Shown here: positions 1 through 64,000 of the stretch, one piece after another
Position numbering within the stretch: position 1 is the stretch's first letter
Layout: every line of letters begins with the position of its first letter
Source: a virus
Length of the DNA: 64,000 bases
Strand: one strand, 5' to 3'
Virus record (IMG/VR): IMGVR_UViG_3300030685_000017
Span: 60,608 to 124,607 of that record
Translations under genes and position numbers: made by a program
Notes under the pieces: generated by a model
Seen by the model: the letters and a program-made list of their open reading frames with translations, nothing else
Told to the model about the DNA's origin: nothing
Databases searched by the model: none

Positions 1-551
1 AAACTAAATTTAAAAAAGCTTTCGGATCTTGTTCTGATATATCTTATCTTGCACCAGCGGTAGGACTTGCGGCAGTAAATTTCAGTTGTGCTTATTATAA
101 TCCTCATACGGATGATGAATATGTACTTTTGGAAGAGTTGGAAGAAAATATAGAGGAAATTAAAAAACTTCTTACCATATCAGAAACCTGTGGCGCATAT
201 GATTATATAGAAAAAACTTATAATTATGCCGGTGGTAAAGGTTATACAAATAATTATCATAATTATAATGCAGATGATGCTTATGATGCTGAAGAGGATT
301 ATGCTAAAAGTTATTTCAAACCTGTTAAAGCTACAAAGAAAGATAAAAAGTCTTCTGTTATAAATAAATCAAAACCGAAATCTATTCCTGCGGACACTTT
401 AGATATCACTATGGAAGTAATATTTTTTCGTTCTGGTATTGAAACCACTACAGAAGTATCTGGATTCACTAAAGCAGAACTTTGGTTTAATTTTTTCATG
501 GATAATCCAGATATCTGTTATAACGATGTCTCAGATTACAGTATTTTTTAA
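1..551 (+). CDS. 5'-truncated protein, possible zinc peptidase C-terminus
   Basis: The frame is open from the window edge to the TAA at 549-551, so the start lies outside. The visible part (about 182 residues) opens with a segment containing GSCSDISYLAP and then CAYYNPHTDDEYV. A Cys-Ser-Asp followed by a Tyr-Tyr-Asn-x-His-Thr stretch resembles the C-terminal metal-site region of M20/M28-type di-zinc peptidases; this is inference from pattern only. The last 130 residues are acidic, Tyr/Asn-rich and of low complexity. It is followed closely by a strong ribosome binding site for a 17-codon reading frame. Function is uncertain. Confidence 0.55.
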   Translation, partial: TKFKKAFGSCSDISYLAPAVGLAAVNFSCAYYNPHTDDEYVLLEELEENIEEIKKLLTISETCGAYDYIEKTYNYAGGKGYTNNYHNYNADDAYDAEEDYAKSYFKPVKATKKDKKSSVINKSKPKSIPADTLDITMEVIFFRSGIETTTEVSGFTKAELWFNFFMDNPDICYNDVSDYSIF

Positions 552-566
552 GAAAGAGGTGATATA

Positions 567-620
567 ATGGGTGGAGATAAAACAGTAGGTGGCTATATTT
601 CTGACATTGATCGTGGTTAA
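567..620 (+). CDS. 17-residue peptide reading frame
   Basis: ATG at 567 sits behind an excellent ribosome binding site (AGAAAGAGGTGAT). The peptide is MGGDKTVGGYISDIDRG, ending in TAA at 618-620. It has no family match that I recognise. It lies between the truncated first gene and a tRNA-like element, in a 184-base stretch with no other gene. It could be a leader peptide or the remnant of a longer gene. The ribosome binding site is the main reason to list it. Confidence 0.35.
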   Translation: MGGDKTVGGYISDIDRG

Positions 621-654
621 ATAATGTATCACAAACATTGTTAAAATTGGAGTA

Positions 655-717
655 CTTAGTTGGTCTAAATGGAAGGACGCTTATGCGTAGAAACGTGAGT
701 TCGATTCTCACACTGAG
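655..717 (+). ncRNA. tRNA-like element without a normal anticodon arm
   Basis: A perfect T arm (GTGAG, loop TTCGATT, CTCAC at 695-711) is followed by ACTGAG (712-717), which pairs with CTTAGT (655-660), giving a 6-bp acceptor stem with one G-U. The 34 bases between contain a D-loop-like TGGTC...TGGAAGG stretch and only a 4-bp hairpin (ACGC/GCGT) with a 4-base loop, so there is no 7-base anticodon loop. No CCA is encoded. It ends a few bases before the ribosome binding site of the next gene. It may be a processing signal or a decayed tRNA. Confidence 0.4.
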
Positions 718-735
718 ATTATTGGAGGTATATAA

Positions 736-1071
736 ATGAGACAATTTAAAGTTGGACAAAAAATTAAAATTAAAAAATTAGAAGAATTAAAAAAGTATGG
801 TGAAATAGACTGTGATGGTAATTTACGTTTTTATGATAGTGAATGTTATTTTATACGGAAAGATGAATATAAAGCAATAAAAAATAAATATATGACCATT
901 ACAGATATTCATTATGGTATAAAACAGAAGGGACTTCAATATTTAGGTTTTAACGCAGAAAAAGAATATGATGGATTTTTAACAAATGAAATGGTAACAA
1001 CATCAACAAGTGAAAGTCCTTTCTTTATGACTTTCAAAGATATTATACTGAGAATAGATAATGAAAAGTGA
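736..1071 (+). CDS. small SH3-like protein with C-terminal TFK tail
   Basis: 111 residues. The start (F-K-V-G-Q-K-I-K-I-K-K-L-E-E-L-K-K-Y-G) matches the short beta-rich domain shared with the genes at 2844, 3158, 8811, 13406, 14041 and 14366, in which a G-D/Q-x-V-x-F/I-K-S-W motif leads into EMxKEYG. The C-terminal motif is FFMTFKDII. It has a good GGAGG site 9 bases before ATG. It overlaps the next gene by 11 bases, suggesting coupled translation. Function is unknown; a small nucleic-acid- or protein-binding fold is plausible but not shown. Confidence 0.8.
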   Translation: MRQFKVGQKIKIKKLEELKKYGEIDCDGNLRFYDSECYFIRKDEYKAIKNKYMTITDIHYGIKQKGLQYLGFNAEKEYDGFLTNEMVTTSTSESPFFMTFKDIILRIDNEK

Positions 1072-1390
1072 TATGAATAAATTTATAGAGCGTAAAGATG
1101 ATATTGAAATACTTGTTACAACAAAAGATCAAGCAAGAATTGTTTGTAAATTTATGAAAAGATTAGGTTGGACATGGGAACACGGAACATCATATAATAA
1201 TACTTATTGGTCTGAATGTATTTCAAGGGTGTATTATGATAATCATGGGGGCGCACATACCGTTCCACATAGTTTGTCAAAAACCACTATTTCGTTTCAA
1301 GAATTTATAGAATTTTTAATATTTTCTAAACATAAGAATTTTTTAACTTTTAAAGAGAAAGAAGAATATACAAATTTTATAAATAGTTAA
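1061..1390 (+). CDS. small hypothetical protein, second domain class, with TFKEK tail
   Basis: 109 residues. It belongs to the second N-terminal class in this region: I-x-V-x-T-K-D-Q-A-R followed by a helix and RLGWTWEHGTSY, a pattern familiar from many uncharacterised phage proteins (alpha-beta fold with a conserved Trp-x-x-G). The C-terminal motif FLTFKEKEEY follows the domain and is the same tail seen on the SH3-like proteins. It starts inside the end of the preceding gene. No function known. Confidence 0.8.
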   Translation: MKSDMNKFIERKDDIEILVTTKDQARIVCKFMKRLGWTWEHGTSYNNTYWSECISRVYYDNHGGAHTVPHSLSKTTISFQEFIEFLIFSKHKNFLTFKEKEEYTNFINS

Positions 1391-1414
1391 TATAATTAGA
1401 CAGGAGAGACTACA

Positions 1415-2308
1415 ATGAAATATATAGAAAGATTAAATTATAACAATAAAATAACCATTAAATTAGTGATACCAAGTTCATGTAATGCTCATTGTCAATT
1501 TTGTTATATGAATGATTATAAAGATATAATGAAAAATAATCAACAAGAATTTTTAAATCATTTTATTGATTCTTTGAATTATCTATTAAAAAAGATCAAT
1601 AATAAAGATTCTGTGTCTTTAGATATTACTGGAAATGAACCTACATTTGATATAGAATTATTAATAAAAGTATTAAATATGTTGAAGCAATATAATATTC
1701 AAGATAAAGTTTCTAGGGTTACATTTACAACAAATGGATTTAATCTATTAAAAGTAATTCCATATTTTAAAAATGTGATTAATTATGTTAATATTTCAAT
1801 GCATCATTATAATCAGGAAGAAAGAAATAAAATATTCAAAACGAATACTCCTTCCAATTATGATTATAAATTAATGGTAGATAAATTAGCAGATATTGGA
1901 ATAAAAACATCTTCTACCTGTGTAACATATAAATCTATTGAAAATTTTAAAAAGTTTATGAATATTTATATATCTTTTTGTAAAGAAATTGGTTTTGTTT
2001 CTGTTAGATTTAGGGATAATGTTTTTTGGAAAGATAGTCAATTTGATATTTATATGAATTTAGCTTTGAATGATGATCAATTTGAAGTTATTCAGTGTGA
2101 GAATACTTCCGATAGTAAATGGTGCAGACTTAAAATGAAAGATAAATTTAGAGTCTTTTTTTTACATGGAGTAAAAGATACTTCTTCTGTAAGTAAAGGA
2201 ATAGAATATGTAATTGCAGATGATGGAAAATGTTATACTGATTTTTATAAAAAAGAATCGATAGAAAATTATAAATTGTTAATTGGTAAAATATACGATA
2301 TTAAGTGA
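1415..2308 (+). CDS. radical SAM enzyme
   Basis: 297 residues with a canonical radical SAM cluster motif C-x3-C-x2-C (CNAHCQFC) at about residues 23-30, followed by the GNEP-like SAM-binding strand (DITGNEPTFD) near residue 70 and FTTNGF near 107. These are the hallmarks of 5'-deoxyadenosyl radical chemistry with a 4Fe-4S cluster. No clear SPASM cluster is visible in the C-terminal part, although some Cys residues occur there (WCRL, GKCYTD). The substrate cannot be told. Nothing nearby looks like a RiPP precursor or queuosine pathway gene. The start has a good GGAGA site 8 bases upstream. Confidence 0.85.
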   Translation: MKYIERLNYNNKITIKLVIPSSCNAHCQFCYMNDYKDIMKNNQQEFLNHFIDSLNYLLKKINNKDSVSLDITGNEPTFDIELLIKVLNMLKQYNIQDKVSRVTFTTNGFNLLKVIPYFKNVINYVNISMHHYNQEERNKIFKTNTPSNYDYKLMVDKLADIGIKTSSTCVTYKSIENFKKFMNIYISFCKEIGFVSVRFRDNVFWKDSQFDIYMNLALNDDQFEVIQCENTSDSKWCRLKMKDKFRVFFLHGVKDTSSVSKGIEYVIADDGKCYTDFYKKESIENYKLLIGKIYDIK

Positions 2309-2323
2309 ATGGAGATATAAAAT

Positions 2324-2581
2324 ATGTATAAAAAATTACAATTGATTAAAAATATATATGTAATAGATGCACAAGAAGAAGAAACAGATTTAATGATTTA
2401 CGGAAATATTTCTTTTAAAAGACAAAATCGTAATCATTTTACATTTGTAGTTGGACAAACATATGATTATAAATCAGTTGAGAATGGTATCATTATTTTT
2501 TCAGATAATCAAAGAAATGATAATGAATTTAAAATTTTGATTCCACAAAAACGAATATTACAGTATGTTTGTGTAAATTAA
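2324..2581 (+). CDS. small hypothetical protein after radical SAM gene
   Basis: 85 residues, beginning 15 bases after the radical SAM gene behind a GGAGAT site. It is predicted beta-rich and charged, with no Cys cluster, signal or membrane segment, and no TFKER tail. Being immediately downstream it is probably co-transcribed with the radical SAM enzyme; a partner role is only a guess. Confidence 0.65.
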   Translation: MYKKLQLIKNIYVIDAQEEETDLMIYGNISFKRQNRNHFTFVVGQTYDYKSVENGIIIFSDNQRNDNEFKILIPQKRILQYVCVN

Positions 2582-2599
2582 AAAAAAGGATGAATTATT

Positions 2600-2839
2600 A
2601 TGACAAAAAGACAAAATGAAAATTTGGATAATTGTTCAAAAGAACAATTAATTAATATAATTAAACAAATGTATTCTAATGAATTTTCGATTTCTGAAAT
2701 TTTAATAGATGCTTCTAAACAACATATAGATAATGATGTGGCTTTAGAAAAAATAAGACTACATTTATACAATAATAGTTTTGATTTTTCTATTTCTATA
2801 CCAGAACAAATCAAATATTTTTTAAAGATAAGGAAATAA
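2600..2839 (+). CDS. small helical hypothetical protein
   Basis: 79 residues, Asn/Gln/Lys-rich and probably helical (NCSKEQLINIIKQMYSNEF). It has an AAAGGATG site upstream and sits in the same run of short plus-strand genes. A 78-codon frame on the other strand is its shadow. No recognisable family. Confidence 0.6.
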   Translation: MTKRQNENLDNCSKEQLINIIKQMYSNEFSISEILIDASKQHIDNDVALEKIRLHLYNNSFDFSISIPEQIKYFLKIRK

Positions 2840-2843
2840 TATT

Positions 2844-3161
2844 ATGATAAATCCATCTAATACTTATTTTTTTAAAGAAGGAGATATGGTAACTATAAAA
2901 TCATGGTCAGAGATGGAAAAAGAATATGGAACTTTTTTTGGGAATATTTGTACACCTTGTCGTTTTAGGCGGGATATGGAATCTTTATGTGGGTATAGTT
3001 TTATAATAAAGGGTATCACAAATTCGCATAGTAATAGATTTGGAAAATATCAAACATTTTTGTTTAAACGTCGTTATTTTATTGATAATTGGATGCTTAA
3101 ACCGTATAAAAGAACAGAATTTATGACATTTAAAGAAAAGTTAAAGGTGGAATTATTATGA
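2844..3161 (+). CDS. SH3-like small protein with TFKEK tail
   Basis: 105 residues: F-K-E-G-D-M-V-T-I-K-S-W-S-E-M-E-K-E-Y-G at residues 10-29, CTPCRF and SLCGYSF in the middle, then an IDNWMLKP block and the C-terminal FMTFKEKLK. This is the full signature of the main paralogous family here (G-D-x-V, KSW-EM-KEYG, TPxxF, CG, DNxMxKP, TFKE). Its last codons overlap the start of the next paralogue, indicating a recent tandem pair. Confidence 0.85.
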   Translation: MINPSNTYFFKEGDMVTIKSWSEMEKEYGTFFGNICTPCRFRRDMESLCGYSFIIKGITNSHSNRFGKYQTFLFKRRYFIDNWMLKPYKRTEFMTFKEKLKVELL

Positions 3162-3475
3162 CATATCATTTTAAAATAGGACAGGAAGTTCAGTTTAAAA
3201 GTTGGGAAGAAATGAAAAAAGAATACGGATTAGATGAAGATGAAGATGGAGATATAAAGACACCGATGTGTTTTTGTACAAGAATGAAACATTTTTGCGG
3301 AACGAGCGACATAGTAGAAGAAATTAAGGAATATGAAGATGATTATGGAGGATTTTATCAAAAAATTGTACTTAGTTACTTTAAAAGTAATAGTTTTGAT
3401 AATTACATGTTTAAACCAAAAATAACTATTCAAAATTTATCTTTTCAAACATTAAAAAATAGAATGAAGAACTGA
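3158..3475 (+). CDS. SH3-like small protein, tandem paralogue
   Basis: 105 residues, overlapping the preceding gene by 4 bases (ATGA). Its first 75 bases are almost the same as those of the genes at 8811 and 14041, while the middle differs (LDEDEDGDIKTPMCF). It has the DNYMFKP block and a diverged tail (FQTLKNRMKN, where the usual TF is TL). The N-terminal half is highly conserved, the middle is variable. Confidence 0.85.
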   Translation: MTYHFKIGQEVQFKSWEEMKKEYGLDEDEDGDIKTPMCFCTRMKHFCGTSDIVEEIKEYEDDYGGFYQKIVLSYFKSNSFDNYMFKPKITIQNLSFQTLKNRMKN

Positions 3476-3509
3476 AATTAATGTTGGTTAAATAGAAAGG
3501 AATAAAATT

Positions 3510-4034
3510 ATGAGTGATTGGACATATATAAGTGGTGTATTAACAGTTTCTCCCATGGGAATAACGCAAGCTGAAAAAAGATATGTTCTTGATACTGTAT
3601 TAGCTCATTTACCACTTGTCACAGGTAGTGAAAGAGATATGAATATGTATGTAATTCTAAAAAGGGGAGAGAATTCATCGTGTACTGTTGATGAGTTTGG
3701 AGAAAGTACAAACAATTTAACAGATAGTTATGAAGGTCATAATCGTAAAAATGGATGGTTAAGAACACAAGATGAATATCTTTTAGTCGTAAACGGAAGT
3801 TTCAGAGATAGGGTATTCAACGAAACTTTACGTGAATTTAATAAATGGATTTGTAGATTAGCTAAAAGAATTTCTGTTGAAGAAGTTCTTGTAGAAGTTA
3901 AGGGTTATAATGAAAATATTATAATAAAAAATGATCATCAAATTTATACAGAAATGTTTGAATATCCGAGTTGGTGTGATAAAAAATCAAAAAATTGGTG
4001 CGAATATTTACTGTGGGAAAAAGTGGAGGAGTAA
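3510..4034 (+). CDS. conserved phage hypothetical protein
   Basis: 174 residues. It opens with WTYISGVLTVSPMG and continues with ERDMNMYVILKRG and CTVDEFGEST, a pattern I associate with uncharacterised proteins common in gut Firmicutes phages. Alpha-beta, soluble, no signal peptide. It has a GAAAGGA site 9 bases before ATG. The next gene starts at 4036 directly after its stop. Confidence 0.75.
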   Translation: MSDWTYISGVLTVSPMGITQAEKRYVLDTVLAHLPLVTGSERDMNMYVILKRGENSSCTVDEFGESTNNLTDSYEGHNRKNGWLRTQDEYLLVVNGSFRDRVFNETLREFNKWICRLAKRISVEEVLVEVKGYNENIIIKNDHQIYTEMFEYPSWCDKKSKNWCEYLLWEKVEE

Positions 4035-4035
4035 T

Positions 4036-4257
4036 ATGGATAATTTATTTATTAAAAAAGAAGATGGATCGTATATTATGACACCTTTAAATAAGCAGTT
4101 AAATAGAAAAGCAGGAGAAACGATAGAATTATTATTTGATGTATTATTAGACAGCGGAATTACTAATGTAGAAGCTAAATATGTTATTGATATGGTTACA
4201 GAAGAAGTAATGCTTAATAAAATACTTAATTTACACCCCATATTAAGATCAATCTAG
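4036..4257 (+). CDS. small helical hypothetical protein
   Basis: 73 residues from ATG 4036. I prefer this start to an in-frame one at 3931 because GGAGGAG lies 6 bases upstream and the longer frame would overlap the previous gene by 100 bases. The product is mostly helical (ETIELLFDVLLDSGITNVEA). It ends in TAG, one of several genes here that use TAG as a stop. No family recognised. Confidence 0.6.
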   Translation: MDNLFIKKEDGSYIMTPLNKQLNRKAGETIELLFDVLLDSGITNVEAKYVIDMVTEEVMLNKILNLHPILRSI

Positions 4258-4342
4258 GTATTATATTACTTATATATGCTTTTCTATGGGTATGTAACGA
4301 ATAAATTTAATATGAAACTACACTTTCAAAAAAGGAGAAAAT

Positions 4343-4678
4343 ATGCTTAAAATTATTTACGAAGAAGGAGGTACAGCTTTTTCTGATTTCGGTTTACTAC
4401 AACAGGCAAAAAGTATTATAACACATTATCGTGAAAATTCAAATGAAGTATGTACAGTAAAAGTATCAACAGAAGATATACTTGATGCATTAAGATTATG
4501 TGTATTAAAAGGAGATATAAGTTATTCTGAAATTTGTTTTATAATAAATGGAGAGGTAATAGAAATAGATGCAAAGGCAAATTATACAAGATTACCTTCT
4601 ATGGCATTTGATAATATAAGCGATATACTTCGTGAAATAAGAGAATTAAGAAAGGGTAAGAATGGCTTCTCAAAATAA
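4343..4678 (+). CDS. small hypothetical protein
   Basis: 111 residues, with an AAAAAGGAG site. No signal, membrane segment, Cys cluster or TFKER tail. Alpha-beta with an acidic middle. Its 3' end overlaps the next short gene by 17 bases. No function can be proposed. Confidence 0.65.
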   Translation: MLKIIYEEGGTAFSDFGLLQQAKSIITHYRENSNEVCTVKVSTEDILDALRLCVLKGDISYSEICFIINGEVIEIDAKANYTRLPSMAFDNISDILREIRELRKGKNGFSK

Positions 4679-4808
4679 AAAGAATAAAGCAAAGAATAGT
4701 TATATCACTAATGGGTATGATAAAAAAGATGGGAAATGGAAACGATATGCTTATTTTACAAAGAGAAATAGAAGTAATATAAAAATGGAGACAAATTATG
4801 ACGTTTAA
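4662..4808 (+). CDS. 48-residue basic protein
   Basis: Starts inside the end of the preceding gene and ends 11 bases into the next reading frame, a tight overlapping arrangement. The product is strongly basic (MASQNKKNKAKNSY, KKDGKWKRYAYFTKRNR). Upstream AAAGGG can serve as ribosome binding site. A small nucleic-acid-binding protein is conceivable. No family recognised. Confidence 0.45.
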   Translation: MASQNKKNKAKNSYITNGYDKKDGKWKRYAYFTKRNRSNIKMETNYDV

Positions 4809-5043
4809 AGAAGTAAGTAGGGTTGAATGGGAAACATCACGTAAAGTAAATGGTAAGTATGAAACGGATGGGAGAACAGTTGGATCAAATTAGGATTCTT
4901 TTGGCATTATAGTAGAAAATATTTTATATCACGAACCAGAAAAAGAATGTCCTTATAATTTTTGTGATCTAATTTTATCTAACGAAGTTATTATTAGGGA
5001 ATTTGATATAAAACAAGTAACATTCAACACTAAGAAAGGGTAA
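4798..5043 (+). pseudogene. 81-codon gene interrupted by one in-frame TAG
   Basis: ATG 4798 opens MTFKEVSRVEWETSRKVNGK, runs 31 codons to TAG at 4891-4893, then stays open in the same frame for 49 more codons (DSFGIIVENILYHEPE and onward to FNTKKG) ending in TAA at 5041-5043, three bases before the next start. The second part looks as protein-like as the first. Either a recent nonsense mutation or amber readthrough. Ribosome binding site AATGGAG lies upstream. Confidence 0.55.
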
Positions 5044-5045
5044 TT

Positions 5046-5456
5046 ATGAAAAAAATAATATCTATTATTTTATTAATAAATATAATAGTAAGTTTGACAG
5101 GATGTGGAGGAAAAGTAGAAACTAGAAATATCAAAAGTTGTGTGTTAGATAAGCAGACGACCAATAGTTCTAGTGGTACTTTTATCTTGGGCATGGGTGT
5201 TTTTAGTTCGGATACAGATATTACTACAAAATATTATATGTATATTAAAAGTGATGAAGGTTACAGACTGCAAGAAATAGATAGTGAATATTTACAAATA
5301 GTGGAGACAGATAAACGAACTCCTAGCATTAAAGGATATTTTTCTAGTGACGATGGAGTATCAGGTGGAATAATTTATGGTGGACAGTATACGGTGTATG
5401 TTCCTACCGGGACGATCACACAAGAGTATAAAACTAAAATTAATACTGAAAAGTAA
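5046..5456 (+). CDS. phage-encoded lipoprotein
   Basis: 136 residues. The N-terminus is a lipoprotein signal: two Lys, a hydrophobic stretch (IISIILLINIIVSL) and lipobox LTGC with Cys at about residue 20. The rest is a soluble beta-rich domain with Gly-rich turns. Expected location is the outer face of the host membrane. Small phage lipoproteins of this form often act in superinfection exclusion; that role is inference. Confidence 0.75.
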   Translation: MKKIISIILLINIIVSLTGCGGKVETRNIKSCVLDKQTTNSSSGTFILGMGVFSSDTDITTKYYMYIKSDEGYRLQEIDSEYLQIVETDKRTPSIKGYFSSDDGVSGGIIYGGQYTVYVPTGTITQEYKTKINTEK

Positions 5457-5517
5457 AAAATACGAATGAAACATAGATTTCATCCGATCTTAAAGAATAG
5501 AGAATGGAGAATTGATT

Positions 5518-5943
5518 ATGGATACCGTGAGAATGTGGCTATGTACAGGCATTAAAAATAAAGCAGATGAAAAAATGTTTACACTGAATGAAATCTACAT
5601 TTCAGACGATCAAGGTTTTTGTATTACAGATAATAAAGGACAGTCTCAACTGGGGGAATATATGTCTGTTGGTCAAATTACAGATTATTATCAAATAGAT
5701 TTTATACAGATTTCTCCATACCTCAGTTGTCCTATTTGTGGACATCAAATGTATATTGTAAATAAGCAAGGTCATATGAAAAAAAGGATATATTGTGATA
5801 TGTGTAAAAAAGCAAAGAATAAATATATATGTTATACTTGGGATGATATTAATCAAGGATATAAATGGTATGACGCTAGTATTTATACATATAGAACTAT
5901 ATTTCTTTACTTAATTGATGGATCAATATTTGAAGGTAAATAA
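5518..5943 (+). CDS. zinc-ribbon hypothetical protein
   Basis: 141 residues from ATG 5518, preceded by GGAG with 8-base spacing; an in-frame TTG six bases earlier is less likely. A C2C2 zinc ribbon is visible: CPICG and, about 21 residues later, CDMCKK. The first half looks like a small beta domain (FTLNEIYISDDQGF). Zinc ribbons of this type usually bind nucleic acid or mediate protein contact. Function unknown. Confidence 0.7.
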   Translation: MDTVRMWLCTGIKNKADEKMFTLNEIYISDDQGFCITDNKGQSQLGEYMSVGQITDYYQIDFIQISPYLSCPICGHQMYIVNKQGHMKKRIYCDMCKKAKNKYICYTWDDINQGYKWYDASIYTYRTIFLYLIDGSIFEGK

Positions 5944-5945
5944 TT

Positions 5946-6260
5946 GTGAATATAAATAATTTTTGTCGTTCAAAAGATAAAATGGCTGTAAAATGTGATA
6001 GTTTAGCAGAAGTAAAAGAGTTATTTATTATATTTCAGAAATATCATTTAGAATGGGCTAATGGTACTGTATATAATCCAAATTATTCTTTTATATATAA
6101 AGATGATTATGAGAATATATTTTTTACAAATAAAGGTACTACAGTACATTTATTCTATGCTCAAATGAATAATATTAATTTATATACTTTTAAGCAATTA
6201 AAAAATATTTCTCAGGATTTTTTGATTATTGCGGAAAGGAATTTAATATATGAAAACTAA
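5946..6260 (+). CDS. second-class small protein with TFKQ motif
   Basis: 104 residues with a GTG start (GAAGG 9 bases upstream). It carries MAVKCDSLAEVKELF and then LEWANGTVYN, matching the second N-terminal class (T/C-x-x-E-x..L, then Trp-x-x-G). The LYTFKQLKN motif is about 20 residues from the C-terminus, further inside than in its relatives. It overlaps the next gene by 11 bases. Confidence 0.7.
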   Translation: MNINNFCRSKDKMAVKCDSLAEVKELFIIFQKYHLEWANGTVYNPNYSFIYKDDYENIFFTNKGTTVHLFYAQMNNINLYTFKQLKNISQDFLIIAERNLIYEN

Positions 6261-6501
6261 TATTTTTCATGTTGGTGATATTGTCACAGGAAGCAAGGAT
6301 AGTCTATATGGATTAACAAATCAATTTATGTTAGCGGGTGAGATTATACGTATTTGGGATGATGGATATATAACAATTCGATATTTAAAAGGAAGAGATC
6401 AAAAATGCATAAACCATGTGTATACTGTATGTTCACATGAATTTGTTCTGGTTAAATCAAAATCAATTGAATTTTTAACTTTTTCTGATAGAATTAAATA
6501 A
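6250..6501 (+). CDS. small SH3-like protein with TFSDR tail
   Basis: 83 residues: F-H-V-G-D-I-V-T-G-S at the start, a beta-rich body, and the C-terminal FLTFSDRIK. Its body differs from the KSW-EM-KEYG family but keeps the G-D-x-V beginning. It starts inside the previous gene and is followed by the tRNA-Leu. Confidence 0.75.
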   Translation: MKTNIFHVGDIVTGSKDSLYGLTNQFMLAGEIIRIWDDGYITIRYLKGRDQKCINHVYTVCSHEFVLVKSKSIEFLTFSDRIK

Positions 6502-6516
6502 TAAATATAATTATTC

Positions 6517-6601
6517 TGCGGACATGGCGTAATTGGCAGACGCAATGGACTTAAAATCCATTGTCCTTTTGGGCGTGAGGGTTCAAGTCCCTTTGTCCGC
6601 A
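6517..6601 (+). tRNA. tRNA-Leu (anticodon UAA)
   Basis: Full cloverleaf: acceptor TGCGGAC/GTCCGCA, D arm with the AATTGGCAGACG loop region, anticodon stem ATGGA/TCCAT with loop CTTAAAA (anticodon TAA), long variable arm as required for Leu, and T arm GAGGG-TTCAAGT-CCCTT. Length 85. CCA is not encoded. UUA is a very frequent Leu codon in this AT-rich genome, so it would support phage translation. rtcB lies about 700 bases downstream. Confidence 0.95.
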
Positions 6602-6624
6602 TAAAATATTTAAAGGAGGAATAA

Positions 6625-6948
6625 ATGAGAATGGAATTTTTTATTATGTTATCACAAGAAAAACAAATATATACTATAATTGCAACAGAAAGACAATTAA
6701 AAATTTTTATGATTTATTTTAAACGATACGTAAAAAACGATGAAAGCTTTTATAAAAGTTATTTTGATTCAGCTTGTGATTTATTAAGACGGGGTAAACG
6801 AGTGGGATTATGTTATTTTTGTGTTGCTAATGCTTCCAGTTTTATAGGAACTACTTTTACACGTTATTTTATAAATGAATTATATGCTTCTAATAGTCAT
6901 AATATTTTCTTAACCTTTAAAGAAAGGCGGTTATACGATGACAAATGA
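6625..6948 (+). CDS. second-class small protein with TFKER tail
   Basis: 107 residues, strong AAGGAGGA site. It forms a tandem pair with the next gene: both have F-I/V-x-L-x-Q-x-K-x-I/V-Y-T-I-I, then a ..QLKIFMIYFKRY-like helix, a D-E-x-F-Y motif and a middle Cys pair (CYFC here). It ends FLTFKERRLYDDK. The last codons overlap the next gene by 11 bases. Confidence 0.8.
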   Translation: MRMEFFIMLSQEKQIYTIIATERQLKIFMIYFKRYVKNDESFYKSYFDSACDLLRRGKRVGLCYFCVANASSFIGTTFTRYFINELYASNSHNIFLTFKERRLYDDK

Positions 6949-7252
6949 TTTTTTTGTATTATTAGGACAGTCAAAACCTGTCTATACAATTATTAAAACA
7001 GAAGATCAATTAAAATTATTTATGTTTTATTTTAAAAAATATACACATCAGGATGAATGTTTTTATAGGGACTATTTTAAAGTCGCAAAATTTTTAATAC
7101 ACGAATATGGAAAAGTGGGTGCATGTAGCTATTGTGCTATATTAGTTGAAGGGTATGGAAGTAGTTATAAATATTATGATATAACAGAAGTGTTATCTTC
7201 TATTAATATGCATGCCTCATTTTTAACTTTTAAACAAAGAGTACAAAAATAA
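6938..7252 (+). CDS. second-class small protein with TFKQR tail
   Basis: 104 residues, the tandem paralogue of the preceding gene (YTIIKTEDQLKLFMFYFKKY, DECFYRDYF, CSYC) with tail FLTFKQRVQK. The bodies have diverged but the order of motifs and the tail are retained. Function unknown. Confidence 0.8.
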   Translation: MTNDFFVLLGQSKPVYTIIKTEDQLKLFMFYFKKYTHQDECFYRDYFKVAKFLIHEYGKVGACSYCAILVEGYGSSYKYYDITEVLSSINMHASFLTFKQRVQK

Positions 7253-7289
7253 CTATAAAATTATAAATTATATAGATAGGAGAAATATT

Positions 7290-8420
7290 ATGGAAATAAA
7301 AGGAAAATATAATACCGCAAAAATATTTACCGATAATATAGATACAGAAACAATTTCAGAAGTGATGAATTTACTGAATCAAGAATCGGTTAAAAAGCAA
7401 AAAATAAGAATAATGCCTGATTGCCATGCGGGGGCAGGGTGCATAATAGGTACAACCATGACAATTATGGATAAGGTTATACCAAATATTGTTGGGGTAG
7501 ATATCGGATGTGGTATGTATGCAATTCAATTAGAAGAAACAGAAATTGATTTACCTCTCCTTGATGATATTATTAATAAGTATATACCTTGTGGCTTTAA
7601 AATACATGAACATTCTGTATTTACATCTAATGTTAAAGATATTAAAGCACCTGTAGATACACAAAAAGCTTTACGATCTCTTGGAACTCTTGGTGGTGGA
7701 AATCATTTTATAGAAGTAGATCGTGATTCGATTGGGAATTTGTGGCTTGTAATACATACTGGTTCCAGACATTTGGGACTTGAAGTATGTAATTATTATC
7801 AAGATTTAGGTTGGTTACAAATTAAAAATGATAATATTAAAAGTAAAATTAATGAAACTATAAATCGGATAAAGATCATGGGGAAAGAAAAAGATATGGA
7901 AAATACTATTAAAATTTTAAGAATGCAAAAATCTCCTATTCCTAAAGAACTCTGTTATATTAAAGAGGATACCTTTTTAGATTATCTACGTGATATTGAT
8001 ATTACACAATATCATGCAAAACGCAATAGAGAAGGCATAGCAGATATAATCATTGATCATATGAATTTTCATATAAAAGATAGTTTTCATACAATACATA
8101 ATTATATAGATACTTATAATATGATATTAAGAAAAGGTGCTGTTTCTGCTAAAAAGAAGAGAGACTTATTATTCCAATGAACATGAGAGACGGATCTCTT
8201 ATTTGTATAGGAAAGGGAAATGAAGACTGGAATTTTTCAGCTCCACATGGAGCAGGAAGAATAATGTCTAGGTCTGTGGCAAAAGAAACAATATTAGAAT
8301 CTGACTTTGAAAAGTCTATGGATGGTATATAAACCAATTCAAGAGATAATTGATAACATTAAAGATACTGTAGATATAATAGATATTATTAAGCCTATAT
8401 ACAACTTTAAGGTTCATTAA
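7290..8420 (+). pseudogene. rtcB: RtcB-type RNA ligase, split by two compensating frame changes
   Basis: RtcB joins RNA 2',3'-cyclic phosphate and 5'-OH ends using GTP and Mn. The first frame (7290-8180) shows NIVGVDIGCGM with the metal-binding Asp and Cys, GTLGGGNHFIEV and VIHTGSRHLG. At about 8150-8160 (TAAAAAG) the frame must move back by one to read IIPMNMRDGSLI, and APHGAGR carrying the His that becomes guanylylated. Near 8322 it must move forward by one to read YKPIQEIIDN to TAA 8420. The net frame is unchanged and total length (about 376 residues) is normal. As written, the first product lacks the active-site His. Either a decayed gene, two sequence errors, or recoding. Confidence 0.8.
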
Positions 8421-8449
8421 ATATATGATAATGAAACGGAGATTTTATA

Positions 8450-8808
8450 ATGAAAAGAATTGTTAAAGAATTTATTCAAGATAATACTATTACTATTCGT
8501 ACTCAGACAAGAGAAGATTTATTAGAATTAAAAGATTTTCTATATCAATTAAAGAATTATGATGAAACAATTCTAATATTTTCATATTTTTTAATGATGA
8601 TAATAAATATATAACAACTTATAAAACAAATACATTATTTTTTTATTTTGTACATTCTGCAACACGTTTTAGACGTGTTCTTATGTCTAAAGGAGAAAGT
8701 AATTATACCGCAAATGTTAGACGTACTTATACATGGAAACAATTTAAGAAAAAATTAATTATAAATAAAGATTTTAATACATTTAAAGAAATGCAAAGTG
8801 AGGTATAA
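8450..8808 (+). pseudogene. second-class small protein with TFKEM tail, split by a -1 frame change
   Basis: The first frame (8450-8614, 54 codons) begins like the gene at 9110 (K-R/Q-I-V/L-K-E/D-F, then T-I-R-T-Q-T-R-E-D-L-L-E-L). At 8587-8593 the sequence is T TTT TTA, in the correct phase to be a canonical -1 slippery heptamer. Moving back one base gives an open frame (NDDNKYITTYKTNTLFFYF and onward) ending DFNTFKEMQSEV with TAA at 8806-8808, three bases before the next start. Either programmed frameshifting or a one-base loss in a T run. Confidence 0.6.
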
Positions 8809-8810
8809 TT

Positions 8811-9104
8811 ATGACATATCGTTTTAAAGTGGGAGATGAAGTTCAGTTTAAAAGTTGGGAAGAAATGAAAAAAGAATACGGAGTAGATTGTTTCGCTAAT
8901 ATTGCTACTCCTAGTAGTTTTGTAACGGATATGAAACCTTATTGCGGTAAAGTATGTAAAATAATAAAAGTATGTGATTATGATTCTTTTCAAAGATTAC
9001 TGATTATAGGTGTAGATACTAGTTATAATCTGGATAATTATATGTTTAAATTAGTTCATATAAATTCATCTTTTTTAACTTTTAAAGAAAGGGAGCTTAA
9101 ATAA
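8811..9104 (+). CDS. SH3-like small protein with TFKER tail
   Basis: 97 residues and a type member of the main family: F-K-V-G-D-E-V-Q-F-K-S-W-E-E-M-K-K-E-Y-G, then TPSSF, YCGK, LDNYMFK and the tail FLTFKERELK. Its first 80 bases differ at only about two positions from the gene at 14041, while the middle is different. Confidence 0.85.
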   Translation: MTYRFKVGDEVQFKSWEEMKKEYGVDCFANIATPSSFVTDMKPYCGKVCKIIKVCDYDSFQRLLIIGVDTSYNLDNYMFKLVHINSSFLTFKERELK

Positions 9105-9109
9105 AAAAT

Positions 9110-9451
9110 ATGAAACAGATTTTAAAAGATTTTTTACATGACTCACGTAATAATAATATAGCTATTCGTTGTAAAACAAAAGTAGAAGTAAGAAGCTTAT
9201 GTATTTTTTTAGATGATATGCATTTTCCAAGTCATGTTAGGAATACTTATTTATATTTATATGAGCATAATTTTAATTTTAATATGTGTCCATTAGATAT
9301 AGGAAATGATGGAGGTTGGGATACCGTAAAGGAGAATGGTTTATCAAGTTATAATAGAGATAATTATGATATTCATTTATATAAAAGTATTTTTTATGCT
9401 GAAGATAAAGAGTTTCAAACATTTAGAGATAGAATAGAATCGCTTAAATAA
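9110..9451 (+). CDS. second-class small protein with TFRDR tail
   Basis: 113 residues. It begins K-Q-I-L-K-D-F and has NIAIRCKTKVEVRSL, the typical strand-helix start of the second class, a long acidic/aromatic middle and the tail FQTFRDRIESLK. It is intact, in contrast to its close relative at 8450. Confidence 0.8.
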   Translation: MKQILKDFLHDSRNNNIAIRCKTKVEVRSLCIFLDDMHFPSHVRNTYLYLYEHNFNFNMCPLDIGNDGGWDTVKENGLSSYNRDNYDIHLYKSIFYAEDKEFQTFRDRIESLK

Positions 9452-9468
9452 AGAAAGGGTATAATATT

Positions 9469-9765
9469 ATGCAGATAGGAGATAAAGTTAGATTAAAAGA
9501 AGAATATATTTTAAATGAATTTTATACTATAACAAATGAAGAAATGATTATCGGTATAGTAAGAGATATAAAAGAAACATTTAGATCTAGAAGCAGTAGT
9601 GTATTTGTTGAAATTCGTGTTGAGGTACTTAAACATAAATATAAATATGAGATAGGAAAAAGTTATTGGGTAAATATTAAGCATTTTGAAAAGATAGGAC
9701 AAAATAATAATAAAGATTTTCAAACTTTTTCTATGAAAATAGCATTAAATAAAGATGGAGAATAA
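9469..9765 (+). CDS. small beta-rich protein with TFSMK tail
   Basis: 98 residues: Q-I-G-D-K-V-R-L-K-E then a Thr/Ile-rich beta domain with MIIGIVRDIKE, a SYWVNIKHFEKI block and the tail DFQTFSMKI. Together with the next gene it forms a third sub-type (GDK-I/V-RLK ... YFEKI). A GAAAGGG site precedes ATG. Confidence 0.8.
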   Translation: MQIGDKVRLKEEYILNEFYTITNEEMIIGIVRDIKETFRSRSSSVFVEIRVEVLKHKYKYEIGKSYWVNIKHFEKIGQNNNKDFQTFSMKIALNKDGE

Positions 9766-9795
9766 ATTATTAAATAAGATAGGGAGATAATAAAT

Positions 9796-10065
9796 ATGAA
9801 AGTGGGAGATAAAATTAGACTTAAAAAATGTTATAGACATTCTCAAATATATCGTACAATAAATGAAAATATGATAGTAGGAATGGTTATAAGTTTAAGA
9901 CGTGTACCAGAAGGTGGTAATGATATTTCTATTAGGGTATTAAAGCATGTAGATTCAATAATTGAAGGAGAAGAATACAATGTAAAATCTAAGTATTTTG
10001 AAAAAATAAATCATAACAAAGATTTTGAAACCTTTAATGAGAGGAAAAATTATGAAAATAGTTGA
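9796..10065 (+). CDS. small beta-rich protein with TFNER tail
   Basis: 89 residues, paralogue of the preceding gene: VGDKIRLKKCY, MIVGMVISLRR, KSKYFEKI and tail DFETFNERKNYENS. Its stop lies 12 bases inside the next gene. Function unknown. Confidence 0.8.
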   Translation: MKVGDKIRLKKCYRHSQIYRTINENMIVGMVISLRRVPEGGNDISIRVLKHVDSIIEGEEYNVKSKYFEKINHNKDFETFNERKNYENS

Positions 10066-10315
10066 GTTACAATCAATTTTTACTACAAAAGTAGTGGATT
10101 TTTATGGAGTAAATGAAGTAGTTATCAAAGAAAATGGAGATATGGTGCTTTTAGATTGTAAACATCCTATCTTTGAAATAGTAAATTCACAACCTAAATT
10201 ATTAATTAGACATCCAACTGACTGGGAATGTTGGGCAATTAAAGAGTTTTTAACACAAAATCATATTGCTGGTTTTGATCAGAAAATGATTAAAATTAGA
10301 CAAATGTATGGATAA
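10052..10315 (+). CDS. small hypothetical protein
   Basis: 87 residues from ATG 10052, chosen over an in-frame ATG at 10025 because GAGAGGA is correctly spaced upstream. Soluble alpha-beta with one conserved-looking block (RHPTDWECWAIKEFL). No tail motif. No family recognised. Confidence 0.65.
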   Translation: MKIVELQSIFTTKVVDFYGVNEVVIKENGDMVLLDCKHPIFEIVNSQPKLLIRHPTDWECWAIKEFLTQNHIAGFDQKMIKIRQMYG

Positions 10316-10337
10316 GAAAGGATGATGATAAAAATTA

Positions 10338-10625
10338 ATGAATAAGCAAGAAATAGCAGATTTACAAGCGACTTTACCAAAGAAACCAAACCTAAATCCT
10401 TGTTTGAAATGTGAAAGGAGAGATTTAAAATGCCATACTATATGTAAAGAATATTTATTAATGAGACAATATTATGATGCGTATAATGCTATTGTATTTA
10501 AAATCAAACAAGAACAGACCAGACAAAATATGGATTTTATGAATGCACTTAATCGTACTTCTCAAGCCAAAGGTAACTCTCGTGTAGAAAGTTTGTATGT
10601 GAAAAGGAAAAGAACAAATGGATGA
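10338..10625 (+). CDS. Cys-rich zinc-binding phage protein
   Basis: 95 residues with C-L-K-C-E-R-R-D-L-K-C-H-T-I-C-K-E-Y near residue 22, a C-x2-C-x6-C-H-x2-C arrangement that I know from small uncharacterised Firmicutes phage proteins and that probably binds one zinc. The C-terminal half is helical and basic. The next ATG overlaps its end. Confidence 0.75.
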   Translation: MNKQEIADLQATLPKKPNLNPCLKCERRDLKCHTICKEYLLMRQYYDAYNAIVFKIKQEQTRQNMDFMNALNRTSQAKGNSRVESLYVKRKRTNG

Positions 10626-10761
10626 AGTAAGTTTACAAGAATTATATGAAAATATTGGTAATGTTTTAGATTTAGCTACAACAGAAGAAATAGATAATCA
10701 TTATGAGATATGGCAGGAATTAACAACTATTTATGTAAAAATGAAAGATGAAGGTTTTTAA
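10618..10761 (+). CDS. 47-residue acidic helical protein
   Basis: ATG 10618 overlaps the end of the preceding gene; AAAGGAAAAG lies upstream. The product (MDEVSLQELYENIGNVLDLA and onward to KMKDEGF) is acidic and helical. The stop is directly followed by a promoter. Listed because spacing, overlap and amino-acid composition all fit a gene. Confidence 0.55.
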   Translation: MDEVSLQELYENIGNVLDLATTEEIDNHYEIWQELTTIYVKMKDEGF

Positions 10762-10770
10762 AAAAAGTAG

Positions 10771-10799
10771 TTGACAAATTAACAAAAATATGATAAAAT
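10771..10799 (+). promoter_or_regulatory. sigma-A-type promoter
   Basis: TTGACA (10771-10776), 17 bases, TAAAAT (10794-10799). It would drive the coiled-coil gene at 10821. Unlike four other promoters in the window it lacks the CTTACAA-type sequence after the -10 box. Confidence 0.75.
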
Positions 10800-10820
10800 T
10801 AATTAAATAAGAGGGAAAAT

Positions 10821-11111
10821 ATGAGTAAACAAGAAAAGGCGGCGGTAGAAGATTTAGAATTAAGATTTGATAATGTAGATAAAATGTTGCAAGGAATTAT
10901 TAAAGAAACAAAGAATTTGAAACTTATCTTACTTAATTTAGAAATCGAGAATAGCCACATAAAAACTCCAACAGGAATTGAACCAATTGCAAAGAACTTA
11001 GAAAAACGTATTACACAAATGGAAGTTCATGTTCAGGGGTTTGTAGAAAACAATGAAGCCGAAATAGAACAATCATTAAATGTTTTACGACAAGGACTAA
11101 TTGATGATTAG
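10821..11111 (+). CDS. helical, probably coiled-coil protein
   Basis: 96 residues, GAGGG site, first gene after a strong promoter. Heptad-like Leu/Ile/Val spacing over most of its length (LELRFDNVDKMLQGIIKE, AKNLEKRITQMEVHV) suggests a coiled coil. No signal or enzyme motif. Function unknown. Confidence 0.65.
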   Translation: MSKQEKAAVEDLELRFDNVDKMLQGIIKETKNLKLILLNLEIENSHIKTPTGIEPIAKNLEKRITQMEVHVQGFVENNEAEIEQSLNVLRQGLIDD

Positions 11112-11130
11112 TTAGGCTGTTAGGAGTGCC

Positions 11131-11391
11131 ATGTCTTTAAAACGCTGTTTATTATTTGCCAGAGCATCTAAGTTAGAAAATTTAGGTGATGCCATCTTCC
11201 ATGTTTGTCTTGAAGCAAATACATTATTTGTGAAGAAAAAGATTTATACGGAAATCGAAACCTTATTAAGACAAAGAAATTTATTATTTAAAGAAACTAC
11301 ATTTAATAATTATACAAAAATAAATGTGGTTTTAGAATGGATTGAAGCGTTACCGGAAGAAAAACGCGAATTATACACAATAGACATCTAA
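11131..11391 (+). CDS. small helical hypothetical protein
   Basis: 86 residues, TAGGAG site, in the same transcription unit as the coiled-coil gene. Helical, with a basic middle (KKKIYTEIETLLRQRN). The gene is followed by a very long perfect hairpin. No family recognised. Confidence 0.65.
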   Translation: MSLKRCLLFARASKLENLGDAIFHVCLEANTLFVKKKIYTEIETLLRQRNLLFKETTFNNYTKINVVLEWIEALPEEKRELYTIDI

Positions 11392-11419
11392 AAACAATTA
11401 TTTCATATCCTCCTTTTCT

Positions 11420-11470
11420 AAAGTATATTGCTATGATTTATGTAACTTATAAGTCATAGCAATATACTTT
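11420..11470 (+). terminator. 17-bp perfect hairpin, terminator-like
   Basis: AAAGTATATTGCTATGA pairs perfectly with TCATAGCAATATACTTT around a 17-base loop. It lies 28 bases after the stop at 11391 and before the next start. There is no clean T run after it (ATATAATG follows), so it may stop transcription poorly, stabilise the 3' end or be cut by a double-strand RNase. Confidence 0.6.
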
Positions 11471-11503
11471 ATATAATGAATGGATAAATGAAAGGAAAAT
11501 ATT

Positions 11504-11650
11504 ATGAGTATTAAACAAATTTTTGATGATTTTAATAAAGAAATTACACAAAATTTATCTGACTTAAAAGAACATATTGTATTATTTAAAGAAGCTGTAG
11601 AGAACTATAATACTATTACTAGAAAAGTAATAGATGGATGGAAAAATTAA
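11504..11650 (+). CDS. 48-residue helical protein
   Basis: ATG 11504 with AAAGGAAA 7 bases upstream. MSIKQIFDDFNKEITQNLSD and onward to VIDGWKN; amphipathic helix pattern. It stands alone between the long hairpin and the membrane protein gene. No family recognised. Confidence 0.55.
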   Translation: MSIKQIFDDFNKEITQNLSDLKEHIVLFKEAVENYNTITRKVIDGWKN

Positions 11651-11712
11651 GCATAAATAATTAATTTATATCAATTAATAACACCTATTATTTTATAAAA
11701 GAGGGAAAAATT

Positions 11713-11907
11713 ATGAGTAAAATAATTACAGTTAAATTTTTGTTGATTTTACGCAGTATTTTGTTGGGAATAAATTGTATACTTATTGGAGTATCAATAC
11801 ATTTACAAACCATAGAAAATACAATAATAGGTGTTATGATTGTATGTTTGCTATCAAGAATTATTTTATTAAACCTTACACCGTGGTTGGTAAAGAAAGA
11901 AGGATAA
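11713..11907 (+). CDS. small two-helix membrane protein
   Basis: 64 residues with two hydrophobic segments (FLLILRSILLGINCILIGVS and IIGVMIVCLLSRIILL) and a basic C-terminus. GAGGG site upstream. Its TAA shares one base with the ATG of the ThyX-like gene, so translation is coupled. Function unknown. Confidence 0.65.
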   Translation: MSKIITVKFLLILRSILLGINCILIGVSIHLQTIENTIIGVMIVCLLSRIILLNLTPWLVKKEG

Positions 11908-12509
11908 TGAAAACACAATTTAATTATATAGGAGATACATGGTTAAGTGTTAAGAACCATTGCAGAACTACAGTCGGAAAAGTATTTACAGAAAAAGAAC
12001 CTACAGAGATTTTTAAATGGAGACTACTTATATCAGAGCATACTCCTATTAGACTTTTAGAATTTGATTGGAGTTGGAGAAGTATTCCATATTGGGTTAG
12101 TACCGAATTAAGTCGTCATAAATTTGAGAAATTTATTACAACTCAAAGAGATGATAGAACTGATTCAAAAATTCCTCGTGCTGAATTACCTCAAGGTGCA
12201 TTGGTAAATTATGATGGATTTGCTAATATGCAAAACTTAATAGATGCTTTTCGAAAGAGATTATGCTTTCAAGCTACTCATGAAGCGAGAGAATTAGTTG
12301 AGGATTTCAAAGAAACTTTACATAATAATCATCCTATTGAAGCTAATATTTTAGTTTCAAACTGTATATATCGTGGAGGATGTCCTGAAATAAATCATTG
12401 TGGATTTTGGGAAGCATTTATTGCGAAGCACAAAGATGATAATTTATTAGATTTAGATACTCGATATAAATTGTATAACGAAGATTTTTATAAAGGAGGA
12501 AAAATTTGA
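11907..12509 (+). CDS. thyX: ThyX-like flavin-dependent thymidylate synthase
   Basis: 200 residues from ATG 11907; a longer in-frame start at 11775 would overlap the membrane gene. ThyX methylates dUMP using FAD and methylenetetrahydrofolate. LLISEHTPIR near the start and LSRHKFEKFITTQRDDRT around residue 71 fit the ThyX substrate/FAD loop, although the usual R-H-R-x7-S motif is changed (RHK, TTQRDDR). Downstream HEARELVEDF also fits. Together with ribonucleotide reductase and dUTPase it would supply dTTP. The motif change leaves some doubt about catalytic identity. Confidence 0.65.
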   Translation: MKTQFNYIGDTWLSVKNHCRTTVGKVFTEKEPTEIFKWRLLISEHTPIRLLEFDWSWRSIPYWVSTELSRHKFEKFITTQRDDRTDSKIPRAELPQGALVNYDGFANMQNLIDAFRKRLCFQATHEARELVEDFKETLHNNHPIEANILVSNCIYRGGCPEINHCGFWEAFIAKHKDDNLLDLDTRYKLYNEDFYKGGKI

Positions 12510-12781
12510 AAACACAAATGTATAAAATTGTTCAAATTATAGATAAAAATTTTAATCCGAAACCTCTACCTGCAGAACATGGAGATCTTATTGGAAAATT
12601 TGTATGGGATAATTATACAAATAAGATAGAAATTGGTTATCCATGTTTCTTTCTATGGAATGATAACAGTGGAAAAATGATGAGAACGAGTAGAGTAGAA
12701 GAAGTTTTAGAATTAGAATATACACATCAAATTTTGGTTACTACGCAAAATAGTGTATATCTTTTTACAGAGGTAGATTGA
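12506..12781 (+). CDS. small hypothetical protein
   Basis: 91 residues, TTG start overlapping the end of the ThyX-like gene (AAAGGAGG upstream). Beta-rich, with a Trp/Cys-containing core (YPCFFLWNDNSGKMMRTSRV) reminiscent of small regulatory beta-barrels. It overlaps the next gene by one base. No family recognised. Confidence 0.65.
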   Translation: MKTQMYKIVQIIDKNFNPKPLPAEHGDLIGKFVWDNYTNKIEIGYPCFFLWNDNSGKMMRTSRVEEVLELEYTHQILVTTQNSVYLFTEVD

Positions 12782-12942
12782 TGAAAAATATCAATAATAA
12801 TCAAATGGAAACTTTTAGTGAAACTCTTGCTAGGATACAAAATGAAAATATTCTGGATCACAAAATAAAAAAGTTATGTTATCATTATGATAAGAGATGT
12901 AATGGTGCAATTTGTAGACATTGTAAATTTAGAAATGACTAA
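12781..12942 (+). CDS. 53-residue Cys-rich protein
   Basis: ATG overlaps the preceding TGA (TGATG). The C-terminal half has Cys and His residues spaced for one zinc (CYHYDKRCNGAICRHCKF). It was too short to be obvious but has the coupled start and a good next-gene spacing (14 bases). Probable zinc-binding protein of unknown role. Confidence 0.6.
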   Translation: MKNINNNQMETFSETLARIQNENILDHKIKKLCYHYDKRCNGAICRHCKFRND

Positions 12943-12956
12943 GAAAGGAATATAAA

Positions 12957-13403
12957 ATGAATACGATTATATTGATTTTATTTATTATGATGTTTTTACA
13001 TATTTATGTAGACTTTAATTTACAAATAGGTTCGTCACTTAATAACTTGAAGCAAAAAGATTGGTGGAGACATAATTGTAATAAGTCGCAATATAAATAT
13101 GATTATATTATGGCTATGTTATTACACAGTTTTTCTTGGACTTTCGGAATTATGTTTGCACCTGTATTATATTTAAAGATTAAAACAGGATATTCCAATA
13201 GTACTATATTTATTAATTGTTTCATTATTCTGTTATTTGTTATAAATGCTGTAGCACACTATATTATAGATAATTTAAAAGCAAATGATCATGTAATAAA
13301 TTTGTGGGTAGATCAGATAGGTCATATAATACAAATTTTAATTACGTGGTTTATTTTATTGCATATAATTTATCCATTTATTACAAAGAATATTTGGGTA
13401 TAA
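12957..13403 (+). CDS. DUF3307-like integral membrane protein
   Basis: 148 residues, four hydrophobic segments. An N-terminal H-I-Y-V-D-F followed by LQIG, a central AHYIIDNLKANDHVINLW and then DQIGHIIQI give the His/Asp pattern of DUF3307 membrane proteins, which occur in phages and bacteria. Expected in the host membrane. Function unknown for the family. Confidence 0.7.
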   Translation: MNTIILILFIMMFLHIYVDFNLQIGSSLNNLKQKDWWRHNCNKSQYKYDYIMAMLLHSFSWTFGIMFAPVLYLKIKTGYSNSTIFINCFIILLFVINAVAHYIIDNLKANDHVINLWVDQIGHIIQILITWFILLHIIYPFITKNIWV

Positions 13404-13405
13404 TT

Positions 13406-13714
13406 ATGAATTATTCATTTAAAATTGGTGATAGAGTAAAGATAAAATCATGGGGAAAAATGGCACATGAATATGGAATAAATTGACTTGGTAATATTAA
13501 AACTCCTTGTCATTTTATTTCAGAAATGAAAGAATATTGTGGTAAACGCGCAGAAGTAATTAATATAATTAATAGAAAAGCATATCAAAGAGTACAGTTA
13601 TCTATAGCAATTGGTTATACAATAGATAATTGGATGTTAGAACCAGATAAGAATAGTATAAATTTTATGACGTATAAGGAAAGGAATAGAGATTGGATTA
13701 ATATAAATATATAA
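13406..13714 (+). pseudogene. SH3-like family member with in-frame TGA
   Basis: ATG 13406 opens F-K-I-G-D-R-V-K-I-K-S-W-G-K-M-A-H-E-Y-G, exactly as the intact family, but codon 27 is TGA (13484-13486), where the relatives at 8811 and 14041 have Cys. The frame then continues unbroken with the family blocks TPCHF, YCGK, DNWMLEP and tail FMTYKERNRDW to TAA 13714. A single base change or recoding separates it from an intact gene. Confidence 0.7.
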
Positions 13715-13729
13715 AAGGGAGATAAAGAT

Positions 13730-14044
13730 ATGAAACAATTTAATTTAGATGATATTCCTAAATATAAGAAAAAAGAAATAAAATCTGTAGAAAAACCTAA
13801 ACACAAACACATATATGAATATTGTCTTACAATAGATGAAAATAATAGATATTATCCTATGGTATATTGTACTATATGCGGTAAGCTAAAATATAATATA
13901 ACGCTTTGTGAAATTTCTGAAAAAACAGATGATGGATGTTTCAGATTATTATCTCAAGAAGAAATATATAATAAATATAAGCATTTAAAACAATTTAGAA
14001 TAAAGGATATGTTTCAAAAGCGGTTAGAAGGGGATAAGTTATGA
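13730..14044 (+). CDS. small protein with Cys/His zinc site
   Basis: 104 residues, AAAAGGGAGAT site. A possible zinc site is formed by HKHIYEYC and YCTICGK. Charged N-terminus, helical C-terminus. It overlaps the next gene by 4 bases. Function unknown. Confidence 0.7.
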   Translation: MKQFNLDDIPKYKKKEIKSVEKPKHKHIYEYCLTIDENNRYYPMVYCTICGKLKYNITLCEISEKTDDGCFRLLSQEEIYNKYKHLKQFRIKDMFQKRLEGDKL

Positions 14045-14346
14045 CATATCGTTTTAAAGTGGGAGATAAAGTTCAGTTTAAAAGTTGGGAAGAAATGAAA
14101 AAAGAATACGGAGTAAATTGTTCGTGGAATGACATTCCCACTCCTTGTGCTTTTGTCGGAAGTATGGATCATCTTTGTGGAAAAAGAGTAAAAATAATAG
14201 ATATATATAAAGAAAATAAAATTGGAAAATTATATGATCAGCGTATTGAGATAGAACCATTTACTGATGAATATAATTATGATAATTATATGTTTAAACC
14301 GGTAAACGATAATCCTATTTTTAAAACATTTAAGGAATGTTTATGA
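14041..14346 (+). CDS. SH3-like small protein with TFKEC tail
   Basis: 101 residues. Near-duplicate of the gene at 8811 over the first 80 bases, then a different middle (NCSWNDIPTPCAF, MDHLCGKRV) and the common YDNYMFKP block. The tail is FKTFKECL. Overlaps the preceding gene (ATGA). Confidence 0.85.
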   Translation: MTYRFKVGDKVQFKSWEEMKKEYGVNCSWNDIPTPCAFVGSMDHLCGKRVKIIDIYKENKIGKLYDQRIEIEPFTDEYNYDNYMFKPVNDNPIFKTFKECL

Positions 14347-14365
14347 AAGGAGATAGAAAATTATT

Positions 14366-14713
14366 ATGACTTATACTTTTAAAATAGGAGATAAAGTGAA
14401 GTTTAAAGGTTGGAAAACATTGAGTAGAGATTATGGAATACAATGTCGTGATATTGTAACTCCGTATACTTTTAACAGAAGTATGAATTGGTTATGTGGT
14501 TTACACGCCGAAGTTATAAAAGTAACAAAAGAAAGTGATATTTGTACTTGGTATGAACAATATAAAAAACGTAATATAACTGTACAGATACAAAATATAG
14601 AAGTAAAATTGTTAGATGATTATACACAAAAATTATATAGTATTGAAAATTTTTCATTTGATAATTTTATGTTTGAACCCATGGTCAAAGATCCGTGTTT
14701 TATGACACTATAA
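14366..14713 (+). CDS. SH3-like small protein with truncated tail
   Basis: 115 residues: F-K-I-G-D-K-V-K-F-K-G-W-K-T-L-S-R-D-Y-G, VTPYTF, WLCGLH, then an insertion of about 25 residues, and FDNFMFEP. It ends CFMTL followed by TAA. The three codons after the stop read E-R-K in the same frame, so the relatives' FMTFKER tail appears here as FMTL-stop-ER: the Lys codon AAA has become TAA. Confidence 0.8.
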   Translation: MTYTFKIGDKVKFKGWKTLSRDYGIQCRDIVTPYTFNRSMNWLCGLHAEVIKVTKESDICTWYEQYKKRNITVQIQNIEVKLLDDYTQKLYSIENFSFDNFMFEPMVKDPCFMTL

Positions 14714-14733
14714 GAGAGAAAAGGAGAAGTATA

Positions 14734-14910
14734 ATGAAACTTATAATTGTTAAAATTGTTATTGATTTAATGATTATTGCGCTTGCTACTTGTGAAGTCT
14801 ATATATATGCCATTAATAAAAATATGACTACTTTATTAATCTGGTATTTTACAACAGCTATATGGAGCATTATTTTAGGTATGAATATTATGAATTTAAG
14901 ATATGTTTAA
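14734..14910 (+). CDS. small two-helix membrane protein
   Basis: 58 residues from ATG 14734 with AAAAGGAGAAG upstream; an in-frame ATG at 14695 would overlap the preceding gene. Two hydrophobic segments (IVKIVIDLMIIALATC and LLIWYFTTAIWSIILGM). Unknown function. Confidence 0.6.
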   Translation: MKLIIVKIVIDLMIIALATCEVYIYAINKNMTTLLIWYFTTAIWSIILGMNIMNLRYV

Positions 14911-15052
14911 ATTAAAATCAGTTCGTTTAATTTTAGAAAATAAATTTAGATTAAGAAATGCAAAAAATTATTTATTAGTTGAGTATAACTTACCTAAATA
15001 TTTATATTTTAGAAATGAATTAGAACAGGAGAAGAAAGAAAATGGATACTAA
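14903..15052 (+). CDS. 49-residue basic protein
   Basis: ATG 14903 overlaps the end of the membrane gene and its stop lies 11 bases inside the exonuclease gene. The product is basic and hydrophobic (MFKLKSVRLILENKFRLRNA, KYLYFRNELEQEKKENGY). A weak TTTAAG precedes the start. Listed for its overlaps at both ends. Confidence 0.4.
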   Translation: MFKLKSVRLILENKFRLRNAKNYLLVEYNLPKYLYFRNELEQEKKENGY

Positions 15053-15638
15053 TCAGATTATGGTGGATATAGAAACACTTGGAACATCAAGTAACGCTTT
15101 TATTATTCAAATAGGGGCATGTGTATTTAATATATCTACTGGGGAAATATTAAGTCAATTTAATATGTGTACCGATTTAAGTAAAGAATCAGAAATAAAA
15201 ATAGAAGGAAGTATTTTAGATTGGTGGATTTCTGATCCCACAAGACTTTCTACACTTTCAAATTTATTTAAAAACACAGATGGAAAGTTATCAAATAAAG
15301 ATTTAATGGAAGAATTTTATCATTGGATACTAAAAGTGCAGGGTATTTATATGATAAAGAATATGTGGGGGAATGGGACAACTTTTGATAATGTAATTAT
15401 TAAGAATTCTTTTATAAAATATGGATTATGTTACCCAATTGGATATAGAAATGATATGGATATGAGGACTATTATTGCGTTGGCATCTGATATATCGGGA
15501 GAAGAAAGTCAAGATTTTGTTAAAAGAAATTGTTTACCAGAAGATCAATTAACCAATCATAATGCTTTAAGCGATGCAATTAATCAGGCTCATGTGGTTA
15601 CTTGCGCTTATAATATTATAAAACATGGAGGGCGATAA
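15042..15638 (+). CDS. DEDDh 3'-5' exonuclease
   Basis: 198 residues, RNase-H-like exonuclease fold. MVDIETLGT supplies the first Asp and Glu, TFDNVIIKN the second Asp and HNALSDA the His and last Asp. The layout and the LGTSSNAFIIQIGA start resemble the small phage/Rv2179c-type exoribonuclease group. Likely trims RNA or DNA 3' ends. AGGAGAAG site upstream. Confidence 0.8.
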   Translation: MDTNQIMVDIETLGTSSNAFIIQIGACVFNISTGEILSQFNMCTDLSKESEIKIEGSILDWWISDPTRLSTLSNLFKNTDGKLSNKDLMEEFYHWILKVQGIYMIKNMWGNGTTFDNVIIKNSFIKYGLCYPIGYRNDMDMRTIIALASDISGEESQDFVKRNCLPEDQLTNHNALSDAINQAHVVTCAYNIIKHGGR

Positions 15639-15640
15639 GT

Positions 15641-16144
15641 ATGATAATATCAACTATTTTAGTGGTAATAAAAATTGCCATAATAGGAATAATTATAGTG
15701 TTACTAAAAATTGGAGTGTACGACTATTACAAAGAAAAACAAGATAAATTACACGAACAAATGTTCAAAAATAAGTATCCGCAGATTTATAATTTATTAG
15801 ACCAGATATGTGCTCCGGAGTTTTGTGGAGAATTATTGCGTTTGAGAGATGAATTAGTCACTTTAAACGATACTATCACAAAATATCAGGTATTAAAGGA
15901 TTTGATCCCAATTAACTCTGAAATTCACTCAGACTTGTGTTCACTATTACAGCCTTTGAAAGAGCAATTTCATACCGATTTATATAATTATGAAATGGAA
16001 TTTCAAAATAAAGAGCAATTTTTTAAAAGTAATTTATATCTATTTGAACGTATTAAAGAAGATGCCCCAGATAGTTATAATTTCTATATGGAATGGATAA
16101 AAGAATTTAGAGAAAGAAAGAAATATTTTGGATTAAAATCTTAA
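15641..16144 (+). CDS. membrane-anchored helical protein
   Basis: 167 residues: one N-terminal hydrophobic segment (ILVVIKIAIIGIIIVLLKIG) followed by a long charged helical region, probably cytoplasmic coiled coil. It starts two bases after the exonuclease stop. Function unknown. Confidence 0.65.
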   Translation: MIISTILVVIKIAIIGIIIVLLKIGVYDYYKEKQDKLHEQMFKNKYPQIYNLLDQICAPEFCGELLRLRDELVTLNDTITKYQVLKDLIPINSEIHSDLCSLLQPLKEQFHTDLYNYEMEFQNKEQFFKSNLYLFERIKEDAPDSYNFYMEWIKEFRERKKYFGLKS

Positions 16145-16150
16145 TTCTCC

Positions 16151-16179
16151 TTGACATTTTGCTTATCTTGTGTTATTAT
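16151..16179 (+). promoter_or_regulatory. sigma-A-type promoter
   Basis: TTGACA (16151-16156), 17 bases, TATTAT (16174-16179), then AAG-AATACAA. It begins the unit leading into the recombinase and cysteine desulfurase genes. Confidence 0.8.
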
Positions 16180-16208
16180 AAGAATACAAAATAAAAAAGG
16201 AGAAGAAC

Positions 16209-16439
16209 ATGAATAAAAGTAGACGCTTAATTATTAATCAAGCATGTGATGGTATCAAAACAAATTTAGATATCCTTAATCAATGTAAAGAAGAGGAAGA
16301 TGAAACTAAAGAGTGTATTCCAGAAAACCTACAAGGAGGTATGAAATATTACGAATCAGAAAAGTATGTAGATATTTTAGATGAAGAAATTAAAACAATT
16401 AATAGTTCAGTAGAAAATATTAAAATACGACTTATTTAA
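16209..16439 (+). CDS. small acidic helical protein
   Basis: 76 residues, AAAAGGAGAAG site, first gene after the promoter. Acidic, helical (EEIKTINSSVENIKIRLI). No recognisable family. Confidence 0.65.
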   Translation: MNKSRRLIINQACDGIKTNLDILNQCKEEEDETKECIPENLQGGMKYYESEKYVDILDEEIKTINSSVENIKIRLI

Positions 16440-16455
16440 AGGAGAAATCTATGTT

Positions 16456-16788
16456 ATGCTTTCAGAAGAAGAAAAAAGTAAAATAGTTCTTGATGCAGAG
16501 AACAATTTAAAATTGTATGTTTCACAACGTAATTTTCAATTGTCTCATGTACCAGTAGATCCATTAATTCTTATCATAGTATCTTTATTAAGCACTGTTG
16601 GATTGGTTACCAAATATGGTATACCAGCTATCATATGTATTTGGTTTTATATTCTTTGTTTAATCTTATTTCGTACTCCAAAAGGTTATAATCAAGATCA
16701 ATTATTAGAATTTAAACCTTTAACGGATGAACAAAAACAAGATTTATTTAAACAATATGAAGAGCGTAAAAGCAAACACATACATTAA
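16456..16788 (+). CDS. small membrane protein
   Basis: 110 residues with a central hydrophobic region forming two segments (PLILIIVSLLSTVGLV and IPAIICIWFYILCLILF) and charged ends. The ATG at 16456 is in frame; another ATG five bases earlier gives only a short peptide. Unknown function. Confidence 0.65.
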   Translation: MLSEEEKSKIVLDAENNLKLYVSQRNFQLSHVPVDPLILIIVSLLSTVGLVTKYGIPAIICIWFYILCLILFRTPKGYNQDQLLEFKPLTDEQKQDLFKQYEERKSKHIH

Positions 16789-16799
16789 ATGGAGGAAAA

Positions 16800-17798
16800 A
16801 TGCAAGGACGTATTGAGCATACTTTACAAAGAGAACAGTCTATAGAAAAGAAGTTAAAAGATTTACCAAGTTATATGACTGAATATTATTATGCTATATC
16901 TGCAAACTTAGAGAGTGTAAGTGTATTAAGTTATATTAATATTATAAATCAATATATATGTTTTATTTCATCTTTAGGTAAAGAACCTAACTTTATAGAA
17001 TTACAAAATAATGTTGCTCAATTTTTAAAATCAAAAGAAACACGGATACAAAGAGGAACAATTGTACAATCATCTAGTGCTAATGTAACAAAAATACATT
17101 CAGCATTAAAAAATTTTATGGAATTCTTATGTAGTAAGCGTTATATTACCGATAATCCAATGGTCTTTATTAAAAGAATTAAACGAAAAGATGAAGTAAA
17201 AAGATATAAACTTAATATATCAGACTTAAATGATATTATTACTGCTGTAGATTATGAGCAAGGAACTGGAAGAGAAAGACAAATACAATTAGAATGGAAA
17301 TCAAGAAATAAATTAATTTTATTATTATTTATGAACACCGGAATGAGAGAAACTGCTCTCAGTGAAATAAATCTTTCTGATATTGATTTTGAAAACAATA
17401 TATTAAGAATTATAGATAAGGGCTCAAAACACCACGAATATCAAATTGATCATTTAATTGTTTATATACAAGACTGGTTAAGAAAAAGAGAACAATTAAT
17501 GAGAGGTTATCATGCAAATGATGCTTTATTTATTTCAGAACGCAGAACAAGAATTTCTAGTAAAGCAATTATAGATATAGTTGGAAAAGTATCTATGCAA
17601 GGATTGGGGTATAGAATTACTCCACATAAGTTACGTGCCGCCTTTTGTACTATTATGTATGAAGAAACAAAAGATATTGAATTTGTTAGACAAGCAGTAG
17701 GACATTCTAATGTTGCTGTAACTCAACGATATATTGTCAGTGATAATTCAGCACGTAAACAATCTGCATTGATTATGGCTAAAGGTTTAGGTATGTGA
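16800..17798 (+). CDS. tyrosine recombinase
   Basis: 332 residues, AGGAGG site. N-terminal SAM-like DNA-binding helices, then the catalytic domain with GMRETALS (first Arg), HKLRAAF (His-x-x-Arg), GHSN (second His) and TQRYIVS (nucleophilic Tyr). Acts on DNA sites as an XerC/D-like or integrase-type enzyme. It lies in the early region, is followed 8-16 bases later by the cysteine desulfurase gene, and is one of three such enzymes in the window. No attachment site could be assigned. Confidence 0.9.
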   Translation: MQGRIEHTLQREQSIEKKLKDLPSYMTEYYYAISANLESVSVLSYINIINQYICFISSLGKEPNFIELQNNVAQFLKSKETRIQRGTIVQSSSANVTKIHSALKNFMEFLCSKRYITDNPMVFIKRIKRKDEVKRYKLNISDLNDIITAVDYEQGTGRERQIQLEWKSRNKLILLLFMNTGMRETALSEINLSDIDFENNILRIIDKGSKHHEYQIDHLIVYIQDWLRKREQLMRGYHANDALFISERRTRISSKAIIDIVGKVSMQGLGYRITPHKLRAAFCTIMYEETKDIEFVRQAVGHSNVAVTQRYIVSDNSARKQSALIMAKGLGM

Positions 17799-17814
17799 GA
17801 AGAAGGTGAATAGT

Positions 17815-18939
17815 TTGATTTATTTAGATAATGCGGCAACTACGCCAGTAAAATCAGAAGTATTAAGTGTAATTATGGATGTATTACAAAATAATTATGG
17901 AAATCCTAGTTCGGTATATCAATATGGATTAGATAGTAAAAGAATACTTGAAGATTCTCGTAAGAAAATAGCAGAACATCTTAATTGTTTTCCAGATGAA
18001 ATTATCTTTACTTCTGGATCTTGTGAATCAAATAGTTTGGCTTTACATATCTTATCCAAAGATCTAAATTGTGACAAAAGAATATTCATCAGTAAATTAG
18101 AACATAAATCAATTAATATGGCACTTGGAAGTAGTGATCATTATATTAATAATGACCATCAGGGTTTTATAGATATTGATATGATAGAACATATCTGTAA
18201 AAAATATAAAAATAACTCTACTTTTAATATCGCTTTTTCTATTCAATATGCAAACAATGAAATTGGTACTATACAGTATATGAATAGAATTAGTGAAATT
18301 ATTCACGATTATGGTTATATATTGCATACAGATGCAACACAGTTTATCGGTAATGATCATATAGATTTGCAACAATTAAATGTTGATTTATTAAGTCTAA
18401 GTGGTCAAAAAATTGGAACTCCAAAAGGGATAGGATTACTTTATATTAAACGAGGAATAAAAGCTACTCCTATTATTTTTGGATCTCAAGAAAGAGGATT
18501 ACGAGGAGGTACGGAAAATATTGCGTTTATAGCAGGATTTGCTAAAGCTTTTGATTTATTAGATTATAGTAATAATACAGAAGTTAGACTTAAACGTGAC
18601 TATTTATGGACTGAACTACATAGAGCAATACCAGAGACTTTTATAAATGGTTCTGCTTTAACACAAAATCGTTTAGTTAATAACTTAAATATATGTTTTC
18701 TAAATAAAAATGGTCAGAATATATTATATATGCTTGATAATTCTTTAAAATGCTGTGTTTCTATGGGAAGTGCTTGTAATAGTGGAGCAACAGAACCTAG
18801 TCAAGTATTACTTAATTTAGGATTACCAAAAGAAGAGGTTAATTCTTCTATTCGCTTTACATTAAGTAATAATAATAGTTATGAAGATATTAATAATGTA
18901 ACTAATTTTCTTAATATTATACAAAATAAATTAAAATAA
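17815..18939 (+). CDS. cysteine desulfurase (NifS/IscS-like)
   Basis: 374 residues from TTG 17815, chosen because AGAAGGTG is 6 bases upstream; GTG 17806 is the alternative. PLP-dependent removal of sulfur from cysteine. YLDNAATTP start, ISKLEHKSIN (His stacking on PLP), HTDATQFIG (Asp), SLSGQKIGTPKG (PLP Lys; most relatives have His where Gln stands), RGGTEN, and SMGSACNSG with the catalytic Cys. All key residues except that neighbour are present. It could serve Fe-S assembly or thio-modification of tRNA or DNA. No dnd or ssp partner genes are seen. Confidence 0.9.
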   Translation: MIYLDNAATTPVKSEVLSVIMDVLQNNYGNPSSVYQYGLDSKRILEDSRKKIAEHLNCFPDEIIFTSGSCESNSLALHILSKDLNCDKRIFISKLEHKSINMALGSSDHYINNDHQGFIDIDMIEHICKKYKNNSTFNIAFSIQYANNEIGTIQYMNRISEIIHDYGYILHTDATQFIGNDHIDLQQLNVDLLSLSGQKIGTPKGIGLLYIKRGIKATPIIFGSQERGLRGGTENIAFIAGFAKAFDLLDYSNNTEVRLKRDYLWTELHRAIPETFINGSALTQNRLVNNLNICFLNKNGQNILYMLDNSLKCCVSMGSACNSGATEPSQVLLNLGLPKEEVNSSIRFTLSNNNSYEDINNVTNFLNIIQNKLK

Positions 18940-18952
18940 AAGGAGATCATAT

Positions 18953-19153
18953 ATGAAAAAAGTAACAATTTCTACTAAACAAGAAACATTAACTTATACT
19001 CTAGGAGAACTTATGACTGTGGGAGCAGAGAGATTTAGAAAACCCATGGATAGAGCCACGTATGTAAAGAAAGATAAAATGTTTAAACGTCTAATGGCTA
19101 TTACTAAGCCTGTAGAATTACCGCAGAAAGATAAAAAGGAAGTGAAGGCATAA
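18953..19153 (+). CDS. small hypothetical protein
   Basis: 66 residues, AAAAGGAGAT site, basic C-terminus. The middle (LGELMTVGAERFRKPMDRATYVKKD) has no known family signature. One base overlap with the next gene. Confidence 0.6.
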   Translation: MKKVTISTKQETLTYTLGELMTVGAERFRKPMDRATYVKKDKMFKRLMAITKPVELPQKDKKEVKA

Positions 19154-19779
19154 TGAATAATAATAATATCTACAATACAAATGTGTTAGATAAAATTCAA
19201 TTATTAAATATGGCAAGAGATATTTCTCGTGTGGAAAAAAGAAAAGGGAATATATTATCTCAAAAAACTATAAAAGTAGCAGAAATAATATTCTGTGCAG
19301 ATGATGATTATCCTTTACATCCTTTTTATTATGCAATTTTAGATGATGATGATACATGCTATGTCATTGGAGATTTTGTATTAGTGAGTGGTATAAATTG
19401 TAATAGAATTGGAATTCTTAATAATATAATGATACGAGAAGATGCTAAAAAATTTTGGTCACATGATATTACAGAACAAGTTATTTGCAATTTATTTGAA
19501 AATTTAGAAAATTTTAAATATATATTAAATAATCTAACTCAATATTATAATCAAGAAAAAGATGATGATAAATTAAAATATGTTCATACTTTGTTAAATC
19601 ACAACTCGGTAAGAAGTAATAGTTCTTCTACTTTTTATACAACACTACCACATACACAACATTATAATATAACAATACCCGATATTATAGAACGTGATGT
19701 TGCGGTAGATGATGCGGAAGTACAAATAACTATACCACACGCAGAAATAGAAGTAGAAACCATTGTACATAATTTTTAA
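19153..19779 (+). CDS. hypothetical protein
   Basis: 208 residues, ATG overlapping the previous stop. The first 150 residues are alpha-beta; the C-terminal 40 residues are Ser/Thr-rich then repeat an acidic/Ile pattern (AEVQITIPHAEIEVETIVHNF region). No motif recognised. Confidence 0.65.
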   Translation: MNNNNIYNTNVLDKIQLLNMARDISRVEKRKGNILSQKTIKVAEIIFCADDDYPLHPFYYAILDDDDTCYVIGDFVLVSGINCNRIGILNNIMIREDAKKFWSHDITEQVICNLFENLENFKYILNNLTQYYNQEKDDDKLKYVHTLLNHNSVRSNSSSTFYTTLPHTQHYNITIPDIIERDVAVDDAEVQITIPHAEIEVETIVHNF

Positions 19780-19785
19780 TTTATA

Positions 19786-19814
19786 TTGACATTAGTTATA
19801 AAATGTGTTATAAT
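19786..19814 (+). promoter_or_regulatory. sigma-A-type promoter, CTTACAA class
   Basis: TTGACA, 17 bases, TATAAT, then GAA-CTTACAA. Near-consensus. Starts the replication unit with the SSB-like gene. Confidence 0.9.
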
Positions 19815-19864
19815 GAACTTACAAAAGAAGTAAGTACCACATAAAAATATTAAAGGAGAAAATA

Positions 19865-20758
19865 ATGAGTACAGAGTTAAAAACAAATTTAAAACCAGCG
19901 TTGGCGACAGTTAAGGTAAGTGGTGTTTTAAGTGAAAAACATTTTGAACACAAAGATAACGCAAAAACAGGTAAGCCAATGATTGAAGGTACTTGTACTG
20001 TAAAGGTAGATGATATTAATTTTATTCCTTTCAGATCATCTCAGCCTTCCACTACTGCCGCTGGAACGGCAAATCAGATTTATGCAGGGTTAAAAACAGT
20101 AGAAGAGACCTTTAAACCCATATCAGAAGTTGGGGAAGCGGATGCAGATAAATTAACTGTATCTGGTGACCTCAATATGTATACTCATAATGGGAAAGAT
20201 TTAATAGGATTTAAAGGTACATTCTATAATAGACCAAAATCTTTAGACAGTTTTAAACCAGAAGCTACTTTCGAAGTAGAAACGTATATTAGATCTATTG
20301 CTTCAGAAGTAGATAAGGACGGCATTGAATCAGGAAATGTACTTGTCCGTGGTTGGGTTCCACAGTACGATGGAAGTGTACAACCTATTACACTTATTGC
20401 TCCACAAGAAGATGATATTGCTTCTGCTATTCAACAGGTATATAAAGCTGGAGATACAGCGAGATTTTTTGGAACAATTATTAATTCTAAAGCGGAGTAT
20501 GATAAGAATATTCCGGTTGCTGTTGGAAAACCAAGAGTACAGCATATTGTAGAATATAAAAATGCATTGATTATTGCTTCTGGTTCTGCTCCTTATGGAT
20601 CTTCTGATGATTATGAAAATCATGTCCCTTATGATAAAGCAACAATTGATCTTGCTGTGAGTATCAGGGATGAAGGAAGTTCATTTTCTTCTGTACCAAG
20701 TACACCAACACAGGCAACTACTACAGCTAATACAACCGGTAGAAAACTTAATTTTTAA
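19865..20758 (+). CDS. SSB-like protein
   Basis: 297 residues, AAAGGAG site. A beta-rich protein with internal strand patterns (ALATVKVSGVLSEKHFEH, DLNMYTHNGKDLIGFKG, NVLVRGWVPQYDG) like tandem OB folds, and a flexible Ser/Thr-rich C-terminal linker ending GRKLNF. It is the first gene after a strong promoter and directly precedes the Sak4-like ATPase, the usual order for a phage ssDNA-binding protein. The assignment rests mostly on context. Confidence 0.55.
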   Translation: MSTELKTNLKPALATVKVSGVLSEKHFEHKDNAKTGKPMIEGTCTVKVDDINFIPFRSSQPSTTAAGTANQIYAGLKTVEETFKPISEVGEADADKLTVSGDLNMYTHNGKDLIGFKGTFYNRPKSLDSFKPEATFEVETYIRSIASEVDKDGIESGNVLVRGWVPQYDGSVQPITLIAPQEDDIASAIQQVYKAGDTARFFGTIINSKAEYDKNIPVAVGKPRVQHIVEYKNALIIASGSAPYGSSDDYENHVPYDKATIDLAVSIRDEGSSFSSVPSTPTQATTTANTTGRKLNF

Positions 20759-20817
20759 TTATAAAATATAAATAGGCTAATGAAATAGTATGAAAATAAG
20801 CCACATATGGAGGAAAA

Positions 20818-21798
20818 ATGGCAGTAATTGATATTTTTAACCCACAGGTCACAGCAATTGCAAAAGGACTTGAAGGGAAAACTTTCTTCATTTATGGTTC
20901 TAACTCTGTTGGTAAAACATCACAAACGGTAAAAGCAAGTAAACCATTTGTTATTGCTACTGAGTCTGGACTCAATGCAACAGCAGGAGTTAGATATGAA
21001 AGAGTAAATACTTGGTCTGATTTTAAAAAGATTGTACAGCAGTTTACTAATAAAGCTACCGTAGAAAAAGCAAGAGAAATGTATGATACTATTATTATTG
21101 ATGAAGTTTATGCTTCTTCAATTCTATGTCAGAATTATGTACTTGCTGTATATGGTAATGGAGCTTTAACGTTAGGAGATGGTACTGGAAAAACTAACCT
21201 CTATCAAATCTATGAAAAAATTTTCTTCGATACGGTAAATTCTTTACTTTCTGCTAACTTCACAGTTATTTTTATTGGTCATGAGCAGAAGAAAGAGGGA
21301 GATAAAGTTCGTCCTTATGGTGATAAACGTTGTATTAATCCTATTGTTAATTTTGTTGACTATGTAATTTATGTAAAAAGTAATGGAGTTGATGCAGACG
21401 GAAAATTAATTCCATCTTCGGCTTATCTTGCAGAAACAGATGAATATTTTGCTAGAACAAGATTTGATACTACACCTACATTTATTAAAGAATTTACAAT
21501 GGATAATTTAGTTGAAGCAATTAATATTGGTGTAGAAGGAAAAGCAAGAGATACCGGAACCAGATTAATTACTTATGACGAGCAGAAAGCTAAAAACACT
21601 ACAACAGAAATAGATTTTGATACTTTAATGACTGCACTTGATGAAGTAGCATATAAATTTGTAGAAACTAATAGATCAGAAATTTTAACCGAAGTAACAG
21701 AAAAAGTATTAGGTACAGGTCATAAAGTACATGAATGCAATAAAAATCAAATTGAAGCATTACAAATTATATTCGATGAATTGACGCTTAGATTATAA
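20818..21798 (+). CDS. Sak4-like RecA-fold ATPase
   Basis: 326 residues. Walker A FIYGSNSVGKTSQT at about residues 25-38, Walker B YDTIIIDEVYA near 95, and NFTVIFIGHEQKK, the sensor strand typical of Sak4/RAD55-like phage single-strand annealing ATPases. It probably works with the upstream SSB-like protein in recombination-dependent replication. ATG has AGGAGG upstream. Confidence 0.8.
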   Translation: MAVIDIFNPQVTAIAKGLEGKTFFIYGSNSVGKTSQTVKASKPFVIATESGLNATAGVRYERVNTWSDFKKIVQQFTNKATVEKAREMYDTIIIDEVYASSILCQNYVLAVYGNGALTLGDGTGKTNLYQIYEKIFFDTVNSLLSANFTVIFIGHEQKKEGDKVRPYGDKRCINPIVNFVDYVIYVKSNGVDADGKLIPSSAYLAETDEYFARTRFDTTPTFIKEFTMDNLVEAINIGVEGKARDTGTRLITYDEQKAKNTTTEIDFDTLMTALDEVAYKFVETNRSEILTEVTEKVLGTGHKVHECNKNQIEALQIIFDELTLRL

Positions 21799-21806
21799 AA
21801 ATAAAT

Positions 21807-21838
21807 CTACTCTCTGTCTTGTAAGAGATAGAGAGTAG
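21807..21838 (+). other. 13-bp hairpin between genes
   Basis: CTACTCTCTGTCT pairs with AGATAGAGAGTAG-type sequence (one G-U) around a short loop. It lies 8 bases after the ATPase stop and just before the ribosome binding site of the next gene, with no T run. A processing, stabilising or attenuating element is possible. Confidence 0.55.
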
Positions 21839-21851
21839 TAAAAGGAATTAT

Positions 21852-22451
21852 ATGTCTAAAATATATAAATGTTATTTATGTGGAAATCCTATTTTAGATG
21901 GAGAAGTTCAAGTATACAAAAATCGTCATGCACATATGAATTGTTTTAATACCAGTGTAAAAATGATGTCAGAAGAAGGTATTAAAAAGGCTAATATTGC
22001 CGAAGGAACGGAAAAAGCGAAAAGAACAAGAAGCTCTGTACAGAACGTTAAAAGTGAGTTTAAATCGCCTATTTCGGAAGAAGATGATAAGGCTAGGGTA
22101 ATATTCTTAGACTATCTACAAAAGCTCCTTTTAGTGCCTAAAGTACCCCCTAAGTCCCTTATACTGGCTTCAAAATACAGGGATAACGGATATACATGGA
22201 AAAATATGAAACTAGCAATTCAATGGTATATAGAGGTACAAAATCATACTATAAATCAAGAACAGAATATTGTTGCGTTAATTCCATATATATATGACGA
22301 TGCAAAGAAGTATTATGAAGATTTAGAATACATACAAACTATTAATAAAGGTATAGATACCAATAACTTTTATAAGGAGACAACTTATAAGTTTACCCCC
22401 AAAACAAGTACGAATACAAAAAAAATTGATATTAGTAAATTTACAGATTAA
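21852..22451 (+). CDS. zinc-finger replication-associated protein, possible helicase loader
   Basis: 199 residues. The N-terminus has a C2HC-type site (CYLCGNPI, then AHMNC), followed by a basic linker (EKAKRTRSS) and a helical domain (KVPPKSLILASKYRDNGYTW). It directly precedes the DnaB-like helicase gene, which suggests a loader or initiator accessory role; this is context inference. Confidence 0.6.
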   Translation: MSKIYKCYLCGNPILDGEVQVYKNRHAHMNCFNTSVKMMSEEGIKKANIAEGTEKAKRTRSSVQNVKSEFKSPISEEDDKARVIFLDYLQKLLLVPKVPPKSLILASKYRDNGYTWKNMKLAIQWYIEVQNHTINQEQNIVALIPYIYDDAKKYYEDLEYIQTINKGIDTNNFYKETTYKFTPKTSTNTKKIDISKFTD

Positions 22452-22459
22452 GAGGGGAT

Positions 22460-24157
22460 ATGGAAAAAGATGAAGCGCTGATTTGTAGACACAGTATTTT
22501 TGGTGTCTTGGGTTGTTTAATAAATAACCCAGATTTATTAGATGATTTAGATCATCCGCTTAAAACAGACGACTTCAATTGTGATATGTTTTACCAAATA
22601 ATGTATTCTCTTATATATAATTTGCATTCTGATAATTGTAAGGATATCACTCCTATGGCATTAGAAGATGCATTATCAAATTATCCTGACCAACATAAGA
22701 TCTTTAATGATTATAATTGGCAAGAATGGTTTATTCAAGCTAAAACTTTTGCTCAAAATGAAACTAACAATTTCGATTATTATTATAAACGAGTACGTAA
22801 ATTTTCTATGTTAAGATATTTGCAGAAAAAAGGATATGATGTTACTAAAATTTATAATTTTAATTTAAAAGAGTCAAAAGCAATTGAAGAAGAAGAAACA
22901 AAATTTGATAAAATGTCTATGCAAGACATTGTAGATATAATAGAATCAGAACTTGTAACAATTCCGTCAATGGAATTTTGTGTAAACACATTAACAAAAG
23001 ATGTTAAAGCGGGGGATGGTTTAAATAATTTAATAGATGAATTAATGGAAGCCCCTAACGTGGGTGTACCATTACAATCTCCAGTTCTTACTACAGCATG
23101 TAGAGGAATGCGTCTTGGTTGCCTTTATATGAGATCTGGAACTACTGGTTCTGGTAAGAGTAGATTATCGGTGGGTGATGCTTGTAAAATTTCTGTACCT
23201 TATTTCTTTAATATTGAAAAAAATAAATGGGAGCATACAGGATTTGCAGAGCCAACTGTATATATTACTACAGAATTACCAGTAGATGAAATACAAACTA
23301 TCATAGTAGCTACCGTAAGTGGAGTAAATGAAGAACATATTTTATACGGTAAGTATGAAGAAGGAGAACTTGAAAGAGTTCATCAAGCAAATATTTATAT
23401 AGATGAAAGTCCTTTATTTATATCTCATATACCTGATTTTTCTATAGAGGATATTAAAAATATTGTAAAAAGATATAAACGTGAAATGCATGTAAATTAT
23501 TTTTTCTTTGATTATATTCAAACATCATTACGTTTAATGTCAGAAATAGGAACAAAATCTCGTATGTCTGGATTAAAAGAGCATCAACTTTTACTTGTAT
23601 TCGCTACAGAATTAAAGACAATCTGTCAACAATTAAATGTATTTATTATGACAGGAAGTCAGTTAAATGGAGAAGCTAATTTAGCACCTATAAAGGATCA
23701 AAATTTATTAGCCGGTAGTAAGGCACTTGCGAATAAACTTGATTTGGGATGTATAAATTCAAAGCCAACTAGTAATGAGCTAAAGAAAGTAGAGAGTATA
23801 TTACAAAAATCTTTTATGATAGGAAAACATACACCTAACTCTACAACGTGGATTTATAAAATAAGACGAGGTAAATTATGCTCTGTTATTATTTGGTCTT
23901 ATGTAGATTTAGGAACTATGAGAATACATGATTTATTTGTTACTAACAATGATTTTGTTTTACAAAACGTTGACTTAGCGAATGTAGAGCATGTAGAAAA
24001 AGTTATTGAGACTAATTCTATTGCAATGAAAGATGTACCTGATGTATCTTTGGAAACTTTAGAAGTACCTACGGTAGAAAAAGCAGAAGAATTGGTAGTA
24101 GATAAAATAAAAGAAGATGTACCGATTATTGTAGGAAATAGAATTACAAATTGGTAG
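22460..24157 (+). CDS. dnaB: DnaB-like replicative helicase
   Basis: 565 residues. N-terminal helical domain (FGVLGCLINNPDLLDDL), then the RecA-like core with Walker A RSGTTGSGKSRLS near residue 230, TVYITTELPVDEIQT, Walker B NYFFFDYIQTS and IMTGSQLNGE. This is the DnaB layout: 5'-3' hexameric fork helicase. The C-terminus has an acidic extension of about 60 residues (VEHVEKVIETNS and on). GAGGGGAT site. The primase starts 7 bases later. Confidence 0.85.
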   Translation: MEKDEALICRHSIFGVLGCLINNPDLLDDLDHPLKTDDFNCDMFYQIMYSLIYNLHSDNCKDITPMALEDALSNYPDQHKIFNDYNWQEWFIQAKTFAQNETNNFDYYYKRVRKFSMLRYLQKKGYDVTKIYNFNLKESKAIEEEETKFDKMSMQDIVDIIESELVTIPSMEFCVNTLTKDVKAGDGLNNLIDELMEAPNVGVPLQSPVLTTACRGMRLGCLYMRSGTTGSGKSRLSVGDACKISVPYFFNIEKNKWEHTGFAEPTVYITTELPVDEIQTIIVATVSGVNEEHILYGKYEEGELERVHQANIYIDESPLFISHIPDFSIEDIKNIVKRYKREMHVNYFFFDYIQTSLRLMSEIGTKSRMSGLKEHQLLLVFATELKTICQQLNVFIMTGSQLNGEANLAPIKDQNLLAGSKALANKLDLGCINSKPTSNELKKVESILQKSFMIGKHTPNSTTWIYKIRRGKLCSVIIWSYVDLGTMRIHDLFVTNNDFVLQNVDLANVEHVEKVIETNSIAMKDVPDVSLETLEVPTVEKAEELVVDKIKEDVPIIVGNRITNW

Positions 24158-24164
24158 GTGAGAT

Positions 24165-25343
24165 ATGGCTGACTTTGCATCAAATTATTTAGATAAAGAT
24201 GTTATTTTAGAAACTTTAATCGAACAAGATATTATTAATATTGTAAGAGATTTAGGCTCAGGTATGCCAAGAAGAGATAGTAAGGGTAATTTAGTTTTTC
24301 AAACTATATGCCACAATATTCCAAATACAAAGAATTCATGGAAATTATATTATTACTTTCCAGATAAAGAACATAAATATGGAAATTTCTTCTGCTATTC
24401 TAAATGCCATGATTCTTTTAATATTATAGAGTTATGTATACGAGCAAAAAGAACTCAAGGAGTAACTTTCACTTGGTATCAAGCTTTACATTATATTGCT
24501 CGATTAAGTAATAAATTAGATTGTAAGATTTCAAATTTACCAGAACAGAAACAATTAACTAATCCAGATTTTGAATGGATAAATAAGCTTAATAGTTTAT
24601 CTATAAAATCTATTACAATACCTGAATTTAAACCCTTAAATGAAGAATTACTAGAAATTTTTTGTTATGTTCCACATGAGACGTGGCTTAAAGACCACAT
24701 TAGTAGAGAAGCTATGAGTAGATATGAAATATCATATTATGGCTTAAATAATAGCATTATTATTCCACACAGAGACAGACATAACCAACTTATAGGTGTA
24801 CGTCAGAGATTTCTCGACGCAGAAGATGTAGAGACTCTTGGAAAATATATGCCATTACAATTAAATGGAAAATTTCTAGCACATTCTTTGGGTAACAATT
24901 TATATGGTATTAATGTAACACAAAACAAAATTAAGTCATGTAAGAAATGTCTCTTAGTTGAATCTGAAAAAGGTTGTATGCAAGTTTATTCTTATTTTGG
25001 AGAAGATGCTTTTGCGTTAGCAGTATGTGGAAGTCATTTAAGTCAAGTACAGATTAATTTGTTATTACAATATTTACAAGTCAGCGAAGTAATAATTGGA
25101 TTTGATAAAGAATATCACGATTTACATTCATATGAAGCAGAACTTTATTATAATAATTTATTAAAAATTATCGCTCCTCTTGTAAATATAGTAAAAGTAA
25201 CTATGTTAATTGATTCACATAATTTATTAAATTTTAAAGATTCTCCTACAGATCAAGGAAAAGAGATATTATTACAATTATTGGAAGAAAAGATAACTAT
25301 TACACCCGCAGAAGTACAACGAGTGATGGGAGAATTAACATGA
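24165..25343 (+). CDS. DnaG-like TOPRIM primase
   Basis: 392 residues. N-terminal zinc-binding pattern Cys-His then CYSKCHDSF, as in CHC2-type primases; catalytic TOPRIM with LLVESEKGCMQVYSYFG (Glu) and VIIGFDKEYHD (Asp-containing). The usual helicase-binding C-domain is short. It makes RNA primers for the phage polymerase. The 3' end overlaps the next gene by 4 bases. Confidence 0.8.
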   Translation: MADFASNYLDKDVILETLIEQDIINIVRDLGSGMPRRDSKGNLVFQTICHNIPNTKNSWKLYYYFPDKEHKYGNFFCYSKCHDSFNIIELCIRAKRTQGVTFTWYQALHYIARLSNKLDCKISNLPEQKQLTNPDFEWINKLNSLSIKSITIPEFKPLNEELLEIFCYVPHETWLKDHISREAMSRYEISYYGLNNSIIIPHRDRHNQLIGVRQRFLDAEDVETLGKYMPLQLNGKFLAHSLGNNLYGINVTQNKIKSCKKCLLVESEKGCMQVYSYFGEDAFALAVCGSHLSQVQINLLLQYLQVSEVIIGFDKEYHDLHSYEAELYYNNLLKIIAPLVNIVKVTMLIDSHNLLNFKDSPTDQGKEILLQLLEEKITITPAEVQRVMGELT

Positions 25344-25558
25344 AAGATAAATATTTAGATATACGTCAAGAGCAGAATTATGAATTTGTATTGATAGATG
25401 GAAATAAAGAAATTAAAGGTACTAAAATAGCTTCTTCTTTAGTAGAAGCTAGAGTAAGTGTATTGAATGGCGATTACGATACAATTATTGAAGAAAAAAT
25501 TTTAAACGCTAATACAAAAAAAAAGCGAATAAAAACTATTGTAGTAGTAGATTATTAA
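25340..25558 (+). CDS. small hypothetical protein in replication operon
   Basis: 72 residues, ATG overlapping the primase stop (ATGA). Alpha-beta, basic C-terminus (NANTKKKRIKTIVVVDY). No signature. Its stop directly abuts the next start. Confidence 0.65.
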   Translation: MKDKYLDIRQEQNYEFVLIDGNKEIKGTKIASSLVEARVSVLNGDYDTIIEEKILNANTKKKRIKTIVVVDY

Positions 25559-26539
25559 TTGGAATTATTATTTTCTAAAGTAAGACTTTACAATCGCCAA
25601 GAAGATTCAAAATTACCAACATTTTCTTATAGTAAAATAGATGTATATAAGAAGTGTCCTTTTCGATATAAATTGCTTTATATTGAAAATAGAAGAGATA
25701 TAATGAGAGACACTTTACCCACAGAAATGGGTACTCTATGTCACTATATCTTAGAATCAAAAGGAAAAAGTATATTAAATAATGAAACAATTAATACTGA
25801 TAATTTATTTAATACGCTAGAACAAGGATATATACCAGAAATTAATTTAAAAGATGGTAGTGTAAAAACTTCTGAAACTGTAAACGGACTAAAAATTCTA
25901 CGAGAGAAATATGGTGGAGAATATTATTTACCCGATAAAAATGGTTTAACTTATGATAATAAAATTTCTTTATTTAAAGAAGTTATTGTAAGTGAAATGG
26001 AAGATGATACATGGAAGCCATTGGCTTTAGAACAAAACTTTGATATCGTATATGATGAACGAATTCATTTACATGGTTTTATTGATCGTATAGATATTAA
26101 TGTAGAAACCGGTGAATTAAGAGTGCTAGATTATAAAACAAGTAAAACTGTATTTCCACAAACGGATTTACCAACTCCTTTACAACTTGGAATTTATGCT
26201 CTTGCATGTTATGCAATCTATAATAAAGTACCAATAAATTATATTTATCGTTTTATTTTAATTAATCAAACGCAATATGGTTTAACGAAAGGTTGGGAAA
26301 AAAGATTAGATAAAGCACTCACTAATGTATTAGATAAAATTGAAGAAAGTATGACTACAAATTTTTGGAAAACTTGCCCTACACCTTTATGTCATTGGTG
26401 TGAGTATAGTTCAACAAATCCCCAACAAGGTAAATATAGTAGTAATTGTTTAGACCATTCCGAATGGACACCTACAAATACACAACCAATTAAATCTGCG
26501 CCTGTAATAAATTCTGACAGAAAATTAATATTTTGGTAA
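25559..26539 (+). CDS. Cas4/RecB-like PD-(D/E)XK nuclease
   Basis: 326 residues with a TTG start immediately after the previous stop, so probably translated by coupling. FSYSKIDVYKKCPFRYKL carries the first cluster Cys, GTLCHYILE the RecB His motif, GFIDRID and RVLDYKTSK the Asp and Glu/Asp-x-Lys catalytic residues, and the C-terminus three more Cys (CPTPLCHWCEY, then NCLDH). This matches the Fe-S-containing Cas4/AddB-type exonuclease fold, expected to process DNA ends. Confidence 0.85.
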   Translation: MELLFSKVRLYNRQEDSKLPTFSYSKIDVYKKCPFRYKLLYIENRRDIMRDTLPTEMGTLCHYILESKGKSILNNETINTDNLFNTLEQGYIPEINLKDGSVKTSETVNGLKILREKYGGEYYLPDKNGLTYDNKISLFKEVIVSEMEDDTWKPLALEQNFDIVYDERIHLHGFIDRIDINVETGELRVLDYKTSKTVFPQTDLPTPLQLGIYALACYAIYNKVPINYIYRFILINQTQYGLTKGWEKRLDKALTNVLDKIEESMTTNFWKTCPTPLCHWCEYSSTNPQQGKYSSNCLDHSEWTPTNTQPIKSAPVINSDRKLIFW

Positions 26540-26545
26540 AAAGTG

Positions 26546-26574
26546 TTGACTTTATTGTAAAAGTATGTTAAAAT
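26546..26574 (+). promoter_or_regulatory. sigma-A-type promoter, CTTACAA class
   Basis: TTGACT, 17 bases, TAAAAT, then AAA-CTTACAA. It starts the structured region before the DNA polymerase gene. Confidence 0.85.
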
Positions 26575-26603
26575 AAACTTACAAAAACAAAGAAGAAAAC
26601 ACG

Positions 26604-26646
26604 TAGCCACTAAGGTAAAGTATCGGTTCGAATCCGATAGTGGCTA
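26604..26646 (+). ncRNA. tRNA acceptor/T-arm minihelix
   Basis: TAGCCAC (26604-26610) pairs perfectly with GTGGCTA (26640-26646). Directly inside lies a 6-bp T stem TATCGG/CCGATA with a canonical TTCGAAT loop. Only ten bases (TAAGGTAAAG) stand where D, anticodon and variable arms should be. The two stems would stack into a 13-bp helix like the top half of a tRNA. No CCA. A second hairpin (26648-26669) follows at once. Confidence 0.65.
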
Positions 26647-26647
26647 T

Positions 26648-26669
26648 CGAAGATCTATAATGATCTTCG
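26648..26669 (+). other. 8-bp hairpin after the minihelix
   Basis: CGAAGATC, loop TATAAT, GATCTTCG. It abuts the tRNA-like minihelix. A few T residues follow but no full T run, so a terminator role is weak. Confidence 0.5.
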
Positions 26670-26973
26670 TTATTCTACCTCCTTCCTTATATAGTAGGAA
26701 TTATCGCAGACGATTTGTATATGTCGGTACAAGTTGGAGCAACACCATCAATTCCTATTCTTACGTAATAGTCAATGCAAGAATTGAATAATATCGCACT
26801 AAAAACCGTTTGTTTTGTAATTAACGATAATTTCTTCAAGCAAAATAAAAAGATAGGTTTTTATACCAAATTTATCGTTAATTACCATTTACTACAGACA
26901 TATTTCTGTTTATATATAATGTTATTATTACGTAAGAATAGAAGTTGTTTTTATATAATCATAAGGAGGAAAA
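26670..26973 (+). ncRNA. structured, apparently non-coding leader region
   Basis: No convincing gene: a 75-codon frame at 26775 has no ribosome binding site and an implausible composition. Long-range pairing is visible: TAGGAATT (26695) with AATTCCTA (26750), enclosing GTTGGAGCAAC and TTGTA/TACAA hairpins, and a perfect 14-bp inverted repeat GTAATTAACGATAA (26817-26830) with TTATCGTTAATTAC (26872-26885). Located downstream of a strong promoter. Confidence 0.45.
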
Positions 26974-27150
26974 ATGGGAGTAATACATTTCTTGGTTCCT
27001 GATGACATTAAGTGCAATTATATAGATGCTTGTAGTAAGTATTCTTATTTTAAATGTATGCATTGTCGAAATAATAAAGTAGTTGTAGAACAATATATAG
27101 AAAAAAGGAAACGTAAAAAATATAATTATTTTTCAAACATAAAATTATAA
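26974..27150 (+). CDS. 58-residue Cys-containing protein
   Basis: ATG 26974 has an ideal AAGGAGGAAAA site. MGVIHFLVPDDIKCNYIDAC and onward, with a possible zinc site (CNYIDAC, CMHC) and a strongly basic C-terminal part (EKRKRKKYNYF). It is the only credible gene in the 0.9-kb gap before the polymerase gene. Function unknown. Confidence 0.6.
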   Translation: MGVIHFLVPDDIKCNYIDACSKYSYFKCMHCRNNKVVVEQYIEKRKRKKYNYFSNIKL

Positions 27151-27346
27151 TAGAATAAAAGGTTGATAGATCCACTAAACTATCGACGGTATAGCATATG
27201 CCATTAGACGAGGAAACTCATATGCTAGTTGTACTGGCAACTATAAAACTTTGTACATACTTTACGAAATAGTTGATTTCGCAAAAAAAGTGAAATGCTT
27301 TTCATTGGGTGGCAAGCACCTAAATAAACCAGTATCATAGTTAGGT
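27151..27346 (+). ncRNA. multi-hairpin non-coding region
   Basis: Four or more consecutive hairpins: GTTGATAG/CTATCGAC (27162/27180), TAGCATATG/CATATGCTA (27192/27219), AGTTG/CAACT (27227/27238), CGAAAT/ATTTCG, and CACCTAA/TTAGGTG around a 17-base loop ending just before the next tRNA-like element. No reading frame with a ribosome binding site. The density of stems suggests a functional RNA, but I recognise no riboswitch or known family. Confidence 0.45.
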
Positions 27347-27413
27347 GTCCAATTATTTCAACAGGCAAGATAATCACATGTGATTGGTTATAGGTTCGAA
27401 CCCTATATTGGAC
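27347..27413 (+). ncRNA. tRNA-like element with aberrant anticodon arm
   Basis: Acceptor GTCCAAT/ATTGGAC (7 bp, perfect), T arm ATAGG-TTCGAAC-CCTAT (perfect), a weak 3-bp D arm with a CAACAGGC loop, and an anticodon-position stem TAATC/GATTG enclosing only six bases (ACATGT). A normal tRNA needs a 7-base loop with U at its second position. Length 67, no CCA. Degenerate tRNA or tRNA mimic. Confidence 0.5.
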
Positions 27414-27429
27414 ATTAATTTTTTAAAGC

Positions 27430-27458
27430 GGGGGAGTATTTGAATAAAATACTCCCCC
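27430..27458 (+). terminator. 12-bp GC-rich hairpin, terminator-like
   Basis: GGGGGAGTATTT pairs with AAATACTCCCCC around GAATA. It is followed by ATATTATATAAAGG rather than a T run and by the ribosome binding site of the polymerase gene 14 bases later. It could separate the non-coding RNA from the polymerase message or protect its 5' end. Confidence 0.55.
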
Positions 27459-27481
27459 ATATTATATAAAGGAGAATTAAT

Positions 27482-30400
27482 ATGGGATTTTCAGGAATGC
27501 ATAATCATTCAGTACATTCTAATTATAGATTACGTGATGCACTTGGGAAAGTGCCAGATATTATAGAACGTGCACATGAATTAAAATATAAAGGAATTGC
27601 CTTTACAGAACATGAATGTATCACATCATCACTAGAAGCTAATAAATTTTATTATGCCCATAAAGATTTACCAGAGTGGGAAGGATTTAAAGTTATTCTT
27701 GGTAATGAAATTTATTTATGTCCAAGTAGTGTTACATCTGAAAATAAAAAAGAAAACATTTATCCTCATTTTATATTATTAGCTAAGGATGAAATTGGTC
27801 ATAGACAAATAAGACAACTATCAACTATAGCGTGGTCACATTCTTTTATGGATATTATGATGCGTGTACCAACATATTATACTGATTTAGAAGAGATTAT
27901 ATTGCCAGAACAAGGGCATATAGTTGGATCTAGTGCTTGTCTTGGTTCTAGTATAGCAAGACGAATTTTACAATTACCAGAACATCCAGAATATTATGAA
28001 TCTTGCCTTGAATGGTGTACTTATATTAATAGTATTTTTGGTCAAGGAAATTTCTTCTTGGAAATGCAACCTAGTAATAATGAAGATCAAATCTATGTAA
28101 ATAAAATATTATTAAAAATATCACAAGAATTAAATATTCCATTTATTGTGACTACTGATACTCATTATATTAGAAAAGAAGATCAGAAAATACATAAAAT
28201 ATTTTTAAATTCTCAAGATGGAGATCGAGAAGTAGATAGCTTTTATGCAAGTACTTATATGATGTCAGAACAAGAAATTCATGAATATATGGATGAATCA
28301 TTATCTTACGATATTGTGCGACAAGCTATAGATAATACAGATTTAATTTATGATATGATAACAGAATATAATTTGGAAAAACCCTTACATATTCCATATC
28401 TACCTAAAGATTTAACTGAACCAAATCAATTCTCATTAGATAAATGGAAAAAACAGATACCTCTATTTGAATACTTTTTTTATTCTAAAACTAGTAGTGA
28501 TAGACATATGGCTAGGGAATTACTTAAACATTTAGATGATGATATAGATTATCAAAATGAGCAAGGTTTTAAATCTATTTCAGAATGCCTAGAAGCTATA
28601 AAATTATCATCGGAAAAGATGAATGTGCACTGGTCAGCGTATCTAATGCAATTACGTGATTATATTAAGATTGCATGGGATTGTGATACACTAGTTGGAG
28701 TTGGAAGAGGATCTGGTGTTGGTTTTTGTTTATTACATATGTTAGATATTACTCAAATTAATCCATTAAAGGAAAATACAAAAACTTTTTATTGGAGATT
28801 TATGAATCCTTATCGTACTTCTGTACTTGATATTGATACAGATATCCAATCAAATAGAAGAGATAAAGTAATTGAAGGACTAAAACAAGCTTACGGAGAA
28901 GATAGAGTCTCTAAGGTCATGACAATAAGTACAGAGGGTACTCGTAGTGCTATTCTTACTGCCGCTAGGGGTCTTGGTATAGACAATGATGAAGCTCAAT
29001 ATATTGCATCATTAGTAGTTGCAGATAGAGGTCAATCTAGGACTTTAAAACAAATGTATTATGGTGATGAAGAAAATGATTATAAGCCAGTATATGACTT
29101 CATTAAAGAAATGAACGATCATCCTGATCTATGGGATGCCGCTCAAAAAATTGAAGGTGTAATAAATGGAGTAGGAAGTCACGCAGGGGGAGTAGTTATT
29201 GTAGACGAACCATTTTATAATTCTACTGCTTTAATGAAAACAAGTAGTGGTGATGTTATTACTCAATTTGATTTACATTCATTAGAAGATGTTAGTCTTA
29301 TTAAAATTGATTTATTATGTATAGAAGCTCTTGATAAAATTAGAGCTGAATTAGATTTATTATTAAAAGATAAAGTAATACAATGGCAAGGTTCTTTAAA
29401 AGATACCTATGAAAATTATTTGGGAGTATATAAAATTGAACGTAATAATACAGATATGTGGAATTGCTTATTACAACATAAAGTTTTTTCATTTTTTCAA
29501 ATGGAAAAAGATTCTGGGTATAAAGCAATATCTATTGGTCAGCCACAAAGCGTAGATGATTTAGCCGCTATTAATACTGTTATGAGACTTATGCCACAAA
29601 GTAAAAATGATATTGCGCCTATTGATAAATTTGGTAAATATAAAGCTAATATAGATTTATGGTATGAAGAAATGCATAAAGCTGGATTAACATCAAAAGA
29701 GCAAAAATTACTTGAACCTATATTGGTTAGTTCTTATGGAGTATGTCAATCTCAAGAACAAATGATGCAAGTTGTACAAGTGCCCGAATGTGGTGGATTT
29801 GATTTAGTTTGGGCAGACAGTCTTAGAAAATCTGTAGCAAAGAAAAATCCAAAAGCTTTTAATAAACTTGAAGAAGAATATTTAACTACAGTAAAAGAAA
29901 AAGGACTATCTCAAAATTTATGTAAATATGTATGGTATACACTTATTTATGGTCTTAGAGGATATGGATTTCCTGCCAGTCATGGATTAGCATATAGTAT
30001 GATAGGATTACAAGAACTTAATTTATATTATCATTACAATCCAATCTATTGGACTTGTGCGAATTTAATCGTAGACTCTGGTTCTAGTGATGAAAATACA
30101 GAAAATAAATCTACTAATTATGGTAAAATAGCTATCGCCGTAAATACGATTAAAAAGACGGGAGTTACTATAGCTAATCCATTAATTAATAGTGCTAAAT
30201 TCGGCTATATACCCGATATTAAGAACAATCGTATTATTGTGGGGTTAAAGGCAATTAATGGCATAGGAGACGATATAGCGCAGTCTTTAATAGTCAATGC
30301 GCCTTATACTTCTTTTCAGGACTTTTGTATTCGTATGATTGATACAAAAATTGTGTCCAATTCTCAAATGATTGCTTTAATAAAAGCAGGATGTTTTCTT

Positions 30401-31405
30401 GAACTTGATAGTGTAGATCGTATGAAGACTATGTCATATTATATTAATACTTATTTATTTTCTAATACAACTAAATTAACTATGTCTCAATTTGCTAAAA
30501 TCCAAGAATTTAATTTAATACCTTTAAAATTACAAGAAATTGTTAAGATTAATAATTTTAAAGATTATGTATTAAACGAAGATGGATTTATAAAGACAAT
30601 AATAGAACCAAATAAAAAAATTATTCCTAAATGTGGTTATCATGATAGGTGTTTTTCATTAGATCATAATTCTCAAGCATTCTTTCAAAAACATTTTTCA
30701 GAAGAAAGTGTAATTGGAATTGAAAAAGGTTTTTATTTAATTTCTGAAAAGAAATTTTTAAAAGAACTTAATTTAAAATTACAACCCCTAAGAGATTGGT
30801 TTGAACAAGAAGAAACTTTAAATTTATATAATCAAGCCATGTTCGATAATATCTTTATGGAAAAAGTTAAAAGTAATAATGTAAATAAATGGTCTATGGA
30901 TGTGTTAACTTATTATGACAATGATCATGAATTAAAAGACATTAATAATCAAAAATATGATATTATTAATTTTACAGAACAACCAGAAATTCCAGAAATG
31001 TATGATAGTTATAGCAAATATATTAACGGAGTAAGACATATATTTCCTAAAAAAACAATTCATAGAATTGCTGGAACTGTTATTTCAAGTGATAATAATC
31101 ATGCACAAATTACTCTTTTAACAGTATACGGTGTAATAAATGTAAAACTTAATAAAGGTCAATATGCTTATTATGGAAAACGTATTTCGAAAACTGATAA
31201 ATCTACAGGAAAGAAACACGTTATGGATGAAAGTTGGTTTAAGCGTGGTACTTTATTATTGGTGTGTGGATATAGAGAAGAAGCTATTTTTAGAGCATAT
31301 CGTTATAATGACACAGTATTTACACATACAGTTAATAAAATTATAGAAATTAATAAAAATCATGAACTAATAATAATAAACGAGAGGGGTGATACCGGTG
31401 AGTAA
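27482..31405 (+). CDS. dnaE: DNA polymerase III alpha subunit, DnaE-type
   Basis: 1307 residues. N-terminal PHP domain (GMHNHSVHSNY, FTEHEC), then the family C polymerase core: GVGRGSGVGFCLLH near residue 405, the catalytic Asp cluster LDIDTDIQSNRRDK near 448, STEGTRSAILTAARGLG and SHAGGVVI. PHP His residues look intact, so proofreading or phosphatase activity is possible. C-terminal helix-hairpin-helix region (GLKAINGIGDDIAQSL) and OB-like domain (AGTVISSDNNHAQITLL). The phage therefore carries its own replicase. AAAGGAG site; the helicase gene overlaps its end. Confidence 0.93.
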   Translation: MGFSGMHNHSVHSNYRLRDALGKVPDIIERAHELKYKGIAFTEHECITSSLEANKFYYAHKDLPEWEGFKVILGNEIYLCPSSVTSENKKENIYPHFILLAKDEIGHRQIRQLSTIAWSHSFMDIMMRVPTYYTDLEEIILPEQGHIVGSSACLGSSIARRILQLPEHPEYYESCLEWCTYINSIFGQGNFFLEMQPSNNEDQIYVNKILLKISQELNIPFIVTTDTHYIRKEDQKIHKIFLNSQDGDREVDSFYASTYMMSEQEIHEYMDESLSYDIVRQAIDNTDLIYDMITEYNLEKPLHIPYLPKDLTEPNQFSLDKWKKQIPLFEYFFYSKTSSDRHMARELLKHLDDDIDYQNEQGFKSISECLEAIKLSSEKMNVHWSAYLMQLRDYIKIAWDCDTLVGVGRGSGVGFCLLHMLDITQINPLKENTKTFYWRFMNPYRTSVLDIDTDIQSNRRDKVIEGLKQAYGEDRVSKVMTISTEGTRSAILTAARGLGIDNDEAQYIASLVVADRGQSRTLKQMYYGDEENDYKPVYDFIKEMNDHPDLWDAAQKIEGVINGVGSHAGGVVIVDEPFYNSTALMKTSSGDVITQFDLHSLEDVSLIKIDLLCIEALDKIRAELDLLLKDKVIQWQGSLKDTYENYLGVYKIERNNTDMWNCLLQHKVFSFFQMEKDSGYKAISIGQPQSVDDLAAINTVMRLMPQSKNDIAPIDKFGKYKANIDLWYEEMHKAGLTSKEQKLLEPILVSSYGVCQSQEQMMQVVQVPECGGFDLVWADSLRKSVAKKNPKAFNKLEEEYLTTVKEKGLSQNLCKYVWYTLIYGLRGYGFPASHGLAYSMIGLQELNLYYHYNPIYWTCANLIVDSGSSDENTENKSTNYGKIAIAVNTIKKTGVTIANPLINSAKFGYIPDIKNNRIIVGLKAINGIGDDIAQSLIVNAPYTSFQDFCIRMIDTKIVSNSQMIALIKAGCFLELDSVDRMKTMSYYINTYLFSNTTKLTMSQFAKIQEFNLIPLKLQEIVKINNFKDYVLNEDGFIKTIIEPNKKIIPKCGYHDRCFSLDHNSQAFFQKHFSEESVIGIEKGFYLISEKKFLKELNLKLQPLRDWFEQEETLNLYNQAMFDNIFMEKVKSNNVNKWSMDVLTYYDNDHELKDINNQKYDIINFTEQPEIPEMYDSYSKYINGVRHIFPKKTIHRIAGTVISSDNNHAQITLLTVYGVINVKLNKGQYAYYGKRISKTDKSTGKKHVMDESWFKRGTLLLVCGYREEAIFRAYRYNDTVFTHTVNKIIEINKNHELIIINERGDTGE

Positions 31406-34400
31406 TCAAATTAATATTTCAGGTACTATTACAAATATTAAATATTATAAAAATAATTTTGGAATTATAGAAGTTGGTATTACTAAAGTATTTTCCGGTC
31501 AACCCTATAGTAGTATTGTTACTTTTGCTGGTAGTATGTTTGATGTAAAAGCAGGATGTTCTTACAGAATTAAAGGAAATTTTTCAGATAATGAAAAATA
31601 TGGAAAACAATATAAAATAATTTCTATATCTGATAATTTCATTTTTAATGAAACTGATATCATAGGACAAAAAAAATTCTTATTAAGTGTTTTTACAGAA
31701 GGTCAAGTAGAGTCTTTATATCGTCTTGCTAATCCATTTAAAGCTTTAATGGATAAAGATTTTACAACTTTAGTTACAGCTAAGGGTATAGGATTAGCTA
31801 CCGCAGAAAATATGATAAATAAATTTTATAATCATTTAGATTGTGCAAAAATTTATGTAGAACTAGAACAATATAATTTAACAGATATCATGGTTGCTAA
31901 ATTAATGGATACTTATCATTCTGCTGAACTTGTAATTTCAAAAGTTCAAAATAATCCTTATATCTTATGCCAAGAAGTATATGGAGTAGGATGGAAAAAA
32001 GCTGATAGAATTGCTTTAGATGGTGGAATCGTTTATAATGATAAACGAAGAATAGAAACTTTTATTAAAATGTATTTGAATAATTGTGGCAATAATGGAT
32101 ATTCTTGGGTTTCTCCGGAAGTCTTATTACAAGATATTATTGAAAATTTAGGAGAAGAAATTACTGACGAAGAAATATCTTCTGTAATACATGACTTAGA
32201 TGAAAGTAAACAATTGCATATTTCAGAAGATAAAACACAAATAGGATTACAAAAATATTTCGATCTTGAAAATGATTTAGCTAAAGAAATGATACGTATT
32301 AGAGATGGTAAAAATGAATTTCAATATGATGATTGGGAAACAGATATTAAAAACCTTGAATTAAAACAAGATTGGGAATTTAATAAAGAACAACATACCG
32401 CAATAGAAACTTTAATTAAAAATAATTTGGTTCTTATTACTGGTATGGCTGGTTGCGTAGATTGTGACACAGAATATTTTAATGGAGAGGTCTGGAAGAA
32501 AATTTCAGAATATCAAAAAGGAGAGAAAATATTAGTATATAATGATGATGATACGTCTGAACTCGTACTTCCTCTTGAATATATTAAAAATAAAACCAAT
32601 TCGCTTTTTAAATTCAATAGTATACATCTTAACCAATGTATTAGTTATCATCATAATTTTTTATATAGCAAAGAAGAAGGAGAAAAATTAATATCAACCA
32701 ATATTCTTTCAATTATAGATAAACAAAACCAAGAAGGAAACTTTAAAGGTTATATTAAAACAGGTTTTTATACAAAAGAAAAAGGAATACCAATAACAGA
32801 TGATCAATTAATTGCTTTTGTAATAGGGATGTTGAGTACAGACATTAATAATTATACTTTTTTACCAAAACGATATCCTACTTGTTTTTATATTACTATA
32901 GGAAATATAGAATTAGCAGAATATTTAAAAGAGACTTTACAACGTATAGATAAAAAATTTATAATGTATAATTACGGTGAAACTCAAAATATGTCTTGCT
33001 TCTCCTATAAAAATATTTTAAAACAATATACATTTGGAAATTGGAGTTATAAATGTAATTTACATCAACTAAATGTTATTTGTGACGTAATAATGAGAAT
33101 GAATGATGTAAAATATATTTCTTCTGAAAAAAAGATTATATCCTTTATAAAAACGGTAAAATGCTATTCAAAAATTAATTTGGATTTTATCCAATATGCT
33201 TTTTCCGCAACAGGTCATAATGCAACATTTATGTCAGCTGGTATAGGAGATACGGTATTGATATTAGAGGTAAATAATTCTCCTTACATACCATTTAATA
33301 GAGACTGTAGTTTAGATAAAAGAGAAATATTACAGGAAATACAAGAAGTATATGCTACAGATGGATATGAATATTGTTTTAGAGTACCTAGTGAAAAATT
33401 AATTTTAAGACGCAACCATAAAATTTTTATTACCGGTAATTGTGGTAAAACTTCTACAGTAAATGCTATATTAACTGTATTGGATGGTAATTATCCTTTT
33501 GCTCAAACTGCATTATCCGGAAGAGCCGCCGCTAAAATGGCAGAAGTCACAGGAGAAGATGGATGTACTATACACCGGTTGCTTGGATCTGATTCTAATA
33601 CTTTTGCATATAATTCTAATAATCAATTACCTTATGATATTATTATCGTAGATGAAATTTCAATGATTGACAGTAAACTATTTTTATATTTATTAAGAGC
33701 TATAAAAACTGGATCTAAAGTTATTTTACTTGGAGATCACGGACAACTTGAAAGTATAGGTAGTGGAAATGTCGCTTATGATATTTTACACTCTACAGAA
33801 ATACCTACTGTTATACTTACAGAAATTTATAGACAAGCGTTAAGTTCTGCAATTATTACAGAGAGTAGAAAAATAAGAAATGGGGTTCAAATTATTTCAA
33901 AAGATTATTGCGGAATAGAATCTAGGGGAGAAAAAAAGGATTTTATAATAGATTGTTATAATGATAAAACTAATACCTTTTATAAAATTATGCAACATTT
34001 TTCTAAAGAATATATTAAATATGATAATCCATTAGATATTCAAATTTTATCTCCTGTAAAAACAAGAGGAGATGCTAGTATATATAAATTGAATATTGCA
34101 GTACAACAATTTATACATCCTTTAAATTCAAAAAAAGAACATTTCTTAACCTATTTTGAGGGGGAACCTTATACTATTCAAATTGGAGATAAAGTAATAA
34201 ATACAAAAAATAATTATAAAACTAATCCTCCAATTTTTAATGGAAATATTGGTATTGTAGAAGATATTATAAAAGAAGATCAGATACAAGAAGATGGAAG
34301 TAAAATTCATGTAGACCAAGTTATAATAGACTTTATTGGTATAGGAAGAGTCAAATTAAATAAAGATGCATATAGTGGATTAGTTCTTGGATATGCCATT

Positions 34401-34643
34401 ACTGTACATAAATTTCAAGGATCTAGTGCTAAAGTAGTTATTATTGGTATTGATAGTTCAGCTTTCATGATGCTTTCACGAGAATTATTATACACCGCTA
34501 TTACTAGAGCAGAAGAAAAATGTATTCTAGTTGCACAAAATAGTGCTTTAAGATATGGTACTTCTAAAGAACAAGTTAATAAAAAACAGACTTATTTACA
34601 AGAGTGTTTAACTAATGCAACACGAAAAACATTAGATTGGTAA
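31398..34643 (+). CDS. recD2: RecD2-like helicase interrupted by an intein
   Basis: GTG start at 31398 (GAGGGG upstream; GTG 31389 is also in frame). N-terminal OB-like domain (ISGTITNIKYYKNNFGI), helix-hairpin-helix region (LVTAKGIGLATAENM, VYGVGWKKADRI), then a superfamily 1B motor. Walker A is GMAG-CGKTS but split by a 329-residue intein between the Gly and the Cys. IIVDEISMID (motif II), ILLGDHGQLESIGSG (III) and ITVHKFQGSSA with LLYTAITRAEEKC (V-VI) are complete. A 5'-3' DNA helicase for replication or recombination; inactive until the intein is spliced. Confidence 0.9.
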   Translation: MSNQINISGTITNIKYYKNNFGIIEVGITKVFSGQPYSSIVTFAGSMFDVKAGCSYRIKGNFSDNEKYGKQYKIISISDNFIFNETDIIGQKKFLLSVFTEGQVESLYRLANPFKALMDKDFTTLVTAKGIGLATAENMINKFYNHLDCAKIYVELEQYNLTDIMVAKLMDTYHSAELVISKVQNNPYILCQEVYGVGWKKADRIALDGGIVYNDKRRIETFIKMYLNNCGNNGYSWVSPEVLLQDIIENLGEEITDEEISSVIHDLDESKQLHISEDKTQIGLQKYFDLENDLAKEMIRIRDGKNEFQYDDWETDIKNLELKQDWEFNKEQHTAIETLIKNNLVLITGMAGCVDCDTEYFNGEVWKKISEYQKGEKILVYNDDDTSELVLPLEYIKNKTNSLFKFNSIHLNQCISYHHNFLYSKEEGEKLISTNILSIIDKQNQEGNFKGYIKTGFYTKEKGIPITDDQLIAFVIGMLSTDINNYTFLPKRYPTCFYITIGNIELAEYLKETLQRIDKKFIMYNYGETQNMSCFSYKNILKQYTFGNWSYKCNLHQLNVICDVIMRMNDVKYISSEKKIISFIKTVKCYSKINLDFIQYAFSATGHNATFMSAGIGDTVLILEVNNSPYIPFNRDCSLDKREILQEIQEVYATDGYEYCFRVPSEKLILRRNHKIFITGNCGKTSTVNAILTVLDGNYPFAQTALSGRAAAKMAEVTGEDGCTIHRLLGSDSNTFAYNSNNQLPYDIIIVDEISMIDSKLFLYLLRAIKTGSKVILLGDHGQLESIGSGNVAYDILHSTEIPTVILTEIYRQALSSAIITESRKIRNGVQIISKDYCGIESRGEKKDFIIDCYNDKTNTFYKIMQHFSKEYIKYDNPLDIQILSPVKTRGDASIYKLNIAVQQFIHPLNSKKEHFLTYFEGEPYTIQIGDKVINTKNNYKTNPPIFNGNIGIVEDIIKEDQIQEDGSKIHVDQVIIDFIGIGRVKLNKDAYSGLVLGYAITVHKFQGSSAKVVIIGIDSSAFMMLSRELLYTAITRAEEKCILVAQNSALRYGTSKEQVNKKQTYLQECLTNATRKTLDW
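32454..33440 (+). mobile_element. intein in the helicase P-loop
   Basis: 329 residues. Starts with Cys (CVDCDTEYFNGEVWKKISEY, block A) and ends EYCFRVPSEKLILRRNHKIF then ITGN, followed by Cys+1 of the extein (CGKTS). The terminal Asn is present; the penultimate residue is Gly rather than His. A homing endonuclease region is present (AFVIGMLSTD) but only one weak DOD motif is visible, so the endonuclease may be degenerate. Confidence 0.88.
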
Positions 34644-34644
34644 T

Positions 34645-34673
34645 TTGACAAATTATTAATTATATGATATAAT
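34645..34673 (+). promoter_or_regulatory. sigma-A-type promoter, CTTACAA class
   Basis: TTGACA, 17 bases, TATAAT, then GGT-CTTACAA. Consensus promoter for the nucleotide-metabolism unit. Confidence 0.9.
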
Positions 34674-34700
34674 GGTCTTACAACAAACGAAAGGAAAGTT

Positions 34701-35336
34701 ATGGCAAATTATTTAAACAAATATGTAGGCACTTATCGCGTGATTAGCGAATATAGTAAATCAACAAATAATTATCCAAGAGAACTTGATGGATCAATTA
34801 GTGATAATGATTTATATATAGTATGTAAATATCATTGTAAAATTTATGCTTTTGGTGGTTCTACATTATGTTTCTATTGTCCGTCTTTAAAACATGGTAG
34901 AAATTTATTACATAAATTACAAACTGATAATTTAATTAATTTAATTGAATCTATTGAAGAAACAGATAGTGAAGTAACTTTAAGTTTCTCTGATAAGAAT
35001 TTCCAAGCGTTATTTAATTATTTTAACCCAAGCAGTTATGGAGCTTCTATAAGACCGCATAGTATTAAAAATTTACCTACAGTAAAATATGAAATACCAG
35101 AAGAAGATAAGCAAATTTACAAAAATTTAATTGCTTCAAAAAATATATCACAAATAGAATTGGTTAGACTTTCTAAGGGTTTTATAAAAAGTATTTCAAC
35201 TAAAAAGAAACCTGAACAATGGTATAATGATAATATGAGATTACAAGGGATCTCTGGAATAAAATATATTCATTCTATGGGACTTTGGTTAAAATTTTTA
35301 GACTATATTAAAAAATTGGAGGTCAAGCGTGCATAA
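34701..35336 (+). CDS. conserved phage hypothetical protein
   Basis: 211 residues, AAAGGAAAG site. Starts LNKYVGTYRVISEYS and has a Cys/His-containing beta domain (CKYHCKIYAFGG, CFYCPSLKHGR), a pattern I associate with uncharacterised Clostridia phage proteins. The helical C-terminal half is basic. First gene after a promoter. Overlaps the next gene by 8 bases. Confidence 0.65.
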   Translation: MANYLNKYVGTYRVISEYSKSTNNYPRELDGSISDNDLYIVCKYHCKIYAFGGSTLCFYCPSLKHGRNLLHKLQTDNLINLIESIEETDSEVTLSFSDKNFQALFNYFNPSSYGASIRPHSIKNLPTVKYEIPEEDKQIYKNLIASKNISQIELVRLSKGFIKSISTKKKPEQWYNDNMRLQGISGIKYIHSMGLWLKFLDYIKKLEVKRA

Positions 35337-35940
35337 GAAGATTTTATATACCACTATAGTTTATATTATGACATTTAATTTATATTTACCTGTTAATGCT
35401 CAATCTACAATTTCTGGAAATGATATAAATTATACGGTACAAGAAGATAAAAATGAGAATTTTAAAAATGATATTATATCTTTAAACAGGGGTAACTATA
35501 CAAAAATTGAATATTTAAAACGTTATAAATTAATTATTAATAAATATAAAGATTTACAAGGAGTACCAAAAACTTTAGAAGAAACGTTTACCCCTTTACA
35601 AATAAAATACATGGAAAAATGTATTGAAACGGAAGCCTTTGAATGTAGTTTTGCGTCTAAAGTAAATCATGCTAATGTAATATTTAATAGACTGGATAAT
35701 CCAAAAATATTTTCTGATAATCCTATAAAAATAATTAAAAAGCCAAATCAGTTTAAATATGGACGTAATATAATTAGTGATGATACTGTACAAGCTTTAG
35801 AATATGCATTTTATTTTCCAGATACTACTTATGGTAGTACATTATTTGAATCTGGTGGAGACAATAAATTATCAAAATATGGAGATTCACAATTTACAGA
35901 TGATTCAAATACAACATATTATGTAATAAAAAAAGATTAA
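35329..35940 (+). CDS. secreted SleB-like cell wall hydrolase
   Basis: 203 residues, GTG start with TTGGAGG upstream. Signal peptide: HKK, a hydrophobic stretch (ILYTTIVYIMTFNLYLPV) and a probable cleavage after NAQ. The mature part has ECIETEAFECSF-like active-site Glu (CIETEAFE), HANVIFNRLDN, and NQFKYGR, the pattern of the SleB/CwlJ hydrolase family (lytic transglycosylase-like, cuts peptidoglycan). Encoded among early-type genes, not with the lysin, so it may modify the wall of the infected cell. A Sec signal is unusual for a lysis enzyme. Confidence 0.75.
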   Translation: MHKKILYTTIVYIMTFNLYLPVNAQSTISGNDINYTVQEDKNENFKNDIISLNRGNYTKIEYLKRYKLIINKYKDLQGVPKTLEETFTPLQIKYMEKCIETEAFECSFASKVNHANVIFNRLDNPKIFSDNPIKIIKKPNQFKYGRNIISDDTVQALEYAFYFPDTTYGSTLFESGGDNKLSKYGDSQFTDDSNTTYYVIKKD

Positions 35941-36000
35941 GATACTCATAAAATGAATATATTTTATTATAAAAGGAGAAAAAATGAGAGGATTAATAAT

Positions 36001-36588
36001 ATGAATAAGAAATTAATCATTGTTATAGGAAGAACAGGAACGGGTAAATCTACTTTATGTAGAGCTGTAGCAAATGTGAATCATATGAAGATATTAAAAT
36101 CGTATACCACAAGAAAACCAAGAGCTAATGAGATAGATGAATCTGATCATATTTTTATTTCAGAACAAGAAGTAGAACAATATAAGGATATAATGATAGC
36201 TTATACTGAACGTAACGGTTATTGTTCATTTACTACGAAAGATCAACTTTATGAAAATGATATTGTGATATTAAATCCTAGTGGATTTCTTGAAATATAT
36301 GACAATATTCTTAAATATAATTTACATATTGATTTAATACCAATTTATATTAGTACTCCATTATCTGTTATTAAAGAACGAATTAAAACACGTGGAGATA
36401 GTGAAAGTTGGAATGCAAACAAAGAAAAAGAAAACCAAGAATTTACAGATTTCGAAATTAATTATAGAGAACAAGTATACCATATATTAAATGATGATGA
36501 TATAACAACTGTTGCTATAAAATTTAATAATAGAATACAAAAAGCTTTAACAGATACACATTATAATTTATTCAAAGGAGATGCGTAA
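36001..36588 (+). CDS. guanylate-kinase-like P-loop kinase
   Basis: 195 residues from ATG 36001. Walker A IVIGRTGTGKSTL, then KSYTTRKPRANEID, the GMP-binding loop of guanylate kinases, and a lid region (RIKTRGDSESW). Probably phosphorylates a (deoxy)nucleoside monophosphate. In front of it a strong AAGGAG site leads a six-codon frame (MRGLII) whose TGA overlaps this ATG, which could couple translation. Confidence 0.8.
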   Translation: MNKKLIIVIGRTGTGKSTLCRAVANVNHMKILKSYTTRKPRANEIDESDHIFISEQEVEQYKDIMIAYTERNGYCSFTTKDQLYENDIVILNPSGFLEIYDNILKYNLHIDLIPIYISTPLSVIKERIKTRGDSESWNANKEKENQEFTDFEINYREQVYHILNDDDITTVAIKFNNRIQKALTDTHYNLFKGDA

Positions 36589-37001
36589 TGAGTAACAATT
36601 ATACAACAGTCTATTTGTCTGGACGTACTAAGGACATTGATCCTCAATTAAGTATGAAATGGAGAAAAGACATACAATTTCGATTAGAAGCCACGCATTT
36701 TAGATGTTTTATTCCTGATGAACATTATACTTATCAAAATCAAACTCCAACAGGAAAAGAGTGTATGCAATTATTTTTACATCAAGTAGAATTATGTGAT
36801 ATATTTATTGTAAATTTAAACGATACTGATATTTCTGTAGGAACGGGAATGGAAATTTCTTTGGCATATTATTTACATAAACCTATTATTGGATTTGCAG
36901 ATAATAATTCTTACCTTTGGATTAAAAATATGTGTGATGTGATTGTAAAGAACAAAGAAGAAGCAATTGAATATATATTACAACATTATTCATTTATTTA
37001 A
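36588..37001 (+). CDS. nucleoside 2-deoxyribosyltransferase-like protein
   Basis: 137 residues, one-base overlap with the kinase gene. TVYLSGRTKDID at the start, CDIFIVNLND and ISVGTGMEISLAYYLHKP with the catalytic-type Glu match the deoxyribosyltransferase/DUF4406 fold (Rossmann-like). It fits the neighbouring nucleotide salvage and synthesis genes. Confidence 0.75.
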   Translation: MSNNYTTVYLSGRTKDIDPQLSMKWRKDIQFRLEATHFRCFIPDEHYTYQNQTPTGKECMQLFLHQVELCDIFIVNLNDTDISVGTGMEISLAYYLHKPIIGFADNNSYLWIKNMCDVIVKNKEEAIEYILQHYSFI

Positions 37002-37025
37002 AATAAAACAAAGGAGAAATAGTTA

Positions 37026-40000
37026 ATGACAGTAGAACAATGGTTAGGAAAAGATAACATACTTGGTATTGATATTTGGCATAAGAAATATCAATACCAA
37101 GATGAAACATTTGAAGAATGGATTAATAGAATATCCGATGGAAATTCAGAAATAAAAGAACTTATTCTTCAAAAAAAATTCTTATTCGGTGGAAGGATTT
37201 TATCAAATAGAGGATTAGAAAAATTAGGAAAAAAGATTAGTTTAAGTAATTGCTATGTAATGTCACCTCCTGATGATAATATTGAATCAATATTTGATTG
37301 TGCTAAGAAACTTGCTAGAACATATTCCTACGGAGGTGGATGCGGTATCGATATTGGTAAACTTAGACCCAATGGATGTAAAGTAAATAATGCCGCAGAT
37401 AAAACAACCGGAGCAGTATCATTTATGGATTTATATTCAATGGTTACTGGATTAATAGGACAGTCTGGAAGACGCGGAGCTTTGATGATATCAATACCAT
37501 GCACTCATCCCGATTTGCTTGAGTTTATTGATGTAAAAACAGATCTAAATAGAGTAACCAAAGCTAATATATCTATAAGAATTACAAATGAATTTATGAA
37601 AGCAGTTAAGGATAAAAGACAATTTTTATTATATTTTGATATAGAATCTACTGGTGAACATATAGAAAAAAAAGTAAATGCATATGAAGTATTTCATAAA
37701 TTATGTGAAAATAACTGGAATTATGCAGAACCCGGTATGTTATTTTGGGATACAATAACTGGATATAACTTATTAAGTAATAATAAAGATTTTGAATATG
37801 CAGGTACTAATCCATGCGTAACAGGAGATACTCTTATATTAACAAATAAAGGATATTTTCAAATAAGAGATATAGTAGATAAGCCAACAACCATATGGAA
37901 CGGATATGAATGGTCGGATGTATACGTAAGAATTACTGGCACTAATCAAAAAATGCTTAAAATAACTTTATCTGATGGATCTGAATTAGACTGTACAAGA
38001 TATCATAAATTCATTTTATCAGATAACTCTAGAGTAGAAGCAAATAATTTAAATATAGGAGACAAATTAATAAAATGTATCTTCCCTATTATAGAAGGAG
38101 AAAATAATAGTTTAGAAAAAATAGCATATACTCAAGGATTTTTTATGGGGGATGGATCTTCTGAAAGTAATAGAAAAAGATTATCAATTAAATTAATCGG
38201 AGAAAAAAGAAAAGTAATTGATAGATTAATATATTCAAATAATAACTATTGTCCTTCTTTTGATGGTGATTTTTTAACACTAGAATATAACAAACAAGCC
38301 TTTAATAAAGAATTTGTTCCAGACGCCAAATATAATATTAGGACAAGGCTAAATTGGTTAGCTGGCTATATTGATTCAGATGGAACACTACAATCCAAAG
38401 ATGGAAGTATTAGTATAAGTTCGATTAATAAATCTATTTTGTTAAAAGTAAAATATTTACTTAACACCATAGGATGTAATGGTACAATAAGTATGATGTA
38501 TCCAGAACAAATTAAAGAAATGCCTAAGAATGATGGAACAGAAAATACAATAGAATGTCTTTGTCAAACATCATATCGTTTATTAATAAGTTGTTATAAT
38601 ATAAAGCGGCTTGTTGATTTAGGACTTAGTTTAACAAGAGTACCCATGATTGCAAATCCTGACAGAGATGCATCCAGATATATATATGTAAAGGACATAA
38701 AAGAAATAGAAGATTGTGAAACCGTATATTGTTTTAATGAACCAAAAAATCACTCTGGAATCTTTAATGGAGTTATAACTGCGCAGTGCGCCGAAGAACC
38801 CTTACCCGCGGGTGGAAGCTGTTTATTGGGCAGTATTAACCTATCCGCATTTGTAAAAAATGATTCATTTGATTTTGGTGATTTTAGTAATACTGTATCA
38901 ACAGCTGTAATTGCATTGAATGAAGTACTCGATGAAGGATTACTTTTACATCCCTTACAAGAACAACGTGACACCGTAAGAGATTGGAGACAAATCGGTT
39001 TAGGTATTATGGGATTAGCAGATATGTTAATCAAACTTAAATTGACTTATGGATCAAAAGAATCTATTGAATTATGCGATAATATTGGAAAATGTTTAAC
39101 TAATAAAGCTATTATACAATCTGCATATTTAGCTAAAGTAAACAAAACTACGTATCCAAAATATAATCCTTTAATTGTAGAAACAGAATTTTTTAACACC
39201 AATATAACAAATACTGATGATCGTGAATTAGTAAAAAAATATGGGTTAATGAATTCACAATTATTAACTATTGCACCGACTGGTACACTTTCTACAATGC
39301 TTGGAATTTCAGGTGGAATAGAACCGATTTATGCAAATTTCTATACACGTAAAACGGAATCACTTCATGGTCATGATGAATATTATAAAGTTTATACTCC
39401 AATTGTAGAACGATATATGCAAGATAATAAAATAAAAGACGATAAAGATTTACCTAAATTTTTTATTACTTCTCAAGAATTAGATTTCTATGATAGAATA
39501 AAAATGCAAGAAGTATGGCAAAAGCATATTGATGCTTCTATTTCATCCACTATTAATTTATCACATGATGCTACGGTTGAAGAAGTAGAAAAATTATATA
39601 TATATGCTTGGCAACATAATTTAAAAGGGGTTACAGTATATAGAGATGGTTGTAAACGTAGTGGTATTCTTACAACTACTGAAATTAAATCTGACACATC
39701 GTCTACTTCTATACAAAAATCAGAACCAATTCCTCGTGGTATGATTATAAAGGCTGATGATAATTGTATTGGACGTAAACGTACATTACAAACTGGTTGT
39801 GGAAGTCTACATGTTGAAGCATTCTTTGATCCTACAACTGGAGAACTACTTGAAACATATTTCAGCAAAGGGAGTTCAGGGGGTTGTGGAAATTTTATGG
39901 TAGGTCTATCTCGTATGATTTCTTTATCAGCTAGAGGAGGAGTAGATATATATTCTATTGTTGATCAACTTAATTCTAGTGGTTCATGCCCATCGTACGC

Positions 40001-40271
40001 TGTAAGAAGTGCTACAAAACATGATACAAGTAAAGGCTCTTGTTGTCCAGTCGCGATTGGTAATGTGTTATTAGAAATGTATGAAGAAGTACATAATGAT
40101 ATATTTGAAGAAGATGAAGAAAACGAAGAAGAACATCTTATAATCACAACATCCCTTAAAATTACTCCTAAACAATTAGATAAAAATAACTGTCCTCAAT
40201 GCGGAGAATCTTTAATATTCGAGGGTGGATGTATAATTTGTAAAAATTGTGGATGGTCGAAATGTGAATAA
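37026..40271 (+). CDS. nrdJ: class II (cobalamin-dependent) ribonucleotide reductase with intein
   Basis: 1081 residues including a 324-residue intein. Reduces ribonucleotides to deoxyribonucleotides. SNCYVMSPPDD, YGGGCGIDIGKLRP and TNP-CAEEPLPAGGSC give the active-site cysteines; TIAPTGTLSTMLGISGGIEP is the phosphate-binding loop; C-terminal NCPQCGESLIFEGGC, CKNCGWSKC zinc/redox tail is typical of class II. No small subunit or activase gene nearby, consistent with class II. The intein sits exactly before the thiyl-radical Cys. AAAGGAG site. Confidence 0.9.
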   Translation: MTVEQWLGKDNILGIDIWHKKYQYQDETFEEWINRISDGNSEIKELILQKKFLFGGRILSNRGLEKLGKKISLSNCYVMSPPDDNIESIFDCAKKLARTYSYGGGCGIDIGKLRPNGCKVNNAADKTTGAVSFMDLYSMVTGLIGQSGRRGALMISIPCTHPDLLEFIDVKTDLNRVTKANISIRITNEFMKAVKDKRQFLLYFDIESTGEHIEKKVNAYEVFHKLCENNWNYAEPGMLFWDTITGYNLLSNNKDFEYAGTNPCVTGDTLILTNKGYFQIRDIVDKPTTIWNGYEWSDVYVRITGTNQKMLKITLSDGSELDCTRYHKFILSDNSRVEANNLNIGDKLIKCIFPIIEGENNSLEKIAYTQGFFMGDGSSESNRKRLSIKLIGEKRKVIDRLIYSNNNYCPSFDGDFLTLEYNKQAFNKEFVPDAKYNIRTRLNWLAGYIDSDGTLQSKDGSISISSINKSILLKVKYLLNTIGCNGTISMMYPEQIKEMPKNDGTENTIECLCQTSYRLLISCYNIKRLVDLGLSLTRVPMIANPDRDASRYIYVKDIKEIEDCETVYCFNEPKNHSGIFNGVITAQCAEEPLPAGGSCLLGSINLSAFVKNDSFDFGDFSNTVSTAVIALNEVLDEGLLLHPLQEQRDTVRDWRQIGLGIMGLADMLIKLKLTYGSKESIELCDNIGKCLTNKAIIQSAYLAKVNKTTYPKYNPLIVETEFFNTNITNTDDRELVKKYGLMNSQLLTIAPTGTLSTMLGISGGIEPIYANFYTRKTESLHGHDEYYKVYTPIVERYMQDNKIKDDKDLPKFFITSQELDFYDRIKMQEVWQKHIDASISSTINLSHDATVEEVEKLYIYAWQHNLKGVTVYRDGCKRSGILTTTEIKSDTSSTSIQKSEPIPRGMIIKADDNCIGRKRTLQTGCGSLHVEAFFDPTTGELLETYFSKGSSGGCGNFMVGLSRMISLSARGGVDIYSIVDQLNSSGSCPSYAVRSATKHDTSKGSCCPVAIGNVLLEMYEEVHNDIFEEDEENEEEHLIITTSLKITPKQLDKNNCPQCGESLIFEGGCIICKNCGWSKCE
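37815..38786 (+). mobile_element. intein with LAGLIDADG endonuclease in ribonucleotide reductase
   Basis: 324 residues from Cys1 (CVTGDTLILTNKGYF) to a terminal Gln (IFNGVITAQ) followed by Cys+1 of the host enzyme (CAEEP). A Gln instead of the usual Asn at the end is rare but known in some ribonucleotide reductase inteins. Two DOD motifs (TQGFFMGDGSSES and LAGYIDSDGTL) with their Asp residues suggest an active homing endonuclease. Splicing is needed for an active reductase. Confidence 0.92.
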
Positions 40272-40318
40272 GATATATTTAATTCCTATTGTAATAAATA
40301 AAAACGCTTTACAAAATT

Positions 40319-40347
40319 TTGCTGGTCATAGTCAATATGATCAGCAA
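40319..40347 (+). other. 12-bp hairpin before dUTPase gene
   Basis: TTGCTGGTCATA pairs with TATGATCAGCAA (one G-U) around GTCAA. It lies 48 bases after the reductase stop and 44 before the dUTPase start. No T run follows. Possible attenuator or processing site. Confidence 0.5.
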
Positions 40348-40390
40348 AAAGATAAAGAAAAAAGATATAATAATAAGGAGATTTTTAATA

Positions 40391-40903
40391 ATGATAGAAA
40401 TAAATTTTGCAAAAGTTCATCCAGATGCAATTATTCCATCTAAAGATAAAGAAAATGCAGGATATGATATTTATGCTAGATTTGATAATGAACGGATATT
40501 AATCTACCCCGGAGATACAATTATGATCCCATGCGGTATAGCGAGTTCGTTCAGTGATGGATATGTAATGATATTAAAAGAACGTGGATCAACTGGTACT
40601 AAAGGAATTGGTCAAAGATCTGGTGTAATAGATTCTGGTTATCGTAACGAATGGCTTTGTCCTATTACTAATCATAATCATTTTAAAATACTAGTAATAT
40701 CTAAATTACCTGAACAAGAATATTATACTAAATATCAAGATATTACTCCAGAAGAAATAATTTTTTATCCATATACAAAAGCGATATGTCAAGCACTATT
40801 ACTCTCTGTTCCAGATACGGAAGTTACAGAATTATCCTATGAAGAATTACAAAAAATACCCTCAAAAAGACAAGGTGGAAAACTAGGTTCTACAGGAAAA
40901 TAA
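40391..40903 (+). CDS. dut: dUTPase
   Basis: 170 residues from ATG 40391 (AAGGAG upstream; an in-frame ATG at 40319 lies in the hairpin). All five trimeric dUTPase motifs are visible: AGYDIYA, RGSTGTKG, GVIDSGYRNEW, a shortened fourth, and KRQGGKLGSTGK. Hydrolyses dUTP to dUMP, feeding the ThyX-like enzyme and keeping uracil out of DNA. Last plus-strand gene before the terminator. Confidence 0.93.
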   Translation: MIEINFAKVHPDAIIPSKDKENAGYDIYARFDNERILIYPGDTIMIPCGIASSFSDGYVMILKERGSTGTKGIGQRSGVIDSGYRNEWLCPITNHNHFKILVISKLPEQEYYTKYQDITPEEIIFYPYTKAICQALLLSVPDTEVTELSYEELQKIPSKRQGGKLGSTGK

Positions 40904-40920
40904 GGCTCTAAAAAGTAAAA

Positions 40921-40954
40921 AAAGGGAAATTACACGTTAATGTAATTTCCCTTT
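40921..40954. terminator. bidirectional terminator between convergent operons
   Basis: AAAGGGAAATTACA pairs perfectly with TGTAATTTCCCTTT around CGTTAA (14 bp), with A residues on one side and T-rich sequence on the other. It stands between the dUTPase gene (plus) and the last minus-strand gene, so it serves both. Confidence 0.9.
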
Positions 40955-40958
40955 AAAT

Positions 40959-41393
40959 TTATCTTATTTCCATTGAGTTTATCAATGGAATCACCCTTTC
41001 TTTTATGAGGTGATCACCATCTTTTGCTAAATAGATTTCTGCCATTGAATTGAAAGTTTCATACTGCTCTTTACTAATATAATTTTGTTCTTTAATTTTA
41101 TCATAAAAAGAATTTAATAAAAAACCATACAGAACCACTGTATTGGCTTTTTCTTCCTCTCTCATACTATCTATTGTGTGACTGATATCATTTAATGTCT
41201 TGTATTGTAATTCATCATGATTTTCTAAACGTCTTATACGATGCTCGATAGCATCTGCATTAGTCTTGATATTAAAACGCTTTTTATAGAAGTCTATGAA
41301 CGAAATAACGTCCTTAATTAAACTTATTAATATAAATACCCCTATGATAATTTCGATCAAATTTAAGCTCTTAAACCCATCTAAAAAGTCCAT
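40959..41393 (-). CDS. membrane protein in lysis module
   Basis: 144 residues: one N-terminal hydrophobic segment (IIIGVFILISLIKDVISF) and a long charged helical, probably coiled-coil, region. Placed directly after the lysin gene in the minus-strand lysis cassette, so a holin- or spanin-like accessory role is possible. Not certain. Confidence 0.6.
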   Translation of the reverse strand: MDFLDGFKSLNLIEIIIGVFILISLIKDVISFIDFYKKRFNIKTNADAIEHRIRRLENHDELQYKTLNDISHTIDSMREEEKANTVVLYGFLLNSFYDKIKEQNYISKEQYETFNSMAEIYLAKDGDHLIKERVIPLINSMEIR

Positions 41394-41461
41394 TGTATTC
41401 TACCTCAATGTTGTTATATTATAATCTATGGGTATAGACTTTTATCTATACCCCGTTAATA

Positions 41462-42235
41462 TTAAGCAGTTACTTTATTTCTTTTTCCAGCTAAAATTTC
41501 ATCATGACCATTAGTAATATAATGCTGATAATATTTAACCATATCCGCTCCAAATTTAGTTGCTAAATCTGGATTATTCTTTTTATATACAACTGGATTA
41601 AAAGTAGAAATAGCTTGTCGAGACTCTTTCATACCATTATTAATAAAATGATTAAATAATGCAGATGATGTACCAAGTACTGATAAATCTGAAAATTTAT
41701 TAGAATAAAATGTAGGATCAAATACCAAAGAATAGTTTAAACCATTAGACATATAAGAACCCATTGTAATAGTTACGGTTCCAGAAACAGGAGTATCAAA
41801 TAATTTCTTTTCTGCTATGCGCCTTTTAGTTAATCCCAGAACTTTTACTCCACCATCATGATCATAGTTAAGAATATTAGCAGAAATAGCCGAAATAGGT
41901 TTACTTCCTTTTCCCACAAGACTATCAATAGATCCAATATTATATGCAAAATCTACTAAAGCATCTAATTGATTCTGATTAAAATTATATTTTGCATCAT
42001 ATTTATTTACTAATGGAACATATTTTGTATTTACTACTTTAACAAAATCTTTATTTGCTTGATCTTGAGTTATTTTAAGACCAGCCTTTACATTATATCC
42101 AATAATACTAGCAACTGCATTAGTCATTCCATATCCAATAGTCCAAATTCCACCACTATCTCTATAAACGTCTAATTCACAACCTTCAAAACTTTTAATC
42201 AAATTAATACCATTCTGACTAATTGTCTTACTCAT
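41462..42235 (-). CDS. endolysin, GH24 lysozyme with C-terminal repeat domain
   Basis: 257 residues. N-terminal T4-type lysozyme: IKSFEGCELDVYRDSGGIWT contains the catalytic Glu, Asp (nine residues later) and Thr (six further), the T4 triad spacing, followed by IGYG. NQLDALVDFAYNIGS is the second family block. The C-terminal 80 residues have two related units with F/Y-x-x-x-x-P-D-L-x-x-x-F/L and G-x-x-E-x-R-type ends (NNGMKESRQ; TNGHDEILAGKR), a wall-binding repeat type seen in gut Clostridia. AGGAGATA site. Confidence 0.9.
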   Translation of the reverse strand: MSKTISQNGINLIKSFEGCELDVYRDSGGIWTIGYGMTNAVASIIGYNVKAGLKITQDQANKDFVKVVNTKYVPLVNKYDAKYNFNQNQLDALVDFAYNIGSIDSLVGKGSKPISAISANILNYDHDGGVKVLGLTKRRIAEKKLFDTPVSGTVTITMGSYMSNGLNYSLVFDPTFYSNKFSDLSVLGTSSALFNHFINNGMKESRQAISTFNPVVYKKNNPDLATKFGADMVKYYQHYITNGHDEILAGKRNKVTA

Positions 42236-42249
42236 TTTATCTTATCTCC

Positions 42250-42624
42250 TTATTTAGAAACTGTATTAACTGCTACAGTAGTCTCTTTACTCTTTTTAAT
42301 AATTTGTTCAATCTTTGCACTTACATAAACAGAAAAATTACCATAAAGTTTAGCAATATATTTTTCTCCGTTTTCACCTATAAGTTGTTTTACTATCTCA
42401 ATAGCTTTTTCTTTAGCGGCATCCTGAGCGGCTTGATCAAATTTCCCATCTTTTTTAAGAGCATCCACATAAGTTTGAGCCACAGCTCCTACCGCTGTTT
42501 CAATTGCTTCAATAATTATTTTAAGATTTGCGTCTTTAATATAAGAGTTGATTGCTACTGCAAAGATACTAAGAATACCAATACCACTACCAGTTATAAT
42601 TACATACATAATATTTTGAAACAT
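42250..42624 (-). CDS. LLH-family holin
   Basis: 124 residues with one N-terminal transmembrane segment (IMYVIITGSGIGILSIFAVA) and an amphipathic C-terminal region (EAIETAVGAVAQTYVDALKK, ..AIEIVKQLIGENGEKYI). Matches the layout of LLH-type phage holins, which form the membrane lesion before lysin action. It directly precedes the lysin gene. Confidence 0.75.
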   Translation of the reverse strand: MFQNIMYVIITGSGIGILSIFAVAINSYIKDANLKIIIEAIETAVGAVAQTYVDALKKDGKFDQAAQDAAKEKAIEIVKQLIGENGEKYIAKLYGNFSVYVSAKIEQIIKKSKETTVAVNTVSK

Positions 42625-42643
42625 TTTATTTCTCCTTTGTTCA

Positions 42644-43069
42644 TTAATTAGTTGTTGTGTTTATTGTGTCTTTTATAGCTTCTACAGTTTCTTTAACAGA
42701 ATTTACCACATCTATCATAGAATTATCTGTAGTAATTTTTAAAGTTTCATTTGTATCTTGTGCTTGAGAATGTGTTTCCCAACCACTTTTAACTAAGAAA
42801 GATACTAAGAACGTAAATATACTTGCATTAATGCCTATTAATACTACTTGTAAAGCAGTAAAAGCATATTCAGTAATTCCTAAAATTCCACTTTGAGGTA
42901 CAAGATAAAATATAAAATACGCATCAATAATCATAATAAAAAATAAAACAATATAAGCAATAATTTTACTTGTTTGAGGTCTTTTTATTTTATATTTTTC
43001 TTTTAGATCATACATATCTTTTCTTTGTTTTAATTCATTTTCTAATGAAGTTAAATCTGTTTTGAACAT
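42644..43069 (-). CDS. two-helix membrane protein in lysis module
   Basis: 141 residues: a charged N-terminus, two transmembrane segments (IIAYIVLFFIMIIDAYFIF and FTALQVVLIGINASIFTFL) and a helical C-terminal tail. Its position just upstream of the holin suggests a second holin or antiholin. AAAGGAGA site. Confidence 0.6.
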   Translation of the reverse strand: MFKTDLTSLENELKQRKDMYDLKEKYKIKRPQTSKIIAYIVLFFIMIIDAYFIFYLVPQSGILGITEYAFTALQVVLIGINASIFTFLVSFLVKSGWETHSQAQDTNETLKITTDNSMIDVVNSVKETVEAIKDTINTTTN

Positions 43070-43084
43070 AAGTCTCCTTTTATT

Positions 43085-44101
43085 TTAAATTATATTTAAC
43101 ATAATCTGTTTAATATTTAGATTATCATTACAAATATAACATCTTTCTGTAACTCTAGTGTCTGCATGACCTAACATAATAGATACTAATTTTATATCTT
43201 TAGTCTTATTATATAATTCAGAAGCGAACGTTTTTCTAAAGATATGTACTGTGGTTTTTACGTGCACATTAGATTTTTTTCCTATATTTTTTGCTATTGT
43301 TTCAATTGTACCTTGTACCATTTCTTTACTATTTATATTATTTTTCTGAGAAATAAAAACATATCCATTTTGTCTATCATTAATATACTTTTTTAATTCT
43401 ATACAAGCTCTATATGATAATATTCCTTCTCTTTCAGAACTATCACTTTTATATCCATGTATTTTTATTTCTCTTGTAGAAAAATTTATATCTGTAATTT
43501 TTAATTTTGTTATTTCTCCAACACGCATACCCGTACTAAGCATTAATTCATATAAAGCTTTTTCTCTATTATTATTGATATTGGTTCTACATAATTCAAT
43601 TTCTTCTTTTGTAAGTCTATCTTTTTTACAAGATTTTTGATGTACTCTATCTATATCTAATACTATATTTTCTGAAATATGATGTTTTTTAAATGCCCAT
43701 TGAAAGAATATTAACAAATTACGACAAATAGTGGCAATATAATTTTGAGATAAATGATTATTATTTTTAATTTTAATATACTGTTTAATAGCTAAAAAAT
43801 CAATTATATTTTGACTAATTACTTCTTTATAATTTAATTTAGTATATTTTAAAAAGCTATTAACTGTATAAATATAACATTTTATTGTTGAAATTTTTAT
43901 ACCTTTAGCCAACATATCTAAACTGAATCTTTTTATAATCCATTCATTCGTTTTTATTTCTGTAGTTATTTCTTTTTTCATAGGAGTAATTTCAAAATCG
44001 GTTAATTTTACTATAAGTATTGTTTTTAAAAAATTCTGATGTTCAACATCTAAAAATTTAATTGTCTCTGCTAAAATATCATTAATAATTTGCTCTTTCA
44101 T
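43085..44101 (-). CDS. tyrosine recombinase beside tail-fibre genes
   Basis: 338 residues. N-terminal SAM-like domain (GIKISTIKCYIYTVNSFLKY), catalytic domain with STGMRVGEI (first Arg), HIFRKTFAS (His-x-x-Arg), LGHADT and TERCYICN (Tyr nucleophile). It has its own strong promoter on the minus strand inside the silent fibre cassette. Its place between fibre tip genes and lysis genes, rather than near an early operon, fits a DNA invertase for fibre switching more than a prophage integrase. Confidence 0.9.
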   Translation of the reverse strand: MKEQIINDILAETIKFLDVEHQNFLKTILIVKLTDFEITPMKKEITTEIKTNEWIIKRFSLDMLAKGIKISTIKCYIYTVNSFLKYTKLNYKEVISQNIIDFLAIKQYIKIKNNNHLSQNYIATICRNLLIFFQWAFKKHHISENIVLDIDRVHQKSCKKDRLTKEEIELCRTNINNNREKALYELMLSTGMRVGEITKLKITDINFSTREIKIHGYKSDSSEREGILSYRACIELKKYINDRQNGYVFISQKNNINSKEMVQGTIETIAKNIGKKSNVHVKTTVHIFRKTFASELYNKTKDIKLVSIMLGHADTRVTERCYICNDNLNIKQIMLNII

Positions 44102-44131
44102 TAATTTTCTCCTTAAAGTTTTGTTAAATTA

Positions 44132-44160
44132 ATTATAGCACTTTTAAAAGAAAAAATCAA
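44132..44160 (-). promoter_or_regulatory. promoter of the fibre-linked recombinase
   Basis: On the minus strand TTGATT (44160-44155), 17 bases, TATAAT (44137-44132) preceded by TGC, an extended -10. The start codon is 31 bases from the -10 box, with AAGGAGAAAA between. A dedicated promoter in the late operon. Confidence 0.8.
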
Positions 44161-44186
44161 TGAAAGAATAAAAAATTTTATTCCGT

Positions 44187-44196
44187 TAAATGGTAA
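44187..44196 (+). repeat. 10-bp inverted repeat, silent side
   Basis: TAAATGGTAA, which recurs in inverted orientation at 44852-44861 inside the expressed fibre gene at the constant/variable boundary. In both copies the repeat is read in the same codon phase (AAT GGT = Asn-Gly). Possible crossover site. Confidence 0.4.
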
Positions 44197-44499
44197 ATTA
44201 ATTCTTTACGATAACCACGATTTAAAAATAGAAAAATCGGATCCAGAATATTTTGGACTAGCAAAGCTAATGGAACAGATGTTTCTAATCTTGGAACTAC
44301 AATTCCAATATTACCCGCGTATTTCCCAAAAGATAATATTATCTCTCCTGCATCCCACATGAATACCGCCGGTGCATGGTATAGCGGTGGAACAGCCCGT
44401 ATAAATACAAACGGGTCAATGAGTTTTGCATATGGTGGTACGACGCAAATAGTGGAAAACTCTGGATGGTATGGATTTAATTTTAGTTATTCTATTTAA
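44187..44499 (+). pseudogene. silent, inverted tail-fibre tip cassette
   Basis: Plus-strand reading gives LNGKLILYDNHDLKIEKSDP then EYFGLAK, a one-base slip near 44258 (an A appears to be missing from an A run), then ANGTDVSNLGTTIPILPAYF and on to SGWYGFNFSYSI with TAA at 44497-44499. It has no start codon or ribosome binding site. The C-terminal 70 residues resemble in pattern those of the minus-strand fibre gene 44515-45174 (K-D-N-I, N-T..W.G, G-x-x-S-x-A-Y). The two stops lie 15 bases apart, tail to tail. Confidence 0.6.
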
Positions 44500-44514
44500 C
44501 TCTCTATTATACTA

Positions 44515-45174
44515 TCAGCCATTAGCAATATATCTTATACCATATTGTGCAGCATATACAGTGGTATCAGCAGTGTAATGCGCATAAAGAGAAAGAGTAC
44601 CTTTTGCAAGAGAAATACCAATTACAGTGCCAGTCCAAGTATTAATCGTGTTACCCATTCCACAATTTAATATGTTGTCTACACGAGGAAGATATTTGCT
44701 ATTATCAAAGGTTAAAACCAAGCCATTGTTTGCTAATCCTGCGGGATAATATCCATCAATGTATATTTCTTTCGTTGCTGAATTATATAATGCACTTGTT
44801 ATTGTGATATGCGTAGCTGTAATATGTGACGTTATATCTACCCAAGTCAAATTACCATTTATTTGAGTGATTTCATTCCCAATATTGTCTTGTATTACAT
44901 TATATCCAGACGTCGGAGAAATAATAATTGTTCCTCCATTAGTAATTGCTGTTGTAATTTTATATAAAATACCTCCATAAACTAAAAATTCTCCTATAGC
45001 ATATGCTTTAGATGCTATTAATGTAGTTTCTATTGTGGCAAAATTATGCATTGTATTAGTTATTCCATCAGAAGCATATATATCATCAGTTATTGCAAAA
45101 TAAGAAACAGGAGAAAAACCAGTATCTTTTTTTATTAATTTTTTTTGATGCGTAATTGTGGATAAAGTACTCAT
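44515..45174 (-). CDS. tail-fibre / receptor-binding tip protein
   Basis: 219 residues. Constant first half (SKAYAIGEFLVYGGILYKIT, TAITNGGTIIISPTSGYNVI) shared with the gene at 46205, then a variable C-terminal half from INGNLTWVDI (LPRVDNILNCGMGNTINTW, SLYAHYTADTTVYAAQYGIR). This half is the probable host-contact domain. AAGGAGAAAATA site. A 92-bp stretch is identical to the gene at 46205. Confidence 0.7.
   Translation of the reverse strand: MSTLSTITHQKKLIKKDTGFSPVSYFAITDDIYASDGITNTMHNFATIETTLIASKAYAIGEFLVYGGILYKITTAITNGGTIIISPTSGYNVIQDNIGNEITQINGNLTWVDITSHITATHITITSALYNSATKEIYIDGYYPAGLANNGLVLTFDNSKYLPRVDNILNCGMGNTINTWTGTVIGISLAKGTLSLYAHYTADTTVYAAQYGIRYIANG
44852..44861 (-). repeat. 10-bp inverted repeat, expressed side
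   Basis: Minus-strand TAAATGGTAA in the fibre gene, partner of 44187-44196. Recombination between them would invert about 675 bp and join the constant half to the silent tip in frame. Confidence 0.4.
44866..44957. repeat. 92-bp direct repeat, copy 1
   Basis: Identical base for base to 46286-46377, in the same orientation, inside two different fibre genes. Encodes the segment from TTAITNGGTIII to IGNEIT. Confidence 0.95.
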
Positions 45175-45264
45175 ATATTATTTTCTCCTTAATTTAATTT
45201 TTGATTTTCTAATTATATATTATAAAATCATGTTTTTCTAATATAGTCAGTAATATTGTTTTCA

Positions 45265-46188
45265 TTAAGATAAAGATAATCCATATATTAATTTTCCATT
45301 GTAAACTAAACTGGAAACTTCTACACCATTATAAAATACTTGCTGTACAGCTGAACCGTTATAGTATAGATTAAAAATTTTATCATATGCGGCAAAGGTA
45401 ATTCTAGCCAAACCATTGCCTTGCTGAATACTATTAGACATTGATGCAGAATATGTTACACCATTTATTGTTATAGCCGGAACCCCTCCAGTAAAACCAG
45501 ATCCCCCAGAACCACCTCCATCTTGCCAACCACTACCTCCACCATAAAGACCTCCTCCGCCTCCACCTTCTATTGAATAGTTACTTCCTGCAGAAGTTTT
45601 AGTTCCAGATCCCTGACCAAATCCAGCCCACATTGCTCCTTGTGATGTTCCTGCAGAAGTTTGAGATCCACCAGTACCACCATCTCCAGCTGTTTGCCCT
45701 GTTAAACCTCCACCATATCCTCCACCATATATTCCATGTCCATCTACACACTTATCTCCACCACCACCTCCAGCAACAATTAATATCTCTGGAATATAAG
45801 AAGCAAAGTTGCTTAGTACTCCTCTATTAGTAAGAGTTATAGACGTACATCCACCACCAGAAGCAAGGTATCCTGTTCCACCATTACCATAAGCAATATT
45901 ACCACCACCATTGTAACCACCAGGTAAATAATTAGCTTGTGCAGAACCAACATGTTTACCAGAACCAGTACCACCTACAGCAATATAGATAGTTTGATTC
46001 TTTGTTAACTGTACATACCCAACTGAATAACCACCATATCCACCTTGGTTTAACGAACATCCACCTTGCGCCCCCCATGTTTCAAGTTTATATACTCCTG
46101 CAACCGGTGCTGTAAACGATTGTATTCCACCTATATAAGCATAATCGTTGTAAGCCCCAATTATTGGGTTAATTGATGCAATTGACAT
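45265..46188 (-). CDS. glycine-rich tail-fibre / adhesin protein
   Basis: 307 residues. After an N-terminal beta region (FTAPVAGVYKLETWGAQGG) it is dominated by Gly clusters (GGYNGGGNIAYGNGGTGYLA, GGGGGGLYGGGSGWQDGGGS), then a C-terminal domain with YNG-type repeats (LYYNGSAVQQVFYNGVEVSS). Glycine-rich folds of this kind occur in receptor-binding tips. AAGAGGTGATATTTC precedes the start. Predicted virion protein. Confidence 0.75.
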   Translation of the reverse strand: MSIASINPIIGAYNDYAYIGGIQSFTAPVAGVYKLETWGAQGGCSLNQGGYGGYSVGYVQLTKNQTIYIAVGGTGSGKHVGSAQANYLPGGYNGGGNIAYGNGGTGYLASGGGCTSITLTNRGVLSNFASYIPEILIVAGGGGGDKCVDGHGIYGGGYGGGLTGQTAGDGGTGGSQTSAGTSQGAMWAGFGQGSGTKTSAGSNYSIEGGGGGGLYGGGSGWQDGGGSGGSGFTGGVPAITINGVTYSASMSNSIQQGNGLARITFAAYDKIFNLYYNGSAVQQVFYNGVEVSSLVYNGKLIYGLSLS

Positions 46189-46204
46189 GAAATATCACCT
46201 CTTC

Positions 46205-46594
46205 TCATATTACTGAAACAAGATATAGAATTTTGTTCGTTGCATCATATGAATTCACTTTGATATTTACATTATTCTTTAATGCAGTGATTTCATTCCC
46301 AATATTGTCTTGTATTACATTATATCCAGACGTCGGAGAAATAATAATTGTTCCTCCATTAGTAATTGCTGTTGTAACACGATAAATAAGTCCATTATAA
46401 ACAAAAAAGTCATTTACTGCATATGCTTTAGAAGTTGTTAATGTAGTTTCCACATTAGAAAGATTAGTTATGAATGGAACACTACCATCAGAATTATATA
46501 TATCATCTATAACGCCCCAATGGGATATTTTTGCAAATCCAGTACTTTGTTTAATATATTGTTTATAATGAATTATTGTAGATAAAATACTCAT
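46205..46594 (-). CDS. short fibre-tip paralogue
   Basis: 129 residues. Same constant half as 44515-45174 (SKAYAVNDFFVYNGLIYRVT) but only a short variable end after the 92-bp repeat (LKNNVNIKVNSYDATNKILY). Likely a minor fibre or a truncated version of the tip gene. AGGAGAAAAA site. Confidence 0.7.
   Translation of the reverse strand: MSILSTIIHYKQYIKQSTGFAKISHWGVIDDIYNSDGSVPFITNLSNVETTLTTSKAYAVNDFFVYNGLIYRVTTAITNGGTIIISPTSGYNVIQDNIGNEITALKNNVNIKVNSYDATNKILYLVSVI
46286..46377. repeat. 92-bp direct repeat, copy 2
   Basis: Identical to 44866-44957. Recombination between the copies would exchange variable ends and delete or duplicate the glycine-rich gene between them. Confidence 0.95.
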
Positions 46595-46609
46595 TAATTT
46601 TTCTCCTTA

Positions 46610-46912
46610 TTAATATTCTTGCATCCAAAACAATTTTCCAGACATTTGATCATCTGTAGGTTCTGTTATCGCAAATACCGTATCTTGATACTTTGTCATT
46701 AAAAGTACTTGAGTACCAACATTTACAAGACATTCTTCTATATTATTTAATTTACTAGCTCTGAATCCTTTATTAAGACTATTGGTATTTAGACTAGATA
46801 CAGCATCAGTGTAATTATGTAAATTTACCTGATTTTTATAAGTAGATATTGCGTTAGAATCATCTAATGCAATATCACTATTTGGTATATAATTATAATT
46901 TACAAAACTCAT
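46610..46912 (-). CDS. small tail-associated protein
   Basis: 100 residues, related to the next gene upstream: both have a helical N-terminal half with LNNIEECLVN/LNKIEEELYN and end in an EPTxxx...FWxQE motif. The same EPT..G.YWIQ ending occurs in the fibre protein at 50906. Probably a baseplate or fibre connector. Confidence 0.65.
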   Translation of the reverse strand: MSFVNYNYIPNSDIALDDSNAISTYKNQVNLHNYTDAVSSLNTNSLNKGFRASKLNNIEECLVNVGTQVLLMTKYQDTVFAITEPTDDQMSGKLFWMQEY

Positions 46913-47248
46913 TTATACCTCCTGATACCAAAAGGTATCAACTTCACAATCTATTGTCGGTTCAGTAGTAGATATAATTGTTGATCTATTTGATAGAGCA
47001 AATAAACCTATATTATATAATTCTTCTTCTATCTTATTTAATATAGTAGCATCTATCCAATACGGTTTAAGTAAAGTAGCATTAGCTTCAATTAGAGCTT
47101 GTGCACTATTTATATTTCCTACATTCATAAATGTATAATATTGTAAAATTATATCTTTTACCGTATCATCCATATCTTTAAAATTAGATAAAGAAATTAC
47201 TGAACTTGGAAATTGACTACCAGATTCATGAGAATACGTAGTACTCAT
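46913..47248 (-). CDS. small tail-associated protein, paralogue
   Basis: 111 residues. ILNKIEEELYNIGLFALSNR, then TEPTIDCEVDTFWYQEV at the C-terminus, the shared ending described for its neighbour. It starts 16 bases after the baseplate gene and abuts the next one. Function inferred from position. Confidence 0.65.
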   Translation of the reverse strand: MSTTYSHESGSQFPSSVISLSNFKDMDDTVKDIILQYYTFMNVGNINSAQALIEANATLLKPYWIDATILNKIEEELYNIGLFALSNRSTIISTTEPTIDCEVDTFWYQEV

Positions 47249-47264
47249 TCTTTTCTCCTTTTAT

Positions 47265-48875
47265 TTAAGTATTATCATATAATTGTAAAAATTTATACAT
47301 GGTAATTGTAGAAGTACATTTAGAAAAATCATTACTTACTTCTGTTACTATATAAGTTTCTTCTGTATCATTCTGTCTTTTTTTATAACTAACTTTTATA
47401 TTAACATCTAAGAAAGGAACTAATAAAGTGGTTATAGATACTGTATCCATCATTGTAGTAGATTTACGATTATAATAAGCGGCATTAGTTTTTGCTACCG
47501 TATTAGATAAAATATTATCAAAATTATCTCCTGAATGACTCTCTAGTACTTCTCCTAAATTTTGTACACTAAATTTACTAGTAGGATCAATTCTAAATAT
47601 AACATTTTTAGGATCTATATTATATTTATTAGAAAAATAAGTTTTAGTATACGTAATATCATTTACATCATTTGTAAATACGCATAAAGCATGTGGTTGA
47701 TATTGCCCTAAATAATAAGCCACTTTTGTACCTGTACTATCATTCAAAGTATAAATTTTCACAGCACATGTTTCACCATTTTCTATTTCATTAGCTGTCA
47801 ATGCTGTTGTTGTATATTCATAATAAATAGGTAATACTCCTAAACTATTTATTTGAATATTACACGCTCCTGTATTATTTGCAGAAGGTACAAAAGCAAT
47901 TATATCCGATTTATCATAACTCGTATAAGCAGATAAAGTTAATTGATAAATATTAGAAGCAAAACTACTAAACGTGGCATAAAAATCTACATCATAACTT
48001 ACGCCAAATATTTCAGTAATATTTTTTATATTACTTGTATCATACTCGACACTTTCACAATCGTCACTAGTTTGTATAGAACGTAGAAAACTATTATCTA
48101 TATCTATAATTTCTGTGGTCATTGTTGGTAACATATTAAAACAAAATGCCCCATAAACATCCATATAGGCTTGACAATCAGGATATAAATCTCTTATATC
48201 TCCTAACGCCGTCCATAATGTATCACCCGGATTATATGTAAGATCGGAAGGTAGGATATTCCATTCACTATTATTTTGTCTGTAAGTTAAATAATCTGAA
48301 TTATGCCCCGGCATACCATAATATTCACCCACATCTTCAATAATGTAATCTTTAATAGTAGTTAAATTTTGTATAATATAACTTACAATTTCTCGTATTG
48401 TTCGTTTTGCTCCATTATATTCTACCGGAATAGTTAAACTTATTGCTCCCCCTATTTGACCATTAACAGTCCCATTTAATTCTGAAATGCGATCAGACAA
48501 AGAAAATTTAAGAGAATTCTCAGTAGCGTTGTATGTCGTACTAACTCCTGTAATTCTATAAATTCCAGCTGGATACCAGCTATAAGTTTCTTTTATATAA
48601 TCTTCTACACCTAAATCAATTTTATAAAAGAAACCAAGCCAAGTATTAATTTCATTTTCTATATCAGAAATAAAATCATCTAACTTTAAAGTAAAATCAC
48701 ATGTTCTTCTAATATCAGAACTAGATTGTATATCTAAAGTTCCAAAATCTGAAACTCCTGTGAATGATGTTATGATTGTTTTCATATCTGATTTAACAAT
48801 TGAAATTCGCATTTTATAATTTACTATAGGTTGCTGTAACAGTTCCTTGTCGTCTTCTAAAATTACATATTTCAT
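47265..48875 (-). CDS. baseplate / tail tip structural protein
   Basis: 536 residues. Beta-rich, beginning KYVILEDDKELLQQPIVNYK; contains FYKIDLGVEDYIKE and TLDIQSSSDIRRTCDFTLKL, like domains of siphovirus tail-tip hub proteins that set up D1/D4-type barrels. It lies between the distal tail-like protein and fibre genes. The ribosome binding site is GGGAG with a long spacer. Confidence 0.65.
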   Translation of the reverse strand: MKYVILEDDKELLQQPIVNYKMRISIVKSDMKTIITSFTGVSDFGTLDIQSSSDIRRTCDFTLKLDDFISDIENEINTWLGFFYKIDLGVEDYIKETYSWYPAGIYRITGVSTTYNATENSLKFSLSDRISELNGTVNGQIGGAISLTIPVEYNGAKRTIREIVSYIIQNLTTIKDYIIEDVGEYYGMPGHNSDYLTYRQNNSEWNILPSDLTYNPGDTLWTALGDIRDLYPDCQAYMDVYGAFCFNMLPTMTTEIIDIDNSFLRSIQTSDDCESVEYDTSNIKNITEIFGVSYDVDFYATFSSFASNIYQLTLSAYTSYDKSDIIAFVPSANNTGACNIQINSLGVLPIYYEYTTTALTANEIENGETCAVKIYTLNDSTGTKVAYYLGQYQPHALCVFTNDVNDITYTKTYFSNKYNIDPKNVIFRIDPTSKFSVQNLGEVLESHSGDNFDNILSNTVAKTNAAYYNRKSTTMMDTVSITTLLVPFLDVNIKVSYKKRQNDTEETYIVTEVSNDFSKCTSTITMYKFLQLYDNT

Positions 48876-48879
48876 ATTT

Positions 48880-49773
48880 TTAGTATACTCCCGGTTCTAC
48901 CAAAGATAAATTATTTTTATATAAATCTTTTTCACTTACGCAAGATCCTATTTCTACAAAATCAAACGAAATAGTCCATAAGTCTGGATGTCCTTCTTCT
49001 GTTTCAGAAGGAGTTCCAGTAATTCTAATAAGCCAATTTCTTCCAATATCTAATTTTAAAATTTTTGGCTTTTTATTACATAACCAATCTATAATTGTTT
49101 TTCTAAATATACCTTGTGTACCAGAATCTACCATACAATTAGTAAATTTTAGAAAAGCCGCAGTTATAGTACCAGTATCATAATTAGCATCTGAATTTGA
49201 AACTACTACTGGATATTGACTATCATTAATTTTTAAAGTCGTGTTGTCTTGCTGTCTTGTAATCTGTGGATAAGTAATATCAACTACAGTATGAACAAAA
49301 GTATCTTTATCTGTAATACATATTCCTTCAAAATCAGAATATATAGTAATATTTTCATATGAATTTATATTACCAGATAATACAGACATACACATAAATT
49401 CTTCATTTGTTCTAGCTTTTGCATAATAATATTCTTTTACGAAATTAAAATCAGTAATATCTTTAATAGGAATTACAAAAATAGTAATCCATTCAAGAGT
49501 ACCTGTTTCTCTAGTCTTTATTACAATAGTATCTGTATTCTTTAATGAAAATCCAGAATTACCGCCATCTAAATTATTTTCATATGTAGCATTTAATTTA
49601 GTTGTATAAGTCCAATCATCATTAATGTTATCTACAGTTTTTGTATAATCTGTACTTAAATATAATTGATCATATGTACCATCATTTAATATTGCATTTG
49701 TAAAAGTACCCGTATCAGTTGCGGGAGTCTGCATAGCATATATACCACTAAAAAAATCTATTCCAAAAAACAT
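48880..49773 (-). CDS. distal tail protein-like
   Basis: 297 residues, AAAGGGAGAAG site. Beta-rich with WITIFVIPIKDITDFNFVKE and IDWLCNKKPKILKLDIGRNW, a layout like the distal tail proteins that cap the tube. Position two genes from the tape measure supports this. No enzymatic motif. Confidence 0.55.
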   Translation of the reverse strand: MFFGIDFFSGIYAMQTPATDTGTFTNAILNDGTYDQLYLSTDYTKTVDNINDDWTYTTKLNATYENNLDGGNSGFSLKNTDTIVIKTRETGTLEWITIFVIPIKDITDFNFVKEYYYAKARTNEEFMCMSVLSGNINSYENITIYSDFEGICITDKDTFVHTVVDITYPQITRQQDNTTLKINDSQYPVVVSNSDANYDTGTITAAFLKFTNCMVDSGTQGIFRKTIIDWLCNKKPKILKLDIGRNWLIRITGTPSETEEGHPDLWTISFDFVEIGSCVSEKDLYKNNLSLVEPGVY

Positions 49774-49787
49774 GCTTCTCCCTTTCT

Positions 49788-50894
49788 TTAAGTATAGCTA
49801 ACAATTAAATTATATATTCCATTATGTCGATTTACTTGGAAACTAATTATTGCTCCTGTGTTATATTGATCTGTAATGACTCTAAACATATCTCCATTTA
49901 TATCTACAATAGGATTACTATCAGTTGTACCTATAATACCACTTAGTATATTAACATAAATTATATAATGAGAAAGTGTATTATTAATAGTTAATTTTCC
50001 GTAATAAACATTATTTATATTTACTATAGATAAAAATACATTAAATTTATTGCCCTTTAGTTCCGCAAATTGTTCATTTACTGGAAGTAATTTTGCTTTA
50101 ACAACCAAAGCAAAATCCCCATCAACTTCTGAATTAGAAATATCATAACTAATTGAATTATTTGTTAAAGTAAATAGTCCATCTTGTAAAGTATAATTAT
50201 TATTTGTTAGTATATAATCCATTGTCACAATATTAGATGTTAATATAATTTTACCGTCTATATTTTCCCCAACAAAAGATAAATTTGATGGAATTTTTGT
50301 ATATTTTACACTAGCTAATATATAACCAGTATCTACTAAAAATCCATATGCACTTTTACCTATAGCTCTAAAATAATAGGTAGATAAATTTTCAAGACCA
50401 TAATATATATATGATTTTGCAGAAGCGGAATATAAAGTATCACTAACTAATAATTGAGTTTTTGTAGTGTCATATAAATAGAATGCAAATTCTTGTAAAT
50501 TATCTCCTTCTGATTGTGTAAAAGATAAATTAGCAGTATAATTTGCAGAGCTAATTACATCATTTGTACTAATATTACTAAAATTAAAGGTAGGAGTTAA
50601 ATAACAATAAAATAATATTGCTTCTGATAAGTTACTTGAATTTCCATTTTCATCATACACTTGCACTTGTGCAGTATAAGAAGTATTTGTAGTTAATGTA
50701 CTTCCGGGTAAATTATAATTTAATCTAGTTCCATCTTGTGTAACATTATATATTGTAGAAAGTGTTATTCTATTAACAATAATTAATCGTGTTTTTACAA
50801 TTTGCACACCTGTATAGGTATAATTAAATGTATGAGCATAGTTAGGATCGAAACATGAAACTTTTTCAAGAATCGGTGTATTTAAAGTCGCCAT
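49788..50894 (-). CDS. tail fibre / fibronectin-like structural protein
   Basis: 368 residues from ATG 50894 (AAGGAGATAAAT upstream; an in-frame start at 50927 is less likely). Beta-sandwich repeats reminiscent of FN3 domains (TSYTAQVQVYDENGNSSNLS, ENLSTYYFRAIGKSAYGFLV) followed by a C-terminal beta domain. Probably extends the tail tip. Confidence 0.65.
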   Translation of the reverse strand: MATLNTPILEKVSCFDPNYAHTFNYTYTGVQIVKTRLIIVNRITLSTIYNVTQDGTRLNYNLPGSTLTTNTSYTAQVQVYDENGNSSNLSEAILFYCYLTPTFNFSNISTNDVISSANYTANLSFTQSEGDNLQEFAFYLYDTTKTQLLVSDTLYSASAKSYIYYGLENLSTYYFRAIGKSAYGFLVDTGYILASVKYTKIPSNLSFVGENIDGKIILTSNIVTMDYILTNNNYTLQDGLFTLTNNSISYDISNSEVDGDFALVVKAKLLPVNEQFAELKGNKFNVFLSIVNINNVYYGKLTINNTLSHYIIYVNILSGIIGTTDSNPIVDINGDMFRVITDQYNTGAIISFQVNRHNGIYNLIVSYT

Positions 50895-50905
50895 ATTTAT
50901 CTCCT

Positions 50906-52447
50906 TTATCCAATTGTTTGTATCCAATAATCTCCCACACTTAAATCTGTAGGTTCAATAATACTATTTTCTTCTGCTATAAAACTTATACTATTTAAAA
51001 CAGTTGCATCTTGTGCTAGTAAATTTAAAAGTCCTGTACTCCTACTTAAAGAATGAGCATATGTAGAAGTAATTATATTACTACTAGCATCTTTAGTAGC
51101 TTTGGTTGCAGACAAAACAGATTTAGCTATATCAGCAGTATTATCTACATTACTTAAACCGATAGAAATGGGAGTAATATTAACGTTACCAGTTTTATAT
51201 TCTGTTTCCGCATTACCCTTTACTGCTGTTACAATATTACTACCAGTTCCCGGCATATATCCTAAAGCTGTTGTAATATCTGTAGCCGTTAATTGATGCC
51301 ATATATCTGTAGTTCCATTTGATTCTAAGAAAAATCCTGTTGTAGTAGAACTAGAATCTGGCACATGATTACCATGTACTGTAGGAGCTTTACCGTCCAA
51401 TTGTGTTTGAATATTAGAAGTAACACCATCTGTATAATTTAATTCGGCTGTACTTGAAATAATACCATGTAATGCATTAAGCTCTGTAATAGTTGCAGTA
51501 ATACCAATATTAGTTAAAATTCCATTAACTGTTGTTGCTCCAGTACCACCATGAGCCACATCTAATACAGGACTAGAAGCATTTGTTACATGACCGTTGG
51601 TATCTACTGTAACAGAAGAATAAGTACCTGCACTCACTCCACTTAACGGATGTTGATAAACCACAGTATCAGTATCATTAATTTTAATATCTCCATTAAT
51701 AGTAGAAGCCGCAGTTAAAGTTGCATCTATACGTGCATGAGTGGACATAGAATGTCCATAAGCCGCATCCCAATTACTTTTATTTAATGAAGTAACATGT
51801 ATCACACCATTACCGATATGCGCGTTAAAATCGGTTTTATCAGCTTTAGTCCCTATAGCATTATTTAAAGCTGTAATAGCAGATTCATCAGTTGCCATTA
51901 AATCAGCTATTTCCTTTAAAGTATCAAGAGTACTAGGAGCACCATTAATTAAATCTGAAATTTTAGTATCTGTATAACTTGTTGCCCTCTCATAAGTACC
52001 ATCTACTTCTGGCGTAAAACCAAGTGCAGTAGTAACATTAGACGAAGTCATTTGTCCTAAAATAGTGGTTGCAGACTTATTTTCTACATTATCTAATCCT
52101 ATTTGTGTTTTTGTAACATTATGGGGATTAGAAACATTAGCTATATGATTAGTTAAATTTGTTGCATTGGTTTTACCACTTGCTCCATCATATATTGTAT
52201 TTGCAGTTTCTCCAAAAGTTAAAAATGAACTTTCTATTTTAGTATTGGTATTAAGTGGTACAACACCATTGGCTATACCTTTACTGGAAATAGGCACATA
52301 ATTTGTATCTGTAGTACCTTTTATATAATTTAGAATAGTAGAAGCACTTACTTTATAAGTTGCTGTACCATTTTCAATTATCATAATATCATTATCGCCT
52401 ATTGATGTATAAGAAGGTAGACTGGCAATTTTTATTACAGAAGACAT
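50906..52447 (-). CDS. tail fibre protein with repeated short motifs
   Basis: 513 residues. It contains fibre repeats: IGLDNVENKSAT, IGLSNVDNTADIAKS, VTTALGFTP and DITTALGYMP, a triple-helix-forming fibre pattern (L-x-N-V-D/E-N), plus LDGKAPTVHGNH. N-terminal region attaches to the tail. C-terminal IIEPTDLSVGDYWIQ. ATG behind AAGGAGATCGG. Confidence 0.8.
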   Translation of the reverse strand: MSSVIKIASLPSYTSIGDNDIMIIENGTATYKVSASTILNYIKGTTDTNYVPISSKGIANGVVPLNTNTKIESSFLTFGETANTIYDGASGKTNATNLTNHIANVSNPHNVTKTQIGLDNVENKSATTILGQMTSSNVTTALGFTPEVDGTYERATSYTDTKISDLINGAPSTLDTLKEIADLMATDESAITALNNAIGTKADKTDFNAHIGNGVIHVTSLNKSNWDAAYGHSMSTHARIDATLTAASTINGDIKINDTDTVVYQHPLSGVSAGTYSSVTVDTNGHVTNASSPVLDVAHGGTGATTVNGILTNIGITATITELNALHGIISSTAELNYTDGVTSNIQTQLDGKAPTVHGNHVPDSSSTTTGFFLESNGTTDIWHQLTATDITTALGYMPGTGSNIVTAVKGNAETEYKTGNVNITPISIGLSNVDNTADIAKSVLSATKATKDASSNIITSTYAHSLSRSTGLLNLLAQDATVLNSISFIAEENSIIEPTDLSVGDYWIQTIG

Positions 52448-52465
52448 TCCGATCTCCTTTCTTTA

Positions 52466-52720
52466 TTATTTATATCGTAAATTACAAATATACATACTCG
52501 TTTTATCACAATTCGGTATTTTAAGCCATACTAAACTTCCAAGTGGTATTGTTACTCCTGTTCCATTAGGAACTAATATAACCCTATTATTATAATTTAC
52601 TCCGTATAAATCTCCTGATTTAGTATATACTACAGCAGAAATTGTTTTATCATAACTTAATTTAGCTATAGCATTATTTATAAGTATAGTTACACTTTGA
52701 AAAATTTGTTGTATTGTCAT
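52466..52720 (-). CDS. small tail-module protein
   Basis: 84 residues, beta-rich (YDKTISAVVYTKSGDLYGVN, VILVPNGTGVTIPLGSLVWL). AAGGTGAAAAT site. It resembles small beta-barrel proteins found between the tape measure and fibre genes in some siphoviruses. Function unknown. Confidence 0.6.
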   Translation of the reverse strand: MTIQQIFQSVTILINNAIAKLSYDKTISAVVYTKSGDLYGVNYNNRVILVPNGTGVTIPLGSLVWLKIPNCDKTSMYICNLRYK

Positions 52721-52731
52721 ATTTTCACCTT

Positions 52732-52764
52732 AATACCGGTATATCTTAATGGTATACCGGTATT
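52732..52764 (-). other. 12-bp hairpin after tape measure gene
   Basis: AATACCGGTATA / TATACCGGTATT around a 9-base loop. Lies in the 53-base space between the tape measure stop and the next gene. T-rich sequence follows it only on the plus strand, so on the minus strand it may attenuate or mark an RNA cut. Confidence 0.55.
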
Positions 52765-52773
52765 TAATTTTAT

Positions 52774-55700
52774 TTATCTTTTTGATGCATATTGAGTCGC
52801 CGAAAGTTTTATTCTATTTAATTCTTTTTGTAAATTATTATATCCACTTTCGTTAGTAATATTTGGTAATGATATACTAATTTGTTGCGTTAATTGTTGA
52901 AGATTAGTTGAAAGAGTAGGAGTTACAGTTTTTAATGTAGAATCTGTTGATACCTTCGCAGGATTTAATTTAGCCCAATCCCATAAATTTTGTACCATAT
53001 TCGCCGAAAATACTGTATCTCCTTTAGTCAAAGTGGTTAATACACCATTACGAGTCGGAGAAGCTATGATTTCCTGTCCACCATCTTGCGTAATAGCTGT
53101 TTGATCTTCATCTATTTTCTTCGCACCAGTAGCATATTTTTTAGTAGTTTTTTTAGTTGTGGCAGTAGAACTTTTTGTAGAAGTTGTAGTTGTAGTTGCT
53201 TTATTAGAAGAAGCCGTATAACTAGCACCTTTATTACCTACAGATGAAGTAGAAGAAATAGTATGTGCTTTTGCCGCTTCATACGCTGTAACCTCTGCAT
53301 TAGCCGCCGCAACAGCCGCATCAGCTTGTGCTTGCATCATAGATATATAGTTGTTAGTAAACGTATTTAAAGTACTTGTACGCATTGCTAATACATCAGA
53401 TTCCCAATTAGTACCAAGTACTTGAGAAGCTAATATATCATCCTGAGCTTCGCTATATTGATCAGCTACTTTAGACCATTGATCTTTATAATCTTGTAAT
53501 TTAGTAATTTGTGCATCAATAGCATCTGTGGCATTAGATAATTCATCTTTTAAAGCAGTAAGAGAAGCTTCAATATCATCAACTTTTTTTTGATACTTAT
53601 CATTAGCTACGGTATCTTCTGCATCTCGTATAGCACTTGCATCAGCTTCATAAATCATACCTTTAGAAGTAATTACCCCTTTAGTACGTTGAGATTGATC
53701 TCGTGCTAAATTGTATTCATCTTTTTCAAGTGTAATTTCTTCACTTCTGGTTTTGTTTGCATCTTCAAGTGCTTTTTCTTCTGCTTCTAAAGCATTAATT
53801 TTAACGTTATATGCATCCGTAACTGCTGTCTTTTCTTTATTTAATGCATCAATTTGTCTCTGTAACGAATTTTCTGCCGCAGTAGCCACTTTATTCATAA
53901 TATCAATTTGTTCTGTATAATAACTTTGCGCTTCTGTCCAATAGTCTGTTAAAGATAATTGTCCAGAAGAATACATAGTATTTAATGTGGATAAAACAGA
54001 ACTTTTATATTGTGCTACTGTAATAATACCTTGTTCTACATTTTCTTTTAAAGCCGCAAGTTGTTTATCAAGCATATCTTTATAAAGTTGAACCATACCA
54101 GTATAAACTTCTTCTTGATATTGTTCATATTCAGAAAGATACTTTTTATTATTAGCAAAGTATTTATCATTTAAAGCCCCTACTTTGTCATAATATTGCT
54201 TGTCAGTGATTAACTCCATTGCCTTTTCATGTTTTAATTCATTATATTGTGTTTCAAAGGCTTTTTTCCATTCATCTTCACCACCAGATGATTTAGAAGA
54301 TTTAGGAGTAGTCATTTTAGCATTAGCACCACTCATACTAGCTTCATACTTACTAACTAATGAGTTCCAAGTGTCCTCAACTACTTGATCACCAGTTTTA
54401 TCACCCTGTTGAGTCTTTAAATTATTATTAACATCATTATTAAATTTTGCCGCAGTAGCAGTACCCATATAAGCAAGAGCGAGATTTTTTAATGCTTGAA
54501 TTTTATCAACAGTATTAAGACTACTATTGGAAAAAATTGTTTGTTCTGTTACTAAATCCAACAATTTCATTCTAGCAAGATCTGTCATATTAGCATTATT
54601 TAATAAAGATGTACTTTCATTATCAGTACCATTTACCATATCATCTACAGAAGCATTACAAGCTAATAATTGATAAGATAAAGCTTGTTTATTAGCTGTT
54701 AATGACTCAGTAACCAAATCATTAGCATTCGCTACACCTGCTTCTTCTAACATAGAAATTGTAGATTGTTTAGTAGAATCTGTTACATTATCAAGTACTC
54801 CATTACTCTTGATATACTCAGTAGTTAAATTATCAAAAGCTTTTTGTGTTTTGTTAATATCATCAGGAGATTCTGAAATAGTTTTAATAAAATCTTTATA
54901 ACTATCAAGTTTTCCAAAACTAGCTGTAAAATCTTTATTATTTAAAATTTTACTAAAGTCAAATCCTTCTCCATCTTTAACATCTGAATAAGCATCCCCT
55001 AAAGTTTCAATCGCTTCTGAGTAACTTTCTATTTTTGATAAATTTGTCGTGATATCTTCTGGGGCTGTAGTATCTTTTGAAAATTTTACTGCAATAAATT
55101 TCTTTTTTGCTTCTGTTGCACTATCTGTCGCTTTTACAATATCATTCCATTTTTTAATATCATCGGCTGTATTAATTCCAGCAGATTTAAACCAATCTTC
55201 TGCCGAAGTCCCAAGTCCAGTATAATCTTTAGTTTTAGAAGCATAATCAGCTATATATTGATGTTCTTGTTCTGCTAAAGAATCCGCTTTATCAGTAGCT
55301 CCTTTACCAGTTATTGTAGCACCAACTTTAAGATTTAAGGTATCAGGATGAACACCTTTAATAACATCATTAGCATACTTCTCTAATTCTTCTGGTGACA
55401 ATACTCCAATATACTTACCAGTTTTAGGATCTTCAATAATAGGTGTAAAATTAACAGCTACTTCATTTTTAGTACCTTCGTTGTATCCATAAGTACTAGT
55501 ATATATACTAGCTCTATCACCCTTTTGAGAACCTTTCCAACCAGCTTTATTTAAAACTTCTCCATCAATTTCACTACGATTCGATAAATTTACATTCCCT
55601 CCCTGACTCCAAGTATCAAGTTGCTTTTTATATTTTTCTATTTCGGAAGAAGACATATTAACATATTTTTTAGTAGTTAATTGAATGGAACTCGCAGTAG

Positions 55701-58700
55701 CATCTTTTAATGCTTTTTGATCATCAGTTTGTAATGCTCCAGCATTTTTTAAGTATTCTACTACATTAGCCATAGAAGTTTCATAAGCTTTAGCATAAGT
55801 AGCAATACTTTTCATTGTATTAACTTGATCTTTAGTATAAGTTTCTCCAGTTGGATTTCCATTAGTATAATTTAATGCAGACTCATACGTAATACTTGAT
55901 CCTTGTTTACTAGATAATAATTTAGTAATATTATTTTTTAAATTATCAGTATTTGCCGTAAAACTTACATCAAATTTCCAATTTTTAATTTCACTAGAGA
56001 TATCAGTATATGAATTAGCAAGAAAATCTTGAATACTTTGCTTTTCTGAATCATTACTTGTTGTATTAAGTAATGATTTCATGTCAGAAATTAATTTTTC
56101 TTTAGTAGAAGTTTGTGCTTGTAAATCATCTTTTGATAACGCCGTATCATAATTCGTTTTATCTATTTGTATTTGTTCATATTGCTTCTTATATTTCTCA
56201 TCACTAGATAATAAATAATCTATATGTTGAGAATACATATCATTATATTTAGAAATATTAGAACTCAAATCTGAAATTTGTTGCTGAGAATTTGAAGTAA
56301 TATTAGTTAAATATTGAGTAGAAACATCATTATTTAAATATTTTTTAGATAAAGAAGATAATAACGTTTGTAATTGTTTTACTTTATCAGATGTATCTTG
56401 CGCACTTGATCCCAAAACAGTTAAAGTGTTATCTTTATTAACTGTTACACCAGACATAGTATCTGATACTGCTTTATTAATTTGTTGTATTCCTGATAGA
56501 TTATTTTTTATAATATCAGAACCAGCATTAAATGTAATTCCTTTAGATTTCTCTTCAAAACTAATCATTTGATCATATGCTGATTTATAAGGATTATCTG
56601 TCTGTTTATTATATCCAACACGCCCAGAAGAAAGTAAATTATATGCCCCTTCTGCAACAGTATTTCCTACTTGTTGCCAACCTGACATCCCCTTACTTGA
56701 TTGTTCTGTATTATAAGCTTTACTATTTTTAATATTGTTTAAATTTGTTAATTCTGTTTCTAATTTTCCATTAACTAAATCTATTCCTTGTGCTTCACTT
56801 CCATAAGTAGAAATTAAATCTTTTTGTATAGTAATTAATTGCTGTTTAGTCGTTACAGTTTCTTCTTGACTTAAATTACCAGAATCTAAAGCAGTTTTTA
56901 ATTTAACTATTTGATCTTTATAACTAGTTAAAGAATCTTTCGTTGTCTTATAAGTAGCACTAGCTTGTTCTGCTTTAGAAAAAGCTTCTTCGTTAGCACT
57001 AGCAAATTTAGTAATAGCGTATGTAGCTCCAACTACTGCTCCCGTCACTATTAAAGAAAAGGCTACATTAGCCGCCAAAGTAGCTAATTTAACACTAATT
57101 AAACTTTCTTTTTCTGCATCTAATGATGCCTGTAATCCATCTAAACTAACTACTTCTTTTTGTGTTGTATTAATATATCCCTTAGTAGTAGTATCAAGTT
57201 CTGTATGAGCTTCTGTAAATTCTTTTGCAGATTGTGTTCCAGAAGTATATTGTGTAAGTAAAGCTTCAAGAGAAGTATTATTTGCATATGTCTTCTTTTG
57301 AGTCTCTAATATACTAGCTCCTCCAATTTGTAAATTAGATAAAACACTAGCAGTTTGAGCGGTGCTAATTGCCCCTTTACCTTGTACTGTTTTAATTCCT
57401 GTACTAATAGCCCCATAAGCACCAAAAGCAGTAGCTAATAGTCCAACACTTTTAACAGATTTATCTAATAAATCAATTAAACTTTTAAAAAAGGTAATTA
57501 CATTTCCTAATGAATCTTGATTTAAAGCATCATTAGCTAATTCTTGAGCTGTTGCTTTTAAAGTATTTAATCTACCAGTCAACGAATCTGCATATTTTAC
57601 TGCATTTTTTTCTGTAATACCATTAGATTCACTAGCTTTTGCCGCTAACTGAGTAGCTTGAGCGTATGATTGCATTGCTACAGTAAATTGGTTAGTATTT
57701 CTAATTCCAGCTACTTGATAAGATATATCAGCTTTTTGGGAATCTGTTAAACTGTCCCATTTACCTGAAAGTTTATCTAAGGTGTCAGTTAAATTATTAA
57801 AATTTCCTTTAGAATCATATACTTCAATTCCAATTGCATGTAAAGCTTCTGCCGCTTTTGATAATGTATCAGGATCTACTTCTTCTTCCATCGAACCAGA
57901 TTTAGAAAGACGAGATACAATAGTCTTCCACGCATTACCAATTGTAGATCCACTTTGTCTTGTAACTTCTGCTGTCTTTGCTACAATTCCCGCAAAAGTT
58001 TCAAAAGACATACCTGCATTATGTACTAATGCACCAGCTGTCTGTACACCTTCCGCTATCTCTGTAATACCAGTACTAAAATCCATGGCTATATTAGAAG
58101 AAGTACTTTCAAATACATCAGAAATATGCATAGCATCAGTAGAAGCAAGATTAAATTCATTCATTACTGCGTGGATATCATCAGATATAGTAGATATATC
58201 AAGTCCAGATGCCGCAGAAAGCATAACGGTAGGTTTAACAGATTCCATAACTTTACTTACTGTTGTACCCATATTAGCGTAAATTTTAGCCGCTTCTGTT
58301 ACTTGATCAGCTGTAGTACCAAACTCTTTAGCCATATTAATAGATTCTTGAGTTAAACTAGCTATTTGAGTTTTAGTTACATTCATTGTTAAAGATATAG
58401 TGGTCATAGCTTGATTAAAATCCATAACCGTACTAATACCTTTTTTAAATACATCCCAAGCAACATAAAATGAATTAAATGTAAGCATATATGTAGTTAA
58501 TGCCGTTGCGTGAGATTTTAAAGAACTTGAAAAATATTCAAAAGCTGTTTTAGCTACTGTAGTCTTTTCTGAACCCTGCATTACAGCACCAGTAGATAAA
58601 TCTGCTTGTATCTTTAATTGTTTATATGCTCCAGATGCTTCTTGAATTTTATATGCAAGAGTGCCATAACTATTTCCAGCCTTCGTAGTACTAGTAGAAT

Positions 58701-61065
58701 AAGTCATACTACCGGGTTCTATTTGACTTCCATTTATACTTTTTGCATATTTTGTTAATTCTTCTTGTGCGCTTGATTCTCCCTCTAATGTTGTTAAATA
58801 CCCTTTAGAACCCTGCTGTTTATCCAACTTATTAGATAAATCTTGTGTACTAGAACTTGCTTTTTTTTGAGCTTGTGATATTTCATTTAAAGTAGAAATC
58901 CATTGTTTACCATAAGTAACATTTTTTGCTAAATAAATACCAGTATTTTTTTCATCTTCTGTAATACTAGGTAATAAATAATCACTTTTTCCTATACTAG
59001 AAGTTTCTTTACTCGCTGAATTTAAAGCGTTATTTCCAATTGTATTTACAGTAGTAGCTTCACTTTTAGCTTGTGCAATTTCATTCTCTGATTTAATTGT
59101 TTCAATAAGAGTAGCCCAAGCTTTTTTACTTTGTGCTAAAGTTGCAATTACTTTTTTCTGTGAAGTTACAATTTTGTTATCTGCTTCATCTACTTTTTCG
59201 GCAACTTGCACAACATTATCACTAGTATTTTGGTTATTTTGTATAGTATTTCCTACTAAATTTGTGCTATTTTCGGTGTTTTTTCCAGATGAAACTGTAC
59301 TTTCAATTACTGGAGTAGAAGCGACTTCTTCTTTAGTGGTAGTGTTATTAACTGTCTTATTTTCTTTTTTCGCTACAGTATTCTTTTCTACATTTTCTGT
59401 TTCTTTTTGTACTGCTTTAGTTAATACTTCTACTTGAGATGTTTCTTTTTCTGTGCTTATTACATTTTCATTTGAAACACTAGACGAACTTTCTACTTCT
59501 TGTTTAAAACTAGCTAAAGCTTCTTTTGCTATATCGGCTTGAGTCTTAAAACTTTCAAATGCTGAACTATTATTAAAAGATTTTAATTTTGCATCTACCC
59601 ATTCAACAGTAATTCCAGTTTGTTTTAAAGCTTCTTCCGCAAGTTTTATGGTATCTACATCTCCAGAACTTACGGCGTTTTTTAAATTTTTCATAGCAAC
59701 AAATCTATTATTATCTGTTGTATATGTAGATTTCGAAGTGGTAGAAGTAGTTTCTGTTTTATTTGCATTTACATCTGTTAATGTCTTTGCTTTATCTGTG
59801 GTAACTTGTATATTACTTTTTATCTGTTCTACTGTTTGCACAGTATTTTTTAATAATCTATTAGCACGTTCTATATTATTTTCATCTAAGTCAAGATATT
59901 TAGTGATTTCTGTAGTATCACCTTTTAAAAAAGACTCTACTTGTTTTAATTCTTCAAAAGCAGATTTTAATTTAGATACTTGTTCTGGAGTAGACTTATC
60001 TATTGCACCAAGAGTAGTTTGTTTTGCATTTTGAAACCATTCTTCTGTAACTTTAAGTTGCTTTAATTCTTGAACGTAATCTCTAATAGTATCTACATTA
60101 CCATTTATATCTATTGTTCCTTTTTGACCACTTGCAATATTTAATTGTGAAGATAATCCAGATACCGTAGAGTGAATAGCTTCTGTGTTTAATTTTGAAG
60201 ATGTACCTGTAGCAGAAAACTGGGATTGTAATTTTTTTAAATTGCTAATAAGTAAAATAATCTCATTATTAGTTTGTATAATTTCAGCTGACTGACTTTC
60301 ATCTATAATTCTGTTACTTGTAGTACCAGAAGATGAACTTTTTTTATACATAGAAGTAACGCTTTTACTTAAACCTTCTATATTAGTTTTAGCTTTAGCT
60401 ACATCGTTTTCAAAACTTTTTCCGTATAAAGTAGAAACTCCAGAACCATCAGTATATCTATTATCTAATCCCCTACTACCTACTTTTGCTATATTACTAA
60501 TTGATGCATTTACTTGAGATAATTCTGAAAGAGCTTGCTGAATTTTAGCAACAACTTTAGCGGCATCTGTTACATCTTTACCTACATTAGTAGACATCGT
60601 TGTAATTTCAGTTAAAGCTGGAATACCCTTACTTCCATCTCCAATACTTAAAGAATTTAAAGAAGATAATAATTTCTCTTTTGTAGTTAATAAAGATTTT
60701 AATTTTGCTTCTGCTTCATCAATTGATCCGGTAAAACTAGGAGAAATTTTTAGTCCTTTTAATTGTGTACTAATACTATTTGTATCAATAGGAATATTTG
60801 CTTTAATTTTATAATTAGATTTTGTAAAAGTTTCTGCAATTTGTTGTTGTATTCTTTGACGTAATTCTTCTTGATTAAGAGTAATATTAGGAGTAACCTT
60901 TATTTGCTTACTAACACCTTGTCTTACTCCTTCAGCCAAAGCTTTTCCTACATTATCACCTGTAGTTTTACTAGCGGCTTTAGCCTGTGCGTCTAATTCT
61001 TTTGTCGCTTGTAATAATTCTTCTTTCATTTCATTAATAATGCGACCTAAATCTTTATCTGCCAT
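52774..61065 (-). CDS. tail tape measure protein, TP901 family
   Basis: 2763 residues. Sets tail length and is ejected with DNA. N-terminal coiled coil, a Ser/Thr/Asn-rich low-complexity stretch around residues 530-660, the TP901 core (FNQAMTTISLTMNVTKTQIA, AKEFGTTADQVTEAAKIYAN, NAWKTIVSRLSKS) near residues 870-1100, hydrophobic segments near 1220 and 1335 (VAFSLIVTGAVVGATYAI), a long helical region and a C-terminal IASPTRNGVLTTLTKGDTVF, which is common to many tape measure proteins. At roughly 0.15 nm per residue it implies a tail around 0.4 micrometre. No lytic domain is apparent. Confidence 0.93.
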   Translation of the reverse strand: MADKDLGRIINEMKEELLQATKELDAQAKAASKTTGDNVGKALAEGVRQGVSKQIKVTPNITLNQEELRQRIQQQIAETFTKSNYKIKANIPIDTNSISTQLKGLKISPSFTGSIDEAEAKLKSLLTTKEKLLSSLNSLSIGDGSKGIPALTEITTMSTNVGKDVTDAAKVVAKIQQALSELSQVNASISNIAKVGSRGLDNRYTDGSGVSTLYGKSFENDVAKAKTNIEGLSKSVTSMYKKSSSSGTTSNRIIDESQSAEIIQTNNEIILLISNLKKLQSQFSATGTSSKLNTEAIHSTVSGLSSQLNIASGQKGTIDINGNVDTIRDYVQELKQLKVTEEWFQNAKQTTLGAIDKSTPEQVSKLKSAFEELKQVESFLKGDTTEITKYLDLDENNIERANRLLKNTVQTVEQIKSNIQVTTDKAKTLTDVNANKTETTSTTSKSTYTTDNNRFVAMKNLKNAVSSGDVDTIKLAEEALKQTGITVEWVDAKLKSFNNSSAFESFKTQADIAKEALASFKQEVESSSSVSNENVISTEKETSQVEVLTKAVQKETENVEKNTVAKKENKTVNNTTTKEEVASTPVIESTVSSGKNTENSTNLVGNTIQNNQNTSDNVVQVAEKVDEADNKIVTSQKKVIATLAQSKKAWATLIETIKSENEIAQAKSEATTVNTIGNNALNSASKETSSIGKSDYLLPSITEDEKNTGIYLAKNVTYGKQWISTLNEISQAQKKASSSTQDLSNKLDKQQGSKGYLTTLEGESSAQEELTKYAKSINGSQIEPGSMTYSTSTTKAGNSYGTLAYKIQEASGAYKQLKIQADLSTGAVMQGSEKTTVAKTAFEYFSSSLKSHATALTTYMLTFNSFYVAWDVFKKGISTVMDFNQAMTTISLTMNVTKTQIASLTQESINMAKEFGTTADQVTEAAKIYANMGTTVSKVMESVKPTVMLSAASGLDISTISDDIHAVMNEFNLASTDAMHISDVFESTSSNIAMDFSTGITEIAEGVQTAGALVHNAGMSFETFAGIVAKTAEVTRQSGSTIGNAWKTIVSRLSKSGSMEEEVDPDTLSKAAEALHAIGIEVYDSKGNFNNLTDTLDKLSGKWDSLTDSQKADISYQVAGIRNTNQFTVAMQSYAQATQLAAKASESNGITEKNAVKYADSLTGRLNTLKATAQELANDALNQDSLGNVITFFKSLIDLLDKSVKSVGLLATAFGAYGAISTGIKTVQGKGAISTAQTASVLSNLQIGGASILETQKKTYANNTSLEALLTQYTSGTQSAKEFTEAHTELDTTTKGYINTTQKEVVSLDGLQASLDAEKESLISVKLATLAANVAFSLIVTGAVVGATYAITKFASANEEAFSKAEQASATYKTTKDSLTSYKDQIVKLKTALDSGNLSQEETVTTKQQLITIQKDLISTYGSEAQGIDLVNGKLETELTNLNNIKNSKAYNTEQSSKGMSGWQQVGNTVAEGAYNLLSSGRVGYNKQTDNPYKSAYDQMISFEEKSKGITFNAGSDIIKNNLSGIQQINKAVSDTMSGVTVNKDNTLTVLGSSAQDTSDKVKQLQTLLSSLSKKYLNNDVSTQYLTNITSNSQQQISDLSSNISKYNDMYSQHIDYLLSSDEKYKKQYEQIQIDKTNYDTALSKDDLQAQTSTKEKLISDMKSLLNTTSNDSEKQSIQDFLANSYTDISSEIKNWKFDVSFTANTDNLKNNITKLLSSKQGSSITYESALNYTNGNPTGETYTKDQVNTMKSIATYAKAYETSMANVVEYLKNAGALQTDDQKALKDATASSIQLTTKKYVNMSSSEIEKYKKQLDTWSQGGNVNLSNRSEIDGEVLNKAGWKGSQKGDRASIYTSTYGYNEGTKNEVAVNFTPIIEDPKTGKYIGVLSPEELEKYANDVIKGVHPDTLNLKVGATITGKGATDKADSLAEQEHQYIADYASKTKDYTGLGTSAEDWFKSAGINTADDIKKWNDIVKATDSATEAKKKFIAVKFSKDTTAPEDITTNLSKIESYSEAIETLGDAYSDVKDGEGFDFSKILNNKDFTASFGKLDSYKDFIKTISESPDDINKTQKAFDNLTTEYIKSNGVLDNVTDSTKQSTISMLEEAGVANANDLVTESLTANKQALSYQLLACNASVDDMVNGTDNESTSLLNNANMTDLARMKLLDLVTEQTIFSNSSLNTVDKIQALKNLALAYMGTATAAKFNNDVNNNLKTQQGDKTGDQVVEDTWNSLVSKYEASMSGANAKMTTPKSSKSSGGEDEWKKAFETQYNELKHEKAMELITDKQYYDKVGALNDKYFANNKKYLSEYEQYQEEVYTGMVQLYKDMLDKQLAALKENVEQGIITVAQYKSSVLSTLNTMYSSGQLSLTDYWTEAQSYYTEQIDIMNKVATAAENSLQRQIDALNKEKTAVTDAYNVKINALEAEEKALEDANKTRSEEITLEKDEYNLARDQSQRTKGVITSKGMIYEADASAIRDAEDTVANDKYQKKVDDIEASLTALKDELSNATDAIDAQITKLQDYKDQWSKVADQYSEAQDDILASQVLGTNWESDVLAMRTSTLNTFTNNYISMMQAQADAAVAAANAEVTAYEAAKAHTISSTSSVGNKGASYTASSNKATTTTTSTKSSTATTKKTTKKYATGAKKIDEDQTAITQDGGQEIIASPTRNGVLTTLTKGDTVFSANMVQNLWDWAKLNPAKVSTDSTLKTVTPTLSTNLQQLTQQISISLPNITNESGYNNLQKELNRIKLSATQYASKR

Positions 61066-61084
61066 AATACCCTTCCCTTATCAT

Positions 61085-61654
61085 TTAACGATACATCTGT
61101 ATATAATTTTTCATAATAGATTTATGACATGCTTCATTAAAACCATCATCATAAAACTGTTTTATTTGCGTCATTGTATATCTATTTAATTCGTACATTT
61201 GTCCATATAATGTTATTGTACGATTATTTCCCCATCTAACCCAACTAGCATTCTGTGTATGTCTTCTAAAAGCCCCATTATTAATAGAATGTCCTTCATA
61301 ACGTACTCCATATTCGGCTACATTCTTCCATACCCAACTAGTATCTATTCCATCTTTATAACCCGATAATTTTTCTGGTTCAAATTTTACATCAAATTGC
61401 TTTGCGCTCGAAGAACTTTTAATAGCGTTATATAAATTTGTACCACTCATACTTCCCCAAGTTTCTCCATGACGAATATAATAAGAAGGAGAATAAGAAT
61501 TATAATAATATTTAATACAAGTATCAAATACTTTTTCATTTTGTTTCATTTCTTTAGATACAAGTGGAATAGTTCTATCTAATGTATTACACATTTTAGT
61601 ATATCTAGCATATAATTCATTGTGTAATTGTTCATATTCTGAAACTGTACTCAT
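61085..61654 (-). CDS. tail-module structural or assembly protein
   Basis: 189 residues. Helical N-terminus (EYEQLHNELYARYTKMC), then an aromatic-rich beta region (YSPSYYIRHGETWGSM). Located immediately upstream of the tape measure gene in transcription order, where tail assembly chaperones or tube proteins are common. No motif recognised. GAAAGGAGAAAG site. Confidence 0.55.
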   Translation of the reverse strand: MSTVSEYEQLHNELYARYTKMCNTLDRTIPLVSKEMKQNEKVFDTCIKYYYNSYSPSYYIRHGETWGSMSGTNLYNAIKSSSSAKQFDVKFEPEKLSGYKDGIDTSWVWKNVAEYGVRYEGHSINNGAFRRHTQNASWVRWGNNRTITLYGQMYELNRYTMTQIKQFYDDGFNEACHKSIMKNYIQMYR

Positions 61655-61676
61655 ACTTTCTCCTTTCTATATAATA

Positions 61677-61704
61677 AAAGGACGAGATTTGAACCTCGCC
61701 CTTT
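61677..61704 (-). terminator. 10-bp hairpin with T-loop-like sequence
   Basis: On the minus strand AAAGGGCGAG, loop GTTCAAAT, CTCGTCCTTT (one G-U), followed by TATTATA. Lies in the 56-base gap between two tail-module genes. It may reduce read-through. The loop GTTCAAAT echoes a tRNA T loop, but the stem is continuous, so it is not a tRNA. Confidence 0.55.
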
Positions 61705-61710
61705 CTGTAA

Positions 61711-62232
61711 TTATTTTTTTGTATCCATTTGTTCTACAGCTTTTGCTATAATTGGTGTAACCATTTCTCCAAATTCTACAATTATTTTATTAACTATAGC
61801 ATTTGTAGACATATTATTTGTAATAAAATCATCATAAACCATATTTAATACTGTTTGAAATTCTTCTAATTCTTTCTGATTAGTAGTACTCATAGTACTT
61901 ATGAATGCTTCAATAATACCATTTTCATTTAAAGCATCATATAAATCAACAGGATTTTCATGTTCAAAATCAATATCAATTACTGTATATAAATTAATAA
62001 GATTTAATACATATAACATATACTTAAATGGAGATTTTATTTGAATTTCCGGTGTAGAATTTCCCTCTACATATTTAAAACACGTTGCATTAATAATACG
62101 AGTAGCTATATCAATTTTTTTTAAATAAGGAACATATCCTGTTAAAATAATTTTACGAATTAATGTAGGTTTATCTGTATCCTTTTTGTTAAAAATTGTA
62201 ATAAATTCTTTTACTGTTTTTTTTACTGTCAT
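61711..62232 (-). CDS. probable tail assembly chaperone
   Basis: 173 residues, alpha-helical (DLYDALNENGIIEAFISTMS, NAIVNKIIVEFGEMVTPIIA). AAAAGGAG site. Position just before the tape measure region and helical nature suggest a chaperone; no clear slippery site or frameshifted extension was found, so this is tentative. Confidence 0.45.
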   Translation of the reverse strand: MTVKKTVKEFITIFNKKDTDKPTLIRKIILTGYVPYLKKIDIATRIINATCFKYVEGNSTPEIQIKSPFKYMLYVLNLINLYTVIDIDFEHENPVDLYDALNENGIIEAFISTMSTTNQKELEEFQTVLNMVYDDFITNNMSTNAIVNKIIVEFGEMVTPIIAKAVEQMDTKK

Positions 62233-62255
62233 TTTAATTCTCCTTTTTATTCAAA

Positions 62256-62717
62256 TCAACTATACATATACATAACTGCTTGTCCTATACATATTGCATC
62301 AGATTCATCTGATCCAGCAGTTAATTCTAAATTTTCTGCAATATAGTCAATAGCTTCTTGTTTTGTTTTACCTATTTTTAATACGTGTCTCCAAGTACTA
62401 GGAGAAACGATAAAGAACGGAATATGATAAATCATACATAATCCAATAAGTGCACCTTGTAATCTTGTTAATTGTTTAAATGATTCTGCATTCATTTGAT
62501 ATTGTGTATCTTCAAAACTTACTGTTAAATTACTCATATATCCTTTAAATAAATCCTTTATAGCATTAAACATTAATTCCATACGTTTGTTTGAATCTTT
62601 TTCTTTATGAAAATCTATTAAACCATGAGTTTTATATTTACCATTTATCCAAATACAATAACCAGTTAGTTTAGTAGCTTGATCAAAAGAAATATGATAG
62701 ACATCTTTTGCTTTCAT
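62256..62717 (-). CDS. ruvC: RuvC-like Holliday junction resolvase
   Basis: 153 residues with the RNase-H-like catalytic acids: ISFDQATKLTGYCIW (Asp), TVSFEDTQYQ (Glu), and SDESDAICIGQA (Asp pair). Typical of small phage RuvC enzymes that cut branched DNA before packaging. AGGAT site. In the late operon next to the recombinase gene. Confidence 0.85.
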   Translation of the reverse strand: MKAKDVYHISFDQATKLTGYCIWINGKYKTHGLIDFHKEKDSNKRMELMFNAIKDLFKGYMSNLTVSFEDTQYQMNAESFKQLTRLQGALIGLCMIYHIPFFIVSPSTWRHVLKIGKTKQEAIDYIAENLELTAGSDESDAICIGQAVMYMYS

Positions 62718-62725
62718 TTTATTTT

Positions 62726-63685
62726 TTATCCTATTTTAAAGCTATTAGCTCGTTCCTTAATTTTACTATTGTCAATTTTGAGATAGAACTTCTTAGTGGT
62801 ATCTGTACTTTCATGATGAAGTAATGTAGATACATCTTCTAAAGACATTCCGGCTTCATTTTTTAATAAAGTAGCATATGAATGTCTAAAATCATGAGGA
62901 TGTAAACTGGGTTCTCCGATCATTATTCCAATAATTTTACACCAACTATCTAAAGTTCCATTTGTTATACAATTCTTCTCATTAGTAGAATTTGTAATAA
63001 ATAACCACCCATAATCTTCTATCTTATTATCAATTCTGTATTGCTTTAATTTTTTTAAATAGTCTACAATTTCATCATTAAGATATAATTCAACTACTTT
63101 ACCTTCTTTTTCTAAAACATCTTTACATATTAAATTGTCTAAATCTATTTGTTCCCATTTTAAATGTGCTATAGCATTAACTCTAGCCATCGTAAATAAA
63201 GAAATAAAAGCATAAACTAATAATTGTAAATCTCCTTTATCTATTAATACTTGACGCATTAATTTTACTTCACTCATTGTTAAATAAGTCTGTTGAGTTA
63301 TTGGTTGACCCGCTTTAGGTCTATCAATAAATTCTGTAGGAGATTCTGTAATCATCTTTTTCTTACGTAAAAATTTATAAAAAGCTGAAATAGAAGACAT
63401 GACTCTTTTTTGTCTATTGGTATTATTACCTTGCTGTTTTCTCCAATAAAAATATTCTTCCAGATCTTCATCTTTCGCTTCTAATACTGATAAATTAAAT
63501 TGTTTATCATACATAAAAATAAACCATTGTATTAAATCAGCATTATATTGTATAATAGAATTAAGAGATAATTCACGTATAGACATATCTATTTGATATT
63601 TTTCAAAATATTTTAACGTTTCAGGATTAATTTGTTTTCTTTTTTCAGGATCAGATAATGAAATCCTTTTACTTCGTTCTGCCAT
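62726..63685 (-). CDS. tyrosine recombinase
   Basis: 319 residues from the ATG at 63685 (GGAAGG upstream); another in-frame ATG lies four codons earlier. N-terminal core-binding domain, catalytic domain with FTMARVNAIAHL (first Arg), HDFRHSYATLL (His-x-x-Arg), LHHEST and KKFYLKID (Tyr). XerC/D-like. Third such enzyme in the window and first of the late genes seen here. No attachment site recognised. Confidence 0.9.
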   Translation of the reverse strand: MAERSKRISLSDPEKRKQINPETLKYFEKYQIDMSIRELSLNSIIQYNADLIQWFIFMYDKQFNLSVLEAKDEDLEEYFYWRKQQGNNTNRQKRVMSSISAFYKFLRKKKMITESPTEFIDRPKAGQPITQQTYLTMSEVKLMRQVLIDKGDLQLLVYAFISLFTMARVNAIAHLKWEQIDLDNLICKDVLEKEGKVVELYLNDEIVDYLKKLKQYRIDNKIEDYGWLFITNSTNEKNCITNGTLDSWCKIIGIMIGEPSLHPHDFRHSYATLLKNEAGMSLEDVSTLLHHESTDTTKKFYLKIDNSKIKERANSFKIG

Positions 63686-63704
63686 ATTACCTTCCATTCA
63701 AAAG

Positions 63705-63734
63705 AGGAAGAAACAATATTTAATTTCTTCCTCA
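63705..63734 (-). terminator. intrinsic terminator
   Basis: On the minus strand GAGGAAGAAA pairs with TTTCTTCCTC around a 10-base loop, followed by TTTTGAATGG. Lies just after the stop of the edge gene and before the recombinase gene. Confidence 0.65.
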
Positions 63735-63741
63735 AATTTTA

Positions 63742-64000
63742 CTATAAAATTAAATATTCATATTCATCTGTAATACTATCTATATAATCATAACAATAGA
63801 TATAAAAATCTTTCTTCTGATTATACTTTAATATTTTAGAATTACAATCATAAGATATAAATATAGTGTCGGAACTATAATTTACATATTCTTTTAAAAT
63901 ATCATTATATAAACAAGTAATTGTTACTTCTTTTTCTCCATCAAATACCATAATATATTCATTATCAGTAATTTTTCCATTAACTATTTCTATGTCTACA
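63742..64000 (-). CDS. 5'-truncated hypothetical protein
   Basis: The frame is open from the window edge to TAG at 63744-63742, about 86 codons. An ATG at 63951 is internal: the frame upstream reads VDIEIVNGKITDNEYI without a stop. Beta-rich, Tyr/Asp-rich. No function recognised. Confidence 0.6.
   Translation of the reverse strand, partial: VDIEIVNGKITDNEYIMVFDGEKEVTITCLYNDILKEYVNYSSDTIFISYDCNSKILKYNQKKDFYIYCYDYIDSITDEYEYLIL

What the first reader, a model, noticed from the sequence alone, without database searches (positions are those of the whole stretch)
26604..26646. A tRNA top half with no anticodon arm at all, right after a strong promoter
Seven plus six uninterrupted base pairs with a TTCGAAT loop form a full acceptor-T minihelix, with ten bases in place of the rest. 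It begins about 30 bases after the -10 box. Such a mimic could be matured by RNase P, bind EF-Tu or CCA-adding enzyme, serve as a decoy for anticodon nucleases or tRNA modifiers, or protect the 5' end of the polymerase message.
Basis: partly seen in the sequence, partly recalled or inferred. Interest (0 to 1): 0.68.

Follow-up and report, generated by a model that had tools for sequence, protein, structure and literature searches.

The report
Anticodon-less mini-tRNA in phage genomes
This phage really does carry a 42-base miniature of the top half of a tRNA, with its own promoter and a hairpin after it; look-alikes turn up in other phages, alone in front of genes or nested inside tRNA anticodon loops, so it looks like a selected small RNA rather than a chance fold, although what it does is untested.

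Summary
Window 26605-26646 is a 7-bp acceptor stem, a 10-nt linker, a 5-bp T-arm with loop UUCGAAU, and discriminator A; U26604:A26646 adds a 13th pair. Chance gives about 0.006 such perfect elements per 124.6-kb genome. It is the short member of a set. In the same 900-nt block 27347-27414 is a tRNA-like RNA whose anticodon arm has a 4-nt loop, and the genome holds three or four more anticodon-deficient elements. The block is absent upstream of the polymerase in relatives.

A pattern search found the same architecture in unrelated phages. Some copies stand alone, mostly 20-30 nt before a start codon; others sit inside tRNA anticodon loops. In six of the seven nested sites analysed, removing exactly the element (plus CCA or its place where present) restores an ordinary tRNA. 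A covariance model built without the window copy finds it as its only match in 64 kb (E 0.023, modest). The linker keeps the D-loop GG.

Best reading: a mini-tRNA small-RNA gene, matured by host tRNA enzymes. The final role (decoy, or processing/5'-end element) is inference. Pseudogene decay fits poorly but is not excluded for this copy.

The parts
26546..26574 (+). sigma-70/A type promoter, TTGACT-17-TAAAAT with TG before the -10
   Evidence: 10 of 12 consensus positions; such matches are common in this AT-rich region, so position rather than score is the argument
26581..26604 (+). inferred unstructured leader (transcription start near 26581); U26604 can pair with A26646
   Evidence: inferred from promoter spacing; fold
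26605..26646 (+). anticodon-less mini-tRNA (TLE1): acceptor 7 bp, linker AAGGTAAAGT, T-arm 5 bp, loop UUCGAAU, discriminator A
26648..26676 (+). hairpin CGAAGATC-TATAAT-GATCTTCG with T-rich tail TTATTCT, starting 2 nt after the mini-tRNA: weak terminator or 5'-end hairpin of the downstream RNA
   Evidence: terminator-like sites 4 found, 0.4 expected; p 0.01 against random positions
26974..27150 (+). 58-aa ORF with AAGGAGG ribosome site, first good ORF downstream; no Pfam match
27347..27414 (+). second tRNA-like element (TLE2): acceptor GUCCAAU/AUUGGAC, D-arm, 5-bp anticodon stem with 4-nt loop CAUG, T-arm AUAGG-UUCGAAC-CCUAU, discriminator A; no anticodon
   Evidence: (tRNA 37.9 bits)
27430..27458 (+). 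12-bp hairpin with T-rich tail between TLE2 and the polymerase start site
27482..31405 (+). DNA polymerase III alpha-type polymerase (neighbour, SPbeta YorL-like)
654..719 (+). further tRNA-like element with stub anticodon arm (ACGC-TTAT-GCGT), 15 nt before an ATG; one acceptor mismatch

Best explanation
Window 26546-26676 is a small-RNA gene for a mini-tRNA: a tRNA reduced to its acceptor stem, a D-loop remnant (GGUA in the linker) and its T-arm. Transcribed from its own promoter, the RNA would fold into the 12-bp acceptor/T stack with a tRNA-like elbow. That is the surface read by RNase P (cut at 26604/26605, or one base earlier because U-1 pairs with A73), by 3' tRNA processing after A26646, and by CCA-adding enzyme, giving a stable RNA of about 45 nt without anticodon. 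Its most likely use is to occupy or divert an enzyme that handles tRNAs by their top half (host maturation, charging or CCA-end-directed defence), while the cut leaves the downstream RNA starting with a hairpin. Shown: sequence, structure, rarity by chance, recurrence of the class with covarying stems, precise nested insertions in phage tRNAs. Inferred: transcription, processing, CCA addition, and the decoy role (least certain, about 0.25).
For: Perfect 12 (13) bp top half with canonical T-loop and discriminator, z -4.1; about 0.006 expected per genome. Promoter 30 nt upstream and terminator-like hairpin 2 nt downstream. Other anticodon-deficient elements in the same genome with intact or near-intact top halves; a BLAST for decayed tRNA pieces found none lacking the top half. 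Same architecture in unrelated phages, with different stem sequences and a constant 9-nt linker, partly as free-standing copies before ribosome sites, partly nested in anticodon loops where exact removal yields tRNA-Ile(UAU), Lys(UUU), Gln(UUG), Asn(GUU) or, with one extra base, Pro; a full-length tRNA nested in the same way yields Arg(UCU). Model R1, built without the window copy, has it as sole window match. RNase P measures the T-stem/acceptor stack from the elbow (PMC4919913); RNase P and CCA-adding enzyme recognise the top half (PMC4033280); RNase P also cuts non-tRNA phage RNAs such as M3 and C4 (PMC11143913). A phage- and satellite-borne T-arm RNA with terminator, SpF41, is expressed by Northern (PMC3395615).
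Against: No expression data. TLE1 scores only 15.8 bits with R1 (E 0.023 in 64 kb) and its linker and T-loop differ from the GGGUAU/UUCAACU subfamily. No diverged homologue of TLE1 itself was found, so covariation is shown for the class, not for this copy. The six R1 rows were chosen from the pattern matches because their acceptors pair, which inflates the counts. The hairpin tail is a poor terminator. No target is identified.
Confidence: 0.5

Rival explanations
1. Transcript punctuation: the mini-tRNA is only a signal for tRNA-processing enzymes, placed in leaders so that cutting sets the 5' end of the following message, which then starts with a protective hairpin or a short leader; the excised piece has no function.
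For: Elements in this genome lie 15-67 nt before a ribosome site in most cases; most free-standing copies elsewhere lie 20-30 nt before a start codon. TLE1, TLE2 and the element at G000 45046 are followed by unusually stable hairpins.
Against: Phage genomes are compact, so any element between genes sits near a start codon. TLE1 has its own promoter and its next good ORF starts 327 nt away. A hairpin beside the element is not general in other phages.
Confidence: 0.25
2. Remnant of a deleted tRNA gene without function, in a phage that gains and loses tRNAs.
For: The genome and its relatives carry many tRNAs; a simple internal deletion would leave a perfect top half.
Against: Several independent elements keep the top half and lose the anticodon arm in one genome; no fragments with the opposite pattern were found (although the scan itself favours intact top halves). 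The same form recurs with covarying stems and a constant linker in unrelated phages and at exact nested positions. D-loop GG is kept in all.
Confidence: 0.12
3. Leftover mini-tRNA intron: an element of the kind nested in anticodon loops that outlived the tRNA it sat in, or a mobile RNA that moved to this site.
For: Nested minis share architecture and linker style (AAGGGTATG, AAAGGAATCA against AAGGTAAAGT); the nested copy in L294 scores 29.6 bits with R1.
Against: No tRNA sequence flanks TLE1; it lacks the CCA that most nested copies have; promoter and hairpin suggest a gene in its own right.
Confidence: 0.08
4. Ordinary leader hairpins (attenuator or terminator) that happen to look like a T-arm.
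For: A terminator-like hairpin follows immediately.
Against: Chance expectation of a full top half is about 0.006 per genome; Rfam tRNA E 0.0024 in 1 kb.
Confidence: 0.05

Closest known systems
tRNA (Rfam RF00005)
   Same: 7-bp acceptor, 5-bp T-stem, T-loop UUCGAAU, GG of the D-loop, discriminator A
   Different: no D-stem, no anticodon arm, no variable loop; 27.5 bits, below the gathering score
tRNA-like domain of tmRNA
   Same: by general knowledge: acceptor and T-arm with a D-loop but no anticodon arm
   Different: no mRNA-like part or pseudoknots found; linker of only 10 nt; no Rfam tmRNA match
SpF41 sRNA (RF02435), Streptococcus phages and satellites
   Same: phage-borne, T-arm, no canonical anticodon arm, hairpin/terminator right after, Northern-positive (PMC3395615)
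   Different: three extra bases between T-arm and acceptor, extra helix with short loop; TLE1 scores 21.7 bits against a cutoff of 52
Phage T4 species 1 RNA (rnaC)
   Same: stable RNA in a phage tRNA cluster with a tRNA-like acceptor and T-arm
   Different: 139 nt, 60-nt middle; not a minihelix
RNase P-processed phage RNAs (M3, C4)
   Same: non-tRNA phage RNAs cut by RNase P (PMC11143913)
   Different: not tested for sequence relation; processing of TLE1 unproven

Membership tests
tRNA | full cloverleaf with anticodon arm | tested here: not met
   10-nt linker in place of D-stem, anticodon arm and variable loop; ARAGORN negative
tRNA | score above Rfam gathering threshold | tested here: not met
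   27.5 bits against 29
   only hit in the window at the exact coordinates, but 15.8 bits, E 0.023
   linker AAGGTAAAGT, loop UUCGAAU
SpF41 sRNA | gathering score 52 bits | tested here: not met
   21.7 bits; no match in the genome search
tmRNA | tag-peptide reading frame and tmRNA model match | tested here: not met
   ARAGORN and Rfam negative
RNase P substrate | cleavage at the 5' end of the acceptor stem | not testable with these tools
   structure compatible; no biochemistry

The most novel reading that the evidence does not exclude
Phages carry a previously unnamed class of mini-tRNAs that can be released from any transcript, as free small RNAs or as cassettes sitting inside tRNA anticodon loops where they behave like introns removed by tRNA-processing enzymes and ligation; the window element is a free-standing member.
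Probability: 0.3. Interest if true: 0.85.

Novelty: new variant of a known kind. Interest (0 to 1): 0.62.

Why it matters
tRNA-like RNAs that keep only what the maturation enzymes read are known from laboratory minihelices and from other tRNA mimics; I know of no natural 42-nt mini-tRNA genes in phages. If such RNAs are made during infection, they give natural minimal substrates for RNase P and CCA-adding enzyme, a candidate way for phages to act on tRNA-based host functions, and, in the nested form, an unusual kind of tRNA interruption that standard gene finders miss.

Tried and rejected
Same element upstream of polymerase genes in relatives: not found. Blastn of the block against annotated phages: no match. 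A small-protein family as bait for related phages: no relatives. A tRNA-Glu sequence as bait: one distant phage only. Pattern close to TLE1 itself in viral contigs: only near-identical contigs have the full element; the rest are mostly ordinary tRNAs. R1 in 398 + 58 bacterial genomes around a Lachnospiraceae genome: none, under strict filters, so no sign of a bacterial family. T4-type RNA ligase in phages with nested tRNAs: no hit, but the control genomes had none either, so inconclusive. Literature search for nested tRNAs: nothing found in this library. A 19-nt match in a fecal phage lacks the 3' half. An attachment site or a tmRNA was considered and dropped for lack of integrase context or tmRNA match. 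No protein structure was predicted because the question is about RNA.

Full report
WHAT WAS CLAIMED AND WHAT IS THERE. The sequence agrees. In tRNA numbering it is acceptor AGCCACU/AGUGGCU, linker AAGGUAAAGU, T-stem AUCGG/CCGAU, T-loop UUCGAAU and discriminator A; U26604 can pair with A26646. The fold is stable beyond composition (z -4.1). The Rfam tRNA model gives it 27.5 bits, with deletions over the D and anticodon regions, just under the family cutoff. Markov shuffles give 12 perfect cases with gap up to 20 nt in 1948 genomes of 124.6 kb. The copy is the same in four contigs from other samples.

SURROUNDINGS. The window is part of a 124,607-base virus record whose polymerase resembles SPbeta YorL at about 38% identity. 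A promoter-like site with TG before the -10 ends 30 nt upstream of the element, and a terminator-like hairpin starts 2 nt after it. A 58-aa ORF with a good ribosome site begins 327 nt downstream. At 27347-27414 lies a second tRNA-like element with D-arm and T-arm but a 4-nt loop where the anticodon loop should be; it scores 37.9 bits as tRNA although ARAGORN does not report it, and its simple minimum-energy fold is not significant (z -0.9). It is followed by a strong hairpin and the polymerase gene. In the 57%-identical relative L003 and in SPbeta the polymerase follows the upstream gene directly, without this block.

A SET IN ONE GENOME. Scans of the rest of the genome show more of the kind: 45046-45094 (17-nt middle), 47649-47700 (20-nt middle, one mismatch in the T-stem), 61261-61326 (window 654-719; stub arm, one acceptor mismatch), and 49081-49159, called tRNA-Stop by ARAGORN but with a poor anticodon arm. 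Ordinary tRNAs are present too, among them five for Glu with anticodon CUC. A BLAST of these elements against the genome found no tRNA pieces lacking the top half, though scanning for intact top halves is biased in that direction. All these middles contain GG, the bases that in tRNA join the T-loop to form the elbow (general knowledge).

THE SAME FORM ELSEWHERE. In 2.1 Mb around polymerase genes of relatives there was no further short element, but tRNA arrays of tRNA-rich relatives hold several anticodon-deficient elements. Two sit inside the anticodon loop of another tRNA. A pattern search for closely spaced T-arms (80 of at least 120 sites examined) and a search for GGGTATNNNNGGTTCAACTCC gave two groups. 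Nested: L168 (also L228, L324, L331), L240/L326, L294, L244 and L163, plus full-length tRNAs nested in L203 and L227. Free-standing: L315, L316, L317, L319, and with a 6-bp acceptor L322 and L332; five of these six lie 20-29 nt before a start codon with a ribosome site, L319 lies 180 nt before one.

HOW STRONG IS THAT. For the GGGTAT search the acceptor stem was not part of the pattern. Among 20 matching contigs, the six sequences used for the model pair 7 of 7 at exactly a 9-nt linker; by my estimate a random site does so about once in a thousand. In the alignment of these six, 10 of 12 pairs change on both sides and slid registers pair at 33-43%; since the six were picked for pairing, the 100% figure is not independent evidence, but the recurrence at one spacing is. 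Model R1 built from them finds TLE1 as the only match in the window at the exact coordinates, E 0.023: supportive, not decisive. The nested L294 copy, with a 10-nt linker like TLE1, scores 29.6 bits.

NESTED COPIES SAY SOMETHING ABOUT ENDS. Removing the element from its first base to its discriminator plus CCA gives tRNA-Ile(UAU) in L168, tRNA-Lys(UUU) in L240 and L326 and tRNA-Gln(UUG) in L294; removal to the discriminator alone gives tRNA-Asn(GUU) in L244; with one extra 5' base (or one extra 3' base) L163 gives tRNA-Pro; the full-length tRNA in L227, which has CCC where CCA would be, gives tRNA-Arg(UCU). L203 does not resolve cleanly: it gives tRNA-Met(CAU) only when four bases after the discriminator, or one before and three after, are taken. 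Other cut points also leave something ARAGORN accepts, so the argument is that the ends expected from tRNA maturation give normal 7-nt loops in six of seven sites (L240 and L326 counted as one). Whether the RNAs are in fact excised and rejoined is unknown; a search for a T4-type ligase was inconclusive.

MECHANISM. RNase P binds the stacked acceptor and T-stem and measures from the elbow (PMC4919913); RNase P and CCA-adding enzyme recognise the top half (PMC4033280); phage RNAs other than tRNAs are known RNase P substrates (PMC11143913). TLE1 has the right stack length, elbow bases and discriminator. The most economical reading is therefore a small-RNA gene whose product is trimmed to a mini-tRNA. 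Its role is inferred: it cannot decode and offers no anticodon, so enzymes that read the top half are the candidates. The main rival is that cutting itself is the point, setting 5' ends of messages; the stable hairpins after TLE1, TLE2 and the element at 45046 fit that, but hairpins are not general in other phages.

COMPARISON. SpF41 of Streptococcus is the nearest named RNA in arrangement. The Rfam model matched TLE1 with its hairpin weakly. SpF41-like sequences occur in 28 Streptococcus phage or satellite records; in the full-size phages inspected they lie directly before the terminase genes, and the RNA is detected by Northern in S. pneumoniae (PMC3395615). Its stem proportions differ, so TLE1 is not filed there. 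T4 species 1 RNA also ends in a tRNA-like acceptor and T-arm. R1 found nothing in 398 and 58 bacterial genomes, which suggests, without proving, that the form belongs to phages.

LIMITS.

Noticed in passing
L168(-) 14624-14664, L240, L326, L294:10731-10772, L244, L163:14651-14706, L227, L203: tRNAs or mini-tRNAs nested inside the anticodon loop of another tRNA in several phages; exact removal restores an ordinary tRNA in most. Standard tRNA finders miss or misname these.
   Followed up: partly
L173:9982-10096, 13504-13623, 13695-13815; L175:4540, 4732, 8508; L168:12711-12822: phage tRNAs with extra 40-60 nt in the anticodon region sharing a hairpin followed by a YNACAGCAAWU-like motif; possibly a small unknown intron.
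   Followed up: no
window 27160-27345: structured RNA region of unknown kind between the 58-aa ORF and TLE2 (z -4.0).
   Followed up: no
window 26745-26943: nested inverted repeats (CTATTCTTACGTAATA / TATTACGTAAGAATAG and GTAATTAACGATAA with its complement) downstream of TLE1; origin, mobile element or RNA hairpin.
   Followed up: no
G000 44263, 44683, 45810, 52047, 53935: five tRNA-Glu(CUC) genes in one AT-rich phage; copies 44683 and 52047 are identical at both ends (1-22, 44-72) but differ in the anticodon arm.
   Followed up: no
G000 49081-49159: element called tRNA-Stop (UUA) by ARAGORN, with a poor anticodon arm.
   Followed up: no
L184, L185, L186, L187, L190, L192, L194 and satellites L182, L183, L188, L189, L191, L193: SpF41 sRNA (RF02435) lies directly before terminase genes in Streptococcus phages and is also carried by satellites; a link with packaging or helper-satellite interplay is open.
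   Followed up: partly
L181 (T4 record 70908-71046): T4 species 1 RNA (rnaC) contains a tRNA-like acceptor and T-arm.
   Followed up: partly
G000 41304-74953, several ORFs: two small paralogous protein families (FCKxM-type and KIKSWEE-type), many near tRNAs or tRNA-like elements; the representatives scanned have no Pfam match.
   Followed up: no

What the first reader, a model, noticed from the sequence alone, without database searches (positions are those of the whole stretch)
44187..45174. Probable invertible tail-fibre switch: inverted silent tip cassette next to a recombinase
The expressed fibre gene (minus) and a start-less fibre tip (plus) are tail to tail with 15 bases between their stops, as in Mu- and P1-type invertible fibre cassettes. 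A 10-bp inverted repeat (TAAATGGTAA) lies at the constant/variable boundary of the expressed gene and at the head of the silent tip, in the same codon phase, so inversion would make an in-frame new fibre. A tyrosine recombinase with its own promoter adjoins it. The known invertases of such phage systems are mostly serine recombinases. One lost base near 44258 would have to be repaired or be a sequence error.
Basis: partly seen in the sequence, partly recalled or inferred. Interest (0 to 1): 0.82.

Follow-up and report, generated by a model that had tools for sequence, protein, structure and literature searches.

The report
Phage tail-fibre flip cassette, one tip broken
A bacterial virus carries a spare, backwards tail-fibre tip beside a recombinase and two matching short flip sites, a layout shared with other phages that swap fibre tips and with bacterial genes that shuffle restriction-enzyme specificity, but here the spare tip is broken and every available copy points the same way.

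Summary
The reported elements are real. The expressed fibre (44515-45174, minus) and a start-less tip (44215-44499, plus) lie tail to tail with 15 bases between stops, beside a tyrosine recombinase (43085-44101, minus). The 10-bp inverted repeat alone is no better than chance (4 such pairs in 2.1 kb; 4.9 expected). Comparison makes it credible. Relatives of the recombinase sit beside inverted pairs of one site type, TAAAT-N4-ATTTA, with a locus-specific but internally identical spacer, in type I hsdS shufflers and phage fibre shufflons. The window's repeat is that site (spacer GGTA), the only such pair within 1 kb in the 64-kb window (2 of 1000 shuffles). About ten other phage loci share the layout: fibre, inverted spare tip, recombinase. 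In two assemblies of one phage (over 99% identical) both tips differ exactly between the sites, and two of those tips recur in a third phage in another combination. So this is a two-tip inversion cassette by descent, closest to Rin shufflons and hsdS invertases, not Mu/P1. Current switching is doubtful: the spare tip has a frameshift in all six assemblies, its site has a degenerate half, and all six share one orientation.

The parts
43085..44101 (-). Tyrosine recombinase (338 aa), the proposed invertase
   Evidence: Pfam Phage_integrase 3.6e-29 plus SAM-like N-terminal domain; full-length relatives at 24-30% identity including the MKEQIINDIL N-terminus
44132..44160 (-). Promoter-like site for the recombinase, TTGATT-17-TATAAT, outside the invertible segment
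   Evidence: consensus scan, 10 of 12 matches with TG before the -10; not above shuffle background as a class
44187..44200 (+). Crossover site S at the head of the spare tip: TAAAT-GGTA-AATTA (right half-site degenerate)
   Evidence: family motif TAAAT-N4-ATTTA with one mismatch, same spacer as site E
44186..44256 (+). 5' part of the spare tip, in the codon phase of the site (LNGKLILYDNHDLKIEKSDPEYFG)
   Evidence: coding-like in this frame, mean 0.27
44240..44258 (+). Zone of the one-base frameshift in the spare tip
   Evidence: codon-usage signal changes frame here; same in five other assemblies
44251..44499 (+). Main part of the start-less spare tip (82 codons and stop, ending WYGFNFSYSI)
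   Evidence: codon usage; weak C-terminal similarity to the expressed tip, shuffle p 0.01 with PAM250 and 0.10 with BLOSUM62
44515..45174 (-). Expressed tail-fibre / tail-tip adhesin gene (219 aa)
   Evidence: ORF with start and ribosome-binding site; paralogue of 46205-46594, 61% over 109 aa
44862..45174 (-). Constant N-terminal part of the fibre
   Evidence: shared with the paralogue up to the site; sub-threshold CBM_5_12
44848..44861 (-). Crossover site E at the constant/variable boundary: TAAAT-GGTA-ATTTG, encodes QINGNL
   Evidence: L035 has CACTCAATTAAATGGTGATTT against CACTCAAATAAATGGTAATTTGA here
44518..44847 (-). Expressed variable tip
   Evidence: not shared with the paralogue; occupies the place of the swapped tips in kin
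46205..46594 (-). Paralogous fibre gene with the same constant part but no site
   Evidence: D1 repeat, tblastn

Best explanation
This is a minimal (two-tip) site-specific inversion cassette for a phage tail-fibre/tail-tip adhesin. The recombinase at 43085-44101 would bind TAAAT/ATTTA half-sites at 44187-44200 and 44848-44861 and exchange strands across the shared GGTA spacer, inverting about 0.66 kb so that the constant part of the fibre is joined in frame to one of two C-terminal tips that lie tail to tail. By descent it belongs with the phage fibre shufflons that use the same recombinase family and site type. In this phage population the cassette is probably locked or nearly so: the spare tip has lost a base and its site has a degenerate right half, so the inverted form would make a garbled fibre tip and be selected against. 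Shown: layout, sites, codon phase, frameshift, kin with the same layout, tip swapping between sites in kin. Inferred: binding and catalysis by this recombinase, the exact crossover position, function as a receptor-binding tip, present-day locking.
For: Homologous recombinases in other phages sit in the same order and orientation after a fibre with an inverted start-less tip: L008 fibre 4800-5555 (+), tip 5566-5940 (-), recombinase 6001-7020 (+); L035 fibre to 3565, tip 3701-4057; L042 fibre to 3647, tip 3654-4079; also L037, L055, L098, L099 and L102/L103, and with rearranged blocks L039 and L100. Site motif TAAAT-N4-ATTTA in inverted pairs with identical spacer: 15 of 26 hsdS-type and 5 of 35 other dereplicated loci, against 0-2 for the 19 other half-sites of the same letter make-up; spacers differ between loci (AGTG, GGTG, AGGG, GATA, CATA, AAGA, GCTA) but agree within a locus. 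The window pair is unique within 1 kb in 64 kb; 2 of 1000 shuffles of the region and 1 of 3000 constrained shuffles give one. L102 and L103 are over 99% identical outside the sites but carry different expressed and spare tips between them; tip A (L008, L103) is 99% and tip B (L008, L102) 98% identical across phages whose flanks are 72-77% identical, and the L008/L103 match starts at the site. Sites encode LN(G/S)(D/N/K)L in most fibre loci, QINGNL and LNGKL here.
Against: All six assemblies have one orientation as far as they reach, and neither alternative junction was found. The window recombinase is only 24-30% identical to the family and sits on a long branch of unsure place. Site S has AATTA for ATTTR. 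The tips match no known family, structure predictions were unusable (pLDDT 37 and 33), and similarity between the two tips is marginal. Some relatives of the recombinase have no such cassette.
Confidence: 0.8

Rival explanations
1. The switch is fully active today: both orientations occur and the inverted form gives a useful product, either because intact spare tips exist in part of the population or because a -1 ribosomal frameshift at the in-phase slippery heptamer T TTA AAA (44221-44227) restores the reading frame.
For: Sites share the spacer and codon phase; the recombinase is intact with a promoter-like site outside the segment; relatives clearly shuffle. One contig (L007) ends at window 44552, inside the segment, which could reflect a mixed population.
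Against: Frameshift and orientation are the same in six assemblies; alternative junctions absent in IMG/VR; the coding signal stays in the site's frame to about 44250, which fits a lost base there and not a slip at 44227; TTTAAAA is a common word in 28% GC DNA.
Confidence: 0.2
2. No switch: the recombinase is an ordinary integrase or resolvase, the plus-strand tip is a leftover of fibre-module exchange that happened to land tail to tail, and the inverted repeat is chance.
For: 10-bp inverted repeats are expected by chance here; a tyrosine recombinase between tail and lysis genes is a usual integrase position (general knowledge); spare tip broken.
Against: Same kind of layout, tail-to-tail tip and site type in about ten other phage loci with homologous recombinases; motif pair at 2 of 1000 by shuffling; two further tyrosine recombinases are present on the contig to serve as integrase.
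Confidence: 0.08
3. A Mu/P1-type (Gin/Cin) serine-recombinase inversion system.
For: Tail-to-tail alternative fibre ends.
Against: The adjacent enzyme is a tyrosine recombinase.
Confidence: 0.01

Closest known systems
Rin shufflon of Bifidobacterium prophages (PMC6109161) and Eggerthella lenta clade 1 prophages (PMC8778435)
   Same: Phage-borne tyrosine recombinase beside a receptor-binding protein gene with a constant N-terminus, a short crossover site inside the gene and variable C-terminal cassettes; dissimilar tips
   Different: Their sites are TTCCCTAACCC (11 bp) and ttccgtat (8 bp), not found at this locus; several cassettes there, one spare tip here; host groups differ; homology of the two recombinases was not tested
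hsdS invertases of inverting type I restriction-modification loci (PsrA of Streptococcus pneumoniae, PMC7096588; survey of inverting loci, PMC7394358)
   Same: Recombinases homologous over full length (27-28%) lie among partial hsdS genes in L024, L025, L030 and, with hsdS/hsdM neighbours, in many IMG/VR loci, with paired TAAAT-N4-ATTTA sites encoding INDNL
   Different: The target here is a tail fibre, not a specificity subunit; PsrA's own sequence and its 15-bp IR1 were not compared
R64 shufflon (Rci recombinase, pilV tips)
   Same: Tyrosine recombinase, constant adhesin part joined to alternative tips by inversion (from general knowledge)
   Different: No 19-bp sfx-like site in the window (motif from memory); plasmid pilus, not phage tail
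Mu G segment and P1 C segment (Gin, Cin)
   Same: Alternative tail-fibre ends on opposite strands
   Different: Serine recombinase with its own crossover sites and an enhancer (general knowledge); here a tyrosine recombinase and a different site

Membership tests
Tyrosine-recombinase phage RBP shufflon (Rin-like, functional sense) | Tyrosine recombinase adjacent to the RBP/fibre locus | tested here: met
Tyrosine-recombinase phage RBP shufflon (Rin-like, functional sense) | Short repeated crossover site at the constant/variable boundary and at the head of a silent C-terminal cassette, same codon phase | tested here: met
Tyrosine-recombinase phage RBP shufflon (Rin-like, functional sense) | Open silent cassette that would give a full-length alternative protein | tested here: not met
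   frameshift at about 44240-44258 in all assemblies
Tyrosine-recombinase phage RBP shufflon (Rin-like, functional sense) | Observed alternative arrangements in this phage | tested here: not met
   6 of 6 assemblies one way, 0 alternative junctions in viral contigs; reads not available
Rin shufflon proper | rix sites TTCCCTAACCC or ttccgtat at the locus | tested here: not met
Rin shufflon proper | Recombinase homologous to Rin | not tested
   Rin sequence not in hand
hsdS-invertase / fibre-invertase family with TAAAT-N4-ATTTA sites (defined here) | Full-length homology of the recombinase including the N-terminal region | tested here: met
   24-30% identity over the whole length, E 2e-22 to 2e-24; placed among the 56 rows with fibre and hsdS types rather than with the XerD-like rows, support 87/89, long branch
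hsdS-invertase / fibre-invertase family with TAAAT-N4-ATTTA sites (defined here) | Inverted pair of the site with identical spacer | tested here: met
   44187 and 44848, spacer GGTA, one mismatch each
Mu/P1 invertible fibre segments | Serine recombinase (Gin/Cin) | tested here: not met
R64-type shufflon | 19-bp sfx sites | tested here: not met
Any site-specific inversion system | Inversion catalysed between the two sites by the adjacent recombinase | not testable with these tools
   needs an experiment

The most novel reading that the evidence does not exclude
One family of tyrosine recombinases with one site type (TAAAT-N4-ATTTA, spacer free to vary but matched within a locus, embedded in a short LN/INxNL coding word) serves both the hsdS shufflers that vary bacterial restriction specificity and the tail-fibre shufflons that vary phage adsorption, so the two sides of phage-host conflict share a diversity engine; the window is a reduced, partly decayed member in a large low-GC phage.
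Probability: 0.6. Interest if true: 0.7.

Novelty: new variant of a known kind. Interest (0 to 1): 0.52.

Why it matters
Tyrosine-recombinase fibre switching in phages has been reported from Bifidobacterium and Eggerthella prophages, and from no others that the searched library showed. These data extend it to a wider set of phage loci, give a site rule that can be used to find more, tie it to the enzymes that shuffle hsdS genes, and supply a natural pair of assemblies (L102/L103) in which tips differ exactly between sites. The window adds a case that may be frozen by damage to the spare tip, a way for such switches to end.

Tried and rejected
Structure prediction of the spare tip and the expressed fibre gave no usable model, so no fold search was run. 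Pfam, PHROGs, NCBIfam, PDB and phage tblastn searches of either tip found nothing above threshold. The two tips of the window are not significantly similar with BLOSUM62 (p 0.10; 0.01 with PAM250, C-terminal diagonal), so homology between them is not claimed. The bare 10-bp repeat was rejected as evidence. A search for phages close to the window through its tail hub protein found only the same population in IMG/VR and distant Enterocloster bolteae phages (25% identity); in one of them (PMBT24) the annotated recombinase lies about 40 kb from that tail region. A programmed -1 frameshift at 44221-44227 was considered and held unlikely. The eight-sequence recombinase alignment was too diverse to search collections with, so narrower ones were used.

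Full report
What the window is. The window is bases 60608-124607 of a 124,607-base linear virus record. Its genes (tail tape measure, tail hub, lysozyme, DnaB-like helicase, DNA polymerase III alpha, B12-dependent ribonucleotide reductase with an intein) are those of a large tailed phage. The tail hub protein is 25% identical over its length to that of Enterocloster bolteae siphophages, so a Clostridia-type host is a fair guess, no more.

The observation. The expressed fibre gene, the start-less plus-strand frame, the 15-base gap, the inverted repeat and its codon phase are all as described. The plus frame uses codons like the genes of this phage. The frame that runs through the repeat is coding-like up to about 44250 and then the neighbouring frame takes over, which is what one lost base would do. 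Five other IMG/VR contigs carry the region unchanged (one of them, L007, only up to 44552), so the frameshift is not an error of one assembly. On its own the 10-bp repeat means nothing: 4 inverted 10-mers occur in the 2.1-kb region and shuffles give 4.9 on average.

Relatives of the recombinase. The recombinase has full-length relatives at 24-30% identity that share its N-terminal stretch. One, L008, is in an unrelated phage and shows the same order: fibre (+), spare tip (-) ending 10 bases away, recombinase (+). Others, L024, L025 and L030, lie among partial hsdS genes of type I restriction-modification loci. A search with a profile of such relatives gave 62 viral loci and a second one 13. 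Fibre-type loci include L008, L035, L037, L042, L055, L098, L099 and L102/L103 with the same order, and L039 and L100 with rearranged blocks. In L037, L039, L055, L098, L099 and L100 there are further cassettes on the far side of the recombinase, and in L100 the recombinase block is turned round relative to the constant fibre gene. Other relatives (for example L059, L079, L094, L095, L107, L109) show no such cassette.

The site. In these loci the inverted repeats centre on TAAAT-N4-ATTTA, mostly with at most one mismatch. The four middle bases differ between loci but agree between the copies in one locus, the pattern expected of recombinase-binding arms around a crossover region that must match. 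Of 26 hsdS-type loci (dereplicated at 90% identity) 15 have such a pair, and 5 of 35 others, while the other half-sites made of the same letters give 0-2. In the window the pair is at 44187 and 44848 with spacer GGTA. It is the only such pair within 1 kb in 64 kb; 2 of 1000 shuffles of the 2.1-kb region produce one, and 1 of 3000 when the places are fixed to the gene boundary and the head of the spare tip. In most fibre genes the site encodes LN(G/S)(D/N/K)L or close to it; here QINGNL and LNGKL. The motif was read from the hsdS and L008 loci with the window already in view, so the shuffle figures are a check and not a blind test.

Tip swapping in kin. L102 and L103 match at over 99% on either side of the two sites and not at all between them. 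L103's expressed tip is 99% identical to that of L008, and L102's spare tip is 98% identical to that of L008, although the flanks of L008 are only 72-77% identical to theirs; the L008/L103 match begins at the site. The three loci thus carry the combinations A/B, A/C and D/B. This shows exchange at the sites within one phage species and between species; it does not by itself tell inversion from transfer of whole cassettes.

How it probably works, and whether it still does. By analogy the recombinase would invert the 0.66 kb between the sites and join the constant part of the fibre to either tip. In this population the inverted form would run out of frame after about 24 residues of the new tip. 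The spare tip's site also has a degenerate right half, AATTA against ATTTG in the other copy and ATTTA/ATTTG in kin. All six assemblies are in the same orientation and the two predicted junctions of the other form are absent from IMG/VR. The best reading is a cassette that descends from a working switch and is now locked or strongly biased. The six assemblies may come from one study site and are consensus sequences, so a minority of inverted molecules is not excluded.

Relation to known systems. Rin shufflons in Bifidobacterium (PMC6109161, read) and Eggerthella lenta prophages (PMC8778435) are the published precedent for a tyrosine recombinase that varies phage receptor-binding proteins; their sites are different and absent from this locus. 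The hsdS invertases (PsrA, PMC7096588; inverting loci, PMC7394358) are the other close kin. The tree puts the window's enzyme with the 56 rows that hold the fibre and hsdS types rather than with XerD-like rows, at 87/89 support and on a long branch, so its exact place is open. I found no paper that joins phage fibre shufflons and hsdS shufflers through one site type, in a library without most subscription journals.

Noticed in passing
window 46326-46340 and 44906-44920: In the population contig L006 the paralogous fibre gene (46205-46594) differs at 46329, 46330, 46331 and 46334 while the window has both paralogues identical there: possibly a short gene-conversion tract between the two fibre genes.
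   Followed up: partly
window 16800-17798 (+) and 62726-63697 (-): Two further tyrosine recombinases on the same contig; the second lies beside a gene with weak RuvC similarity near the contig end. One may be the integrase.
   Followed up: partly
window 37026-40271 (+): B12-dependent ribonucleotide reductase interrupted by an intein (N-terminal splicing region at residues 264-330).
   Followed up: no
window 44848-45174 and 46268-46594 (-): The constant part of both fibre genes has sub-threshold similarity to carbohydrate-binding module CBM_5_12 (E 0.08 and 0.03); the comparable region of phage PMBT24 is annotated with chitin-binding domain proteins and a glycine-rich protein, and a glycine-rich protein lies here too (45265-46188).
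   Followed up: partly
L100 2947-6516, L098 1693-5960, L099 248-4176: Multi-cassette fibre shufflons on both sides of the recombinase; in L100 the block with the recombinase is reversed relative to the constant fibre gene.
   Followed up: partly
L102 3245-3889 and L103 1803-2438: Same phage in two metagenomes with different expressed and spare tips between the sites; a good natural test pair for read-level work.
   Followed up: yes
L007 position 1 (window 44552): This contig of the same phage ends inside the invertible segment, with no known repeat there; possibly a sign of mixed molecules, possibly nothing.
   Followed up: no
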